Source of the DNA: Dyella sp. S184
Lineage (GTDB): Bacteria > Pseudomonadota > Gammaproteobacteria > Xanthomonadales > Rhodanobacteraceae
DNA: 64,000 bases
Direction of reading: 5' to 3'
NCBI RefSeq assembly: GCF_009766065.1
Contig: NZ_LMUE01000009.1
Span: 128,812-192,811, forward strand
Below the pieces are notes generated by a model. The model did not search any database and was not told the origin of the DNA. It saw only the letters and a list, made by a program, of their open reading frames with translations. Both the position numbers and the translations under genes were made by a program. Of the stretch, positions 1 to 64,000 are shown one piece after another. Position 1 is the first letter of the stretch, and every line of letters begins with the position of its first letter.

Positions 1-949
1 TGCCCGGCATGATCGACGAACCCGGCTGCAACGCCGGCAGTTCAATCTCGCCCAAGCCGGCCAGCGGGCCTGAATTCATCCAGCGCAAGTCGTTGGCGAT
101 CTTCATCAGCGCCACCGCCAGCGTCTTCAACTGACCGGACAGTTCTACCGCCGCGTCCTGCGAGGCCATGCCCTCGAAATAGTTTTCCGCCGACTCGAAC
201 TTCACACCCGTCAGTTTCTTAAGCTGCACTGCCACTGCCGAACCGAATTTCGGATCGGCGTTGATGCCGGTGCCCACGGCAGTGCCACCCTGCGGCAACC
301 GGCGCATGCGCTTCAAGGCATCCTCGATGCGCTCGATCGCCGAACCGATCTGCGCCGACCAGCCGGACAACTCCTGGCCGAAGGTGATCGGCATCGCGTC
401 CATCAGATGCGTGCGGCCGGTCTTCGGTATATTCCGCAGCTCGCGAGCGCGCTTGTCGATGGTCTTCTGCAGATGCTTGAGCGCCGGCAGCAATTGTTCG
501 CTGGTGGTAAGCGTGGCGCTGACGTGGATCACGGTGGGGATGACGTCGTTCGAACTCTGCCCGTAATTGACGTGATCGTTCGGATGCACCTTGGTACCGC
601 CCTTCACCGCCAGATGCGCGATCACCTCATTCGCATTCATATTGGTGCTGGTACCCGAGCCGGTCTGGAAGATGTCGATCGGGAACTGTGCGTCGTACTG
701 GCCATCCGCCACCGCCAGCGCCGCCTTGCGGATCGCCGCGGCCTGATTCTTCTTGAGATAGCCCATCGACAGGTTAACCTCGGCCGCCGCCGCCTTGATC
801 AAGCCCAACGCACGGATGAACGGGCGCGGCAGGTGCAGGCCGGAAATCGGGAAATTGTCGATCGCGCGCTGGGTCTGGGCGCCATATAGCGCGTCTGCCG
901 GCACCTTCAGCTCACCCATACTGTCGTGTTCGATGCGAAAACCGCTCAT
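1..949 (-). CDS. fumC: Class II fumarate hydratase (fumarase C), 3' end cut by window edge
   Basis: Fumarase C interconverts fumarate and L-malate in the TCA cycle in the cytoplasm. About 316 codons are visible of a family length near 460. The N-terminus reads MSGFRIEHDSMGELKVPADA followed by LYGAQTQRA, typical of FumC. The signature loop GSSIMPG of the fumarase/aspartase superfamily lies at the very edge of the window, so the C-terminal third is missing. The ATG at 949 is chosen because the FumC-typical N-terminus begins there. It is divergent from purB, another member of the same superfamily, across about 100 bp. The family call is firm. Confidence 0.95.
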   Translation of the reverse strand, partial: MSGFRIEHDSMGELKVPADALYGAQTQRAIDNFPISGLHLPRPFIRALGLIKAAAAEVNLSMGYLKKNQAAAIRKAALAVADGQYDAQFPIDIFQTGSGTSTNMNANEVIAHLAVKGGTKVHPNDHVNYGQSSNDVIPTVIHVSATLTTSEQLLPALKHLQKTIDKRARELRNIPKTGRTHLMDAMPITFGQELSGWSAQIGSAIERIEDALKRMRRLPQGGTAVGTGINADPKFGSAVAVQLKKLTGVKFESAENYFEGMASQDAAVELSGQLKTLAVALMKIANDLRWMNSGPLAGLGEIELPALQPGSSIMPG

Positions 950-986
950 GGCCGGATCCTGGCTGGGAAATACCGGCTGACTATAA

Positions 987-2417
<1,431 letters not shown>

Positions 2418-2422
2418 GTCAC

Positions 2423-2458
2423 ACAACAAAAGGCCCGCAGATGCGGGCCTTTTGTTGT
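2423..2458. terminator. Bidirectional intrinsic terminator between purB and cysK
   Basis: A near-perfect palindrome with core AGGCCCGCA and TGCGGGCCT is flanked by AAAA on the left and TTTT on the right. It therefore makes a GC stem plus U-tract on either strand. It sits 6 bp after the purB stop and touches the cysK stop, so it can end both convergent transcripts. Confidence 0.9.
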
Positions 2459-3399
2459 CATTCGATCTCGTCCGAACCCTCGTTGACGCCTTCGAACAGG
2501 AAGGTCGACAGGTAGCGTTCGCCGGTGTCCGGCAGCATCGCCAGCAGGACCGAGCCATGCGGTGCATCGGCCGCCACCTGCAGTGCTGCGGCGAGCGTGG
2601 CGCCGGACGATATCCCGACGAAGATGCCCTCCTGCTGCGCCAGTGCCCTGGAGGTATCGCGGGCCAGCACATCGTCGACCGGCAGGATCTCGTCAACCAC
2701 GTAACGGTTGAGAACGGCCGGCACGAAGTCCGGCGTCCAGCCCTGGATCTTGTGCGGCTGCCAATCCTTGCCTGACAGCAGCGCCGCGCCAGCTGGCTCG
2801 GAGGCGATGATCTTCACCTCCGGCCGCGCCACCTTCAGCACCTCGCCGACGCCGGTAATGGTGCCACCGGTACCCCAGCCGCTGACGAAATAGTCCAGCC
2901 GACGACCGGCGAAGTCGCGCAGGATCTCTGGCGCCGTGGTCTGGCGGTGATAGGCCGGGTTCGCCGGATTCTCGAATTGGCGGGCCAGGAACCAGCCGTG
3001 TTTCTGCGCCAGCTCTGCCGCCTTCTGCACCATGCCGGTGCCGCGCGCAGCGGCCGGCGTCAGCAGCACCTTGCCGCCATAGGCGCGGATTAGTTTGCGT
3101 CGCTCGATCGAGAAGGTCTCGGTCATCACCGCGACAAACGGATAGCCGCGTGCAGCGCACACCGCTGCCAGGGCCACGCCGGTGTTGCCCGAGGTGGCTT
3201 CGACCACCGTCTGGCCGGGTTTGAGCGTGCCGCGTTGCTCGGCATCGAGGATGATCGCCAGCGCCAGGCGGTCCTTCACCGAGCCGGCCGGATTGAATGC
3301 CTCTACCTTCACGTAAAGCTCGACGTGCTTCGGAGCCAGGCGGTGGAGCTTGATGATCGGCGTATTGCCAATGGTGTCGAGGATGCTGTTGTAGATCAT
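2458..3399 (-). CDS. cysK: Cysteine synthase (O-acetylserine sulfhydrylase), CysK type
   Basis: This PLP enzyme makes L-cysteine from O-acetylserine and sulfide. In the 313-residue product, NPAGSVKDR carries the PLP lysine (Lys42). The substrate loop TSGNTG lies near residue 70, and the phosphate-binding loop GTGGT and the later HKIQG segment resemble CysK more than CysM. The PLP-pyrimidine serine segment GISSGA lies near the C-terminus. The start MIYNSILDTIGNTP is typical. cysG lies about 70 bp upstream on the same strand, which fits a sulfur assimilation unit. CysM is the alternative name; the activity class is secure. Confidence 0.92.
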   Translation of the reverse strand: MIYNSILDTIGNTPIIKLHRLAPKHVELYVKVEAFNPAGSVKDRLALAIILDAEQRGTLKPGQTVVEATSGNTGVALAAVCAARGYPFVAVMTETFSIERRKLIRAYGGKVLLTPAAARGTGMVQKAAELAQKHGWFLARQFENPANPAYHRQTTAPEILRDFAGRRLDYFVSGWGTGGTITGVGEVLKVARPEVKIIASEPAGAALLSGKDWQPHKIQGWTPDFVPAVLNRYVVDEILPVDDVLARDTSRALAQQEGIFVGISSGATLAAALQVAADAPHGSVLLAMLPDTGERYLSTFLFEGVNEGSDEIE

Positions 3400-3468
3400 G
3401 GGTCACTCCATGGGAACCGGCGGGAAAACAGCGTCGGCGATGATGCGCCCACACAGGTAAAACTATCG

Positions 3469-4959
3469 TCAGCCACGGTGGATTGCGGCCAGCAGATCGG
3501 CATGCACCGGCGCTGGCGGGATGCTGCTACGCCTACCCGTGGCGGCCGCGCGAATATCGTGCACCGTCGCACCCAGTGGCGGCTGACCGAACCAGGCCAA
3601 GGATTGCGCCAGTGCCGCGACTTCACCCAGGATCAGCAGCGCCGGCGAGCCCACGGCGTGAGCAGACGCACGCTCGGCCAGGTTCGCCAAGGTGCCGATC
3701 ACCACCCGCTGTTCCGCGCGCGAGCCGTTCTCGATCAACGCAAACGGGGTCGTGGCCGCGCGACCGTGTTCGATCAACCGCGCCTGCAGCGACGCCAGTC
3801 CACCCACGCCCATGTACACCGCCAGCGTCTGCTGCTCTTGTGCCAGCGCCAGCCAGTCCAGCGTGTCGAGCGAATTGCGGCAATGCGCGGTGACGAAACG
3901 TACCGACTGGGCATGATCGCGATGCGTCAACGGTATGCCGGCATAGGCTGCGCAAGCCACTGCAGCGGTAATGCCCGGCACCACCTCGTAGGGAATCTCG
4001 TGGCTGCGCAGGAACTCCAGCTCCTCGCCGCCACGGCCGAACACGAACGGATCGCCACCCTTCAGCCGCACCACCCGTCGACCCGCGCACGCATGCTCCA
4101 GCAGCAAGGCATGGATGCCATCCTGGGTGGTGTGATGATTGCCCGCCTGCTTGCCAACCTCGATGCGCTCGGCATCGCGCCGCGCCAGTTCCAGTACTTC
4201 GGTACTGACCAACCGGTCGTGCAGGATCACGTCCGCCTCGTTCAGTGCACGCAAGGCGCGCAGCGTCAGCAGGCCCGGATCGCCGGGGCCGGCGCCCACC
4301 AGCACGACCGATCCCGGGTGCGCCGGTGACGCCGATGCCAGTGCCTGCTCCGCCGCCTGCCCTGCCTCCTTCGACTTCCCTTGGCGCAGCAGCGTCGCGA
4401 CCGGGCCGGCAAACAGGGTTTCGTAGAACTGCCGCCGCGCCGCCATGTCCGGCAGTCGCGCCCGAATCCGACTACGCAACCGGGCGGCCAGCGTCGCCAG
4501 CGCGCCCAGCGAATGGTCAAGCAAGGTCTCCAGCCGTTCGCGCAGCAACCGCGCCAGCATCGGTGCCTCGCCGCCACTGGAGATCGCGATCATCAGCGGT
4601 GCACGATCAACCACGGCCGGCACGTGGAAACTCGATAGCGTCGCGTCGTCGACCACGTTGACGAAAATCCGCCGCAGCCCTGCCAGCGTGGCGACCAGGG
4701 CGTTCGTCTCACGATCAGAGGTGGCCGCCACCACCAGCCAGATCCGCTCGAGCCAGCCTTCCTGGAAAGCATCAGCACGATGCGCAATGCGTCCTTCGCT
4801 GACCCAGCGCCGCAGCTGCGGCGTCAGCACCGGCGCGTTCACCGTCACCTGTGCCTGGGCGCCGAGCAACGCGGCGATCTTGCGTTCGGCGACCGCGCCG
4901 CCACCTACCACCAGTACGGCACGGTGGGACAGATCAGCGAACAGCGGATAGAGCTTCAT
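3469..4959 (-). CDS. cysG: Siroheme synthase (uroporphyrinogen-III methyltransferase / precorrin-2 dehydrogenase / ferrochelatase)
   Basis: This trifunctional enzyme makes siroheme, the cofactor of the sulfite reductase CysI encoded nearby. In the 496-residue product the N-terminal half has the NAD-binding signature [11 protein letters not shown] (residues about 17-27) and the CysG dimerisation region. The C-terminal half (from about residue 215) is a SUMT methyltransferase with [15 protein letters not shown] and [18 protein letters not shown]. coli CysG is about 457 residues; the extra length is mostly at the C-terminus. It is divergent from cysB across a 317-bp intergenic region and probably co-transcribed with cysK. 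Confidence 0.95.
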
Positions 4960-5081
4960 GATGCGATGAACCTGCCTTGCACGGGTGGATACAGGGCCAC
5001 GCTACGAACGGGACGCCCGTCCGGCAAATGATTTGTGCTGGCACACATATGCCATCGGGTTATGGCCGCCCATAAAAATTG

Positions 5082-5110
5082 TTGACTTATTTGTTAAATA
5101 GCCGTATAGA
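5082..5110 (+). promoter_or_regulatory. sigma70-type promoter of cysB
   Basis: TTGACT (5082-5087), a 17-bp AT-rich spacer and TATAGA (5105-5110) form a near-consensus promoter in the cysG-cysB intergenic region. The predicted start near 5117 leaves a leader of about 160 nt before cysB. A short open frame from 5120 within this leader has no convincing ribosome-binding site and is not called. The rest of 4960-5276 shows no other gene. Confidence 0.7.
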
Positions 5111-5115
5111 CGTCT
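5100..5115 (+). promoter_or_regulatory. Two abutting met-box-like operators over the cysB -10 element
   Basis: AGACGTCT at 5108-5115 is identical to the 8-bp met box known for the E. coli methionine repressor MetJ. The directly preceding 8-mer AGCCGTAT (5100-5107) matches 6 of 8. Together they cover the -10 hexamer of the cysB promoter, the position expected for repression. The regulator is inferred; no metJ-like gene lies in the window. Confidence 0.5.
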
Positions 5116-5276
5116 AACAATGACCGGCACAATCCATCATCGAGCAAGCATCCTCAGCGACCCTGGCGTCGCTGCCATCGCCATGCCATCCACGATGTCG
5201 ACCTGCTCCATGCGATGTATCTGTACTTCGCTCGCGCCTCAATCCATCGACCACGACCGCCTACGGATCCATCGTC

Positions 5277-6269
5277 ATGACGCTTACACAATTGCGCTAT
5301 CTCATCGCCATCGCCGACTCCGGCCTCAACATCACGCTTGCCGCCGAGCGCGTGCATGCCACCCAGCCCGGGCTGAGCAAGCAGCTGCGGCAGCTTGAGG
5401 ACGAACTCGGTTTCCAGTTGTTCGTGCGCAAGGGCAAGAGCCTCGACTCGGTAACCCCGGCCGGCGCCCAGGTGCTGGAGCGCGCACGCACGATCCTCGC
5501 CGAGGCCGGCAATATCCGTTCGATCGCCGCGAACCTGCGCAACGAGGCTCACGGCGAACTGCGCATCGCCACCACCCATACCCAGGCACGTTTTGCCCTG
5601 CCCGCGGCAATCGGCGCGCTCAATGCCGACTATCCACAGGTCAGCGTGCACCTGCAGCCAGTTCGCGACGCCGAGGTGCTGGCACAGCTGGAGGCTGGCC
5701 GGGTCGACCTGGCCGTGGTCAGCAGCACCGGCGCACCGCCAGCGAATGGCATCGCATTACCTGCCTACCACTGGCAGCGGGTGATCGTGGTGCCACGGAA
5801 CCACCCGCTGGCCAAGCACAAGCAACCGGTAACGCTGGAGCAATTGGCGGCCCTGCCGCTGATCAGCTACGACTCCTCACAGAAGGCGGAGTCATCGCTG
5901 CGTCGGGCGTTCGACGCTGCCGACCTGACGCCGCAGATCGCGATGACCGCCAGTGACGCCGACCTGATCAAGACGTATGTACGTGTCGGCCTGGGCATCG
6001 GCGTGCTGGCCGAGATGGCGATGTTGCCCACGGACACCGACCTGCAGGTGTTGCCGGCCGACCACCTGTTTCCGTCATGCACGACCTGGATCGTGCTGCG
6101 TCGCGAACGCGTGCTGCGTGCTTATGTGCTGGAGTTCATCAGCCTGTTTGCGCCACATCTGCATCGCCGCGAAGTGGCGCGCGCGCTGGCCGCCGATGCG
6201 GCTGGTGACTGGCCGGCCGTGCCGCACTGGCGGGAACGGTCGCAGGCAGCGCTGACCGACGCCGCCTGA
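5277..6269 (+). CDS. cysB: LysR-type transcriptional activator of cysteine biosynthesis
   Basis: CysB activates sulfate assimilation genes, with N-acetylserine or O-acetylserine as inducer in characterised relatives. The 330-residue product has the N-terminal winged HTH (about 1-60, ITLAAERVHATQPGLSKQLR). A LysR effector domain follows, with the CysB-typical TTHTQARF stretch near residue 100. Length is close to E. coli CysB (324). It sits between cysG and the cysJIH operon, whose regulator it presumably is. Its own promoter carries met-box-like operators, which suggests control by methionine/SAM status. Confidence 0.9.
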   Translation: MTLTQLRYLIAIADSGLNITLAAERVHATQPGLSKQLRQLEDELGFQLFVRKGKSLDSVTPAGAQVLERARTILAEAGNIRSIAANLRNEAHGELRIATTHTQARFALPAAIGALNADYPQVSVHLQPVRDAEVLAQLEAGRVDLAVVSSTGAPPANGIALPAYHWQRVIVVPRNHPLAKHKQPVTLEQLAALPLISYDSSQKAESSLRRAFDAADLTPQIAMTASDADLIKTYVRVGLGIGVLAEMAMLPTDTDLQVLPADHLFPSCTTWIVLRRERVLRAYVLEFISLFAPHLHRREVARALAADAAGDWPAVPHWRERSQAALTDAA

Positions 6270-6294
6270 TCCATCAGCCAACCCCGGCCCGGCA

Positions 6295-7017
6295 TCAACC
6301 CGGGCCGTGCAACCCGCATTCACGCTTGAGTCCGAAGAAACGGGTGTCCTCCTCTTCCATGCCGGGTTCCCAGCGGCGGGTGGTGTGGGTATCGCCGATC
6401 GAGATGTAGCCTTGATCCCACAGCGGGTGATACGGCAAACCGTGACGTTGCAGATACATGCCCACGTCGCGGTCGCTCCAGTCGGCGATCGGATGGAATT
6501 TCCAGCGGTTGCGATTCCACTCGACAAACGCGATGTCTTGACGGCTCCTCGACTGGCTGCGCCGCAGCCCCGCAAACCAGCTCTGCACGCCAAGATCAGT
6601 CAGGGCGCGCTGCATCGGCTCGACCTTGCGGATGCTGTTGTAGCGATCGATGCCCTCGACGCCCTGCTCCCATAGCCGCCCATAACGCGCCTCGGCCCAG
6701 GCCCGACCGATCATTGGCCGGTAGACCTTGAGATTAAGCTCGAGGCGCTCAGCCAGCGTATCGACGAATTGATAGGTTTCGGGAAACAGATAACCGGTAT
6801 CGATCAGGATCACCGGGATATCCGGCTGCTGGCGAGTCAGCAGATGCAGCGAGACGGCTGCCTGCGCACCGAAGCTCGACGACAGTGCGTGCCTGCCGGG
6901 AGTGTGTTGCAACGCCCACGCCACGCGCTGCTCGGCCGTCTGGCCAGCCAACCAGTCATTCAATCTGGCCAACGCGCGCCGATCACGTGGGTTGCGTGGC
7001 AATTCGATCGCGCTCAT
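6295..7017 (-). CDS. cysH: Phosphoadenosine phosphosulfate (PAPS) reductase
   Basis: CysH reduces PAPS to sulfite using thioredoxin or glutaredoxin. The 240-residue product has the PP-loop-like [10 protein letters not shown] segment near residue 47. The catalytic ECGLH lies close to the C-terminus. The CC...CxxC cysteines of iron-sulfur APS reductases are absent, so PAPS rather than APS is the likely substrate. The start overlaps the cysI stop as ATGA (7017-7014), showing translational coupling. It is the last gene of cysJ-cysI-cysH and convergent with cysB across 25 bp. Confidence 0.95.
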
Positions 7018-8720
7018 GCACTGACCTTGAGCGGAATCAGCCGCGGCTGACTCAATACAGCCGCGCGCAGCAGGAAATCGCCGAAGTGTTCTCCCGCCGC
7101 ACGTTCACCGGCAAAGCGGGCAAACAGCTGGTCGAGAACATCAAGCAGGGCGGCCTCGTCGACATTTTCGCGGTAGAGCTGATTCAAGCGCTGGCCACGA
7201 AAATCCGCGCCAAGGCGCAGGTCGTAACGACCAGGGGCACGTCCGATCAGGGCGATCTCGCCCAGGTATGGGCGCGAGCAGCCATTCGGGCAGCCGGACA
7301 GGCGCAGCAGGATCGGTGCATCGATCAGCCCGTGGCGATCCAGTAACGCTTCCAGCTTAGGCAACAGCAGCGGCAGATAGCGCTCGCTTTCGGCCATCGC
7401 CAGTCCGCATGTGGGCAACGCCACGCACGCAATCGCGTGCTGCCGGATGGCGCTGTGCTTCCGGTAACCGTCCATGCCGTGACGGGCGACCAGTTCATCG
7501 ATGGCAGCGCGATCCGCAGCCACCACGTTGGCGATGATCAGGTTCTGGTTGCAGGTCAGGCGGATGTCGCCTTTGTGTATCGCCGCCAGCTCGCGCATGC
7601 CGCTGAGCCAGGTGTGCGCCTCATTATCGAGCAGGCGGCCAGACTCGACCTGCAGGGTCAGGTGCCAGCGACCGGCATGGCCTTCGATCCAGCCGTAACG
7701 ATCGCCGTTGTGGTCGAAGCGAAACGCGCGCTCCGCCTGCAGTGCAAAGCCGAGGCGCTGTTCCAGCTCGGCCTTGAATGCGGCCAGCCCATGCCGATCG
7801 ATGGTGTATTTCAGGCGGGCATGTTTGCGCTCCTCGCGATCGCCCCAGTCGCGTTGCACCGCAATCACGGTTTCGGCCAGCGCCAGCAGTTGCTCCGGCA
7901 GCACGAAGCCGATCACATCGGCCAGCCGCGGATAGGTCGACGGATCGCCGTGGCTGGCACCCATGCCGCCGCCGATGGCTACATTGAAGCCGGCCAGCCG
8001 ACCATCCTCCTCGACGATCGCGATCAGGCCCAGGTCCTGGGCAAATACGTCGATATCGTTGAGCGGAGGGATCGCCAGTCCGATCTTGAACTTGCGCGGC
8101 AGGTACGTCGGTCCGTACAGCGGCTCAACCTCCTCTTCGCCGACCAGCTTTTCGCCGTCGAGCCACAGCTCGTGATAAGCGCGGGTCTTCGGCTCGAGAT
8201 GCTCGGACAGGCGCACCGCCCACGCATACGCATGCTCGTGTGCCTGCGACTCGACCGGATTGGCATTGCATACCACGTTGCGGTTCACGTCGCCGCAAGC
8301 GGCGATCGTGCTGGCCATGGCCGCGTCGATCGCCGCGATGGTTGGCTTCAGGTCGCGCTTGATGATGCCGTGCCACTGGAAGGTCTGCCGCGTGGTAATG
8401 CGCAGACCACTGCTGGCGTAATCGCCGGCGATCTTGTCGAACGCCAGCCATTGTGCCGTCGTCATCACCCCGCCGGGCAGGCGCGCGCGCACCATGAAGG
8501 CATACGCCGGCTCGAGCTTCTGGCGGCGACGCTCGTCGCGGATGTCGCGATCATCCTGCAGGTAGCTGCCGTGGAACTTGAGCAGCTTGTTGTCATCCTC
8601 GCTGATCGCACCGGTGACCGGGTCAGCCAACCCTTCGGCGATGCCCCCGCGCAGGAAGCGACTTTCTTGTTTGACTGTTTCGAAATGGGAAGGCATGGGC
8701 TGACTCGGATCAATAGACAT
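7014..8720 (-). CDS. cysI: Assimilatory sulfite reductase (NADPH) hemoprotein beta subunit
   Basis: CysI carries siroheme and a [4Fe-4S] cluster and reduces sulfite to sulfide with electrons from CysJ. From ATG at 8720 it has 568 residues, against 570 in E. coli. Ligand cysteines are in [10 protein letters not shown] and [11 protein letters not shown] near the C-terminus. The reading frame stays open further upstream into cysJ, but that extension is compositionally wrong for CysI. The ATG at 8720 overlaps the cysJ stop by 11 bp, the normal arrangement. A second possible ATG is at 8696. Siroheme is supplied by CysG encoded nearby. Confidence 0.96.
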
Positions 8721-10539
8721 CGCGGGCGTAACGCCCCTGTTGCAGCAACTCGGCCAGCCACGCCTTGGCGTCTGCCGCAGACTGGCGTCCGTGTACGGTA
8801 ATGATTTCCAGCAGCGCCTCATGCACATCCTTCGCCATATGCGCGGAATCCCCGCAGACATATAGATGCGCCCCCTCGCGCAGCCACGCGTACAACTCGC
8901 GGCCGTGCTCGCGGATACGTTGCTGCACGTAGATTTTCTGGGCGGAATCTCTTGAGAACGCCAGGTCGAGGCGGTGCAATGCGCCGCTGCGCAGAGCCTC
9001 CTGCCACTCCACCTGATAGAGGAAGTCCTGCGCGAAATGGCGATTGCCGAAGAACAGCCAGTTGCGGCCACTGGTGGCCGTCGCCTGACGCTCCTGCACG
9101 AAGGCGCGGAATGGCGCGATGCCGGTGCCGGGGCCGATCATGATCACGTCACGACTGCTATCGGCAGGCAGCCGGAAGCGCTCGTTCTTCTCGACAAATA
9201 CCGGCACCCGCGTGTCATCACCGGTAGCGGCGAGAAAGGCTGAGGCGGCGCCGTAGTGGACGCTGCCATGCGCGGCGTACTCCACCACGCCGACTGTCAG
9301 ATGCACCTCATCATGCCCCACTACCCTGGCGCTGGACGCGATCGAGTACAGCCTCGGTGTCAACGGGCGCAGCGCAGCGATCAGTTGTGCAGCATCCCAG
9401 CTCGTCGGAAATTCGCGCAACAGGTCGATCGGCTGGTGGCTTTCCAGCAATCGCGCGAAGGCAGCCTGCTGCCCCGGCTCAAGCACTCGCTGCAGGTCGC
9501 CATGTCCGGTCGCAGTGGCCTGCGCCACCACCAGCGACCGGGTCAACCGGGTGAGTTCACGCTCATGGCTCAGCCAGCGCGCCAGCGGCAAGCGCCTGCC
9601 GTCATGCTCGACCTCGTTCGCGCCATCGAGTTTCAACGTCGACAGCCACTGTTCGACCAGCGCTGGCGGGTTCTGCGGCCACACGCCAACCGCATCGCCC
9701 GGCTCATAGCGCAGGCCCGAACCTTCAAGCGACAGCTCGATATGGCGCACGTCGCGATCACTGTTTCGCGACACGATGCGCTGGTTTTCCAGAACCGCTG
9801 CCGGAAACGGGTTGTCCCGCGAATGCTGCGGCGGTGCACTGACCGCATGCAGCGGACTGGCATGGCGTGCCGAAGCTGCGGGAACGCTCAGGACCTCGCG
9901 TGCCGTCTCCAAAACGCCAGCCGACCACTCGGCGGCAGTCGAGTCGAAATCCACATCTGCCTCACCAAGCGTACTAAAACGGCTGGCGCCCAACTCGATC
10001 AGGCGCGCATCAAGCTCACGGCTGACCGCGCAGAACTTCGGATAGCTCGAGTCGCCCAGCCCCAGCACGGCGAACTTCAGCTGCGGCAGCCTGGGGGCGC
10101 GCTTGCCGGAAATGAACTCGATGAAGCCGATCGCATCATCCGGCGGATCGCCATCGCCCTGGCTGCTGATCACCACCACGAGATGGTGCTCCTGCGCCAG
10201 CTCGCGCAAAGGATAGGCCCCGGCACGCAGCAGGCGAACCAGCAGCCCCGCTGCTTCTGCGTTGCCTGCCAGTTGTTCGGCTACACGCCGCGAGTTGCCG
10301 GTCTGGCTGCCATAGACGATGCTGAGTCGCTCGCCAGCCTGCCCGGCTGGCACTGCCGACGGCTCGCCGACCACCGCCAGCCCGGCATATGCCGGCAAGC
10401 GCGCCGCAAGAGCTGCACTGTATGCTGCAATCCAGTAGAGGTCCGCCGGTGACAGACCGCTCGTCAGCCTGGCAAGCTGCGCCAGCTTGTCGGCATCAAG
10501 TGTCGAGTCAAGCTGTGGCGATTTCAGTGCGGCATTCAC
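8710..10539 (-). CDS. cysJ: Assimilatory sulfite reductase (NADPH) flavoprotein alpha subunit
   Basis: CysJ passes electrons from NADPH through FAD and FMN to CysI. It has a flavodoxin-like domain with [17 protein letters not shown] (about residues 70-90) and [10 protein letters not shown]. The ferredoxin-reductase part has RLYSIASS and [20 protein letters not shown] start at 10539 is chosen because AAGGAAG stands 5 nt upstream, giving 609 residues (E. coli 599). An ATG at 10602 is in frame but would place the operator array inside the coding region. First gene of cysJIH and divergent from the TauE gene. Confidence 0.93.
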
Positions 10540-10553
10540 ATGCTCTTCCTTTT

Positions 10554-10577
10554 GGACGTCTTTACGTCTTGACGTCC
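10554..10577. promoter_or_regulatory. Three tandem met-box-like operators upstream of cysJ
   Basis: Three directly abutting 8-mers GGACGTCT, TTACGTCT and TGACGTCC fill 10554-10577. Each matches the MetJ met box AGACGTCT at 6 or 7 of 8 positions, with exact 8-bp phasing as in known MetJ arrays. The array ends 15 bp before the cysJ GTG and could block transcription of cysJIH. The regulator itself is inferred. Confidence 0.55.
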
Positions 10578-10647
10578 ATGTTAATAAGCCTTGTGTCCGC
10601 ATCAGAAAGCATATGTTGGAATGTCGTTATGCCAGCCGTTCATTTCT

Positions 10648-10655
10648 ATACGTCT
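10648..10655. promoter_or_regulatory. Isolated met-box-like 8-mer upstream of the TauE gene
   Basis: ATACGTCT matches AGACGTCT at 7 of 8 positions and lies 45 bp before the GTG start of the divergent TauE-type exporter. There is no good neighbouring copy, so this is much weaker evidence than the cysJ array. Confidence 0.25.
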
Positions 10656-10699
10656 CGGTACAGGACTGATACTCTCCCGCGACAACCACTTCGATTGAC

Positions 10700-11449
10700 G
10701 TGCCAGACTTGACTGAGCTGCTTACATTCATTGCCGTCGGTGCCTTTGCCCAGCTGATCGACGGCGCGCTGGGCATGGCCTATGGCGTGACCTCCGCCGG
10801 GTTGCTGATGGGCCTGGGCATGCCCCCGGTCGCCGCCAGTGCCAGCGTGCATTACGCCGAGACCTTCACCTGTGGCGCCTCCGGCATCAGCCACCTGCTG
10901 GCCGGCAATGTGCGGCGCCCACTGTTTCTTGCGCTGGTGATACCTGGCGTACTGGGTGCCCTGCTCGGTGTGCTGGTGGCGGTCAACGTGCCACCGCAGT
11001 GGATGCGCATCGCCTTGACCCCGTATCTGCTGGGCATGGGCCTGTTTCTGCTCTTCCGCCGCAGCCACCAGCCAGGACAGCGTACCGATGTACCCCGTGG
11101 CACCGGGTTGATGGGGCTGCTGGCCGCCTTTGTCGACGCGATCGGCGGTGGCGGCTGGAGCGCACTGACCGTCACCATCCTGCTCGCGCGCGGGCTGCCG
11201 CCACGCGTGGTCATTGGCAGCGTGCACCTGGCCAAATGCGTGGTAAGCATCGCCGCCAGCATGAGTTTCCTGCTCACTATCGGCACCAGCCATGGCTTCG
11301 CCGTGATCGGCCTGATCATCGGCGGCGTGCTTGCCGCACCGTTCGGCGCACTGTTCATCCGTCGCATCCCGGCGCGGGCCGCGACGATGCTGGCCGGCTT
11401 CGCCGTGCTCGCGCTGGGTATCAACAATGCGGTCCGCATGTTCGGCTGA
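10700..11449 (+). CDS. TauE/SafE (TSUP) family membrane transporter, probable sulfite/organosulfonate exporter
   Basis: An inner-membrane protein of 249 residues with about seven to eight hydrophobic segments. It shows the two-fold TSUP pattern: Gly-rich AQLIDGALGMAYGVTSAG at the N-terminus and AAFVDAIGGGGWSALTV in the second half. TSUP members move sulfite, sulfonates or other sulfur anions. Here the gene is divergent from cysJIH with a shared 160-bp control region, so a role in sulfite efflux or sulfur anion handling is a reasonable inference. The start codon is GTG. Substrate not provable from sequence. Confidence 0.8.
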   Translation: MPDLTELLTFIAVGAFAQLIDGALGMAYGVTSAGLLMGLGMPPVAASASVHYAETFTCGASGISHLLAGNVRRPLFLALVIPGVLGALLGVLVAVNVPPQWMRIALTPYLLGMGLFLLFRRSHQPGQRTDVPRGTGLMGLLAAFVDAIGGGGWSALTVTILLARGLPPRVVIGSVHLAKCVVSIAASMSFLLTIGTSHGFAVIGLIIGGVLAAPFGALFIRRIPARAATMLAGFAVLALGINNAVRMFG

Positions 11450-11488
11450 GACCGATCCAAACCCGCCCGCCGTCACTACAATGGGCCG

Positions 11489-12682
11489 ATGAGCCCAACC
11501 AAGCACCTCCCGATCGAAGTCCGCGGCAGCATCAGCCGCCCACTGGGCATGAGCCCAGCCCACTTCCTGCGCGATTACTGGCAGAAACGACCGCTACTGA
11601 TCCGTGGCGCGTTCGCCGATTTCCAGCCGCCGTTGCAACCCGACGACCTGGCCGGCCTCGCCTGCGAGGACGGTGCACTGGCCCGGCTGATCGTGCATGA
11701 CGAGAAGCGTGACCGCTGGCACGTCAATCCCGGCCCGCTGAGCGAGGCCGATTTCGCCAAGACTCCAAGCACCAACTGGACCTTGTTGGTGCAGGATGTG
11801 GACAAGTGGGATGCGGACGTTGCCGGGCTGCTCGATCACTTCAGCTTCCTGCCGAGCTGGCGCCTGGACGACATCATGGTCTCCTACGCCGAACCGGGCG
11901 GCGGCGTCGGCGCCCATGTCGACCAGTACGACGTGTTTCTCCTACAGGGGCTTGGTCAGCGCCACTGGGCGATCAGCGATGATCCGATGGCGCCGAAGGA
12001 ATTCCGCCACGATGTTGAACTGAAACAGCTTGCCCACTTCGAGTCGACCCACGAATGGCTGCTGGAACCGGGCGACATGCTGTACCTGCCGCCGGGCGTC
12101 CCGCACGACGGCGTTGCCTTCGGCGGCCCGTGCATGACGTTTTCGATCGGCATGCGCGCACCCTCGCAAGCCGAACTGACCGGTGACCTGGCTGACCATA
12201 TCGCCGAGCACCTGCCGGAAGAGCTGCGTTATGCCGATCCGGACCTGAAACCGGCCAAGGCCACCGGCGAGATCGACCGCGCCGCCATCGAACGCCTGAA
12301 GATGGCGCTGCCGTTTGCGGCGGTGCTGCGCGACGACATGCTGCACGACTGGTTCGGTCGCTTCATCACCCGCTACCGCAACGCGCAGGTGCCGGCGCCG
12401 CTGGAAAAACTCCTGAATGAGGCAGCACTGGCCAAACAGCTCGCTGCGGGTGCGCAACTGCTGCGCCATCCTTGGTCACGGCTGGCCTGGAGTCAGGGCA
12501 AATCCGGCTGCACGCTATATGTCAGCGGCCATGCCTATCCGGCCACACCCGCGCTGGCGCAGCAGCTGTGTGAGCAGCGCGCACTCAGCCTTGCCGGCAA
12601 ACCGAACGCTACCGAACGCGCCCTGCTGCTGGCGTTGATCAATGACGGCCACCTCCTGCCGAGAAAATCCCGCCGCCGATGA
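11489..12682 (+). CDS. roxA: JmjC/cupin ribosomal oxygenase, RoxA (YcfD)-like 50S L16 arginine hydroxylase
   Basis: Family members are Fe(II)/2-oxoglutarate oxygenases that hydroxylate an arginine of ribosomal protein L16. The 397-residue product compares with 373 for E. coli RoxA. It has the N-terminal WQKRPLLIRGAF motif. The metal-binding HxD is in VGAHVDQYDVFLLQ, and the distal histidine lies in LPPGVPHDG. A winged-helix-like C-terminal region follows. The stop overlaps the next ATG as ATGA, so it is translationally coupled to the downstream GNAT fusion. Family is clear; the exact target residue is inferred from the family. Confidence 0.88.
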   Translation: MSPTKHLPIEVRGSISRPLGMSPAHFLRDYWQKRPLLIRGAFADFQPPLQPDDLAGLACEDGALARLIVHDEKRDRWHVNPGPLSEADFAKTPSTNWTLLVQDVDKWDADVAGLLDHFSFLPSWRLDDIMVSYAEPGGGVGAHVDQYDVFLLQGLGQRHWAISDDPMAPKEFRHDVELKQLAHFESTHEWLLEPGDMLYLPPGVPHDGVAFGGPCMTFSIGMRAPSQAELTGDLADHIAEHLPEELRYADPDLKPAKATGEIDRAAIERLKMALPFAAVLRDDMLHDWFGRFITRYRNAQVPAPLEKLLNEAALAKQLAAGAQLLRHPWSRLAWSQGKSGCTLYVSGHAYPATPALAQQLCEQRALSLAGKPNATERALLLALINDGHLLPRKSRRR

Positions 12683-13629
12683 AGTTGCAGAACTTCCACG
12701 TCGAAATCGCCGAGTGGTCGCGCGAGGATCAGCGTGCGGCCTTGCTCGACCTGCGTAGCACGGTGTTTATTCAGGAACAGGGTGTACCTGAGGAACGCGA
12801 ACGGGATGGACTCGATGTGGATTGCTGGCACGTGCTGGCACGTGACGATACCGGGCAACCGATCGGCTGCGGCCGGCTCACGCCAGCCCACAAGATCGGC
12901 CGCATGGCGGTGTTGCCGGAATGGCGTGGCAACGGCGTCGGCGTAGCCTTGCTGCGTGAGCTGATCGGACGTGCCCGCACGCAAGGCTGGCCGGACGTGG
13001 CGCTGGATGCACAGGTCAGTGCCCTCGGCTTCTACGAACGCGAAGGTTTCACTGCGTATGGCGAGGAGTTCGAGGACGCCGGCCTGCCGCATCGGGCCAT
13101 GCGCATGGCCTTGTCGGCTAACGTCGAAGACGAGACACCCTCGCGCGATACCGGTGCACTGCCTGCCACCACGCGCAGCGAAACCGCCGCCGCCCGACTG
13201 CAGTTGTTGGTCGATGCACGCCATCGCCTGGCCATTTACCTGCCACTGCTCGGCAATGACAGCTACGCCAGCGTGGAAGAGCTGGCTGAGCTGCGGCGTC
13301 TGGCGATCTCCGGCCGCGGCGCGCAAATCCGCATCCTGCTGCACGATCCAGCCGCAGCCCTGCGCAACGACCATCGCCTGATTGCGCTGGCACAGCGCCT
13401 GCCAAGTTCGATGCAGATCCGCATGCCCGTGGAGGAAGCCGACCTGGCCTATGTCTCGGCCTATCTGCTCAACGACGTCGGCGGTTACCTGTTCCTGCCC
13501 GAGGCGAATCGTCCGCAAGGTCGCGCAGCCCGCCATGACCGCGCCGCCCAGGCGCCACTGCAACAGCATTTCGATGAAATATGGGAGCGCGCCGAGCGCG
13601 CCAGCGCCCTGCAGGCACTGGATATCTAG
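12679..13629 (+). CDS. GNAT N-acetyltransferase fused to an uncharacterised C-terminal domain
   Basis: Residues 1 to about 145 form an ElaA-like GNAT domain; the acetyl-CoA loop reads RMAVLPEWRGNGVG, and LGFYEREGF follows. The substrate is unknown. Residues about 160-316 form a second domain with RLAIYLPLLGNDSY, RILLHDPAAALR and a conserved-looking GGYLFLPEANRPQGRAA. I do not recognise its function, although the middle loosely recalls phospholipase-D-like folds. The ATG overlaps the roxA stop by 4 bp, pointing to joint expression. No terminator was seen directly after it. Confidence 0.82.
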   Translation: MKLQNFHVEIAEWSREDQRAALLDLRSTVFIQEQGVPEERERDGLDVDCWHVLARDDTGQPIGCGRLTPAHKIGRMAVLPEWRGNGVGVALLRELIGRARTQGWPDVALDAQVSALGFYEREGFTAYGEEFEDAGLPHRAMRMALSANVEDETPSRDTGALPATTRSETAAARLQLLVDARHRLAIYLPLLGNDSYASVEELAELRRLAISGRGAQIRILLHDPAAALRNDHRLIALAQRLPSSMQIRMPVEEADLAYVSAYLLNDVGGYLFLPEANRPQGRAARHDRAAQAPLQQHFDEIWERAERASALQALDI

Positions 13630-13790
13630 CCGTCATGACGGAACCGGCTGAACACCAGCTGGCCCGACGATTTCAGCTGCCGATCGCCGAGCGCGCCGTC
13701 AAAACACGCCAGATCGTCGCCTGCGACGAAAAAATCGGCGAGTCCTCGATAAAAATACCCGCCAACAACCCGTTTCGGGTCACTTGTAGG

Positions 13791-13821
13791 TTGTCGCGTC
13801 GCAGCAGGCAAAGGCTATAAT
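13791..13821 (+). promoter_or_regulatory. Probable sucA promoter
   Basis: A perfect TATAAT (13816-13821) lies 120 bp before the sucA GTG. TTGTCG stands 19 bp upstream, a long spacer, so the -10 is more certain than the -35. The 311-bp interval 13630-13940 holds no convincing gene; short frames there lack ribosome-binding sites. Confidence 0.5.
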
Positions 13822-13940
13822 TGTCCGGATTCTCTCCAGTCATCCGCTTGAAGGGTCTGTCGGGCTTGAATACCGACGGAAAACCTCGACTTCAAGGTCA
13901 CACGGATGGCCGCAAGCATCCCTTCCCTGCCGGTGGTGAC

Positions 13941-16787
13941 GTGACTACAAACCTGATTCGCGAGTTCTTCGAGTCCTCCCAACTCGCTGGCGGTAACGCC
14001 GACTATGTTGAATCGCTTTATGACACCTGGCTGACCGACGCCTCGTCGGTACCCGCCGAGTGGAGCAAATATTTCGAGACCTTCAAGGGTCGCGATTCAG
14101 GGGATGTCTCGCATGTCCCGGCCATTGCCCGTATCGAGGCCGCGCAGAAGCAGCGCCATTCGGGTAACGGCATTGCCGCCGCACCGGTGAGTGACGAGCA
14201 TGCGCGCAAGCAGGCTGGCGTGCTGCGCCTGCTTACCGCCTACCGCTCGCGTGGTCATCTCGCCGCCGATCTCGACCCGCTCGGCCTCACCGAGAAGATG
14301 TCGGCCCCGGATCTCGGCCTTGCCTTCCATGGCCTCTCCGATGCCGACCTGGATACCGAATTCGACACCGGCAACTACGCTGGTGGCGGCCAGCGCCTGA
14401 AATTGCGCGACCTGCTGAGCCGTTTGCAGAAGACCTACGCCAGCACGATCGGCGCGGAGTTCATGCACATCAGCAACCACGAGCAGCGCCACTGGATCTA
14501 CAGCCGCCTCGAGCAGGCCGCCGGCAAGAGCACCCTGGACAAGGCCGGCAAGCAGCGTGTGCTGGATGGCCTGACCGCAGCCGAGGGCCTGGAGCGCTAC
14601 CTGCACACGAAATACGTGGGCCAGAAGCGCTTCTCGCTGGAAGGCGGCGACAGCATGATCCCGATGATCGATGACGTCGTGCGTGCTGCCGGCGACAACG
14701 GCATCAAGGAGCTGGTGATCGGCATGGCCCATCGTGGCCGCCTCAACATGCTGGTCAACATCCTCGGCAAGCCACCGAAGACCCTGTTCGATGAATTCGA
14801 GGGCAAGTTCGAGCATCCGGACGACCCGGCCCACTCAGGCGACGTGAAGTACCACATGGGCTTCTCCGCCGACGTCAAGACGCCCAAGGGCGCCGTGCAC
14901 GTGGCGCTGGCGTTCAATCCGTCGCACCTTGAGATCGTCAATCCGGTGGTGACCGGTTCGGTGCATGCGCGACAGACCCGTCGCCACGACACCCTGCATA
15001 CGCAGTCGATGGCCGTGGTGATCCATGGCGACGCCGCGCTGGCCGGCCAGGGCGTAAACATGGAGCTGTTCAACATGTCGCAGGCCCGCGGTTTCAAGAT
15101 CGGCGGCAGCATGCACATCGTGATCAACAACCAGGTCGGCTTCACCACGTCCAATCCGCAAGACGCCCGCTCCACCATGTACTGCACCGACCTCGCCAAG
15201 ATGGTCAATGCACCGGTGCTACATGTGAACGGCGACGATCCGGAAGCAGTGATTGCCGTCACCCGGCTCGCCTATGAGTTCCGCAAGCAGTTCCGCAAGG
15301 ATGTGGTGATCGACTTGGTCTGCTATCGCCGCCACGGCCACAACGAGGCCGACGAACCGGCCGCGACGCAGCCAGTGATGTACCAGGTCATCCGCAAGCT
15401 CCCGACCACGCGCGATCTCTATCAGCAGAAGTTGGTGAAGGAAGGCGTGCTGGCCGAGGGCGAGGCGCAGAAGCAGTTCGAAACCTACCGCAACCGGCTC
15501 GAAGCCGGCGAGCCGATGGCCGACCTGAATCCATCGCCAGTCCGTGACTCCGAAATCGACTGGACGCGCTTCCTCGGCAACAAGCTGGCGACACCGGTGG
15601 ACACCACGGTGCCGAAACAGAAGCTGCTCGATCTGGCGGCGAAGATCCTCGACCTGCCGAAAGACATCACCCTGCAGGCACGTGTGGCGAAGATCTACGA
15701 CGACCGCCGCAAGATGGCTGCCGGCGAGCAACCGGGCGACTGGGGCTTTGCCGAGAACCTCGCCTACGCCACCTTGATCGACGCCGGCCACAACCTGCGT
15801 CTGGTCGGCCAGGACTCCGGCCGCGGTACGTTCTTCCATCGCCATGCGGTGCTGCACGACCAGAAGGACGGCCACACCTACATGCCGCTGGCGACGATCC
15901 GCGGCGGTGCCGACGTCGAAGTGATCGATTCGCTGCTCAGCGAAGAGGCCGTGATGGCCTTCGAGTACGGCCATGCCACCACCGACCCGGACACGCTGCA
16001 TATCTGGGAGGCTCAGTTCGGCGATTTCGCCAATGGCGCCCAGGTGGTGATCGACCAGTTCATCAGTTCCGGCGAGTCGAAGTGGAACCGCTTGTGCGGT
16101 CTGTCGCTGTTCCTTCCGCACGGCTATGAAGGCCAGGGCCCGGAGCATTCGTCGGCGCGTCTCGAACGCTTTCTGCAGATGTGTGCGCTGGAAAACATGC
16201 AGGTCTGCGTGCCAACCACGCCGGCGCAGGATTTCCACATGATCCGCCGCCAGATGCTGCGCCCGGTGCGCAAGCCGCTGATCGTGATGACGCCGAAATC
16301 GCTGCTGCGCCACAAACTGGCGGTGTCGACACTGGATGAGCTGGCCAACGGCAGCTTCCAGCTGGTGATCGGTGAGCATCGCGAGCTGCCGGCGAAGAAG
16401 GTCAAGCGCGTCGTGCTGTGCTCGGGCAAGGTTTACTACGACCTGCTGGAAGAAGCCGACAAGCGCAACCTGACCGACGTGGCGATCGTGCGCGTCGAGC
16501 AGTTGTATCCGTTCCCGCGCACCGAAGTCACCGCCGAACTGGACAAGTATCCCTCCGTGAAGGAAGTGATCTGGTGCCAGGAAGAGCCGATGAACCAGGG
16601 CGCCTGGTTCCAGATCCGTCATCACCTGCAGGCCTGCATCGGCAGCAAGCAAAGTCTCTCGTACGCAGGACGCGCGCGTTCGCCGGCACCGGCTGCCGGT
16701 CACCTCAATACCCATGTCGCCGAACAGGCAGCGCTCGTCGAGCAGGCGCTGGTTGCAGCGGTCGGCACCGATCACTCGGTAGAATAA
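13941..16787 (+). CDS. sucA: 2-oxoglutarate dehydrogenase E1 component
   Basis: This thiamine-diphosphate enzyme decarboxylates 2-oxoglutarate and passes the succinyl group to SucB in the TCA cycle. From GTG at 13941 it has 948 residues (E. coli 933). It begins with the family pattern TTNLIREFFESSQLAGGNAD, then YVESLYDTWL. MAHRGRLNMLVN and the ThDP-binding INNQVGFTTSNP stretch are present. The frame stays open to an ATG at 13821, but the extra residues overlap the promoter and lack family character. sucB follows after an intrinsic-terminator-like hairpin, suggesting partial read-through. Confidence 0.95.
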   Translation: MTTNLIREFFESSQLAGGNADYVESLYDTWLTDASSVPAEWSKYFETFKGRDSGDVSHVPAIARIEAAQKQRHSGNGIAAAPVSDEHARKQAGVLRLLTAYRSRGHLAADLDPLGLTEKMSAPDLGLAFHGLSDADLDTEFDTGNYAGGGQRLKLRDLLSRLQKTYASTIGAEFMHISNHEQRHWIYSRLEQAAGKSTLDKAGKQRVLDGLTAAEGLERYLHTKYVGQKRFSLEGGDSMIPMIDDVVRAAGDNGIKELVIGMAHRGRLNMLVNILGKPPKTLFDEFEGKFEHPDDPAHSGDVKYHMGFSADVKTPKGAVHVALAFNPSHLEIVNPVVTGSVHARQTRRHDTLHTQSMAVVIHGDAALAGQGVNMELFNMSQARGFKIGGSMHIVINNQVGFTTSNPQDARSTMYCTDLAKMVNAPVLHVNGDDPEAVIAVTRLAYEFRKQFRKDVVIDLVCYRRHGHNEADEPAATQPVMYQVIRKLPTTRDLYQQKLVKEGVLAEGEAQKQFETYRNRLEAGEPMADLNPSPVRDSEIDWTRFLGNKLATPVDTTVPKQKLLDLAAKILDLPKDITLQARVAKIYDDRRKMAAGEQPGDWGFAENLAYATLIDAGHNLRLVGQDSGRGTFFHRHAVLHDQKDGHTYMPLATIRGGADVEVIDSLLSEEAVMAFEYGHATTDPDTLHIWEAQFGDFANGAQVVIDQFISSGESKWNRLCGLSLFLPHGYEGQGPEHSSARLERFLQMCALENMQVCVPTTPAQDFHMIRRQMLRPVRKPLIVMTPKSLLRHKLAVSTLDELANGSFQLVIGEHRELPAKKVKRVVLCSGKVYYDLLEEADKRNLTDVAIVRVEQLYPFPRTEVTAELDKYPSVKEVIWCQEEPMNQGAWFQIRHHLQACIGSKQSLSYAGRARSPAPAAGHLNTHVAEQAALVEQALVAAVGTDHSVE

Positions 16788-16802
16788 AAAAACTTAAAGA
16801 GT

Positions 16803-16825
16803 GCGGCCATGGATGGCCGCTTTTT
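16803..16825 (+). terminator. Intrinsic terminator-like hairpin between sucA and sucB
   Basis: GCGGCCAT, GG loop, ATGGCCGC (16803-16820) is an 8-bp perfect stem followed directly by TTTTT. It lies 15 bp after the sucA stop and 43 bp before sucB. It probably attenuates read-through and so sets the E1:E2 ratio. Confidence 0.65.
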
Positions 16826-16858
16826 GACCTTGGCGTTCAGGGATGAACGCACTAATTA
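16803..16858. repeat. CATGGATG double-hairpin intergenic element, copy 1
   Basis: Two hairpins, GCGGCCAT/ATGGCCGC (16803-16820) and GCGTTCA/TGAACGC (16833-16850), are followed by ACTAATTA (16851-16858). The same ATGGAT-loop hairpin followed by CGCACTAATTA recurs at 40885-40910, and a related hairpin lies at 19615-19651. This suggests a dispersed REP-like family. Confidence 0.5.
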
Positions 16859-16868
16859 AGGAAATCCG

Positions 16869-18065
<1,197 letters not shown>

Positions 18066-18075
18066 GCCGAGCAAC

Positions 18076-18162
18076 CGGGAATCGGGAATGGGGAGTCGGG
18101 AATGGTTGAAAGCGCCGCCCGCTCTGCTCTTCCGATTCCCTATTCCCCTTTCCCTATTCCCG
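18076..18162. repeat. Long imperfect inverted repeat of GGGAAT units between sucB and lpd
   Basis: The left arm 18076-18105 consists of repeated GGGAAT-type hexamers. The right arm 18131-18162 is their approximate reverse complement (ATTCCC units). They can fold into a hairpin with about 30 imperfect pairs and a roughly 25-nt loop. It ends 12 bp before the lpd ATG, so it may affect lpd translation or mRNA processing. Confidence 0.75.
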
Positions 18163-18165
18163 TGA

Positions 18166-19599
<1,434 letters not shown>

Positions 19600-19614
19600 G
19601 GCCAGGATGGCTTC

Positions 19615-19651
19615 ATCCCGGATAGCACATGGATGTGCGTCGATCCGGGAT
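19615..19651. repeat. Nested hairpin downstream of lpd, CATGGATG element copy 2
   Basis: Outer arms ATCCCGGAT (19615-19623) and ATCCGGGAT (19643-19651) enclose an inner stem GCACAT-GG-ATGTGC (19625-19638). It shares the ATGGAT loop with the sucA-sucB and nusA-rimP elements. It lies 16 bp after the lpd stop and has no clear T-tract, so its role as a terminator is doubtful. Confidence 0.6.
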
Positions 19652-19672
19652 CCAGGTCCACAGACGATCACA

Positions 19673-19703
19673 CGCGACCCGTCTCCCAAGGACGGGTTTC
19701 GCG
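19673..19703 (+). terminator. Possible weak terminator upstream of the LOG gene
   Basis: CGCGACCCGTC and GACGGGTTTCGCG pair with one bulge around a 7-nt loop, then TTTCTGG follows. The T-tract is short. It may end sucAB-lpd transcripts before the next gene, whose GGAGGTAAGGA ribosome-binding site follows at once. Confidence 0.35.
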
Positions 19704-19719
19704 TTTCTGGAGGTAAGGA

Positions 19720-20316
19720 ATGGCTGAAGTAAAATCGCTCTGCGTCTACTGCGGCTCCAGCAGTGGCAAGTATCCTGAATACACCGAGCAGGTCCGCGCG
19801 TTCGGCGCCGAAATGGCCCGGCGGGGCATCGCCCTGGTCTACGGCGGCGGCAAGGTTGGCCTGATGGGTACCGTGGCTGATGCCGTGCTGGCTGGCGGTG
19901 GCAAGGTCTTCGGCGTGATTCCGCGCCAGCTGGTGGAACTCGAGGTGGCGCACCCAGGGCTGAGCGAGCTGCAGGTGGTCGAGACCATGCATCAGCGCAA
20001 GACGCGCATGTATGAACTGTCCGACGCCTTCGTCGCCCTGCCCGGTGGTTTCGGCACGATGGATGAGATGTTCGAGATGCTGACCTGGGCGCAGCTCGGC
20101 CTGCATCGCTATCCGTGTGCGTTCCTTGATGTGCGTGGTTATTACGATGGCCTGCGCACGATGATGGATCACATGGTCGACGAAGGCTTCGTGAAAGCCG
20201 GCCAGCGCGACAGCGTCTGGTTCGGCGACTCGATGACCGCACTGTTCGACTGGATGGGCAGTTACGACGGCGGCAACGCGTCCCGCGTGATCGGCCCGTC
20301 CAGCATCAAGGCCTGA
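19720..20316 (+). CDS. LOG family protein (TIGR00730-type nucleoside 5'-monophosphate phosphoribohydrolase)
   Basis: LOG proteins hydrolyse nucleoside or cytokinin-riboside 5'-monophosphates to the free base and ribose 5-phosphate. The 198-residue product has CVYCGSSSG at the N-terminus and VYGGGKVGLMG. The catalytic signature PGGFGTMDEMFEMLTWAQLG lies near residue 110, with MHQRK just before it. A strong GGAGG ribosome-binding site precedes the ATG. It is 15 bp from the following acuI-like gene, so they are probably co-transcribed. The bacterial substrate cannot be read from sequence. Confidence 0.88.
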   Translation: MAEVKSLCVYCGSSSGKYPEYTEQVRAFGAEMARRGIALVYGGGKVGLMGTVADAVLAGGGKVFGVIPRQLVELEVAHPGLSELQVVETMHQRKTRMYELSDAFVALPGGFGTMDEMFEMLTWAQLGLHRYPCAFLDVRGYYDGLRTMMDHMVDEGFVKAGQRDSVWFGDSMTALFDWMGSYDGGNASRVIGPSSIKA

Positions 20317-20331
20317 AACCGGAGATTCGAG

Positions 20332-21330
20332 ATGACCACGTTCCGCGCCTTTCGCATCCACAACGATGACGCTGGCTATCGCGCCGGCATCGAAACGATC
20401 TCCACCGATGCACTCTCGGCAGGCGAAGTGCTGATCAGGACGGCGTATTCCTCGGTCAACTACAAGGATGCGCTGGCTGGTACTGGCAAGGGCAAGATCC
20501 TCCGCGAGTACCCGCTGAACGGCGGCATCGACGTGGCTGGCCACGTAGTCGCCTCCACCGATCCGGCGTTCAAGGAAGGCGACGCAGTGCTGTGCACTGG
20601 CTCAGGCCTATCCGAGACGCGCGACGGCGGCTACGGCGAATACGCGCGACTGGATGCGCGCTGGACGATTCCGCTGCCAGCAGGCCTGAGCCTGCGCGAA
20701 AGCATGATTCTCGGCACCGCCGGCTTCACCGCCGCGCTGGCGTTGCTGCGCATGCAAGACAACCGACAGACGCCAGCACTCGGGCCACTTGCCGTGACCG
20801 GGGCCAGTGGTGGCGTCGGCCAGCTCGCGATCGATATCTTCACCCGCGCCGGTTACGAAGTGCACGCGATCAGCGGCAAGGCTGATCACTTCGACTTCCT
20901 GCGCAGTCTGGGCGCAACATCGTGCGTCGACCGCCATGCTCTCGCCTTCAGTGGCAAGCCGATGGATTCGGTTCGTTTCGGTGGCGCGCTGGACAACGTC
21001 GGTGGCGCGATGCTGGCCGGCCTGCTGCCGCTGATCACGCCTTACGGCAACGTGGCGATCTGCGGCAATGCCGGCGGCATCGCGTTCGACAGCACCGTGA
21101 TGCCGTTCATCATCCGCGGCGCCTCGTTGCTTGGTATCGCCTCGGCCGGTACCGCACGCGACATCCGTGACGAGGTCTGGCAGCATCTGGCCAGCGACTG
21201 GAAGCCGCAGCACCTCGAGCGCATTGCCACGCACGAAATCAGCCTCGACGAACTGCCCGAAGTATTTGCGCCCATGCTCGCTGGCAACTCGTTTGGCCGC
21301 ACACTGGTACGCATCGGCGACACGGTTTGA
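20332..21330 (+). CDS. acuI: Acrylyl-CoA reductase AcuI/YhdH-family medium-chain oxidoreductase
   Basis: An MDR-superfamily NADPH oxidoreductase of 332 residues, about the length of E. coli YhdH (AcuI). The catalytic-domain part reads SVNYKDALAGTGKG and GIDVAGHVV. The Rossmann motif is VTGASGGVGQLAIDI (about residue 155). No zinc-binding cysteine set is visible. Characterised AcuI reduces toxic acryloyl-CoA to propionyl-CoA; other members act on quinones or enoyl substrates. Operon partner of the LOG gene. The family is firm, the substrate inferred. Confidence 0.82.
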   Translation: MTTFRAFRIHNDDAGYRAGIETISTDALSAGEVLIRTAYSSVNYKDALAGTGKGKILREYPLNGGIDVAGHVVASTDPAFKEGDAVLCTGSGLSETRDGGYGEYARLDARWTIPLPAGLSLRESMILGTAGFTAALALLRMQDNRQTPALGPLAVTGASGGVGQLAIDIFTRAGYEVHAISGKADHFDFLRSLGATSCVDRHALAFSGKPMDSVRFGGALDNVGGAMLAGLLPLITPYGNVAICGNAGGIAFDSTVMPFIIRGASLLGIASAGTARDIRDEVWQHLASDWKPQHLERIATHEISLDELPEVFAPMLAGNSFGRTLVRIGDTV

Positions 21331-21341
21331 CGAAACCGTGC

Positions 21342-21370
21342 TTGGAAGAAAGGCCGCCACGGCTTAGAAT
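21342..21370 (+). promoter_or_regulatory. sigma70-type promoter of pilH
   Basis: TTGGAA (21342-21347), a 17-bp spacer and TAGAAT (21365-21370) lie 30 bp before the pilH ATG. GGGGA serves as a distant ribosome-binding site. It is placed so that pilH can be expressed separately from acuI. Confidence 0.55.
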
Positions 21371-21399
21371 CACCGAAACTCGCTGGGGACTATCACCTT

Positions 21400-21765
21400 A
21401 TGGCACGTATTCTGATCGTCGATGACTCCCCGTCCCAATTGCTGGGCATCAAGCGGATCGTCGAAAAACTCGGGCATGAGACTCTTTCCGCCGAAGATGG
21501 CGCCGCTGGTGTCGAAGTCGCCAAGCTGGAAAAACCCGACCTGATCCTGATGGACGTGGTGATGCCCAATCTCAACGGCTTCCAGGCGACGCGCACGATC
21601 AGCAAGAATGCCGACACCGCGCATATCCCGATCATCCTGGTGACCACCAAGGATCAGGAAACCGACAAGGTCTGGGGCATGCGCCAGGGCGCCAAGGCCT
21701 ATGTGACCAAGCCGATCAAGGAAGAGGAACTGGTCAAGGCGCTGAACGAGTTCCTGCCGCACTGA
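21400..21765 (+). CDS. pilH: Single-domain response regulator, PilH-like (type IV pilus/twitching)
   Basis: A stand-alone CheY-like receiver of 121 residues with acidic pocket Asp8/Asp9 and phospho-acceptor Asp52 in LILMDVVMPNLNG. The switch region VTTKDQETDKVWGMRQGAKAY and TKPI near the C-terminus follow. The VTTKDQETDKVWG segment and MARILIVDDSP start closely resemble PilH of the Pseudomonas Pil-Chp system. The other pil-chp genes are not next to it, so the assignment rests on sequence. It has its own promoter and is followed by a strong terminator. Confidence 0.85.
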   Translation: MARILIVDDSPSQLLGIKRIVEKLGHETLSAEDGAAGVEVAKLEKPDLILMDVVMPNLNGFQATRTISKNADTAHIPIILVTTKDQETDKVWGMRQGAKAYVTKPIKEEELVKALNEFLPH

Positions 21766-21795
21766 CCTTGGTCCGGCAACTCATCACGCAGATGC

Positions 21796-21822
21796 AAACG
21801 GCGCCTTTCGGCGCCGTTTTTC
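21796..21822. terminator. Intrinsic terminator between pilH and the CbpA-like gene
   Basis: AAACGGCGCC, TTTC loop, GGCGCCGTTT, then TTT: a 10-bp stem with a T-tract on the plus strand and matching A-run on the other. It lies 30 bp after pilH and 21 bp from the convergent chaperone gene stop, so it can serve both. Confidence 0.9.
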
Positions 21823-21843
21823 ATTGGCCAACTGACACCCTGA

Positions 21844-22743
21844 TTACCGGCGTGGATCGAAATCCTTGAAGTGCTCATGCAGCGCTTCGTAGGCCGCGCG
21901 CTGATCGTCGTTGTCTGCCACTGGCACTCGGATCGACAGTTCCACCATCTGATCGCCCGGATGCGTGCCGGGCATGCCACGGCCCTTCAGGCGCAGCTTG
22001 CGCCCCGACTGCGACCCCGCCGGGATGCGCAGATCCACCGTGCCGGCCAGGGTCGGCACCGGCACCGTGGTACCGAGTGCTGCTTCCCACGGCGTGATCG
22101 GCAACACATGCACCACGTTGCGGCCGTCCAGGCGGAAACGCGCATCGTCGTGAATGCCCACTTCCAGCAGCAGGTCGCCATTCGGGCCGCCAGCCATGCC
22201 TGGCTGGCCCTGCCCGGAAAGGCGGATCACCTGTCCGGGGTTGATGCCGGCTGGAATCTTCACTTCCAGCACGCGCTCGCCACCGGCCGGATCATGCATC
22301 GCCAACCGCGTACGGCCGCCGTCGAACGCCGTCTGCAGGTCGATTCGCACCGACGCCTGAACGTCCTGGCCGCGGCGTGGGCGCGGCTGGCCACGCTGAC
22401 CACCGCCAGCCGCACCGCGACCAAACAGGCTCTCGAAGAAATCGCTGAAATCGCCCTCGTCTCCGCCACCGAAGCCCTGCTGCCCCTGCCAGCCCGGCGG
22501 CGGCCGGAACTGCTCGCCCTGCCGATAGCCGCCAGCGCGCAGCTGGTCGTAGGAGCGCCGCTTCTCGGCGTCCTTCAGTACTTCGTTAGCCTCGTTGACC
22601 GACTTGAACTTCTCCTCGGCACCGGCTTCCTTGTTCTTGTCCGGATGGTATTTGCGCGCGAGCTTCCGATACGCCGCCTTGATCTCGGCTTCGCTGGCAT
22701 CGAGCTTCACACCCAGGATCTCGTAATAGTCTTTGAATTCCAC
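21844..22743 (-). CDS. cbpA: DnaJ-class co-chaperone, CbpA-like
   Basis: Co-chaperone that stimulates DnaK ATPase. The J domain (residues 1-70) carries HPDK in [16 protein letters not shown] Gly/Phe-rich linker ([21 protein letters not shown]) and two C-terminal substrate-binding domains follow. There is no zinc-finger cysteine module, which separates it from DnaJ itself. The product is 299 residues (E. coli CbpA 306). GTG at 22743 is chosen because the protein then begins [11 protein letters not shown] after the initiator, with GGGGAG about 8 nt upstream. An in-frame ATG at 22761 is the alternative. A DnaJ-like annotation is equally acceptable. Confidence 0.87.
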
Positions 22744-23000
22744 CAACACTCCCCAACTCACGCAAAACCGCGGTGGATCGACTCCGCCGCGGGCAAGCCC
22801 TACATCTGACTCAGTGACTACTGCCGATGGTAATGCGTCCCGGCGTCGCCGGCGCTTTCTTCACCAGCTATCGCCGCGAATCGATTGCGCTCAATCACCA
22901 CTTGTCACAAGAAATAGGTCCGGCTGCCGACGATTCAAGGCGACAGCCCGCCACCGGGCGATTTAGCATGGCAGAGCTTCCCTCCCATCCCGAGACCCGC

Positions 23001-23483
23001 ATGACCATCCAGCCTGGCAACACGATTCCCGATACCACCATTCAGGTCATCGACGGCGGGATAAGGCCTGGCCATACCGGCGAGCTGTTCGCTGGACGGA
23101 AAGTCCTGCTGTTCGGCCTGCCCGGCGCGTTCACCCCGACCTGCTCGAACAAGCACCTGCCCGGCTATATCAATAATTACGCCGAATTCCAGCAACGCAA
23201 CATCAGCGTGATGTGCCTCGCCGTCAACGACGCCTACGTGATGCAGGCCTGGGCCGCCGCACAACAGGTCCCCGCCGGCCTGCTGATGCTTGCCGACGGC
23301 AACGCCAGCTTCACCCGCGCACTTGGACTGGAACTGGATGGCACCGCATTCGGCATGGGTCTGCGCACGCGCCGCTTTGCGCTGTATGCGGAAGATGGCG
23401 TGGTGCGCGTGCTGCAGGTCGAGGCGCCGGGCGAGCTACGTGTTTCCAGTGCCGAGGCGATGCTGGCGGCGATCGGGCATTGA
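23001..23483 (+). CDS. Peroxiredoxin, Prx5 type (AhpC/TSA family)
   Basis: Thiol peroxidase that reduces H2O2 and organic hydroperoxides with thiol or glutathione-linked donors. From ATG 23001 the product has 160 residues, the usual Prx5 size. The peroxidatic cysteine is in PGAFTPTCSNKHLPGY. MCLAVNDAYVMQAW and TRRFALYAEDGVV are typical family segments. An upstream in-frame ATG at 22968 and a longer frame back to 22827 exist, but the family N-terminus (MTIQPGNTIPD) fits 23001. It is the last high-GC gene before the accessory patch. Confidence 0.88.
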   Translation: MTIQPGNTIPDTTIQVIDGGIRPGHTGELFAGRKVLLFGLPGAFTPTCSNKHLPGYINNYAEFQQRNISVMCLAVNDAYVMQAWAAAQQVPAGLLMLADGNASFTRALGLELDGTAFGMGLRTRRFALYAEDGVVRVLQVEAPGELRVSSAEAMLAAIGH

Positions 23484-23517
23484 GGTACGTGTGCCGATAT
23501 GTTGAAGATGATTGACT

Positions 23518-23546
23518 AACGTCCGTTTTGATCTAAAGCGAACGAG
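23518..23546. repeat. Degenerate palindromic border repeat, copy 1
   Basis: AACGTCCGT, TTTGATCTAAA, GCGAACGAG is a decayed copy of the imperfect palindrome whose consensus over four local copies is about RTGTCCGC-TTTCGRCCGAAA-GCGGACATT. It lies between the peroxiredoxin gene and the first small unrecognised gene. Confidence 0.5.
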
Positions 23547-23576
23547 TGAACAACTGCGATCTAGGAGAGCTAAGGA

Positions 23577-23798
23577 ATGCAGAAGGCCCATGATCATCTC
23601 GTCACAGTCGACGTAGTCAGTGGCTGCATCCGTATCTTTCGGATCATGCCTGATGGCGAACATGTCCTTTTCACCGAGTACGCTCTTCCAAGTGATGAGA
23701 ATGTTGGCTGGACTGATCGCGTCACTGAACTGGCGCGTACGTTGGGTGAAGACCTGCTAATGGACTCTCCACTAACACGCAAGCGCTTCTCACTTTGA
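23577..23798 (+). CDS. Small protein of unknown function
   Basis: A 73-residue product I do not recognise. It begins MQKAHDHLVTVDVVSGCIRI and ends LMDSPLTRKRFSL. It is soluble-looking, slightly acidic, with no transmembrane segment, signal peptide or known motif. A good ribosome-binding site (AAGGA) directly precedes the ATG, and the frame is complete between two border repeats, which supports a real gene. Base composition is visibly more AT-rich than the flanking housekeeping genes, suggesting acquired DNA. Confidence 0.6.
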   Translation: MQKAHDHLVTVDVVSGCIRIFRIMPDGEHVLFTEYALPSDENVGWTDRVTELARTLGEDLLMDSPLTRKRFSL

Positions 23799-23804
23799 TG
23801 CGTA

Positions 23805-23829
23805 ACGTCCGCCACCCGAAGCGGACATT
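23805..23829. repeat. Palindromic border repeat, copy 2 (best preserved arms)
   Basis: ACGTCCGC, CACCCGAA, GCGGACATT: 8-bp arms that pair almost perfectly, 6 bp after the stop of the 73-residue gene. Together with the other copies it delimits the small genes of this patch. No T-tract follows, so it is not a standard terminator. Confidence 0.65.
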
Positions 23830-23895
23830 CCACTTATCAACATAACGGGCGCGACTTAGAGTGTGGCCGCTCTACTCCTCTGGCGAGGCACCGCT

Positions 23896-24444
23896 TTGAC
23901 ACTCGACCAAAAGATACAATTGGTAATTGCGATTGGTACATGCTGTGCCGCCGTGGCGACTTCTGCAGCGGTAATCTATTCCTTGATACAAACGCGTCTC
24001 GCGACAAGATCAAGGCTCAGGCTCAATGTCGTTTTGTCGGAGCACGGGGGCCGCCCTGACGTTTATGGCGATGCCACAGTGATGTTGCCTGCCCTGAAAA
24101 TTCAAGTCGCCAACCACGGGCAGCGACCGGTGTTCTTGACAGCAGTTGGCTGGAAGGTCGGCAGATTCTTCTCTCGCGTAACTAAGTCGCAGAACATGAC
24201 TGATGGCTGGCCATTGCCTTGTAAAGTCGAATCCTCTGAGTACGCAACGTTTTGGGTCGCACCAGATGGTTGGGATAAATGGCTCAAGGCATTCGCAGAG
24301 GAAGTTCTCGTTCCAAGTCGTTTCGGCTGCAAACCGTATCTCAGACTAGCTGTGCTGACATCACTAGGTGAGCAAATCAACGCTAGGTTGCCAGCCGATG
24401 TTCTTGTGAAGCTGACTCGCTATGCCTCTCCGAACGGGACTTGA
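23896..24444 (+). CDS. Unrecognised single-pass membrane protein
   Basis: About 182 residues from a TTG start at 23896, chosen because GAGG stands 7 nt upstream. It then opens TLDQKIQLVIAIGTCCAAVA after the initiator. An in-frame GTG at 23863 has no ribosome-binding site. One transmembrane segment spans about residues 7-30, followed by a cytoplasmic-looking Arg-rich stretch. A beta-rich domain with VANHGQRPVFLTAVGWKVG follows, a pattern I associate with small membrane proteins of unknown function. Low GC relative to neighbours. Possible partner of the next gene, which starts 67 bp downstream. Confidence 0.6.
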   Translation: MTLDQKIQLVIAIGTCCAAVATSAAVIYSLIQTRLATRSRLRLNVVLSEHGGRPDVYGDATVMLPALKIQVANHGQRPVFLTAVGWKVGRFFSRVTKSQNMTDGWPLPCKVESSEYATFWVAPDGWDKWLKAFAEEVLVPSRFGCKPYLRLAVLTSLGEQINARLPADVLVKLTRYASPNGT

Positions 24445-24478
24445 AAACGGGTCGGCATTAAGCTTGATCAATGACGAA

Positions 24479-24508
24479 ACTGTCGGCTTTCGACCCAAAG
24501 CGGGAGGT
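24479..24508. repeat. Palindromic border repeat, copy 3, overlapping a ribosome-binding site
   Basis: ACTGTCGGC, TTTCGACCCAAA, GCGGGAGG keeps the TTTCG...CCAAAGCGG core of the family. Its right end GGAGG serves as the ribosome-binding site of the gene starting at 24512, so hairpin formation could mask that site. Confidence 0.5.
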
Positions 24509-24511
24509 GGC

Positions 24512-25186
24512 ATGCCGTTGAATCTAGAGCAGAAGGCGGACGAGTTCACGCGCGAATACAGCATGGTAGGCATGGAGTCCTACGAGGTGTATCCGACTCA
24601 CCCTGCGTATCAGTTCATTTGGCACATGGGCCTGTCGATCAACGCGATGGCAATCGCAGTCTTCGCGATCGAAAACCAACCGATCCCCACTGACGGCTAC
24701 CTCAGCCTAGCTTGCAAGGCGCACGACCTCACGGTTCAACTTCCTGCATATGGCATGGTCAAGCACGTTAAGGAACAGCCCGCGGGAGATCCTCCGTGGA
24801 TACAAGTGAGTCTTGTGTGGCGCAAAGAGTCAGGAAAGAACGACGGGTGGGCAATAGGTATTCGCCGCTGGATGTGGCTTACAGTGGCGGCCGGCTTTGT
24901 GGAGTTTTTCGAACAACACCAGCAGCGGGCGCGTCGACGTAACCACGAACTGGCGCAGATGGCCATGGTTATCCGGGATTCCTGTGCCCATGGCTTGCAG
25001 ATCGCCTCCAAGAAAAGTGGTGGCGCCGAACTCGACGGCCTGAAAATATTCAGGGAAGATCATGGCAAGCCACTATCGGATTTCGTTGGTCTCGGTGACT
25101 TCTTCATCCTTGCGCTGAGGATGTTTAACGAGCCGAGACTTCCACGGGCGCCCAAGGCGAAGAAACAGACTGAGGAAACGGAGTAG
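24512..25186 (+). CDS. Unrecognised protein with possible HEPN-like C-terminal region
   Basis: A 224-residue product from ATG 24512, with GGAGG 4 nt upstream; an in-frame ATG at 24422 overlaps the preceding gene. The N-terminal half (MPLNLEQKADEFTREYSMVG) is unfamiliar. The C-terminal half is helical, with ELAQMAMVIRDSCAHGLQI and then LSDFVGLGDFFILALRMF. The RDSCAH segment fits the RX4-6H motif of HEPN proteins, many of which are RNases or pair with defence or toxin systems. This is a pattern match by eye, not a proven domain. It is AT-rich relative to its neighbours and sits in the palindrome-bordered patch. Confidence 0.6.
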   Translation: MPLNLEQKADEFTREYSMVGMESYEVYPTHPAYQFIWHMGLSINAMAIAVFAIENQPIPTDGYLSLACKAHDLTVQLPAYGMVKHVKEQPAGDPPWIQVSLVWRKESGKNDGWAIGIRRWMWLTVAAGFVEFFEQHQQRARRRNHELAQMAMVIRDSCAHGLQIASKKSGGAELDGLKIFREDHGKPLSDFVGLGDFFILALRMFNEPRLPRAPKAKKQTEETE

Positions 25187-25191
25187 AAGCC

Positions 25192-25220
25192 ATGTCCGCC
25201 TCTGGCCGAAAGCAGACATT
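25192..25220. repeat. Palindromic border repeat, copy 4
   Basis: ATGTCCGCC, TCTGGCCGAA, AGCAGACATT lies 5 bp after the stop of the HEPN-like gene. It is the copy closest to the family consensus at its outer ends. It is followed by the gyrA terminator. Confidence 0.6.
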
Positions 25221-25244
25221 GAGGAATACACCCAAGGCCTCAAA

Positions 25245-25273
25245 GAAAAACCCCGGCAGCGCCGGGGTTTTTC
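25245..25273. terminator. Intrinsic terminator of gyrA (bidirectional)
   Basis: GAAAAACCCCGGC, AGC loop, GCCGGGGTTTTTC is a perfect palindrome with A5 and T5 tracts, able to terminate both the gyrA transcript (minus) and the accessory genes (plus). It ends 20 bp before the gyrA stop. Confidence 0.92.
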
Positions 25274-25292
25274 GTTCAAAACAACATCAGGC

Positions 25293-27908
<2,616 letters not shown>

Positions 27909-27991
27909 GAATCGGCTTCCTTGATAACAAAAAAAGGACGCTGGCACCGCGCCTCCAGCGCATGCGCGAGCGACCCGAAATCAACCTGCGA

Positions 27992-28021
27992 AGTGTAGCA
28001 CGAATGACATCAAAACGTCAG
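27992..28021 (-). promoter_or_regulatory. Possible gyrA promoter
   Basis: On the minus strand CTGACG (28021-28016), 18 bp, TACACT (27997-27992) lies about 85 bp before the gyrA ATG. The -35 is imperfect, so the call is tentative. Confidence 0.35.
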
Positions 28022-28046
28022 GATTTAGTTGTTCTCAATCAACAAC

Positions 28047-28460
28047 TTACGCTGGCGTCTTGGGGCTCTTGAAAAGCATTCCGCGGGCTGTCGAAAAATT
28101 GACCAGCGCGGCGACCACCGAACCGGCGGCGGCGGGCACCGCTGGCCAGGGATGCAGGGCGGGAAAGCCCATCAGCAACAACGCATAAATCCCGTAATTG
28201 ATCACCGCACCGAAGCTCATCAGCCCTATCCAATGCAGCCACTCGGCATGTGCAGCACGGTCGCTGCGGCGCGCAGCGAAGGTGTATTGACGATTCCACC
28301 ACCAGGTGAATGTGGCCGCCAGCAGGAATGAAGGCACACGCGCCAGATAGGGATTCCAGTTTGCCAAGCCCACCAGCAACTGCACGATGCCCGTGTCGAC
28401 CACCAGGCCGCCGACACCACCGATCGCGAACAGCGTGATTTCACGCGACAGCTTCACCAT
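28047..28460 (-). CDS. GtrA family membrane protein
   Basis: A 137-residue inner-membrane protein with four predicted transmembrane segments ([20 protein letters not shown] first). The conserved [10 protein letters not shown] motif follows the second segment. GtrA-like proteins are thought to flip or help move lipid-linked sugars for cell-surface polysaccharide modification. The ATG at 28460 overlaps the mtnA stop by 7 bp, so the two are co-expressed. No glycosyltransferase partner lies next to it, so the actual substrate is unknown. Confidence 0.85.
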
Positions 28461-29467
28461 CCGAACATCGCCTGCATCGCGATGCTGTTCGGTCGCTCGA
28501 TCACGCCGCGTTCGGTCACGATCGCGTCGATTAGTTCGGCCGGTGTCACGTCGAATACCGGGTTCCATGCCTGTGCACCTTCGACGACCGTGCGCTGGCC
28601 GCCGGTGCTGAGCAACTCGGCCGGGTCGCGCAGCTCGATCTCGATTTCCTCACCGGTGCCGGTGGCCATGTCAACCGTCGATGACGGCGCCACCACCATG
28701 AATTTCACACCGTGATACTTCGCGGTGATCGCCAGCTGGTACGTGCCGATCTTGTTCGCCGTATCACCGTTCGCGGCAATACGGTCCGCACCGACGATCA
28801 CCCATTGCACGGCACAGGATTTCATCAGGTGTGCCGCCGCGGAGTCGGCAATCAGCTGCGCCGGAATGCCATCGCGCACCAGCTCCCACATGGTGAGGCG
28901 TGCACCCTGCTGCCATGGGCGGGTTTCGCCGGCATAGACATGGTCGACCCGACCCATGGCCACGCCGGCACGGATCACGCCCAGCGCGGTGCCAAAGCCG
29001 GCCGTGGCCAGTGAGCCGGTGTTGCAATGGGTCAGTACGCCGGAATGTGCTCGGATCAACGCAGCGCCCAACTCGCCCATTTTGCGATTGGCGGCCAGAT
29101 CCTCGTCCTGGATTGCCTGCGCCTCACGTACCAGCGCATCCGCATCAGCGCCGGCGACGATGCGCCTTTTCATCCGGTCCAGCGCCCACATCAGGTTCAC
29201 CGCGGTGGGCCGCGCTGCACGCAATGTGGCGAGCACCTCGTCGAGCGGCTCGCCCTGTTTCGCTGCCAGTGCCACGCCCCACGCGGCAGCAATCCCGATC
29301 GCCGGCGCACCACGCACGGCCAAATCCCTGATCGCCTGTGTGATCTGATTGGCGTCAGCACAGTCGATCCAGCGCTCCTCGCGCGGCAGCAGGCGCTGAT
29401 CGAGCAGTCGCAGATGGTCACCCTGCCATTGCACGGCACGGATGCGGTCGTAACGGTCGTAATCCAT
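28454..29467 (-). CDS. mtnA: Methylthioribose-1-phosphate isomerase
   Basis: MtnA converts 5-methylthioribose 1-phosphate to the ribulose form in the methionine salvage pathway. The 337-residue product has [13 protein letters not shown] near residue 52, the catalytic cysteine in [12 protein letters not shown] and the catalytic aspartate in [11 protein letters not shown]. This isomerase belongs to the eIF2B-alpha/beta/delta-like superfamily, and the CNTGSLAT and GADRI motifs favour the MtnA subgroup. Other salvage genes are not in the window. It is translationally coupled to gtrA downstream. Confidence 0.94.
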
Positions 29468-29528
29468 GGATATGTCTTTAGCTATTCAGTCAAACGAATC
29501 AGATCAGGGCTTGCCCCAGCATGAGTGC

Positions 29529-29714
29529 TCACGGCGCCTCAGGCATGACCAGCCACATGATCAGGTAAATGAGGATGCCCGACCCACCCAGCAGGGTCAG
29601 CACGATCCAGGCAACCCGCACCAGGGTCGGGTCCCAGCCGTAATATTCGGCAATCCCACCGCAGACACCGGCGAGTTTTCTGTCATTGCGTGAGCGGTAT
29701 AAACGCTTCTCCAT
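29529..29714 (-). CDS. PspC domain protein
   Basis: A 61-residue membrane protein: MEKRLYRSRNDRKLAGVCGG, then IAEYYGWDPTLVRV, then one transmembrane helix ending IMWLVMPEAP. This is a minimal PspC domain as found in phage-shock envelope stress systems. ATG 29714 is preferred to an upstream in-frame ATG (29753) because the family starts there, with GGAG about 10 nt upstream. It follows phaC by 25 bp, so it probably belongs to the phaE-phaC transcript. No pspA or pspB is seen. Confidence 0.85.
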   Translation of the reverse strand: MEKRLYRSRNDRKLAGVCGGIAEYYGWDPTLVRVAWIVLTLLGGSGILIYLIMWLVMPEAP

Positions 29715-29739
29715 ATCGACGATCTCCGCGGGAAAGGCG

Positions 29740-30807
29740 TCAGTCTCGCGCACTCAGCCATTGATGGATAGCCGGTGGTACCTCGCGCTGCGCACGGCCG
29801 GACACATAGATGCCGATGTGGCCACCCTTGAACGCCAGCTGGGTGTAGTCGGTGGTGCCAACATGCTTGCCCATCGCACGCGAGGCATCCGGTGGCACCA
29901 GATGATCCTGCTCGGCGAAGATGTTCAGCACCGGGTGGGTCACCTTGCCCAGATCCACCAGTTTGCCGCCGATCTCCAGCGTGCCTTTGACCAGTTTGTT
30001 GCCCTGGTAGAAATCCTTGATGAACTGGCGGAACGCTTCACCTGCCTGATCAGGCGAATCGAAGATCCAGCGCTCCATGCGCAGGAAATTCTCCAGCTCG
30101 GTCGGGTTGTCGAGGATGTCGACCATGCCGATGTACTTCTGCTGGTTCAGTCGCACCGGCTTCAGCGTGAGGTAGACGTAGTTCATCAGCCCGGCGGGGA
30201 TATTGCCCATGGTGTCGACAAACAGGTCCACATCCATGTTGCGGCACCAGTGCGACAGCATGTTGTCCGGCGTGTGGAAGTCCACCGGCGTGACCATGGT
30301 GATCAGGTTCTTCACCTTGTCCGCATGCAGCGCGGTGTAGCTCAACGAGAATGCACCACCCTGGCAGATGCCGAGCAGGTTGATCGCATCCAGTCCGTGC
30401 CGCTGGCGCACGACATCGACGCAACGATCGAGATAACCGTTGATGTAATCATCCAGGGTCAGCCAGCGATCGGCACCATCGGGATAACCCCAGTCGATCA
30501 GATAGACATCCTCGCCCTGCTCCAGCAGGTTGCGCACCATCGAGCGGTCGGCCTGCAGGTCGGTCATCCACACCGTGTTGACCAGCGCATAGACGATCAG
30601 CAACGGCGTCTTCGCGGTGGGCCTGCTGTGGCCCTCGAAGTGCCATACCTTCAGCTTGTCCTCGCTATAGACCAGTTTGCGCGGCGTATTCGCGTATTCG
30701 GGCTCGCGCATGCTGCGCAGGTGGCCCATGCCGGCGGCAAGCTTGCGCTGGAAGGTGGCAATGTCGCCCAGGGCCTTGGCCGGATCGATGCGCAATGGCG
30801 TATGCAT
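29740..30807 (-). CDS. phaC: Class III polyhydroxyalkanoate synthase catalytic subunit
   Basis: PhaC polymerises (R)-3-hydroxyacyl-CoA into storage polyester on granules. At 355 residues it has the short class III length. The alpha/beta-hydrolase core has the lipase-like box GICQGG with nucleophile Cys148. The catalytic Asp is in AEQDHLVPP and the His in FKGGHIGIYVSG. PhaE, the obligate partner of class III enzymes, is encoded immediately upstream (12 bp gap), which settles the class. Monomer-supply genes phaA and phaB are not in the window. Confidence 0.93.
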   Translation of the reverse strand: MHTPLRIDPAKALGDIATFQRKLAAGMGHLRSMREPEYANTPRKLVYSEDKLKVWHFEGHSRPTAKTPLLIVYALVNTVWMTDLQADRSMVRNLLEQGEDVYLIDWGYPDGADRWLTLDDYINGYLDRCVDVVRQRHGLDAINLLGICQGGAFSLSYTALHADKVKNLITMVTPVDFHTPDNMLSHWCRNMDVDLFVDTMGNIPAGLMNYVYLTLKPVRLNQQKYIGMVDILDNPTELENFLRMERWIFDSPDQAGEAFRQFIKDFYQGNKLVKGTLEIGGKLVDLGKVTHPVLNIFAEQDHLVPPDASRAMGKHVGTTDYTQLAFKGGHIGIYVSGRAQREVPPAIHQWLSARD

Positions 30808-30819
30808 GACGAGGTCTCC

Positions 30820-31899
30820 TTACTTACGCTTGCGCGGGTTGGTACCGGCGGGAGCAGCCTTGCTGCTGACGGTCTTGCGCGGCGCCACAACCGGAGCCTT
30901 GGCGATGGCCTTCTTTACTGCCACAGCATCCGGTTTCGCAGTCGCGCGCTTCTTCGCTGCGGGCGCTGCTGGTGTCGGGCTACTGGCAAACTGATGCTTG
31001 AGTGCAGCCAGTTCGCGTCGCAACGTCGCAATCTCATCGGAATGGTTTTCCGGCGAAGGCACCTGGTTCGCGCGTAGCTCGCGCCGCAATGCCTGCAATC
31101 GTTCACCGAGACTCGACACCTCGCTGCGGCTCGGCACACCCAGCTGCTGGCACATCTGTTCGGTCTGCTGTTGCTGCAACTGGCGCACGTGCATCTGCTT
31201 GTTGACCATGTCGCCGTAGGCATCGCGAAACTCGTCCGACAGCGCGATCTCGGCATAGGCTTCCTCGGCCGAATCCACCCACAGATCGTACAACGCCTTC
31301 AGCGAATCGATCTGACGACCAAGATCGGTATGTTGCGCAAGTTTGTCCTGCAAGCGTTCCATGCCCTGCTTGTTGGCGCGCTGGATCAGGGCCTGATAGC
31401 GCGCCGAAGCCTGCAGCGATTCCATGATCGCCGCTGCCGTCGCCTGCTGCTGCATCTGCTGCTCGCGGTTCAGGCCGAAGGCCGGTGTCGGCCCATGCGT
31501 GCCCGGCAGATCGCCAAAGCCACTGTGCTGCGCCGCCTGCATCCACGACTGCCATTGCCGGGAAAACCCCTCTGCGCCGGCGCTATCGATACCGCCAAAC
31601 GCCTGCGCAAACGGCTGGCTGGCGCCGCCGAACATCTGCTGCAGCTGCTGGCGCCAATCGGTTGGCTGGGCCGCGGCACCGCCGGCGGCTGCGCCCTGCA
31701 TCCAGTCGAAATAACCCTTCAGGCCGGCCAGGGTGCGTTCGAGTGTGTCGCTGCTGGAAGTGGGAGCTGCCGGCGGCGTGAAAAACGGATTGACGGCAGG
31801 CTGAGGCTGTTGCTGCTGCAACTGCCGTGCCCAGGCATCCCAGGACTGTTGTGCGAGTGCCTGATAGTCCCTGATGAAATCGTTTGCCGGGTCAGCCAT
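30820..31899 (-). CDS. phaE: Class III polyhydroxyalkanoate synthase subunit PhaE
   Basis: PhaE is the non-catalytic partner of class III PhaC. The product is 359 residues from ATG 31899, with GAGGA about 7 nt upstream; a more upstream in-frame ATG at 31986 overlaps the terminator of pnp. PhaE-typical segments are RDYQALAQQSWDAWARQ, GLKGYFDWMQ and SLKALYDLWVDSAEEAYAE. A Gln-rich region and coiled coil (ERLQALRREL) follow. The last 55 residues are Ala/Lys/Pro-rich and strongly basic, like histone H1 or phasin-type DNA-binding tails, which might tether granules to the nucleoid. Confidence 0.9.
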   Translation of the reverse strand: MADPANDFIRDYQALAQQSWDAWARQLQQQQPQPAVNPFFTPPAAPTSSSDTLERTLAGLKGYFDWMQGAAAGGAAAQPTDWRQQLQQMFGGASQPFAQAFGGIDSAGAEGFSRQWQSWMQAAQHSGFGDLPGTHGPTPAFGLNREQQMQQQATAAAIMESLQASARYQALIQRANKQGMERLQDKLAQHTDLGRQIDSLKALYDLWVDSAEEAYAEIALSDEFRDAYGDMVNKQMHVRQLQQQQTEQMCQQLGVPSRSEVSSLGERLQALRRELRANQVPSPENHSDEIATLRRELAALKHQFASSPTPAAPAAKKRATAKPDAVAVKKAIAKAPVVAPRKTVSSKAAPAGTNPRKRK

Positions 31900-31971
31900 G
31901 GGTGCATCCTCGTGCAATGTTCCCTGCATCCTAGCAAAAGCCTGTTGCACAAAATCATCGGCTTCAAAACG

Positions 31972-32001
31972 CACAAGGCCCGGCATGAGCCGGGCCTTGT
32001 G
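31972..32001 (-). terminator. Terminator of pnp
   Basis: CACAAGGCCCGGC, 4-nt loop, GCCGGGCCTTGTG: a perfect 13-bp stem 20 bp after the pnp stop. On the minus strand CGTTTTG follows, a short U-tract. It separates the pnp operon from phaE. Confidence 0.75.
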
Positions 32002-32021
32002 GAATCACGTTACATCGAAAC

Positions 32022-34136
32022 TCAGGCGGTGGCGCCGTTGGCGCGCTCGTCTTCAGTCACAGCCTTCATCGACAGGCGGATGCGGCCCTGCTTGTCCACT
32101 TCGAGCACCTTGACCTTGACGATGTCGCCTTCCTTGAGCTTGTCGGAAACCTTCTCGACACGCTCATCGGAGATCTGCGACACGTGCACCAGACCATCCT
32201 TGCCCGGCATGATCGTGACGAATGCACCGAAGTCCATCAGCTTGGCGACCTTGCCTTCGTAGATGCGACCCGGCTCGACGTCAGAAGTGATCTGCTCGAT
32301 GCGCTTCTTCGCCGCTTCGCCTGCTTCACGATTGACCGAACCGATGATGATGGTGCCGTCGTCGCTGATGTCGATCGTGGTGCCGGTCTCTTCGGTGATC
32401 GAACGGATCGTGGCGCCACCCTTGCCGATCACTTCACGGATCTTGTCCGGATGGATCTTGATGGTGATCAGGCGCGGGGCGAACTCGCTCATTTCCGTGC
32501 GGGCGGTGGTGAGCGCCTTGGCCATCTCGCCGAGGATGTGCAGACGACCACGCTTGGCCTGGGCCAGCGCCACCTTCATGATCTCTTCGGTGATGCCGTC
32601 GATCTTGATGTCCATCTGCAATGCGGAGATGCCATCGGCGCTGCCGGCCACCTTGAAGTCCATGTCGCCGAGGTGATCCTCGTCGCCCAGGATATCGGAC
32701 AGCACGACGAAGTCGCTACCTTCCTTGACCAGGCCCATCGCGATACCGGCCACCGGTGCCTTCAGCGGAATGCCCGCATCCATCATCGCCAGCGAGGAAC
32801 CGCACACCGAGGCCATTGACGAGGAACCGTTGGACTCGGTGATTTCCGAGACCACGCGCACCACGTACGGGAATTCCTCGATCGTCGGCTTCACTGCCTG
32901 CACACCGCGCTTGGCGAGGCGGCCGTGGCCGATCTCGCGACGCTTCGGCGCACCGAAACGACCAGCCTCACCCACCGAGAACGGGGGGAAGTTGTAATGG
33001 AACAGGAACGGATCCTTCGACTCGCCACCCGGCGCATCGATGATCTGGGCGTCACGCGTGGTGCCCAGCGTGATGACGACCAGGGCCTGCGTCTCGCCAC
33101 GGGTGAACAGTGCCGAGCCGTGGGTACGCGGCAGCACGCCGACGCGTGCGGTGATCGCGCGGACGTCGTCGAGCTGACGGCCGTCGATACGTACCTTGGT
33201 CTTCAGCACGCTGTCGCGCATGGTGTGGTATTCAAGCTCGCCGAATTCCTTCGACAGCTCGGCAGATGCCCAGCCGTTCGCCTCGGCCTGCGCCTTCAGC
33301 TCACCCAGCACGTCGGCCTTGATCGCGGAAATCGCGTCGCGGCGCTGCAGCTTGTCGCGCACCTGGAACGCTTCGTCCAGCTTGCTGCCAACGGCGCCCT
33401 TGAGCGCAGCGACCAGCGACTCATTGCGCGCCGGTGCCTTCCAGTCCCATGACGGCTTGGCGGCTTCGGCAGCCAGTTCGGCGATCGCACGGATCGCGGT
33501 CTGCATCTGCTGGTGACCGAACATCACTGCGCCGAGCATTACGTCCTCGGACAGCAGCTGGGCTTCGGATTCCACCATCAGCACCGCACCGGCGGTACCG
33601 GCGACGACCAGGTCCAGCTGCGAAGTCTTCAGCTCGGTGGCCGTCGGGTTCAGCAGGTACTGGCCGTTGGCGTAACCGACGCGGGCAGCGCCGATCGGAC
33701 CCTTGAACGGGATACCGGCCAAACTCAGTGCCGCGGAAGCGCCGAGCAGCGCAACGATGTCGCCGTCAACTTCCGGGTTCAGCGAGACGACCTGCGCGAT
33801 GACCTGTACTTCGTTCTTGAAGTCTTCCGGGAACAGCGGGCGCACCGGACGATCGATCAGACGCGAGGTCAGCGTCTCCTTCTCGGTCGGACGGCCTTCG
33901 CGCTTGAAAAAGCCGCCCGGGATACGGCCGGCGGAGTAGAACTTTTCCACGTAGTCGACGGTGAGCGGGAAGAAGTCCTGCCCTTCCTTCTGCTTGGTGG
34001 CCGCCACGGCGGTGACCAGCACCACGGTGCCGCCCATGCTGGCCATCACCGCGCCGGACGCCTGGCGGGCAATTTCGCCCGTCTCCAGCGTGACTTCGTG
34101 ACTACCGTACTGGAATGACTTGGTTACTTTTGCCAC
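32022..34136 (-). CDS. pnp: Polyribonucleotide nucleotidyltransferase (PNPase)
   Basis: A phosphorolytic 3'-5' exoribonuclease of the RNA degradosome. The 704-residue product is near the usual length (711 in E. coli). Two RNase PH domains are visible; the second has [10 protein letters not shown] and the catalytic [18 protein letters not shown] domain ([21 protein letters not shown]) and an S1 domain ([15 protein letters not shown]) follow. It is last in the metY-rimP-nusA-infB-rbfA-truB-rpsO-pnp series, 25 bp after rpsO. In E. coli the rpsO-pnp junction is processed by RNase III; no large hairpin is seen in this short gap. Confidence 0.97.
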
Positions 34137-34161
34137 GTTGTTCTACTCCTCGTCCGGTGGA

Positions 34162-34431
34162 TTAACGGCGCAGGCCGAGGCGTTCGATCAGGGTCTGGTA
34201 GCGCGCAAGATCGCGATCTTTCAGGTAGCTGAGCAGACGCTTGCGCTGGTTGACCAGCTTCAGCAGGCCACGGCGGGAGTGGTGATCCTGCTTGTGTTCC
34301 TTGAAGTGGCCGGTGAGATGGTCGATGCGGGCGGACAACAGGGCGACCTGGACTTCCGACGAGCCGGTATCGTTCGGCACGCGGCCGAAATCAGCAATGA
34401 TCTTGCCGGTTTGTTCTGCAGTGAGGGACAT
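34162..34431 (-). CDS. rpsO: 30S ribosomal protein S15
   Basis: A primary 16S rRNA-binding protein of 89 residues, exactly the common size. It contains [35 protein letters not shown] and KRLLSYLK, the conserved S15 signature. AAGGAA precedes the ATG. Its 5' leader holds a perfect 20-bp hairpin 26 bp upstream of the start codon. In E. coli, S15 represses its own translation through a leader structure, so this hairpin is a candidate for regulation or processing. Confidence 0.97.
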
Positions 34432-34456
34432 GAGTATCGTTTCCTTAAAAGGCGAT

Positions 34457-34502
34457 GCGAAGCTTGCGCAACGTCACCACGATGACGTTGCGCAAGCTTC
34501 GC
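34457..34502 (-). other. Perfect 20-bp hairpin between truB and rpsO
   Basis: Arms 34457-34476 and 34483-34502 are exact reverse complements around a 6-nt loop (CCACGA on the plus strand). On the transcript it is followed by ATCGCCTTTTAAGGAAACG, which holds a weak U-run and the rpsO ribosome-binding site. It could terminate truB transcripts, be an RNase III site, or take part in S15 autoregulation. Confidence 0.8.
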
Positions 34503-34533
34503 CTAGATGAATGAAAGCGTTGAAATAACCTGT

Positions 34534-35526
34534 CTATTCTACTGATGGGCGTGGTGTTTCAACAAGTGCGCCGTGGTCCATCAGTACAAATTTATCGTCC
34601 GGCGGCAGGTTGAAGCCGCGCAGGATGCGTGTACGCCCTTCGACATCGAGTTCAAGAAGCGCCAGCAGGGCTCCATCGCTGGCATACGCCGCGCAGCGGC
34701 CAGCCGGCGGCGAGGGAATCAACTGGATCGGCTGCCCGCGTGAAATCGCCATGCTTTGCGGTTCATCGAGCTGTACGGCCGGCAGATCGGACAAACCCGC
34801 CGATATTGGCAACAGGTGCCCCAGCAAGGCTTCGTCACCCTGTTCAGCCGCCTGCTGCAGCGCGTCCAGCGTCACCATGCGTGGTCCGCGGAACGGTTCC
34901 ACCCACAGGCGCCGTAGTGCCGTCAGATGGGCGCCACAGCCCAGATCCTCGCCGATATCCACGGCCAGTGAGCGTACATAGGTGCCGGAACCGCACTCCA
35001 CGTACAGCTGTAATGTTTCAGCATCGCGCGACAGCAGGTCGAGCCGGTGCACGTCCACCTCGCGCGGCGGCACGTCGATGGTTTCGCCACGACGCGCTTT
35101 GGCATATAGCCGCTCACCGTCCTGCTTGATTGCCGAATACACCGGTGGCACCTGGGTGATGCGACCACGCAATTTGGCCAGCGCCGCTTCGATGCGCGCA
35201 TCGTCAAGCAGTGGCACCGCACGCTGCTGCACGATGTCGCCTTCACAATCGGCCGAGTCGGTGGTGATGCCCAGCCGGCAATCGGCCACATAAGCCTTGC
35301 GCGCGCCGAGCAGGCTGCCGGCCAGTTTGGTCGCCTCGCCGAAGCACAGCGGCAACAGGCCGGTGGCCAGCGGATCGAGTGCACCTGTATGGCCGCCCTT
35401 GGACGCGCGCAGCAGACGCCGCACGGTTTGCAGCGCCTGGTTGGAACTCAGCCCGATCGGCTTGTCGAGCAGCACGATGCCGTGCAGGTCACGGTGCTTG
35501 ATACGCGGCAGACGAAGACGACTCAT
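34534..35526 (-). CDS. truB: tRNA pseudouridine55 synthase
   Basis: TruB makes pseudouridine 55 in the T-loop of tRNAs. The product is 330 residues from ATG 35526, in line with the family (314 in E. coli). The catalytic aspartate is Asp51 in GGHTGALDPLATG. GIVLLDKPIGLSSNQ at the N-terminus, YSAIKQDGERLYAKAR and GTYVRSLAVDIG are conserved blocks. A C-terminal PUA-like region follows. The reading frame stays open upstream into the fold-back element, but that stretch is not part of TruB. The fold-back element separates it from rbfA. Confidence 0.96.
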   Translation of the reverse strand: MSRLRLPRIKHRDLHGIVLLDKPIGLSSNQALQTVRRLLRASKGGHTGALDPLATGLLPLCFGEATKLAGSLLGARKAYVADCRLGITTDSADCEGDIVQQRAVPLLDDARIEAALAKLRGRITQVPPVYSAIKQDGERLYAKARRGETIDVPPREVDVHRLDLLSRDAETLQLYVECGSGTYVRSLAVDIGEDLGCGAHLTALRRLWVEPFRGPRMVTLDALQQAAEQGDEALLGHLLPISAGLSDLPAVQLDEPQSMAISRGQPIQLIPSPPAGRCAAYASDGALLALLELDVEGRTRILRGFNLPPDDKFVLMDHGALVETPRPSVE

Positions 35527-35532
35527 CGGTGC

Positions 35533-35800
35533 AGAGCCTGTTCCAAGTCCCCGGATACCCCGCGCTGGGAGCTGTTTGCGCGCAGGCCAAGGAAGAGCGA
35601 AGGAGTGGACGTCCGCCCACGACTGAGCGATGACGCCGGCATGCGGGCAAACAGACCCAGCCCGAAGGGTTGCCATTGAGTGGCCGCCATGCGGCAGCGC
35701 GCGGCTTGACCTGACGGCCAGCCAGGCGCTGCGCCACGCACTACCACCTGGCGGCCACTCAATGACAACGCGGGGTATCCGGGGACTTGGAACAGGCTCT
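35533..35800. repeat. 268-bp fold-back (MITE-like) element with perfect 32-bp terminal inverted repeats
   Basis: Ends 35533-35564 and 35769-35800 are exact 32-bp reverse complements, starting AGAGCCTGTTCC. Nested inside are a second perfect pair (35674-35689 with 35749-35764, 16 bp) and an imperfect pair (35574-35589 with 35638-35653). No transposase is encoded, and no clear target-site duplication is seen next to the ends. It fills nearly all of the rbfA-truB gap, 6 bp upstream of the truB ATG. It could be a non-autonomous mobile element or a large structured RNA in the operon. Confidence 0.85.
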
Positions 35801-35816
35801 TACCCAACGTTCCGGT

Positions 35817-36215
35817 TCAATCCTGCTTGTCGTCGGTTGATTTGTCGTCCTTGAGCGGCACCAGGTCACGTGCCTGCTGGCGCAGCAAGGACTCGATGCG
35901 CTCGCCCTTGTCGACCGAGTCGTCATACTTGAACTTCAATTCCGGCACCCGGCGCATGCGCATGCCGCTGTGTGCCAGCGAATGACGGATTTCGTGACCG
36001 ATCTCGTTCAGGGCCTTCACGGTCGGCAAACCCTGCTCGGGCAGCATCGCGGTCACCCATACCGTGGCCCAGTCCAGGTCACGGGTGATTTCCACGTCCG
36101 ACACGGAGACCGACGGCAGCCCGTGATCACGCACGGCTGCATGCACCAGCAGGCCCAGTTCGCGACGCAACTCGGCACCGATGCGGTCGGTGCGTTTGAA
36201 ATCACGGGATGGCAT
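35817..36215 (-). CDS. rbfA: Ribosome-binding factor A
   Basis: RbfA assists maturation of the 30S subunit and cold adaptation. The product is 132 residues from ATG 36215, where MPSRDFKRTDRIGAELRREL matches the family. SVSDVEITRDLDWATVWVTA and LNEIGHEIRHSLAHSGMRMRRVPELKFKYDDS form the KH-type fold. The C-terminal tail is charged (KDDKSTDDKQD). In-frame upstream ATG codons lie in the infB-rbfA spacer and do not fit the family start. It sits between infB and truB in the conserved operon. Confidence 0.95.
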   Translation of the reverse strand: MPSRDFKRTDRIGAELRRELGLLVHAAVRDHGLPSVSVSDVEITRDLDWATVWVTAMLPEQGLPTVKALNEIGHEIRHSLAHSGMRMRRVPELKFKYDDSVDKGERIESLLRQQARDLVPLKDDKSTDDKQD

Positions 36216-36235
36216 AAAAAAACCTGAGTTGTGAG

Positions 36236-36294
36236 TTGAGAGAAGTGAGAAACGAGAGGAAGCCATGGCCATTACTCTTTTCTCACTCCTGTGC
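36236..36294. repeat. AGTGAGAAA-type inverted repeat between infB and rbfA
   Basis: AGTGAGAAACGAG on the left and CTCTTTTCTCACT on the right pair imperfectly around a loop of roughly 25 nt. It resembles in style the GGGAAT inverted repeat between sucB and lpd: short purine-rich units on one arm and their complements on the other. Confidence 0.5.
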
Positions 36295-36306
36295 ACTCGT
36301 ATCTGC

Positions 36307-39150
36307 TTAAAGGGTCCGCGCTACTTCCGTGCGCTCGAAGCATTCGATCTGGTCGCCCGGCTTCACGTCGTTGTACTGCTTGACCGCGATGCCGCACTCC
36401 ATGCCGTTGCGCACTTCGTCGACCAGCTCCTTGAAACGACGCAGCGATTCCAGTTCGCCTTCGAAGATCACCACGTTGTCGCGCAGCACACGAATCGGCT
36501 TGCTGCGCTTGACCGAACCTTCGATGACCATGCAACCGGCCACGGCACCGAACTTGGAGCTGCGGAACACATCGCGAACCTGCGCGGTACCGATGATGTC
36601 CTCGCGCACTTCCATGCCCAGCAGGCCAGTCGCAGCCTGGGTCACCTGATCGATCACGTCATAGATGATCGAGAAGTAACGCACGTCGAGGCCAGCGGTC
36701 TCGATCACCTTGCGTGCCGACGCATCGGCGCGCACGTTGAAGCCGATGACCAGCGCCTTCGAAGCCGCCGCCAGGGTGGCATCGGATTCGTTGATGCCAC
36801 CGACGCCGGACGAAACCACGTTGACCCGGACCCGTTCGTTGCCGATCTGGGTGAGCGACTCGCGCAATGCCTCGACCGAGCCCTGCACATCGCCCTTGAC
36901 CAGGATGTTGAGCGTCTGCTGCTCCACGCCCTGACCCATCTTCGCGATGATGTCCTCGAGCCGGTTGCTCTTGCTGACCATGCGTGTTTCGCGACGCTTG
37001 AGCTCACGCTCCTGCGCAACCTCGCGGGCGAGACGCTCGTCCTCGACGCAGACGAAGTCGTCACCGGTTTCCGGTACGCCGGACAGACCCAGCACCTGCA
37101 CCGGAATCGACGGGCCGGCTTCCAGTACCTGCTTGCCGGTTTCGTCGATCAGCGCGCGCATGCGGCCGTATTCGATACCGCAGACGATGAAATCGCCCTT
37201 CTTCAAGGTGCCCTGCTGCACCAGCACGGTCGCTACCGGACCGCGGCCACGATCCAGGCTGGATTCGATCACCACGCCCGAAGCGCGACCATCGGCCACA
37301 GCCCTGAGCTCCATCACCTCAGCCTGCACCGAGATCGCATCGAGCAGATCCTCGACGCCAGCACCGGTCTTGGCCGATACCGGGATGAACTGGACGTCGC
37401 CGCCCCAGTCTTCCGGCACCACTTCGTACTGCACCAGGCCTTGCTTGACGTTGTCCGGGTTGGCGCCGTCCTTGTCCATCTTGTTCACCGCGACGATCAG
37501 CGGCACCTTGGCGGCGCGCGCATGCTTCACCGCTTCCACCGTCTGCGGCATCACGCCGTCATCGGCAGCCACGACCAGGATCACGATATCGGTCGACTGC
37601 GCGCCACGGGCACGCATCGAGGTGAACGCGGCGTGGCCCGGGGTATCCAGGAACGTGATGACGCCCTTGGACGTTTCCACGTGATACGCACCGATATGCT
37701 GGGTGATGCCACCGGCTTCGCCGGAAGCGACCTTGGTGCGGCGGATGTAATCGAGCAACGAGGTCTTGCCGTGATCGACATGGCCCATGATCGTCACCAC
37801 CGGTGGGCGCGTAACCTTCTCGCCTTCCAGTTCGACGTTCTGGGTATGTGCCGCCAGCGTTTCCTCGGCATTGTTCTGGCTGTCGGCTACCGGCGTATGG
37901 CCGAGTTCTTCGACCACCAGCACTGCAGTGTCGTGATCGATGGTCTGGTTGATGGTCGCCATGACGCCCATCTTGAACAGCGCCTTGACCACCTCGGAGC
38001 CCTTGACCGCCATCTTCTGCGCCAGCTCGGCGACGACGTTGGTCTCAGCCACCACCACTTCGCGCACCACCGGTGCGGTGGGACGCGAGAAACCATGCGG
38101 ACCCGTCGGGGCATTGCTGCTACTGCGCGACATCTCGCGGATATTGCCGCGACCCGGCTTGCCACGCTTGTTGCTGCTGGAAGAACGACGGGCCCGATCA
38201 GCCTCGCTCAGATGCATCTGGCCACCAGCAAAACGCTTGCCGCCATCGCGTTCTTCCTTGCTTCCCGTGGTCTCGCTGCGCTCACGGGCATGCTTGGGCT
38301 TGCCGCGGGCGTCGCTGGCGGGTGCCGGCGCCGCTGCGGGGGTGCCAGCTGCTGCGCTGACGCGAGCTGCCGGCTTCACGGGCGCCACCACTGGCGCCAC
38401 GGGTGCCACGACGGGCGCAACCACCGGCTTGACCAGCTTTTCGCGTTTGCGTGGCTCATGGATGCGGGGCAGGATCATGCCCAGGTCGCGCTGATCCATC
38501 CGCTGGACGGTGGCGGAGTCATCTTCGACCTTGTCGGTCGACACGACTTCAGCAGGCTGGGCCGGTTCCGGCGCTGCCACTGCGGCGGCAGCTGCTTCAG
38601 CTGCTGCTGGTACCGCTGCCTTGGCGGCCTCATGCTGTTTCTGTTCTTCCTGCCGCTGCTGCTCGTCCTGGGCGCGCTGCTGCGCGTCCTCATGGCGGCG
38701 CTGCTCGGCATCGAGGCGATCCTGCTCTTCCTGTTCACGCTGCAGCTGCGATTCCTGCAGCTTGCGCACAGCATCCTCGCGCTCGCCATCGACGCCCGCT
38801 TCCTCGGCAATCGTGCTGCGCTTGACGTAGGTACGCTTGGCGCGGACTTCGACATTGACCGTCTTGGCCGTGCCGGCTGCACCGCGGCCACCTGGGGTGG
38901 CCACTTTGAGTTCGCCGACCGTGCGTCGTTTGAGGGTGATCTGGCGCGGTGCGCTGTCATCGACCTCAACGGCAGTTTCGGTCTTCCCATGCGTACGGCG
39001 CAGGAACCCCAGCAGCTTCACCTTTTCGGTGCTGCTGATGACCTGTTCCTGATCGGAGAATTTCATGCCCGCCTCGCCAAGCTGCGTGAGCAGCTTGTCG
39101 ACCGGCATGCCCAGCACCTGGGCGAGTTGTTTGATCGTGACGTCCGACAT
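36307..39150 (-). CDS. infB: Translation initiation factor IF-2
   Basis: IF-2 is the GTPase that places fMet-tRNA on the 30S subunit. The product is 947 residues from ATG 39150, beginning [20 protein letters not shown], the usual N-terminal IF2 domain. A long Ala/Gln/Glu/Pro-rich linker extends to about residue 440 ([20 protein letters not shown]). The G domain starts with [17 protein letters not shown] (G1) and has DTPGHAAF (G3) and NKMDKDGA (G4). Beta-barrel and C1/C2 domains follow. It is preceded by nusA, as in most Proteobacteria. The tRNA-fMet it needs is encoded at the head of the same operon. Confidence 0.97.
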
Positions 39151-39243
39151 CGTGTTCTTTGCTCCGCCGTTCCCGCGCTTGGGCCCCTGTTCGGCCCTTA
39201 TCGTCAGTGCGACATTATCCATGCCGCCACCTCCATCCTTGCT

Positions 39244-39287
39244 GAAAGGCTCCGTAAAGCCTTTCTCGGCGCACCCATCCAGGGTGC
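39244..39287 (-). other. Two hairpins in the nusA-infB spacer
   Basis: GAAAGGCT/AGCCTTTC (39244-39265) and GCACCC/GGGTGC (39271-39287) form two adjacent hairpins in the 149-bp nusA-infB spacer. Neither has a T-tract on the minus strand, so RNA processing or leader structure is likelier than termination. Confidence 0.45.
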
Positions 39288-39299
39288 TGCCGTCCGCGG

Positions 39300-40805
39300 T
39301 TAGCCGCCTTTCTCCAGCCGCTCGATCATGGGCGCACGCGCGGCCATGATCAGTGCTGCAGCGCGCTCTTCGTCCATACCTTCGATATCGATCAGGTCAT
39401 CCACCGCCAGATCGGCCAGATCGTCAACCGTGCTCACTTCGCGAGCCGCCAGCGCATACGCCGTCGTCTCATCCATGCCTTCCAGCGCAAGCAGCTCCGC
39501 AGACGGCTGATGCTCCTCGACGCCCTCCTCCACCGCCAGTGCCTCGGTCAGCAGCGCATCACGGGCACGGGCACGCAGTTCCTCGACGATATCCTCGTCG
39601 AAACCCTCCACTGCCAGCAGCTCGGCGCTCGGCACGTAGGCAATTTCCTCGATACTGGAGAAACCTTCCTGCACGAGGATGACAGCAATTTCCTGATCCA
39701 CTTCGAGCTTGTCCATGAACAGCTGGCGCGCGGACTCCTGCTCGGACTCGCTCTTGGCGGTGACCTGGTCCTGGGTCATCACGTTGAGCTGCCAGCCGGT
39801 CAGCTTGCTGGCGAGGCGCACGTTCTGGCCACCACGACCGATCGCCTGGGACAGCTTGTCCTCGGCCACCGCGATGTCCATCGAGTGCTTTTCCTCGTCC
39901 ATGATGATGGACTGCACTTCCGCCGGCGCCATCGCATTGATGACGAACTGCGCCTGGTTCTCGTGCCACAGGATGATGTCGACGCGCTCGCCGTTGAGGT
40001 CGTTGGAGACGGCCTGCACGCGCGAACCGCGCATGCCGATGCAGGCACCGATCGGATCGGTGCGGCTGTCATGTGCCAGCACGGCGATCTTCGCGCGGTC
40101 GCCCGGATCACGGGCACAACCCTTGATCTCGACCAGGCCCTGGCCGACTTCCGGCACTTCCAGCTTGAACAGCTCGATCATGAACTCCGGAGCGGCACGC
40201 GACACGAACAGCTGCGGGCCACGCACTTCCGACTTCACTTCGTAAAGATAACCGCGCACGCGGTCGCCGACGCGGGCCGATTCACGTGGAATCGTCTTGT
40301 CGCGCGGAATGAACGCCTCGGCATTGCTGCCCAGGTCGAGGTAGATGTTGCCGCGCTCGACGCGCTTGACGATGCCGGTGACCAGTTCGCCAACGCGGTC
40401 GGCGAAGGCATCGACCACCTGCTGGCGCTCGGCCTCGCGCACGCGCTGCACGATCACCTGTTTGGCGGCCTGCGCGGCAATGCGTCCGAATTCGGCATTT
40501 TCGACCTGCTGCTCGATGTACTCGCCGACTTCGGCGTCGGCGCGCTCGTCCAGCGCATCCATCAGGCGCAGCTGGTAGGACGGCGATTCCATCTCGCCAT
40601 CGTCGGCAATGACTTCCCAGCGACGGAAAGTCTGGTACTCGCCAGTGTCATGGTCGATCGACACGCGGATGTCCGGCTCTTCTTCCGGATAGCGCTTCTT
40701 CGCGGCCGAGGCCAATGCAGCCTCCATCGCCTCGAAAATCACATCCAGCGGCACGCCTTTTTCGTTGGCAACCGCCTCGACGACCAGCAAAAGTTCTTTG
40801 CTCAT
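39300..40805 (-). CDS. nusA: Transcription termination/antitermination factor NusA
   Basis: NusA binds RNA polymerase and tunes pausing, termination and antitermination. The 501-residue product compares with 495 in E. coli. It has an N-terminal polymerase-binding domain ([20 protein letters not shown]), S1 ([20 protein letters not shown]) and KH1/KH2 ([34 protein letters not shown]). Two acidic C-terminal repeats of helix-hairpin-helix type follow ([17 protein letters not shown] and [17 protein letters not shown]). It lies between rimP and infB in the usual order. Confidence 0.97.
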
Positions 40806-40852
40806 TGCAGCAACTCCGTAGGCATCCCGTCCGGATACCGATGGTTAAATTG

Positions 40853-40910
40853 TTGAGTTCATCCCGGAACTCAAAACCTGGAACGCAGCCATGGATGGCC
40901 GCACTAATTA
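40853..40910. repeat. CATGGATG double-hairpin intergenic element, copy 3
   Basis: TTGAGTTC-ATCCCG-GAACTCAA (40853-40874) and GCAGCCAT-GG-ATGGCCGC (40885-40902) are followed by ACTAATTA (40903-40910). The hairpin plus CGCACTAATTA is shared with the sucA-sucB element. It fills the nusA-rimP spacer up to the rimP stop. Confidence 0.55.
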
Positions 40911-41444
40911 GTTCTTGCCGGCCGGCTTGCCGCCGCGCTTGGGCTGCGGCGCATAACCCAGCGCCACCCAGTCCGGCACCACACGCGCACTTTCCACCAG
41001 CGCGTGCTCGAATTCGAATGTCTTGCCTTCGGCTTCCAGCGTGATCCGCTCGCCATCCACCAGAACCAGCTTGCCGCGCAGGCGGCGACGCCCTTCCAGC
41101 GAAGCTTTCAGCAGCAACTTCACTTCCTGCCCGCTGACCTGCGCAAACTGTGCTGCAGTAAACAGCGGTCGATCGATTCCCGGCGAGGAAACTTCCAGCA
41201 CGTAATGTCCCGGAACCGGGTCTTCCACATCGAGTAGCGCGGACAGCTCGCGGCTGGCGCTCTCACAATCCTCGATACCGACCTCGCGACGTTCACCTTC
41301 GCCCGTGCTGCTCTTATCAAGCAAGTCCAGATAAACGCGCAGGGTACTCTGACCATGCGACGGGGTGAACTCCACGCCAAGGCATTCCAGGCCCAGATCG
41401 GCCAGTACCTCGGTGAAGCGTTGTGCCAGTGCCTGTGTATCCAT
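40908..41444 (-). CDS. rimP: Ribosome maturation factor RimP
   Basis: RimP assists assembly of the 30S subunit. The 178-residue product begins [20 protein letters not shown]. The conserved [33 protein letters not shown] and [14 protein letters not shown] blocks are present. A C-terminal Sm-like domain follows, ending in a basic tail ([11 protein letters not shown]). It is first protein gene of the metY-rimP-nusA series, with two tandem terminators between it and the tRNA. The last bases overlap the ACTAATTA end of the intergenic repeat. Confidence 0.95.
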
Positions 41445-41486
41445 CGATATACCTTTACCCGATCACACTTTCAGAACAGCAGAAAC

Positions 41487-41512
41487 AAAAAATGGGCTCC
41501 GACGGCCCATTT
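41487..41512 (-). terminator. Second terminator downstream of tRNA-fMet
   Basis: On the minus strand AAATGGGC, 7-nt loop, GCCCATTT followed by TTTTG: 8-bp stem plus U-tract. It lies between the tRNA and rimP, in tandem with the one at 41602. Both point the same way, so rimP expression needs read-through or its own promoter. Confidence 0.8.
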
Positions 41513-41601
41513 CCATATCTCGCCGATGTCCCTCTCCTGCAGCTCCATCCGACACCGAAGCCATCAACCGAGGCACGGCGCGACGCATCCGTGCGCCCAA
41601 C

Positions 41602-41625
41602 AAAAAAGCCTCACGAGGAGGCTTT
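41602..41625 (-). terminator. First terminator downstream of tRNA-fMet
   Basis: On the minus strand AAAGCCTC, 5-nt loop, GAGGCTTT then TTT: a stem with U-tract located about 20 bp after the tRNA 3' end. It ends the tRNA transcript. Confidence 0.88.
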
Positions 41626-41643
41626 CTTGCATCAAGAAAGATC

Positions 41644-41720
41644 TGGTAGCGGGGGCAGGATTCGAACCTGCGACCTTCGGGTTATGAGCCCGACGAGCTG
41701 CCAGACTGCTCCACCCCGCA
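41644..41720 (-). tRNA. metY: Initiator tRNA-fMet (anticodon CAT)
   Basis: A 77-nt tRNA with encoded 3' CCA. The anticodon loop reads CTCATAA within a stem containing three consecutive G:C pairs (GGG/CCC), the initiator hallmark. Position 1 is U and position 72 is U, so the 1:72 pair is mismatched, as required for formylation. The T arm is GCAGG-TTCGAAT-CCTGC. As in E. coli (metY) it heads the rimP-nusA-infB operon. It is the only tRNA gene I can see in the window. Confidence 0.95.
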
Positions 41721-41732
41721 TCAGAGTCCGAA
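41720..41732. repeat. 13-bp direct repeat at the 5' edge of tRNA-fMet (copy A)
   Basis: ATCAGAGTCCGAA occurs here, sharing its first base with the tRNA 5' end, and again at 41835-41847 where it contains the nuoN stop codon. The two copies are 115 bp apart. Confidence 0.6.
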
Positions 41733-41834
41733 GATTCTAACGTGATGGCCAGTTTCTTGCAAGCCTCAACATCAACGAATCCATCTTCAAGCAGCAAATC
41801 ATCGCGCCATGCGCCTGGATTTGCGTATCCATCG

Positions 41835-41847
41835 ATCAGAGTCCGAA
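41835..41847. repeat. 13-bp direct repeat at the nuoN 3' end (copy B)
   Basis: The same ATCAGAGTCCGAA as at 41720-41732. On the minus strand it encodes the last codons Phe-Gly-Leu-stop of nuoN, so copy A looks like a duplicate of the nuoN tail. Confidence 0.6.
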
Positions 41848-43290
41848 CGCATGACGGCACCAGCTCAGCAGCGGCCCCCAGTAAAGACCAAGCACCAGCA
41901 GCGACAGCGCATTCAAGGACAGCACCACGCGCAAGGACACATCCGGTTTGGCCTGCAGCACGCTGCCTTCTGTCGGCTTGTCGAAATACATCACCTTGAT
42001 CACGTACAGGTAGTAATACAGGCCGATGATTGCGAACACGATGCCGACGATGGCCAGCCATAGCATGCCCGCATGGATCGCAGCTTCCAGCACCAGCGCC
42101 TTGGCCCAGAAACCAAACAATGGCGGCACGCCGGCCAGCGAGAACATCGCCAGCAGCATCAGGAACGCCATCCACGGCGACTTCTGGTTGAGCCCCTTCA
42201 GGTCGGCAATTTCCTCGCACTCGAAACCGGCACGAGTCAACGCCAGCATGACGCCAAATGCAGCCACGCTCATCAGTGCATAACAGATCGCGTAGAACAT
42301 CGCCGCGGCATAGCCTTCCGGCCCTGCAGCTGCCAGACCCAGCAGCAGATAACCCATGTGCGAGATGGTCGAATACGCCAGCATGCGCTTGAGATTGGTC
42401 TGCACGATCGCGACGAGGTTACCGATCGCCAGCGATGCCACCGCCAATACCGCCAGCATCAGCTGCCAGTGCTGCGACAGGTCGCCCATGCCCGAGCTGA
42501 GCAGGCGATACGCCATGCCGAATGCAGCCAGCTTGGAACCCGAAGCAATAAAGGTAGTGACCGGAGTCGGCGCACCTTGATAGACGTCCGGTATCCACAT
42601 GTGGAACGGAGCAGCACCGAGCTTGAAGCCGATGCCGACAATCATGAAGATCAACCCGAACAGCAACAGATTCGGCGCCGTGGTGTAGGACGCCACGTTG
42701 TGCAATTGCGCGAGATCAAGGCTCGGCGTACCGCCCATGCCTGAAGCACCATAGACCATCGACATGCCGTACAGCAGCATGCCCGAGGCGAGTGCGCCCA
42801 GCACGAAGTACTTGATCGCCGCCTCGGACGGCAACCTTGCATCACGGTTCAATGCAACCAACGCATACGACGACAGCGACAGCAGCTCCAGTCCCAGGTA
42901 GATGGTGACCAGGTTGCCAGCCGACACCAGCAGCATGATGCCGATCACCGCGAAGATCATCAGCGTGTAGAACTCGCCGATCAGCAGTTTGCGGTCGATC
43001 AGATACGGTCGTGCATACACCATCACCAGCACGGTGGTGCCCAGTGCAAAGATCTTGAGGATCAAGGATGCCTCGTCCCGTATGAACATGCCGCCAAACG
43101 CAGTGACCGCCTGTTCCGGCTGGCCGACAATCAGCAGGTAGATTCCCACCAGCAGTACGGCGATCGAAATCCAGTGCAGCATGGGGCGCTGCTCCGGTTT
43201 CATGAAGGCATCCATCAGCAACAGCAAGCACGCCGCCGCCACCAGATAGAACTCCGGCAACATGATCAGGATGTCATTGAGATTCGGCAT
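41836..43290 (-). CDS. nuoN: NADH-quinone oxidoreductase subunit N
   Basis: An antiporter-like proton-pumping membrane subunit of complex I. The 484-residue product is highly hydrophobic with about 13-14 transmembrane helices. The broken-helix region GIGFKLGAAPFHMWIPDVYQ, with the functional lysine, is present. AYSTISHMGYLLLGL is another antiporter-family block. It is last of the nuoA-N operon and lies 12 bp after nuoM. The final codons are part of a 13-bp direct repeat with the tRNA edge. Confidence 0.96.
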   Translation of the reverse strand: MPNLNDILIMLPEFYLVAAACLLLLMDAFMKPEQRPMLHWISIAVLLVGIYLLIVGQPEQAVTAFGGMFIRDEASLILKIFALGTTVLVMVYARPYLIDRKLLIGEFYTLMIFAVIGIMLLVSAGNLVTIYLGLELLSLSSYALVALNRDARLPSEAAIKYFVLGALASGMLLYGMSMVYGASGMGGTPSLDLAQLHNVASYTTAPNLLLFGLIFMIVGIGFKLGAAPFHMWIPDVYQGAPTPVTTFIASGSKLAAFGMAYRLLSSGMGDLSQHWQLMLAVLAVASLAIGNLVAIVQTNLKRMLAYSTISHMGYLLLGLAAAGPEGYAAAMFYAICYALMSVAAFGVMLALTRAGFECEEIADLKGLNQKSPWMAFLMLLAMFSLAGVPPLFGFWAKALVLEAAIHAGMLWLAIVGIVFAIIGLYYYLYVIKVMYFDKPTEGSVLQAKPDVSLRVVLSLNALSLLVLGLYWGPLLSWCRHAFGL

Positions 43291-43302
43291 ATTCAGTCCT
43301 GA

Positions 43303-44811
43303 TCAAATCTTGTGAATGACGATCTGATGCACCAGGTGCGACACCGAGCTGTCCATCAGATGGACCAGCGGCTGCGGCCAGATGCCAAGCGCCAGTACGG
43401 CGGCAGCGAAGGCCACCAGCACGAAGGTCTCGCGACCGTTGATTTCCTTCATCTCGGCCACGTGCGGATTGGTGATGTCACCCCACAGCACGCGCTTGAC
43501 CAGCCACAGCGTGTACGCCGCACCAATGATCAGGGTGAACGCGGCAAACACCGCGATCCATGGATTCGCGCTGAAGCTGGCCAGGATCACCATGAACTCG
43601 CCAACGAAACCACTGGTACCCGGCAGGCCGCAGTTCGCCATCGCGAACAGCACGTAGAAGAAACCGAACCACGGCATCACGTTGATGACGCCGCCGTAAT
43701 CCTTGATCTGTCGTGTGTGCATGCGGTCATACATCACGCCAATGCAGGTAAACATCGCGCCCGAGATGAACCCGTGCGAAATCATCTGCACCATCGCGCC
43801 CTGCATGCCCAGCAGCGCCATGTCGATATTGCCCGACTCACGCACCAGCAGGAACGCGATGAAGATACCCAGCGTGACGAAGCCCATATGGGCCACCGAG
43901 GAATACGCCACCAGCTTCTTCATGTCCTCCTGTACCAGCGCGACATAGCCGATGTAGACGATGGCGATCAGGCTCAGCACGATCACCAGCCACGCAAAAT
44001 GTTCGCCCGCATCCGGCACGATCGGCAGCATGAAACGGATAAATCCGTAGGTACCGACCTTCAGCATCACGGCCGCCAGTACCACCGAGCCTCCGGTCGG
44101 CGCCTCCACGTGGGCATCCGGTAACCAGGTGTGCACCGGCACCATCGGCACCTTGATCGCGAACGCAATCAGGAACGCGAAGAAAATCCACGTCTGTTCC
44201 TTCATCGTCAGCGGCAAGGCCGCCAGCGTGGCGAGGTCGAACGTGCCGGCCTTCTGGTACAGGTACAGCAGCGCGATCAACATGAAGACCGAGCCGAAGA
44301 ACGTGTAGATGAAGAACTTCAGCGTCGCATACACCCGCCGCGGGCCACCCCAGATACCGATCAGGATGAACATCGGGATCAGGATCGCCTCGAACAGCGC
44401 GTAGAACAGCAGCGCGTCGGTTGCACAGAAGACACCGATCAGCAGGCCTTCCAGGATCAGCATCGCAGCCATGTACTGGTGCGGCTTGTCCTGGATGACT
44501 TCCCACGCGCCGGCGATCACCAGGATGCCGACAAAGGTGGTCATCAGGATCAGCGCCACCGAGATACCGTCGACCGCCAGGCTGTAATGGACACCCCACG
44601 AGGCGATCCACAGATAGCTTTCGGTCAGCTGCATGCCGCCCGCGTCAGGGTGGTACTGCACCAGCAGGAACAGGCTGACCACGAAGGTCAGCACGGCCAC
44701 CAGTAGCGATAGCCAGCGCGCCAGATTGGGCCGGCCGGAGCCGGCAAGCAGCACCGGAATGGCGCCGGCGACGGGGAGCCAGATAAGCAGGCTGAGCAAG
44801 TGAGTGAACAT
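43303..44811 (-). CDS. nuoM: NADH-quinone oxidoreductase subunit M
   Basis: An antiporter-like proton-pumping subunit of complex I, 502 residues with about 14 transmembrane helices. The conserved lysine/histidine helix reads FAIKVPMVPVHTWLPDAHVEAPTGGSV (broken here as AIKVPMVP and HTWLPDAH), and AYSSVAHMGFV follows. The FEAILIPMF segment carries the key Glu of the family. It lies 15 bp after nuoL, within the operon. No unusual changes were seen. Confidence 0.96.
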   Translation of the reverse strand: MFTHLLSLLIWLPVAGAIPVLLAGSGRPNLARWLSLLVAVLTFVVSLFLLVQYHPDAGGMQLTESYLWIASWGVHYSLAVDGISVALILMTTFVGILVIAGAWEVIQDKPHQYMAAMLILEGLLIGVFCATDALLFYALFEAILIPMFILIGIWGGPRRVYATLKFFIYTFFGSVFMLIALLYLYQKAGTFDLATLAALPLTMKEQTWIFFAFLIAFAIKVPMVPVHTWLPDAHVEAPTGGSVVLAAVMLKVGTYGFIRFMLPIVPDAGEHFAWLVIVLSLIAIVYIGYVALVQEDMKKLVAYSSVAHMGFVTLGIFIAFLLVRESGNIDMALLGMQGAMVQMISHGFISGAMFTCIGVMYDRMHTRQIKDYGGVINVMPWFGFFYVLFAMANCGLPGTSGFVGEFMVILASFSANPWIAVFAAFTLIIGAAYTLWLVKRVLWGDITNPHVAEMKEINGRETFVLVAFAAAVLALGIWPQPLVHLMDSSVSHLVHQIVIHKI

Positions 44812-44826
44812 GTGTGCTTGCTTCCC

Positions 44827-46893
44827 TTATTGCCCGACCAGGCCGGAACCGATCAGCCCGGTACCAAAGAACCAGTACCCGCCTAGCAGCAGGATCAGGC
44901 CAAGAATCATCGCGAAGGCGTAGTGATAGAGATAACCCGACTGCAGACGGCGCATCGTGGCGGCGATACGGTGAATCATGCTCACCGAGCCGTTGACCAT
45001 GGTGTCGTCGATCACCGCCGTGTCACCGGCCTTCCAGAACAGGCGGCCGAGCTTGACGCCACCGCGGGCAAACACCGCGAAATAGACGTCGTCGATCCAG
45101 TACTTGCGGTCGAGCACGGTCCATAGCGGCTTCAACGCCGACTTGATCTTCCCAGCCATGGCCGGGTTGAACAGGTAGATGTAGGTGGTGATCACGAACG
45201 CCGTCAGCACCAGGAAGAACGGCAACTGGATAAACCCGTTCAGTGCCATCCCAAAAGCACCGTGGAAATCCTTGCGACCCAGTTCGGCCAGCACGTCGTT
45301 CGCTTCATCCACATGAATCGCACTGCCAAACCATTTGCCGAACAGCATCGGTCCGACCGTGAAGAAACCAACCAGCAGCGACGGTATCGCCAGCAGCACC
45401 AGCGGCAGCGTCACCACCCACGGTGATTCCTTCGGCGCATGCTCCAGCACGCCCGGCTCGTGATGGCCGTGATCGTCATGCGCATCCTGATGGGGGGCGT
45501 GGCCATGATGCGCGACGACGGTGAAGCGCTCCTTGCCGTGGAAGGTCAGGTACATCTGGCGGAACGTGTACAGCCCGGTCACCAGCGCGCCAGCCATCAC
45601 GCAGAAATAAGCGTAGCTCGAACCCCAGCGATGCGACTCGCCGACCGCCTCGATGATCGCATCCTTCGAATAGAAACCCGAGAAGAACGGCACGCCGCAC
45701 AGCGCCAGCGAACCGATCCACATGGTGATCCAGGTGATCGGCATGTACTTGCGCAGGCCACCCATGTAACGCATGTCCTGCTCGTGATGCATCGCGATGA
45801 TCACCGAACCGGCACCGAGGAACAGCAGCGCCTTGAAGAACGCATGCGTCATCAGGTGATACACCGCGCCGCTGTACGCCGACACGCCGAGCGCCACCGT
45901 CATGTAGCCCAGCTGCGACAGCGTGGAATACGCCACCACGCGCTTGATGTCGTTCTGCACGATGCCAATCAGGCCGGTGAACAGCGCGGTGGTGGCACCG
46001 ATCACCATCACGAAGCTGAGCGCGCTCTGCGACAGTTCGAACAGCGGCGACATGCGCGCCACCATGAAAATGCCGGCAGTCACCATTGTCGCCGCATGGA
46101 TCAGCGCGGAGATCGGGGTCGGGCCTTCCATCGAGTCGGGCAGCCACACATGCAGCGGCACCTGCGCCGACTTGCCCATCGCACCGATGAACAGGCAGAT
46201 GCAGATCACCGTGGCGGCATCCCACCGCGTGCCCGCGGTGATCTGCAGGGTCTTGCCGATCAGCGAAGGCGCCGAGCCAAACGCAGTTGCGTAATCCAGC
46301 GTGCCGAGGAAATACAGCACCGCCGCGATACCGAGCAGGAAGCCGAAATCACCCACGCGGTTGACCAGGAACGCCTTCAGGTTCGCGAAGATCGCGGTCG
46401 GTTTCTTGTACCAGAAGCCGATCAGCAGGTACGACACCAGGCCCACCGCTTCCCAACCGAAGAACAGCTGCATGAAGTTGTTGCTCATCACCAGCATGAA
46501 CATCGAGAAGGTGAACAGCGAGATGTAGCTGAAGAAGCGCTTGTAGCCTTCGTCGTCGGCCATGTAGCCGATGGTGTACACGTGCACCAGCAGCGACACG
46601 AAGCTCACCACCACCAGCATCATCGCGGTCAGGCGATCGATCAGGAAGCCGACGCTGGCGTTGAAGTGGCCGATCTGGAACCAGGTGTAGATGTTCTGGT
46701 TGTACTCAACCGCCCCACCAAGGGTGAGCTGGTACAGCACGTAGAACGACAGCGCGCAGGAGATCGCCACGCCGAGGATGGTGACGCTATGCGAGCCCGC
46801 GCGACCAAGGAACTTGCCCAGGAAGCCGGCCAGCACGCAGCCGACCAGCGGCGCCAGTGCGATCGTCAGCAGAATGGATGTCGAAAGACCCAT
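44827..46893 (-). CDS. nuoL: NADH-quinone oxidoreductase subunit L
   Basis: The distal antiporter-like subunit of complex I with the long lateral helix. The product is 688 residues, slightly longer than E. coli NuoL (613). GKSAQVPLHVWLPDSMEGPTP is the conserved channel block, and AYSTLSQLGYMTVALG is typical. A His-rich loop (HHGHAPHQDAHDDHGHHEPG) lies between helices at about residues 470-490, which is longer and richer in histidine than in many homologues. The C-terminal lateral helix and last TM segment are present. Confidence 0.96.
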   Translation of the reverse strand: MGLSTSILLTIALAPLVGCVLAGFLGKFLGRAGSHSVTILGVAISCALSFYVLYQLTLGGAVEYNQNIYTWFQIGHFNASVGFLIDRLTAMMLVVVSFVSLLVHVYTIGYMADDEGYKRFFSYISLFTFSMFMLVMSNNFMQLFFGWEAVGLVSYLLIGFWYKKPTAIFANLKAFLVNRVGDFGFLLGIAAVLYFLGTLDYATAFGSAPSLIGKTLQITAGTRWDAATVICICLFIGAMGKSAQVPLHVWLPDSMEGPTPISALIHAATMVTAGIFMVARMSPLFELSQSALSFVMVIGATTALFTGLIGIVQNDIKRVVAYSTLSQLGYMTVALGVSAYSGAVYHLMTHAFFKALLFLGAGSVIIAMHHEQDMRYMGGLRKYMPITWITMWIGSLALCGVPFFSGFYSKDAIIEAVGESHRWGSSYAYFCVMAGALVTGLYTFRQMYLTFHGKERFTVVAHHGHAPHQDAHDDHGHHEPGVLEHAPKESPWVVTLPLVLLAIPSLLVGFFTVGPMLFGKWFGSAIHVDEANDVLAELGRKDFHGAFGMALNGFIQLPFFLVLTAFVITTYIYLFNPAMAGKIKSALKPLWTVLDRKYWIDDVYFAVFARGGVKLGRLFWKAGDTAVIDDTMVNGSVSMIHRIAATMRRLQSGYLYHYAFAMILGLILLLGGYWFFGTGLIGSGLVGQ

Positions 46894-46897
46894 GTGA

Positions 46898-47203
46898 TCA
46901 GCCCTTCATGCTGTCGATGTCGGCGATATTGATCGTGCTGCGATTGCGGAACAGCAGCACCAGGATCGCCAGGCCGATGGCAGCTTCTGCCGCGGCCACG
47001 GTGAGAATGAAGAACACGAAGACCTGCCCCGATACGTCGCCGAGGAAGCGCGAGAACGCCACGAAATTCGTGTTCACCGCCAGCAGCATCAGCTCGATCG
47101 ACATCAGCAGCACGATCACGTTCTTGCGATTGATGAACAGGCCAGCGACGGCAATGCAGAACAGCACCGCGCCGAGCACGATGTAGTGCGATAGCGTGAT
47201 CAT
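46898..47203 (-). CDS. nuoK: NADH-quinone oxidoreductase subunit K
   Basis: A small membrane subunit (101 residues, three transmembrane helices) of complex I, homologous to MrpC. The conserved glutamate in [20 protein letters not shown] and the second one in [14 protein letters not shown] are present. The ATG overlaps the nuoJ stop as ATGA (47203-47200). It is 4 bp from the nuoL start. Confidence 0.96.
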
Positions 47204-47850
47204 GGTTTGGACTCCTGCGGCGAGGCCGGCGATTCCCCTGCGGGACGCTCGGCGGCCATCTTCACGATACGGATGCGATCACGCGGGTTCACACTGACCT
47301 GCTGGCTGGCCGACTCATGGCGCATATCGCTGCGCTGACGCAGGGTCAGCGCCACGGCTGCCACCACACCCACGGTGAGGATCAGCGCCGCAATCTCGAA
47401 TGGCAACAGGTATTGCGTATACAACGCGCGACCCAGCCATGCGGTGTTGGACGTACCCGCTGCGGCTGCCGGATCGGCGCCCATGACCTGTGCATGCATC
47501 GCGCGCACGCCGATCAGCCCGAGCATCTCCACCAGCATCACGATCGCCACGATCAGTCCGATCGGCAGGAACTTCACGAAACCCTCGCGCATCTTCTCCT
47601 GGTCGATGTCGAGCATCATCACCACGAACAGGAACAGCACCATCACCGCGCCGACATAGACCACGATCAGCGCCAGTGCGAGAAACTCGGCATCGGCCAG
47701 CATCCACAGGCAGGCGGTGCTGAAGAAGGTGAGCACCAGCGCCAGCACGGCATGCACCGAGTTCTTCAGGGTGATCACCGACAGCGCTGCTGCCACGGTG
47801 ACGAAACCGAAGGCGTAGAAGCAGATGAGTTGGAACAGTTGGGGATTCAT
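47200..47850 (-). CDS. nuoJ: NADH-quinone oxidoreductase subunit J
   Basis: A membrane subunit of complex I, 216 residues with five transmembrane helices. [20 protein letters not shown] begins the first helix, and [20 protein letters not shown] is the conserved pi-bulge helix. A polar C-terminal tail of about 40 residues follows ([19 protein letters not shown]). It lies 8 bp after nuoI and is translationally coupled to nuoK. Confidence 0.95.
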
Positions 47851-47858
47851 CGTCAGCC

Positions 47859-48350
47859 TCAGCGGTACGCCGCGTCTTGTGCGCGGTCAGCGGCAATCTG
47901 CTGCTCGAAGCGATCACCGATGGCCAGCAGCTGCTGCTTGGTCACCACATTCTCGCCACGATGCTCGAAGTGGTATTCGTGGATGCTGGTCTCGACGATC
48001 GAATCGACCGGGCAGCTCTCTTCGCAGAAGCCGCAGAAGATGCACTTGAACAGGTCGATGTCGTAGCGCGTGGTACGGCGCTGGCCATCGCTTTCGCGCG
48101 GTGCCGAATCGATCGTGATCGCCAGCGCCGGACACACCGCCTCGCACAGCTTGCAGGCGATGCAGCGTTCCTCGCCGTTCGCATAGCGGCGCAGCGCATG
48201 CAGGCCGCGGAAGCGGTTCGACTTGGGGATGTGCTCCATCGGGTAGCGCACGGTGTACTTCGGCTTGAACATGTAGCCCAGCGTCAGCCCCATGCCCTGG
48301 AACAGTTCGATCAGCAGCAGACTCTTGAAATAAGCGGATATGCGATTCAT
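47859..48350 (-). CDS. nuoI: NADH-quinone oxidoreductase subunit I
   Basis: The ferredoxin-like subunit of complex I that carries clusters N6a and N6b. The 163-residue product has two CxxCxxCxxxCP motifs, [13 protein letters not shown] and [13 protein letters not shown]. The start is [20 protein letters not shown], an amphipathic helix that lies on the membrane. It is placed between nuoH and nuoJ, 9 bp from nuoH. Confidence 0.96.
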
Positions 48351-48359
48351 TGGATGTCT

Positions 48360-49388
48360 TTATGCCCCCATGCCAACGCTGACCCAGCCGAAGTACTTCA
48401 TGCAGCCGGCGACCAGCACCCAGACGATGGCGATCGGGATAAGCACCTTCCAGCCGAGCCGCATGATCTGGTCATAGCGGTAACGCGGAAAGGTGGCGCG
48501 GAACCACAGGAACATGAAGGCGAACAGGAACGCCTTGATGAACAGCCAGATGAAACCACCCTGACCGATGAAGCCCCACGTATCGGGGAATGGCGACAGC
48601 CACCCACCCATGAACAGGATCGCGGCCAGGAAGCTGACCAGGATCATGTTGGCGTATTCGGCCAGGAAGAAGATCGCGAAGGCCGAGCCGGAATATTCCA
48701 CGTGGAAACCGGCGACGATCTCCGACTCGCCCTCGGCCACGTCGAACGGCGCACGGTTGGTCTCGGCCACACCTGAGATGAAATAGATCACGAACACCGG
48801 CAGCAACGGCAGCCAGAACCAGTCGAACAGGCCTTTGTGACCCGCCTGCGCATTCACGATATCGGTGAGGTTCAACGAGCCGGCAAGCACCAGTACGCAG
48901 ACGAGGCACAGGCCCATCGCCAGTTCGTAGGAGATCACCTGCGCCGCCGAACGCATCGCACCCAGCAGCGCGTAACGCGAGTTGGAGGCCCAGCCAGCGA
49001 GGATGATGCCGTATACGCCGAGCGAGGTCATCGCCAGCAGATACAGCACACCCGCATTCGCGTTGGACAGCACCATCTTGCTGCTGAACGGGATCACCGC
49101 CCACGCTGCCAGCGCCGGGATCAGCGTCAGCAACGGTGCCAGGTAATACAGGAACTTGTTCGCATTGGTCGGCAGGATCACTTCCTTGATCAGCAGCTTG
49201 ACCACGTCGGCGAATGCCTGCAGCAGGCCGAACGGACCGATCTTGTTCGGCCCCATGCGTACATGCATCCAGCCGATGACCTTGCGCTCCCAGTACACGA
49301 ACATCGCCACTGCGATGATCAGTGGCAGCACGATGGCCACGATGTACAGCACCGGGATCAGGAGCTGATGGATAAGTTGATCAGCCAT
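48360..49388 (-). CDS. nuoH: NADH-quinone oxidoreductase subunit H
   Basis: The membrane subunit that forms part of the quinone chamber. The product is 342 residues from ATG 49388, with eight transmembrane helices. The quinone-site region [19 protein letters not shown] and the acidic loop [20 protein letters not shown] are typical. A longer open frame upstream (to 49469) overlaps nuoG and is not used. The start is 5 bp after the nuoG stop. Confidence 0.96.
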
Positions 49389-49393
49389 GATGC

Positions 49394-51721
49394 TTATGCC
49401 TTGCTCAAGGTGATGACCGCGCCATACGGCGGCAGCGTGGCGGTGAGATCCTGGGCCGCCTCGATCCATGCCGCACCATCCGGCACAGCCACATCGACGA
49501 CCAGCGGCAACAACACCTCGCCGATGCGCACCTGTGCACCGGCGGCCAGACCGAGTCGTTGTGCCTCAGCCGCATTCAGACGCACCGCCGGGGCACGGTT
49601 GAGCGGATGTGCATTCAGTGCCGTGGCACGACGCAGCACCGCATCGCCGCGATAGATCGGCCAGGTAGCGAGACGGGTCAGACCACTGGCAGCCATGCGC
49701 ACGGCCAGACCGCTGCGCGACGTCGCCGCACGCTCGCTGATGCCATCACGCAAGCCGGCGATGTCATCAAACTCGAAGCCGGCCAGCTGCAACGCACCGC
49801 CAAGTGCGCGCAGCACCTTCCAGCCGGGACGTGCCTGACCGGGTGCCTTGGCGCCGGCGCTGACGCCCTGCGCCAGGCCATCGACATTGACCAGGGTGGC
49901 ATCGATCTCCGGCAGCAGCGCGATCGGCAGGATCACGTCAGCCACTTCACGCAACGCAGTGCTGGCGTAGGCGCTGAAAGCCACCACCTGCTCCGCACTG
50001 CGCAACGCCTTCAGCGTTGCCGCGCCATCGGCGAAATCGTGCGGTGGCTCGACGCCATACAGCACGTAGCTCTTGCGCGGCTGGGCCAGCATGGCCTGTG
50101 CATCCAGACCGCCATTGCCCGGCACCACGCCAAGCTTGACCAGTCCCATCGCATTGGCACCGACCGGCAATTCGTTGTAGCCGGCACCGGTGGCTTCGGC
50201 AATGAAGCGGGCAAGCACACGCAGCCATGAAGCCTGCGGATGAGTCACGCCAGCTTCGCCAAGGATCACCACGGCCTTGCCCGATTTCAGCGCAGCGATC
50301 GCATCGCTGTCACCTTCGTCGCTCTGCGCAGCATTGATGGCATCAGCCAGCGCAGCCGGTGCACTCGCACCCAGCGTCACCGCAGCCTTGGCCAGCGCCA
50401 GCAGCGCATCGACCAGCGACTGCGGCGCAACGATCGATTCGCCCGCAAGCTTGTAATTGAAATCGAAGCTGGCCGGATTGACGGTGTAGACCTTGGCGCC
50501 CTTCTTCACCGCCTGATGCAGGCGATGGTTGAGCAGCGGCATCTCATGCCGCAGATCGGAACCCACCAGCAGTGCCGCCTTGACCTGGTCAACCTCGACG
50601 ACAGGCAACCCGAATGGCTGTGCCACGGCGTTGTCGGCAAAATCGAGCTGACGCAGTCGATGGTCGACATGCGCGCTGCCCAGACCGAGGGCGAGACGCA
50701 TCAGCAGATCGCCCTCTTCGTTTGAACTGGCCGGATGCACCAGGATGCCCAGCTCGTTGCCCGGCAGCTTCTTCAGCGCTTCACCGGCAAACTGCAATGC
50801 ATCTTCCCAGGTGGTCGTCTGCCATTGGCCGTTGCGCTTCACTTCCGGCGCGTGGATACGGTCGGCTGCGTACAGGCCCTGGTGGCTGTAGCGATCGCGA
50901 TCGGACAGCCAGCATTCGTTGATCGTTTCGTTGTCGCGCGGCACCGTGCGCAGCACGTCGCCGCGGCGTGTATGCAACCACAGGTTGGAGCCGAGTGCGT
51001 CGTGGTAACCGATCGACGGCTTGGCGATCAGCTCCCAGGCACGCGCCTGGAACTGGAACGGCTTGTTGGTCAGCGCGCCCACCGGGCAGACGTCGACGAT
51101 ATTGCCGGACAGCTCCGTCTCGATCGTCTTGCCGATATAGGTGCCGATCTGCAGGTTCTCGCCACGGCTCATGCCGCCAAGTTCGTAGGTGCCAGCAATC
51201 TCGCTGGTGAAGCGCACGCAGCGCGTGCACTGGATACAGCGGGTCATCTCTGTGGCGACCAGCGGCCCTAGGTTCTCGTCGGCAATGGTGCGCTTGCGCT
51301 CGGTGTAGCGCGACACGCTACGGCCGTAGCCCAATGCCACGTCCTGCAGCTCGCACTCGCCGCCTTGATCGCAGATCGGGCAATCGAGCGGATGGTTGAT
51401 CAGCAGGAACTCCATCACGTCTTTCTGGAACTTCAGCGCCTTGTCCGAGCGCGTCGTCACCTTCATGCCCTCGGCCACCGGCGTGGCGCAGGCCGGCTGC
51501 GGCTTGGGCATCAGCTTGCCGCCCATCTCCACGTCGACCAGGCACATGCGGCAGTTCGCGGCAATCGGCAGCTTGCGGTGATAGCAGAAGCGCGGGATCG
51601 CGACGCCGATCGCGTCGGCCGCCTCGATGATCATCGCGCCCTTGCGGATCTGCGTGGGCTTGCCATCGACCTCGATGTTGATCAGGTCGGGCGCGGTGTT
51701 ATTGGTTGGCTGCGCACTCAT
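49394..51721 (-). CDS. nuoG: NADH-quinone oxidoreductase subunit G
   Basis: The large peripheral-arm subunit with several Fe-S clusters. In the 775-residue product the N-terminal 2Fe-2S site has cysteines in [15 protein letters not shown] and later [19 protein letters not shown] and [10 protein letters not shown] bind 4Fe-4S clusters. A molybdopterin-oxidoreductase-like domain (from about residue 220) lacks the cofactor site. The length is shorter than E. coli NuoG (908). The ATG overlaps the nuoF stop as ATGA. Confidence 0.96.
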
Positions 51722-53055
51722 GCAGCAACTCCACGCTGATTTGCAGGGTTGGCTTCGGCCAGCTTGTCATCGACCATCGAATGGCCGTGCTGCACGAAGT
51801 ATTCGAATTCGTTCCAGAAACGCGCGAGGAAACCCTGCACCGGCCACGCGGCGGCTTCGCCGAACGCGCAGATGGTGTGACCCTCGATCTGGCCGGCAAT
51901 CGCCTTCAGTCGGTGCAGGTCGTCCTGGGTGCCCTTGCCCTCGACGATGCGCGAGAGCACGCGATACATCCAGCCGGTGCCTTCGCGACACGGCGTGCAC
52001 TGACCGCAGGATTCGGCCATGTAGAAACGCGAGATGCGATGGCAGACCTTGACCATGCAGGTGGTCTCGTCCATCACGATCACGGCGCCGGAGCCAAGAC
52101 CCGAACCGGCCTTCTGCAGGCAGTCGTAGTCCATCGTGCTCTCGAGCATGATGTCGGCCGGCAGCACCTTCATCGAGGAACCGCCGGGAATCACCGCCTT
52201 CAGCTTGTGGCCGTTGCGCACGCCGCCGGCCATTTCCAGCAAGTCCTTGAACGACGTGCCGAGACGGATCTCGAAATTGCCCGGGTTGTTGACGTGACCG
52301 GAGACCGAGAAGATCTTCGGTCCGCCGTTGTTCGGTTTGCCCAGGCTCAGGAACCAGTCCGCGCCGTTGCGCAGGATCGCCGGCACCGAGGCATAGGTCT
52401 CGGTGTTGTTGATCGTGGTCGGCTTGCCATACAGGCCGAAACCGGCCGGGAACGGCGGTTTGAAACGCGGCTGGCCCTTCTTGCCTTCCAGCGACTCCAT
52501 CAGTGCAGTTTCCTCACCGCAGATGTAGGCGCCTGCGCCGAGCGCGTTGTAGATATCCACGTCGATGCCGCTGCCCTGCACGTTCTTGCCGAGCAGGCCG
52601 GCTGCATACGCTTCCTTCAGCGCTTCTTCCAGATGCTCGTACGGCTCGTGGTGGAATTCGCCACGCAGGTAGTTGTAGGCCACGCTCGAGCCGGTGCAAT
52701 AGCAGGCAATGGCCATGCCCTCGATCACCGAATGCGGGTTGTAGCGCAGGATGTCGCGATCCTTTGACGTGCCCGGTTCGGATTCGTCCGAGTTGCACAG
52801 GATGTATTTCTGCATGTCGCCCTTCGGCATGAAGGACCACTTCAAGCCGGTCGGGAAGCCCGCGCCGCCACGGCCGCGCAGGCTGCTTTTCTTGATTTCG
52901 TCGATCAATGCTGCCGGATCGGGCTTCTCGGCGAGGATCTTTCTCCATGCCTTGTAGCCATCGACCTTCTCATAGCTTTCCATCGCCCACGGCTTGTCGA
53001 AATGCAGCGTGGTGTAGACGACCTGATGTTCCTGCGGTGCTGGTCCGACTGCCAT
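51718..53055 (-). CDS. nuoF: NADH-quinone oxidoreductase subunit F (NADH-binding)
   Basis: The FMN and NADH-binding subunit of complex I, with cluster N3. The 445-residue product has the Gly-rich NADH site [17 protein letters not shown] and the FMN region [13 protein letters not shown]. The 4Fe-4S cysteines are in [12 protein letters not shown], with a fourth near the C-terminus. It is translationally coupled to nuoG and starts 3 bp after the nuoE stop. Confidence 0.97.
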
Positions 53056-53058
53056 GGC

Positions 53059-53586
53059 TTATTCCAACCCGTCCAGAATTTCGTCGAGCTTCTCGGTGGT
53101 GAGACGCTCGTGGTAATGCCCATTCACCGTCATCGCCGGCGCGTACACGCAGGCGGCGATGCACTCCTCTTCCTGCTTCAGATAGATGCGGCCGTCCGGC
53201 GTGCTTTCACCGGTCTTGATGCCGAGCTTCTTCTCGCAGTGGCGCACCAGACCTTCCGCGCCGTTGAGCCAGCACGAGATGTTGGTGCAGATCGCCACGT
53301 TGTTGCGGCCGACCGGCTTGGTCTCGAGCATCGAATAAAAGCTGGAAACCTCGTAGGCCCACACTGCCGGCAGGTCGAGATACTTCGCGACAGCAGTGAT
53401 CAGCTCGTCGGTGAGGAAACCCTGGTTCTGTTCCTGCGCGGCAAACAACGCCTGGATCAGCGCCGAGCGCTTGCGATCCGGCGGGAACTTGGCCACCCAC
53501 TCATCGATGTGATGGCGGGTATGGTCGTTGAGTGCGACGAGCGGATCGACGTTCCTGACCTGCTCGAAATGTCCGGTGGCTTTCAT
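53059..53586 (-). CDS. nuoE: NADH-quinone oxidoreductase subunit E
   Basis: The 24-kDa-type subunit holding cluster N1a. In the 175-residue product the four cysteines of the thioredoxin-fold 2Fe-2S site are in ICTNISCWLNG and, further on, EEECIAACVYAP. LIQALFAAQEQNQGFLTDEL is a typical helix near the N-terminus. It is placed between nuoD and nuoF as usual. Confidence 0.96.
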   Translation of the reverse strand: MKATGHFEQVRNVDPLVALNDHTRHHIDEWVAKFPPDRKRSALIQALFAAQEQNQGFLTDELITAVAKYLDLPAVWAYEVSSFYSMLETKPVGRNNVAICTNISCWLNGAEGLVRHCEKKLGIKTGESTPDGRIYLKQEEECIAACVYAPAMTVNGHYHERLTTEKLDEILDGLE

Positions 53587-53607
53587 GCGTTTCTCCGTCG
53601 TGCCGGC

Positions 53608-54861
53608 TCAGCGATCCACTTCGCCGAACACGAGGTCATAGGTACCGATCATGGCTACCACGTCGGCGAGCATATGGCCGCGCACGATGGTGTCCATGGA
53701 TGACAGGTGGGCAAAACCTGGTGCGCGCAGATGCGCGCGGAACGGTTTGTTGGCGCCGTCGGAAACCAGATAGCAGCCGAACTCGCCCTTGGGCGCCTCG
53801 ACCGCGGCATAGGTTTCGCCGGCCGGCACGCAATAGCCTTCGGTGAACAGTTTGAAGTGATGGATCATGGCTTCCATGTCCTCCTTCATCTCGACCCGCG
53901 ACGGCGGCGCAACCTTGAAGTTCTGCACCATCACCGGGCCGGGATTGGCCTTCAGCCACTTCACGCACTGCTGGATGATCCGGTTCGACTGGCGCATCTC
54001 TTCCACGCGACACAGGTAACGGTCGTAGCAGTCGCCGCCGACGCCAACCGGGATGTCGAAATCCATCTCGGCGTACTTCGCGTACGGCTGCTTCTTGCGC
54101 AGATCCCATTCGACGCCGGAACCACGCAGCATCACACCGGTCATGCCCCACTGCTGGGCCAGCTCCGGGCTGATCACGCCGATGCCGACGGTGCGCTGCT
54201 TCCAGATGCGGTTGTTCGTCAGCAGATCTTCGTACTCGTCCACCTTCGACGGGAAGTCGCTGGTGAACGCCTCGAGGTAATCCAGCATCGAACCTTCGCG
54301 CCAGCTGTTGATGCGCTTCAGATCCTTGCCCTTGTGCCACGGCGACTCGCGGTACTGCGACATCTGTGCGGGCAGATCGCGGTAGACACCACCGGGACGG
54401 TAATACGTCGCGTGCATGCGCGCGCCGGAAACCGCCTCATAGACGTCCATCAGCTCCTCACGTTCGCGGAACGCGTAGAGGAACACCGCCATCGCGCCGA
54501 GATCGAGCGCGTTCGAACCGATCCACATCAGATGGTTCAGGATGCGGGTGATCTCGTCGAACATGGTGCGGATGTACTGCGCACGCTCTGGCGCCTCGAT
54601 CCCCAGCAGGGTCTCGATCGCCTTTACGTAAGCGTGCTCGTTGCACATCATCGACACATAGTCGAGACGGTCCATGTAACCGATCGACTGGTTGAACGGT
54701 TTGGACTCGGCCAGCTTTTCGGTACCACGGTGCAGCAGGCCGATATGCGGATCGGCACGGACGATGGTCTCGCCGTCCATCTCCATGATCAGGCGCAGCA
54801 CGCCATGCGCGGCCGGATGCTGCGGGCCGAAGTTCATCGTGTAATTGCGAATTTCCTGCAC
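53608..54861 (-). CDS. nuoD: NADH-quinone oxidoreductase subunit D
   Basis: The 49-kDa-type subunit that forms the quinone pocket. From GTG at 54861 it has 417 residues; AGAGGA lies about 7 nt upstream. A TTG at 54879 that overlaps nuoC is an alternative, and no ATG start fits. The sequence begins [20 protein letters not shown] after the initiator, with the conserved His pair. [14 protein letters not shown] and [14 protein letters not shown] follow. NuoC and NuoD are separate, unlike the NuoCD fusion of E. coli. Confidence 0.93.
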
Positions 54862-54863
54862 GA

Positions 54864-55592
54864 TCAGTTCCTCTGCCAATCGTCGGCCGCTTCGGCCTTG
54901 GCCTGCATCAGGTCGGCGTCATCACGGATGGTGCGCGGCACCAGCACGCGCGGCACGATCGATACCGGCTCGTAGATCACCCGCTTCTGCTCGGGGTCGT
55001 AACGCACCTCGACATTGCCGATCAGCGGGAAATCCTTGCGGAATGGATGGCCGACGAAACCGTAGTCGGTGAGGATGCGGCGCAGGTCGGGATGGCCATC
55101 GTAGATGATGCCGTAAAGGTCGAACGCCTCTCGCTCGAACCAGTTCACGCCTGGCCACACCAGGGTCAGCGACGGCACTACCGGCATGCTGTCGTCGGCA
55201 CAGAACACACGCAGACGCAGGCGATGGTTGTGCTCGATGGAAAGCAGGTGGATCACCGACGCGAACCGACGCGGCTCATTGTCGGCGCGCGGACGTCCAG
55301 CCCAGTCGAAGCGGCCCATCGCCTGACCTTCCACGCCACGCGAGAAGCCTTCGCCGGCCGCCGTGTTGGTATCCCACTCGGTCTGGCCGTAACCCAGGTA
55401 GTCGACGCCGCACAGATCGATCAGCTCGCCGAAGCGAAACGCCGGCTCGTCACGCAACGCGGTGGCAACCGCGATCAGGTCGGCGGCGGCCAGTTCGGCC
55501 GTGGTCTCGTTGCGTACCGTGCTGATGGTCAGTGTGTCGCCGAATCGCGCAGCGAGGCGCTCGGCCAGCGAGGTCGCAGGTGTGTCGGACAT
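54864..55592 (-). CDS. nuoC: NADH-quinone oxidoreductase subunit C
   Basis: The 30-kDa-type peripheral subunit. The 242-residue product has the conserved blocks [21 protein letters not shown] (broken here as [13 protein letters not shown] and [11 protein letters not shown]) and [14 protein letters not shown]. The N-terminal region is variable. Its stop lies close to the nuoD start. nuoB lies 10 bp upstream. Confidence 0.95.
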
Positions 55593-55602
55593 ATCAGGGC
55601 CT

Positions 55603-56150
<548 letters not shown>

Positions 56151-56160
<10 letters not shown>

Positions 56161-56507
56161 TCCAGTGCTCCCTTCTTCCACACGTAGGCAAAACCGATGA
56201 CCAGCAGCAGCAGGAACAGCGCCATCTCGATCAGCGCGACCAGGCCGATCTGCTGGAACACCACCGCCCACGGAAACAGGAAGGCGATTTCCAGGTCGAA
56301 AATGATGAACAGGATGGCAAGCAGGTAATAGCGCACGTCGAAGCGCATGCGGGCATCTTCAAATGCCTCGAAGCCGCACTCGTACGGCGCGAGCTTTTCC
56401 GGCTCGGGGCGGCTAGGCCCTGCCAGCAGGCCGACGGCCAGCAACACCAGGCCGAGGCCGGTGGCAACACCGATGAACAAGAGAACGGGCCAGTATTCGG
56501 CAAGCAC
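56151..56507 (-). CDS. nuoA: NADH-quinone oxidoreductase subunit A
   Basis: A small membrane subunit (118 residues, three transmembrane helices) next to the quinone site. [21 protein letters not shown] is the conserved loop with the key cysteine (shown here as [16 protein letters not shown]). It begins at GTG 56507, chosen because the protein then opens [16 protein letters not shown] after the initiator, with GGAGG about 10 nt upstream. An upstream in-frame ATG at 56564 is not family-like. First gene of the 14-gene operon. Confidence 0.93.
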
Positions 56508-56687
56508 GATGCAACGTACCTCCGCGCCATCAGGCGCATCAGTGACCGTCGGGACTAAACCCAATAACTCACGGTCTGGCGACTTCGATTCGGCAGGCTG
56601 ACGCGGCCATGGGCTGCTCAGTCGCGCTTGCGGCCATTGAAGCCGCGAGCGTCCGTTGTTCCGCGAGATGAGTTCGCGAATCTCGCC

Positions 56688-56718
56688 ATTGTATCAGCGC
56701 GCATGGGTATAACGACAA
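56688..56718 (-). promoter_or_regulatory. Possible nuo operon promoter
   Basis: On the minus strand TTGTCG (56718-56713), a 19-bp spacer and TACAAT (56693-56688). The predicted start lies about 175 nt before the nuoA GTG. The hexamers and 19-bp gap resemble the sucA arrangement (TTGTCG-N19-TATAAT). The gap 56508-56781 shows no gene. Confidence 0.4.
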
Positions 56719-56781
56719 GCCTTGACGGCCGGCGCCATGCGGATTATCGCCATGCATTGCTGCCGTGGCGTGATGCTGCCA

Positions 56782-57135
56782 TTACATGGTGTGGGTGGCG
56801 CGCTCTGAATTGAGCGTACCGGCAAGGATGTTCTCGATACGGCTGCGCGCGGCTTCGGCGTCACTCGACTCGTTGAAGTGGATGCCGATACCAGCGGTGC
56901 GGTTGCCCTGTGCGCCCAGCGGACTGATCCAGACCACCTTGCCGACCACGGACAACCGCTCGGTTTCCTCGGCCAAGGTCACCAGCAGCACCACTTCGTC
57001 ACCCAGCGAATAGGCCTGGGCAGTCGGCGCAAACAGGCCGCCATGCTTGAGGAACGGCATGTAGGCGTTGTACAGCGACGCCGCATCCTTGATTTTCAAT
57101 GAAATGATGCCCTGACGGGCAGCCATCGGTTTCAT
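56782..57135 (-). CDS. pilZ: Type IV pilus assembly protein PilZ
   Basis: PilZ is needed for type IV pilus biogenesis and in Xanthomonas contacts the EAL domain of FimX and the ATPase PilB. The 117-residue product runs from ATG 57135, with GGAG upstream. LYNAYMPFLKHGGLFAPT, LLVTLAEETERLSVVGKVVW and GNRTAGIGIHF are the recognisable blocks. The c-di-GMP-binding RxxxR is absent, as in the type of PilZ that does not bind the nucleotide itself. A GGDEF-EAL protein gene lies directly upstream on the same strand. Confidence 0.92.
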   Translation of the reverse strand: MKPMAARQGIISLKIKDAASLYNAYMPFLKHGGLFAPTAQAYSLGDEVVLLVTLAEETERLSVVGKVVWISPLGAQGNRTAGIGIHFNESSDAEAARSRIENILAGTLNSERATHTM

Positions 57136-57253
57136 GCTGAGCTCCTGCCGGGCGATCAAGCCGCCCGATCGATGACGCTGATCTTAGATGCTGTGATCCG
57201 CCCATACCACTGTTGTGGCGCAGCTGCGGGCCGAGGCGGCTTTGGCTGGAGCA

Positions 57254-60133
57254 TCATGCGTTGTCCGACTGACTGGTCAGCAGCGACTGCCGCTCATTCA
57301 CGAGACGCCCCCACGAGGCTGGCGGCACCCATCCGGCAATCCACGCCGGAACCGCTTCGGCGGCCATGGGCCTGGAAATCGAAAATCCTTGCAGCTGGTG
57401 ACAGCCGAGTGAGGCCAGCAGGTCGCCTTGCGCGGAGGTCTCGACGCCTTCGGCAATCACCGTCTTGGCCAGCATGCGGGCGGTGGTGATCACGCCCGCG
57501 GCAATCGCCATGTTGCGCTCGTCGTTGATGATGTCCCGCACGAAGCTCTGGTCGAGCTTGATGTGCTCGATATCCAGCTGCTGGATGTGGCTCAGCGACG
57601 CACTGCCGGTGCCGAAATCATCCAGGCCGACGCGAATCCCGCGTCGACGGCATTCCTCGATGACGACTTTCGCGCGGGCATGATCCATCGACGGGCCAGT
57701 CTCGGTCACTTCGATGCCAAAACCCACATCCATCACGCCGGGATAGGCATCAAGTACGGCGTCGATGTCGCTGAAGAACGCCGGATGCAACAAATGACGG
57801 GTGCTGATGTTGACCGACACCGGGATCGAAATACCTTCCTGCATCCAGGACTGGCAGCGCCGCAGCGCTTCGTCGAGCACGTAGCGGCCGATTGGCCGCG
57901 CCAGTTGCGGGTCGTCCAGCACATGCATGAATTTGGCGGGTTCGATCAACCCTTCTCCGCTATCGTTGAGGCGCAGCAGCACTTCCATGCCAGCCACCCC
58001 ATGCAGGCCAGGCAAACCGTCGATGAACACGATCGGCTGGTACAGCAGTACCAGGTGCGCCTGCTGCAGCGCCTGGGCGATTCGCTCCCGCATCGCCTGC
58101 AACCGCAGCTGCTCCAGCTCCATCACTGGCTCATACAGCGACCCGCGATCCTTGCCCTCTTCCTTCGCCGCGTACATCGCCAGATCGGCATGCCGCACCA
58201 GACCCTCGGCATCGGCTCCATCGAGTGGAAAAAGGGTCCAGCCGATACTGGCGGACAGATAGAGCTGCTCACCCATCAGATTGAATGGCGCTCGCAATAC
58301 TTGCAGGATGCAGCGGCTGATCACATCGAGCTGCTCCCGGCTGTCGAAGCCGGAAATCACCAGCGCAAACTCATCACCACCGAAGCGGGCCAGCACATCG
58401 GCCTCGCGCAACATGCCCAGGACCCGCGCCGAAGCCTCGGCCAGCACGCGGTCGCCACCACCGTGCCCGATCGTGTCGTTGACGCTCTTGAAGCGGTCAA
58501 GATCCAGCACGCCGACAGCGAGCATGGATTTCTGCTTGACAGCCCGCGTCCGCGCCTGCTCCAGCAGCTCGAACAACAGGCGCCGGTTCGGCAGGCCGGT
58601 GACCACATCGTAAAACGCCAGCCGCTCGACCCTGGCTTCATGCATTTTCTGTTCGGTGATGTCGCGCTGCTGCCACAACCGTCCCTGCGGCACGCCATCG
58701 ATCTTGATCGGCACGAAGTCGCGCAGGAAGATGCGGCCGCCCCGCATGGATATCTCCTCGGCTTCGACCGGCTCGCCCCGGGCCAGGATCTGCTGGATCC
58801 TGGCCCACTCGTGCTCGGGATCCTCATAAGCCTGTTTCAGGCGGCCATACATCTTGGCTGCCGGCTGACCCTCCAGTTCAGCCGGTGTCTCGGACAAACC
58901 GAACAAGGTGCAGAAAGCCTCGTTGGCAAACTTCACGAGATTGTCTTCGGAGACCACCAGGACGCCGGTGTACTGGTTCGACAGGATGGTGCGGAAGTGG
59001 ATCAGGTTGAGCCGCAGTTTCTGTTCCGCTACAACACGGGCGGCACGCGCACGCTGCATCTGGACGCCGAGGCCCAGCTCGACCGTCATTTCCGAAAAGA
59101 CCTGCACCTCGACTGCAGTGAAAGCATCCGACCCCGCTGCACCGATCACGAACACGCCGACAATTGCCCCCTCGACGCGCAATGGCAGCGCGAGCACAGC
59201 ATGCAGTCCTGCCATGCCGGATCCTGATGGCCAGTCCACGCGCCCTGATGACAACCGGTGGCTGACCTGGGCCTGCCCAGTCGCCATCGCGGTCACTGCC
59301 GTGTCGTCCGCGTAATGGGGATCGCCCAAGTCGAGCGCAGCCTCCGTTCCGGCGCCCTGAGCAAGACCATCATGGGCACGCAGCTTCAAGCTTGAGGGGG
59401 CATCCTCCTGCAACAGGCCAATCCAGGCAACCTGATAACCGCCGGTACGCCTTGCCACGCGACAGGCATCGGCGAGCAACACCTGCTCGTCCACACTGTG
59501 GGTTGCCAGCTTGATCATCTCGCTGAGCAAACGCAGCGCGTGACGCTGGCGTGCCTCGTCATGCACCGATTGCAACAACCGCATCCGCTGCCCGTGCGCC
59601 TCAAGCCCCAATCCGATGCTTGCCGCAACCTGCTGCAGAAGTTCGATCATCTGCGGTGAAAAGAAGCTGGCATGGGATGACCGTATGACCAGCCCGGCGC
59701 ACACCTCGCCGAACTTCAGCACCGGCACGGCGATCACGGAGGTAACCCCGTGCCGCACGTACGCCGGACGAAACATCTCCAGGCCCGGCGTATGCCTGAT
59801 ATCAGCCTCCAGCTGTGGCGCGCCCTGCCAGAACTCTGGCCGCGCAACCGAGAACGACATGTTTTCGGGATAGATGTCACTCTTGCCTGAAGCTACCCGC
59901 GCCGGAGCAATCCGCCGGAACTGGCTGGTACCACGGTCCAGCTCGCCCACCATCACAAAGCGGGCCCCGATCCGGCGCTCCAGCACCTCGATGACTGCCT
60001 CGTAGAGCACCGGCGGATCGAGCGAGCGCACCAGCAACTGGCCGATCTCGGACAGCGCTGCATAGAAGCTCTCACTGGATGCGGCAGCCGCTTCCGCATC
60101 GATCTGCATCGAATTCTGATCCGGATTGTGCAT
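57254..60133 (-). CDS. GAF-GAF-PAS-GGDEF-EAL protein (c-di-GMP turnover)
   Basis: A 959-residue cytoplasmic sensor. By eye: GAF (about 25-180), second GAF (195-360), PAS (365-500), GGDEF (510-675), EAL (685-935). The cyclase site RFGGDEF is intact, and READ, five residues before it, is the RxxD inhibitory site. The phosphodiesterase part keeps VNIST, IEVTET, DDFGTG, IKLDQSFV and VIAEGVET, but the name-giving EAL reads EVL. Both activities are therefore possible. It has no transmembrane helix or signal peptide. The pilZ gene is next downstream, so it may play a FimX-like role. Confidence 0.9.
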   Translation of the reverse strand: MHNPDQNSMQIDAEAAAASSESFYAALSEIGQLLVRSLDPPVLYEAVIEVLERRIGARFVMVGELDRGTSQFRRIAPARVASGKSDIYPENMSFSVARPEFWQGAPQLEADIRHTPGLEMFRPAYVRHGVTSVIAVPVLKFGEVCAGLVIRSSHASFFSPQMIELLQQVAASIGLGLEAHGQRMRLLQSVHDEARQRHALRLLSEMIKLATHSVDEQVLLADACRVARRTGGYQVAWIGLLQEDAPSSLKLRAHDGLAQGAGTEAALDLGDPHYADDTAVTAMATGQAQVSHRLSSGRVDWPSGSGMAGLHAVLALPLRVEGAIVGVFVIGAAGSDAFTAVEVQVFSEMTVELGLGVQMQRARAARVVAEQKLRLNLIHFRTILSNQYTGVLVVSEDNLVKFANEAFCTLFGLSETPAELEGQPAAKMYGRLKQAYEDPEHEWARIQQILARGEPVEAEEISMRGGRIFLRDFVPIKIDGVPQGRLWQQRDITEQKMHEARVERLAFYDVVTGLPNRRLLFELLEQARTRAVKQKSMLAVGVLDLDRFKSVNDTIGHGGGDRVLAEASARVLGMLREADVLARFGGDEFALVISGFDSREQLDVISRCILQVLRAPFNLMGEQLYLSASIGWTLFPLDGADAEGLVRHADLAMYAAKEEGKDRGSLYEPVMELEQLRLQAMRERIAQALQQAHLVLLYQPIVFIDGLPGLHGVAGMEVLLRLNDSGEGLIEPAKFMHVLDDPQLARPIGRYVLDEALRRCQSWMQEGISIPVSVNISTRHLLHPAFFSDIDAVLDAYPGVMDVGFGIEVTETGPSMDHARAKVVIEECRRRGIRVGLDDFGTGSASLSHIQQLDIEHIKLDQSFVRDIINDERNMAIAAGVITTARMLAKTVIAEGVETSAQGDLLASLGCHQLQGFSISRPMAAEAVPAWIAGWVPPASWGRLVNERQSLLTSQSDNA

Positions 60134-60343
60134 ACGCGTGACACAGCCAGTGGATGGAATCAGCAGCTACGGCCTCAACCTGACAGACGTTCGATCGACT
60201 GGAATCACTAACCGGCAGTGGACGATGGCCCGGCGCCGGCGCAACCAAGCAGCCGCCGTCATGTTCCGCCACCACTTCCGCATACCCCTGATTCCCCTTG
60301 CCACCACGCTAGCCCTGTCAATCGAGCTATGCAAGGCCGGCAA

Positions 60344-61324
60344 TCACCGTGGCGGATTGCCCGGCAACTCGCACCAGCCCCAGTGATCGAAGATCCACGG
60401 CGAAGGCAGGGTCGAGGCCAGCCTGACAAATTGCAGCTGGCCCGATATTTCGGCCGTTGGCTGCAGCCGATAGCCGCCATGCTGGTCGCGCTGCAACGGG
60501 GCATCACGCCAGTTCCAGCTCTGCGTGCCTCTCGCACTGACCAGACTCAGCCGCAACCAAGGCCACAGCCAGACGGGCGGCCGCCACGGCAAGATGAAAG
60601 ATGAGGATGCAGCCACCCCGGTGTAACGCTCGGGTCGTCCAGCCAGCGCGCGCATACGACGACCGCTCAAGGCCATCTGACTGCCATGCTCGGCCAGCGC
60701 CACCTGCTTGTTCACTGTTTGCTCAAGCGAACCGCCAATATCGATGAACCCGGCATCCTGCGCATGACCATGTACCAGGTAAGCCAGCAACTGCGGCGGA
60801 TGGGCCTGCCCTGCCAAGGCAAGTCGAACCAGCACGTGCGCCGCGCCGTGATCGGGGTGACGGTCGTCGAGCGAAGGCAACACGACGAGATTGGGTTGAA
60901 ACCGGCCGATCGCTGCGGCCAGCGCCGACACAGCCTTGTCGCCCGATTGCAGTACACAGTCGGTGAGACCCATGTCGGGCCAACCCATGCTCTCGAGCGC
61001 TGATGCCGGCAGGCCGAGTTGCTGCAACGCCTGCAGCATTTCAGCCGACCGGCGACGCCCCCAGCGCTGCCGGTCGGCATCGCGGATCCGCACACGCCGT
61101 TCCAGCCAGCGTTGTGGCCATGGGTTGTTGTCGCCGGCGGTCAGCAACAGGATCTGGACCTCTCCACCTGCCTCCTTTACCTGCTGGATCAGCAGGCCGG
61201 TGGCGATGGTCTCGTCATCCGGATGCGGTGCGACTACCAGCAACCGGGTCTGCCCGGATAAGACTGGCAGCCCGGGCGCCAACGGCTCTGGCAACGCGCG
61301 TGCGATGGCTTCCGTCAACGCCAC
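60344..61324 (-). CDS. PIG-L family deacetylase
   Basis: A zinc-dependent N-deacetylase-like protein of 326 residues. The metal site APHPDDETIATG (His34, Asp36, Asp37) and the second HPDH (residues 156-159) are present. A C-terminal extension of about 100 residues is Trp-rich (PWRPPVWLWPWLRLS) and not familiar. Relatives act on N-acetylglucosaminyl lipids, mycothiol precursors and other amides; the substrate here is unknown. The start overlaps the holB 3' end by 10 bp, so it is co-expressed with the mltG-tmk-holB unit. Confidence 0.85.
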   Translation of the reverse strand: MALTEAIARALPEPLAPGLPVLSGQTRLLVVAPHPDDETIATGLLIQQVKEAGGEVQILLLTAGDNNPWPQRWLERRVRIRDADRQRWGRRRSAEMLQALQQLGLPASALESMGWPDMGLTDCVLQSGDKAVSALAAAIGRFQPNLVVLPSLDDRHPDHGAAHVLVRLALAGQAHPPQLLAYLVHGHAQDAGFIDIGGSLEQTVNKQVALAEHGSQMALSGRRMRALAGRPERYTGVAASSSFILPWRPPVWLWPWLRLSLVSARGTQSWNWRDAPLQRDQHGGYRLQPTAEISGQLQFVRLASTLPSPWIFDHWGWCELPGNPPR

Positions 61325-62250
61325 TTCGCCAGCAATTCCAGCAGCAACAGATCGCCACGCAACGGGCCACGCAGACCCTCGCGGGTACGATTGACTGCGT
61401 TGTACCAGTGTCCGAGCGCCTCGACATCCATCGTGCTGGCCAGCGGCCCGGTACCTTCGGCCGCCCGTGCCCTGATCTCATCGGCGGTGGCCTGGGCCGC
61501 GAACCACAGGCGCTGCGTCGGCTCGCTGTCCAGCCAGCGCTTGACCACTTCGGTCGGCTGGCCACGGCCAGCGGCCAATGCGGCCAGATCCTTGCGCACT
61601 TCCAGCCGGCGCCCCAATGCCCCTTCCTGCGCCCAGGCTTGTGCCAGGCCAGGATTGCCACCCGCCGCAGTCAGTGCATCCGAGGCATCGCGGACGCCTT
61701 CGGCCTGCAGCCATGCCAATGCCCCAGCGGTATCGGGCAGATGAAATTCGATCCGCTGGCAGCGGCTGCGGATGGTCTGCGGCAGCCGCCACGGCGCATC
61801 GGCGAGCAGGAACAGCATGGTCTGTGCGGAGGGTTCTTCCAGCGTCTTCAACAGTGCGTTGGCAGCTGCCGTATTCATCGCGTCGGCCGGATCGATCATG
61901 GCTACCTGCCAGCCGCCGAACTGGCTGCGCATGGCCAGCCGCGCCGACAGCTCGCGGATCTGCTCGACCACGATCTCGCTGCGCTGCACGCCGTCTTTGC
62001 GCAGGCCGAGGCTCAGTGCGACCAGATCCGGGTGCGAGCCAGCCGCCAGCAGCAGGCAGCTGCGGCAAGCACCGCAGGCCTCGCCTTCGATCGGCCGCTC
62101 GCACAGCAGGCTCTGTACGAAACGCTGGGCAAATACGCGCTTGCCGAGACCTACCGGACCGCAAAGCAGCAGCGCATGCGGCAACGCGTCGCGCTGGCGG
62201 CGCGCCTGCAATCGCAGCCAATGTTCCGCATGCCAGGGCATCGCGCTCAT
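61315..62250 (-). CDS. holB: DNA polymerase III subunit delta'
   Basis: Clamp-loader subunit of the replicative polymerase. The product is 311 residues from ATG 62250, which overlaps the tmk stop as ATGA. A degenerate P-loop GPVGLGK (31-37) and a zinc-binding set Cys50, Cys59, Cys62, Cys65 are visible. ANALLKTLEEPSAQTMLFLL and TIRSRCQRIEF are typical AAA+ clamp-loader motifs. The frame is open far upstream, but that part overlaps tmk in another frame and is not coding. Confidence 0.93.
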   Translation of the reverse strand: MSAMPWHAEHWLRLQARRQRDALPHALLLCGPVGLGKRVFAQRFVQSLLCERPIEGEACGACRSCLLLAAGSHPDLVALSLGLRKDGVQRSEIVVEQIRELSARLAMRSQFGGWQVAMIDPADAMNTAAANALLKTLEEPSAQTMLFLLADAPWRLPQTIRSRCQRIEFHLPDTAGALAWLQAEGVRDASDALTAAGGNPGLAQAWAQEGALGRRLEVRKDLAALAAGRGQPTEVVKRWLDSEPTQRLWFAAQATADEIRARAAEGTGPLASTMDVEALGHWYNAVNRTREGLRGPLRGDLLLLELLAKWR

Positions 62251-62885
62251 ACCTTTGCCTCGAACAGATGAGCTATGGCGACGATCGCGGCCTGCAGCAC
62301 GACCGCGGGTGATTGACTGGCATCGAGCATGCGGAAACGATCCGGCTCGGCGGCGGCACGTTGACGGTACGTTGTCCGTACGCGTTCGAAGAAACTGTCG
62401 GCTTCCACCTCGATGCGGTCGGCATCGCCACGACCAGCCGCACGCGCACGTCCGGTTGCCACCGGCACATCGAGCAGCAGGGTCAGGTCCGGTTTGACGC
62501 CGGCACAGGCCCAGTCTTCCAGCGCAGCTATGCGCGACTCCGGCTGACCGCGGCCACCGCCTTGATAGGCGTAACTGGCGTCGGCAAAACGGTCGCACAG
62601 TACCCAGTGGCCCGCATGCAGTGCCGGCTCGATCACTTCGCGCACCAGTTGCGCGCGCGAGGCAAACATCAGCAGCAATTCGGTCTCGGCGGCCAGCTCG
62701 CGCTGTGCCAGGTCGAGCACGATGGTACGCACGGCCTCACCGACCCCGGTACCACCGGGTTCGCGTGTCTGCACCAGGGCGATGCCATGCTGTTCGATGC
62801 ATGCGTGCAGCCCGGCCAGCAGGGTGCTCTTGCCAGCACCCTCGCCACCTTCGAGGCTGATGAATTTTCCGCGTGCCGCGCTCAT
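62247..62885 (-). CDS. tmk: Thymidylate kinase
   Basis: Phosphorylates dTMP to dTDP. The 212-residue product runs from ATG 62885, which overlaps the mltG stop as ATGA; a TTG six bases further upstream is the alternative. The P-loop is EGGEGAGKST (12-21). The DR motif is in LCDRFADASYAYQGGGRG, and the lid contains GRARAAGRGDADRIE. It sits between mltG and holB in the conserved order. Confidence 0.95.
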   Translation of the reverse strand: MSAARGKFISLEGGEGAGKSTLLAGLHACIEQHGIALVQTREPGGTGVGEAVRTIVLDLAQRELAAETELLLMFASRAQLVREVIEPALHAGHWVLCDRFADASYAYQGGGRGQPESRIAALEDWACAGVKPDLTLLLDVPVATGRARAAGRGDADRIEVEADSFFERVRTTYRQRAAAEPDRFRMLDASQSPAVVLQAAIVAIAHLFEAKV

Positions 62886-63913
62886 GGACAATGCTTCCGC
62901 TGGTAACAGTCGACATTGCGATTGTGTTCCTCCAGCGTGCTGGAAAACGCATGGGCGCCGTCGCCACGGGCAACGAAGTAGAGCTCGGTGCCGGGCGCCG
63001 GGTGCAGGACCGCCAGCAGCGCCGGCTTGCCCGGCAGCGCGATCGGCGTCGGCGGCAGACCCGGTCGGGTATAGGTGTTGTAAGGCGTGTCGGTGGTGAG
63101 ATCGGTCTTGTGGATATTGCCGGTGTAGCTCGCACCCATGCCGTAGATCACGCTGGGGTCGGTCTGCAGCAGCATATGATTTTCCAGGCGCCGCACGAAC
63201 ACGCCGGCGATCCGTGCACGCTCATCGGCGCGACCGGTTTCCTTTTCCACGATCGAGGCCAGGATCAGGGCGTCATACGGCGTGGCCAAAGGCAAATCCT
63301 TGTCACGCGCAGGCCATAGCGCATCGAGCGTCTTGAGCATGTCGGCGTGCGCGCGCTTGAGGATGTCCAGATCACCATCGCCTTTCACATAGGCATAGGT
63401 CTCCGGCAGGAAACGTCCTTCCGGCGCCTCACCGGGGGCACCGATCTTCTGCATGATCGTTGCATCGTCCAGACTGGCACTATTGTGATCGAGCTTGTCG
63501 GCCTTCGCCAGCGCCTGGCGCAACTCGGCAAAAGTCCAGCCGTCCACGATGGTGAAATTGCGCTGCATCACCTTGCCAGCCGCCATGTTGGCGAGCAGCT
63601 GGCGTGGAGTGATGCCCGCCGCGAGCGCGTACTCGCCGGCATGCAGCTTGCCAGCCACGCGCATCTGCTCAGCCAGCAATCGCCAGTACAGCTGATTGGC
63701 CGTGCTCAGCTTGCGCTGGTTCAGTTCACCGACGATGTTTCTGAAGCTGGTACCACGACCGATATCGATGCTGTCGCCCTGCGTGGCCACCTGCAACGGC
63801 GCATTGCTGAAACGGTTGAAGTCGTTCCAGCCATACAGCAGCGCACCACCGACCGCCAGCAGCACGAGCAGCATCCATGGCCATGCGCGTCCGCGCATCG
63901 ATCGGTGACTCAT
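62882..63913 (-). CDS. mltG: Endolytic murein transglycosylase MltG (YceG-like)
   Basis: MltG cuts nascent peptidoglycan strands and thereby ends glycan chain growth. The 343-residue product has one N-terminal membrane anchor (about residues 12-29, WPWMLLVLLAVGGALLYGW) with the remainder periplasmic. The catalytic segment EGRFLPETY, then ASIVEKETG with the catalytic Glu, and LQTDPSVIYGMG are present. It overlaps the preceding gene and tmk by 4 bp each. The length matches E. coli MltG (340). Confidence 0.94.
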   Translation of the reverse strand: MSHRSMRGRAWPWMLLVLLAVGGALLYGWNDFNRFSNAPLQVATQGDSIDIGRGTSFRNIVGELNQRKLSTANQLYWRLLAEQMRVAGKLHAGEYALAAGITPRQLLANMAAGKVMQRNFTIVDGWTFAELRQALAKADKLDHNSASLDDATIMQKIGAPGEAPEGRFLPETYAYVKGDGDLDILKRAHADMLKTLDALWPARDKDLPLATPYDALILASIVEKETGRADERARIAGVFVRRLENHMLLQTDPSVIYGMGASYTGNIHKTDLTTDTPYNTYTRPGLPPTPIALPGKPALLAVLHPAPGTELYFVARGDGAHAFSSTLEEHNRNVDCYQRKHCP

Positions 63914-64000
63914 CCGTCCTGCTCCATCGAAAAACCGAGATTGTGCCAGTGCAGTTGCAGCTGGCGTGTGAGTACACCTGGCACATACACCTGTTCACCC
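63910..64000 (-). CDS. 3' end of a gene upstream of mltG (cut by window edge)
   Basis: Only about 29 C-terminal codons are visible, ending LGFSMEQDG, with a TGA that overlaps the mltG ATG as ATGA. In many gammaproteobacteria the gene here is pabC (aminodeoxychorismate lyase), but the visible tail is too short and not distinctive, so no name is given. The tight overlap suggests it belongs to the same transcript. Confidence 0.5.
   Translation of the reverse strand, partial: GEQVYVPGVLTRQLQLHWHNLGFSMEQDG

What the first reader, a model, noticed from the sequence alone, without database searches (positions are those of the whole stretch)
35533..35800. 268-bp fold-back element with nested perfect inverted repeats inside an essential operon
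32-bp perfect terminal inverted repeats plus inner 16-bp and imperfect arms make it fold onto itself. It has no transposase, no obvious target duplication, and sits 6 bp from the truB start. Perfect arms imply recent movement or strong selection. It may be a new non-autonomous element or a structured RNA in the rbfA-truB junction.
Basis: seen in the sequence. Interest (0 to 1): 0.75.

Follow-up and report, generated by a model that had tools for sequence, protein, structure and literature searches.

The report
Hitchhiking mini-transposon with conserved fold
The 268-bp fold-back is one copy of a small non-autonomous mobile element that appears to borrow the transposase of IS5-type insertion sequences and keeps the same three-armed hairpin fold across Gammaproteobacteria, which makes it an unusually old and tightly conserved genomic hitchhiker.

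Summary
The fold-back is real and far beyond chance. It is a mobile-element copy, not a fixed RNA of the rbfA-truB junction: all 27 readable Rhodanobacter relatives have an empty site there. More than 110 distinct copies in Rhodanobacter, Dyella and Fulvimonas share the ~268-bp anatomy and sit in 3-bp TNA target duplications, very often exactly at a gene's stop codon, which the duplication preserves. The ends (GAGCCTGTTC...) match the terminal repeats of an IS5-family (IS427-group-like) insertion sequence in Fulvimonas sp. R45. A second pairing exists in a distant gammaproteobacterium (element GGGCCTGTTAACACTA, resident IS GGGCGTGTTAACACTA, both in TA duplications). So it works as a MITE mobilised in trans. 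The unusual part is the interior: a three-way junction with 65 of 100 base pairs changing on both sides, and an arm built on tandem G-A mismatches, conserved from Rhodanobacter and Xanthomonas to unrelated gammaproteobacterial families while the end sequences differ between lineages. It matches no Rfam family and I found no published description. The window copy has lost its TSD and I found no such IS in its genome, so it is probably an immobile relic. What the conserved fold does (RNA, single-stranded DNA, or a by-product of arm correction) is unproven.

The parts
35533..35800 (+). Whole element, canonical orientation (GGGAGCTGTTTG arm first). By the family's TSD the transposable unit is 35534-35799 (GAGCCTG...CAGGCTC); the outermost A and T belong to the TNA target triplets.
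   Evidence: Alignment of 62 gapless copies and flank statistics
35533..35564 (+). Left terminal inverted repeat, 32 bp perfect with the right one
35769..35800 (-). Right terminal inverted repeat
35531..35533 (.). Left target triplet GCA (TGC on the coding strand), a decayed TNA; empty-site relatives have TGA at this place
35800..35802 (.). Right target triplet TTA (TAA on the coding strand)
35564..35661 (+). Arm A of the three-way junction (alignment columns 32-129)
35591..35636 (+). Core of arm A: four tandem G-A mismatches separated by covarying Watson-Crick pairs, around a small hairpin (columns 59-104)
   Evidence: Pair counts over 46 diverse sequences
35669..35769 (+). Arm B of the three-way junction (columns 137-237), the most variable but still paired arm
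34534..35526 (-). truB, start codon 6 bp from the element (flanking gene, not part of the element)
   Evidence: Open frame; the junction compared in relatives; name from the translated sequence and operon order (own knowledge)
35817..36215 (-). rbfA, stop codon 16 bp from the element (flanking gene, not part of the element)
   Evidence: Open frame, DNA similarity in all 45 Rhodanobacter genomes; name from the translated sequence and operon order (own knowledge)

Best explanation
It is a MITE-type non-autonomous transposable element. Its ends are recognised by transposases of the IS5 family (IS427-group-like: about 810-850 bp, 18-bp ends, two overlapping transposase frames in the Fulvimonas case), which move it as a double-stranded unit into TNA or TA targets. 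Stop codons are favoured survivors because the duplication rebuilds the stop. Between the ends lies an old non-coding module that folds as a three-way junction. Its stems keep pairing while their sequence changes, and arm A keeps tandem G-A mismatches that can be structured on only one strand. The module persists across Gammaproteobacteria while the ends differ by lineage and, in two genomes, resemble those of a resident IS. I infer that the fold, as single-stranded DNA or RNA of the canonical strand, helps the element to be mobilised or tolerated. The window copy entered between rbfA and truB in this lineage only and is probably immobile now. Shown: multicopy family, empty sites, TSD statistics, two IS/element end matches, covariation, class-wide distribution. 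Inferred: mobilisation in trans, and any role of the fold.
For: Empty junctions in 27 Rhodanobacter relatives. 114 distinct full-length copies. TNA on both sides with equal middle base 28 of 53, 14.8 expected, 1 of 10,000 shuffles as high. The duplicated triplet is the stop codon of a >=100-codon frame at 35 of 184 edges, control 1.6. IS5-family IS in Fulvimonas sp. R45 with ends GAGCCTGTTCAAAGTCTC and TSD, DUF4096 plus DDE_Tnp_1 frames. Second pairing in G626. Covariation: 65 of 100 pairs, 96.9% of cells paired against 85.4% in shuffles and 31-39% when slid. Tandem G-A pairs conserved. Same interior with other ends in the second family of the order and class-wide. Same-site copies show relatively fewer double changes than different-site copies.
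Against: No transposition was seen. No resident IS with matching ends was found in Rhodanobacter, and in G779 the elements' end (GAGCCTGTCTGTGAATAAATC) does not match the IS427-like IS found there. G082 has many matching IS copies but no element hit. The window copy lacks a TSD. In the outer stem and arm B mismatch types are strand-symmetric, as expected without selection on one strand. Ends GRGCCTG are short, so part of the end similarity between lineages could be convergence on the IS5-family consensus.
Confidence: 0.85

Rival explanations
1. A plain MITE whose perfect arms are only a by-product of DNA replication. Template switching copies one arm onto the other, so the fold is maintained by mutation and has no function.
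For: G.T and A.C mismatches are equally frequent in the outer stem (54/47) and arm B (65/66). Double changes far outnumber half-steps in many pairs. Template switching is documented as a way to keep hairpins paired (PMC8794818).
Against: Arm A keeps G-A mismatches in 37-46 of 46 sequences although arm correction would remove them, and it favours G.T over A.C (49/18). The sequence of the core is conserved class-wide. Same-site copies show fewer double changes than different-site copies at equal identity.
Confidence: 0.3
2. A host-domesticated element: the structure acts at its sites as a terminator, RNase III site or mRNA stabiliser and is kept for the host.
For: Copies sit at gene ends and inside operons. 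Correia elements in Neisseria transcripts are cut by RNase III and ERIC affects mRNA decay (PMC10969869).
Against: Sites are not shared between species except for a few; same-site copies accumulate one-sided changes; the structured strand of the window copy is antisense to the operon; gene orientation is unbiased in the cleaner test (16 against 19).
Confidence: 0.08
3. A structured RNA element belonging to the rbfA-truB operon.
For: It lies between the two genes and would be in their transcript.
Against: Absent from the junction in 27 relatives; copies elsewhere.
Confidence: 0.01
4. A REP/BIME-type palindrome spread by a tyrosine (HUH) RAYT transposase.
For: Intergenic, palindromic, multicopy; such repeats are abundant in Stenotrophomonas (PMC2817692, abstract and counts).
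Against: It has a TNA/TA target duplication and DDE-type IS ends and is about 268 bp with a three-way junction.
Confidence: 0.02

Closest known systems
Prokaryotic MITEs with strong folds: ERIC, Correia (CREE/NEMIS), RUP, QMITEs
   Same: Short, non-coding, terminal repeats, intergenic, multicopy, target duplication; ERIC also spans several families of Gammaproteobacteria (PMC10969869)
   Different: A different sequence and, as far as I know, none of these is a three-way junction with conserved G-A tandems or has changed its terminal repeats between lineages (own knowledge, not tested)
IS5 family, IS427 group (and the neighbouring IS1031 group)
   Same: Terminal repeats GARCCTGTT..., small TA or TNA duplications; partner IS about 810-850 bp with two overlapping frames, as described for IS427-group IS (PMC3281130)
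   Different: The element has no transposase and shares only the ends; duplication is TNA in Rhodanobacteraceae, whereas most IS427-group IS in PMC3281130 are listed with 2 bp
REP/BIME palindromes with RAYT transposases
   Same: Intergenic palindromes in the same order
   Different: Much shorter, HUH enzymes, no such target duplication (own knowledge)
Mobile elements with structured non-coding RNA (HEARO/omega RNA, IS110 bridge RNA)
   Same: Mobile DNA with a conserved non-coding fold (own knowledge)
   Different: Those RNAs accompany a protein gene; none is present here, and no Rfam family matches

Membership tests
MITE | Short, non-coding, bounded by terminal inverted repeats | tested here: met
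   268 bp, 32-bp perfect TIR; stems change freely in all frames
MITE | Target site duplication | tested here: met
   TNA in the family, TA in G852 and G626; decayed in the window copy
MITE | Dispersed copies and empty sites | tested here: met
MITE | Ends match an autonomous IS that could act in trans | tested here: met
   Fulvimonas R45 and G626; not found in Rhodanobacter
MITE | Actual mobilisation by that transposase | not testable with these tools
   Needs a transposition assay
IS5 family, IS427 group (partner IS) | IS5-type transposase with DDE domain, in two overlapping frames | tested here: met
   NF033580, PF13340, PF01609; group features compared with PMC3281130
IS5 family, IS427 group (partner IS) | Placement in the group by phylogeny or ISfinder | not tested
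   ISfinder is not on hand and no tree was built
Known RNA family (Rfam 15) | Match at or above the gathering score | tested here: not met
Structured RNA | Covariation beyond relatedness controls | tested here: met
   but DNA-level arm correction can also produce it
Structured RNA | Transcription and processing | not testable with these tools
   No RNA-seq
REP/BIME | No target duplication, HUH transposase | tested here: not met
   Searches show duplications; RAYT genes were not searched

The most novel reading that the evidence does not exclude
The interior is a selfish structured nucleic acid module (RNA or single-stranded DNA) of class-wide age, with a three-way junction and an arm of stacked G-A tandems. 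It is required for propagation and changes transposase partner by changing its terminal repeats, which are kept symmetrical by copying one arm onto the other. That would be a mobile parasite defined by its fold rather than by its ends or by a gene.
Probability: 0.42. Interest if true: 0.86.

Novelty: new variant of a known kind. Interest (0 to 1): 0.7.

Why it matters
MITEs are usually seen as short-lived deletion derivatives of one IS. Here one non-coding interior persists across the Gammaproteobacteria with different ends in different lineages, two of them resembling those of resident IS5-family elements. That suggests long-term parasitism on transposases and a possible role for a folded single strand in a DDE-transposase system. 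It also offers a natural data set for telling selection on a fold from template-switch arm correction, since both leave covariation.

Tried and rejected
RNA of the rbfA-truB junction: rejected by empty sites. Known RNA family: none. Plasmids and phages: no match for the window copy on plasmids or for the relative L313 in phages, none for the core pattern in IMG/VR; weak plasmid matches to relatives in Xanthomonas sacchari, Methylophaga, Halomonas and Azotobacter; none in E. coli. Palindromic flank instead of TSD: rejected, equal middle base 28 against complementary 9. Orientation preference towards neighbouring genes: suggested by a crude gene caller (30 against 11) but not by the cleaner stop-codon test (16 against 19), so dropped. 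A partner IS inside Rhodanobacter: the intact IS5-type IS found (G042, ends AGAGGGTGTCGACAAAAC) has other ends. An excess of A.C over G.T changes in same-site pairs (105 to 44) comes largely from one group of related copies and was not used. Published description: nine literature searches found none; the library lacks most subscription papers, so this is weak evidence.

Full report
Observation. The element at 35533-35800 is as described: 32-bp perfect terminal repeats (35 nt at 97%), an inner inverted pair, and a fold 16 standard deviations better than shuffles. It separates rbfA and truB, both on the minus strand, with 16 and 6 bp to spare. Gene names rest on the translated sequences and my own knowledge of the operon.

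A repeat family. The own genome holds three further relatives. From these I extracted 114 distinct full-length copies, most of 266-269 bp.

Mobile, not fixed. The rbfA-truB junction was read in 27 other Rhodanobacter genomes; all are empty. Typical empty site: GTTGGGTGCTGCTGAACCGATG(truB). Filled: GTTGGGTAA-GAGCC...GGCTC-TGCACCGATG. The likely target is the TGA, now decayed to TAA and TGC, with a few neighbouring bases lost or already absent, as in the relative L192, which reads GTTGGGCTGTGAGCCGATG.

Target duplication. Flanks read CTN|AGAGCC...GGCTCT|NAG. Fifty-three of 114 copies have TNA on both sides, and in 28 the middle base agrees (14.8 expected, 1 of 10,000 shuffles as high); a simple palindrome would make it complementary, which is seen in 9. 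Related copies are not fully removed from this count. The duplicated triplet is the stop codon of a frame of at least 100 codons at 35 of 184 edges of 92 distinct sites; control offsets give 1.6. Insertion into a stop codon that is then rebuilt harms nothing, so these copies may be survivors of selection rather than evidence of stop-codon targeting.

Partner IS. Fulvimonas sp. R45 carries several near-identical elements with TGA duplications and an IS5-family IS of 846 bp with ends GAGCCTGTTCAAAGTCTC and DUF4096 and DDE_Tnp_1 domains in two overlapping frames. Related IS with GARCCTGTTCAAAGTCT-type or GAACCTGTTCACGATCTT ends occur in other members of the family, in Xanthomonas and in Aromatoleum. 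Several element copies have exactly the Fulvimonas IS end for 18 bases. A second, distant case is G626: the elements end GGGCCTGTTAACACTATC, the IS GGGCGTGTTAACACTAAT, both flanked by TA. The element and the Fulvimonas IS share nothing visible beyond the ends. I found no such IS in the window's genome, so its copies look like relics. In G779 the partner was not found.

Fold. RNAalifold on 62 gapless copies gives an outer stem, arm A and arm B. Sixty-five of 100 pairs have double changes, 96.9% of cells pair, and sliding the partner by one to three columns drops this to 31-39%. In the outer stem and arm B the single-step mismatches are strand-symmetric, which points to a DNA-level process such as template switching (PMC8794818). 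Arm A differs: it favours G.T over A.C on the canonical strand (49 to 18) and carries four tandem G-A mismatches conserved in 37-46 of 46 diverse sequences while the pairs between them covary. Arm correction would remove such mismatches, so something retains them. Read on the other strand they would be C-T mismatches, so the folded strand is most likely the canonical one, which is antisense to the rbfA-truB transcript. That they form sheared pairs is my structural inference.

Same-site against different-site copies. At 85-90% and 90-95% identity, copies with similar flanks show fewer double per single changes (0.43 and 0.10) than copies at different sites (0.96 and 0.56). Resident copies therefore seem to decay, and the fold is preserved in lineages that move. 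The pairs are few and not independent, and some same-site double changes exist.

Distribution. A search of the order found the interior in 81 of 398 genomes, including a second family whose genus g67 is probably Xanthomonas, judging from a weak match of one of its copies to Xanthomonas sacchari. There the ends are different (CTAGGGCGTGTCATC..., AGGGCCTGTCTACGC...) but the arms match each other just as well. A covariance model of arm A found it in 36 of 369 genomes drawn from the class, most of them in other orders and often in identical copies; the alignments keep the core GCAAGG.AG...GAG / CGA...AT.ACGC. E-values of that model are rough. No Rfam family matches and no published description was found.

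Conclusion. By anatomy it works as, and meets the testable criteria for, a MITE of IS5-family transposases. The conserved interior and the differing ends set it apart from the MITEs I know. Movement in trans and the function of the fold remain inferences.

Noticed in passing
window 36233-36298: The infB-rbfA spacer holds a purine-rich imperfect inverted repeat (24 nt arms, 79%). In other Rhodanobacter species the same spacer holds different, unrelated hairpins (L192, L201, L210), so it seems to be a turnover spot for fold-back sequences.
   Followed up: partly
L037:942-1233, L041:1501-1795: A 24-27 bp insertion containing CCTGCCTTCGCAGGGGCAGG sits at the same point of arm B in element copies of two different species, as if a second short palindrome had entered the element.
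   Followed up: no
L261:1377-2609 (Fulvimonas sp. R45): The partner IS lies nested inside an internally deleted copy of itself: outer ends 1377 and 2609 with TGA duplication, inner copy 1447-2292.
   Followed up: partly
L220, L223, L224, L225 (G042): Four copies of another IS5-type IS with ends AGAGGGTGTCGACAAAAC in CTGAG targets, the same target type as the element but with other ends.
   Followed up: no
L274-L300 (G082): A genome with about a dozen near-identical copies of the GAGCCTGTTCAAAGTCTC-type IS but no hit to the mini-element.
   Followed up: no
window 29740-31986: Two adjacent minus-strand open frames look like a two-subunit (PhaC/PhaE-type) polyhydroxyalkanoate synthase, judged by eye.
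   Followed up: no
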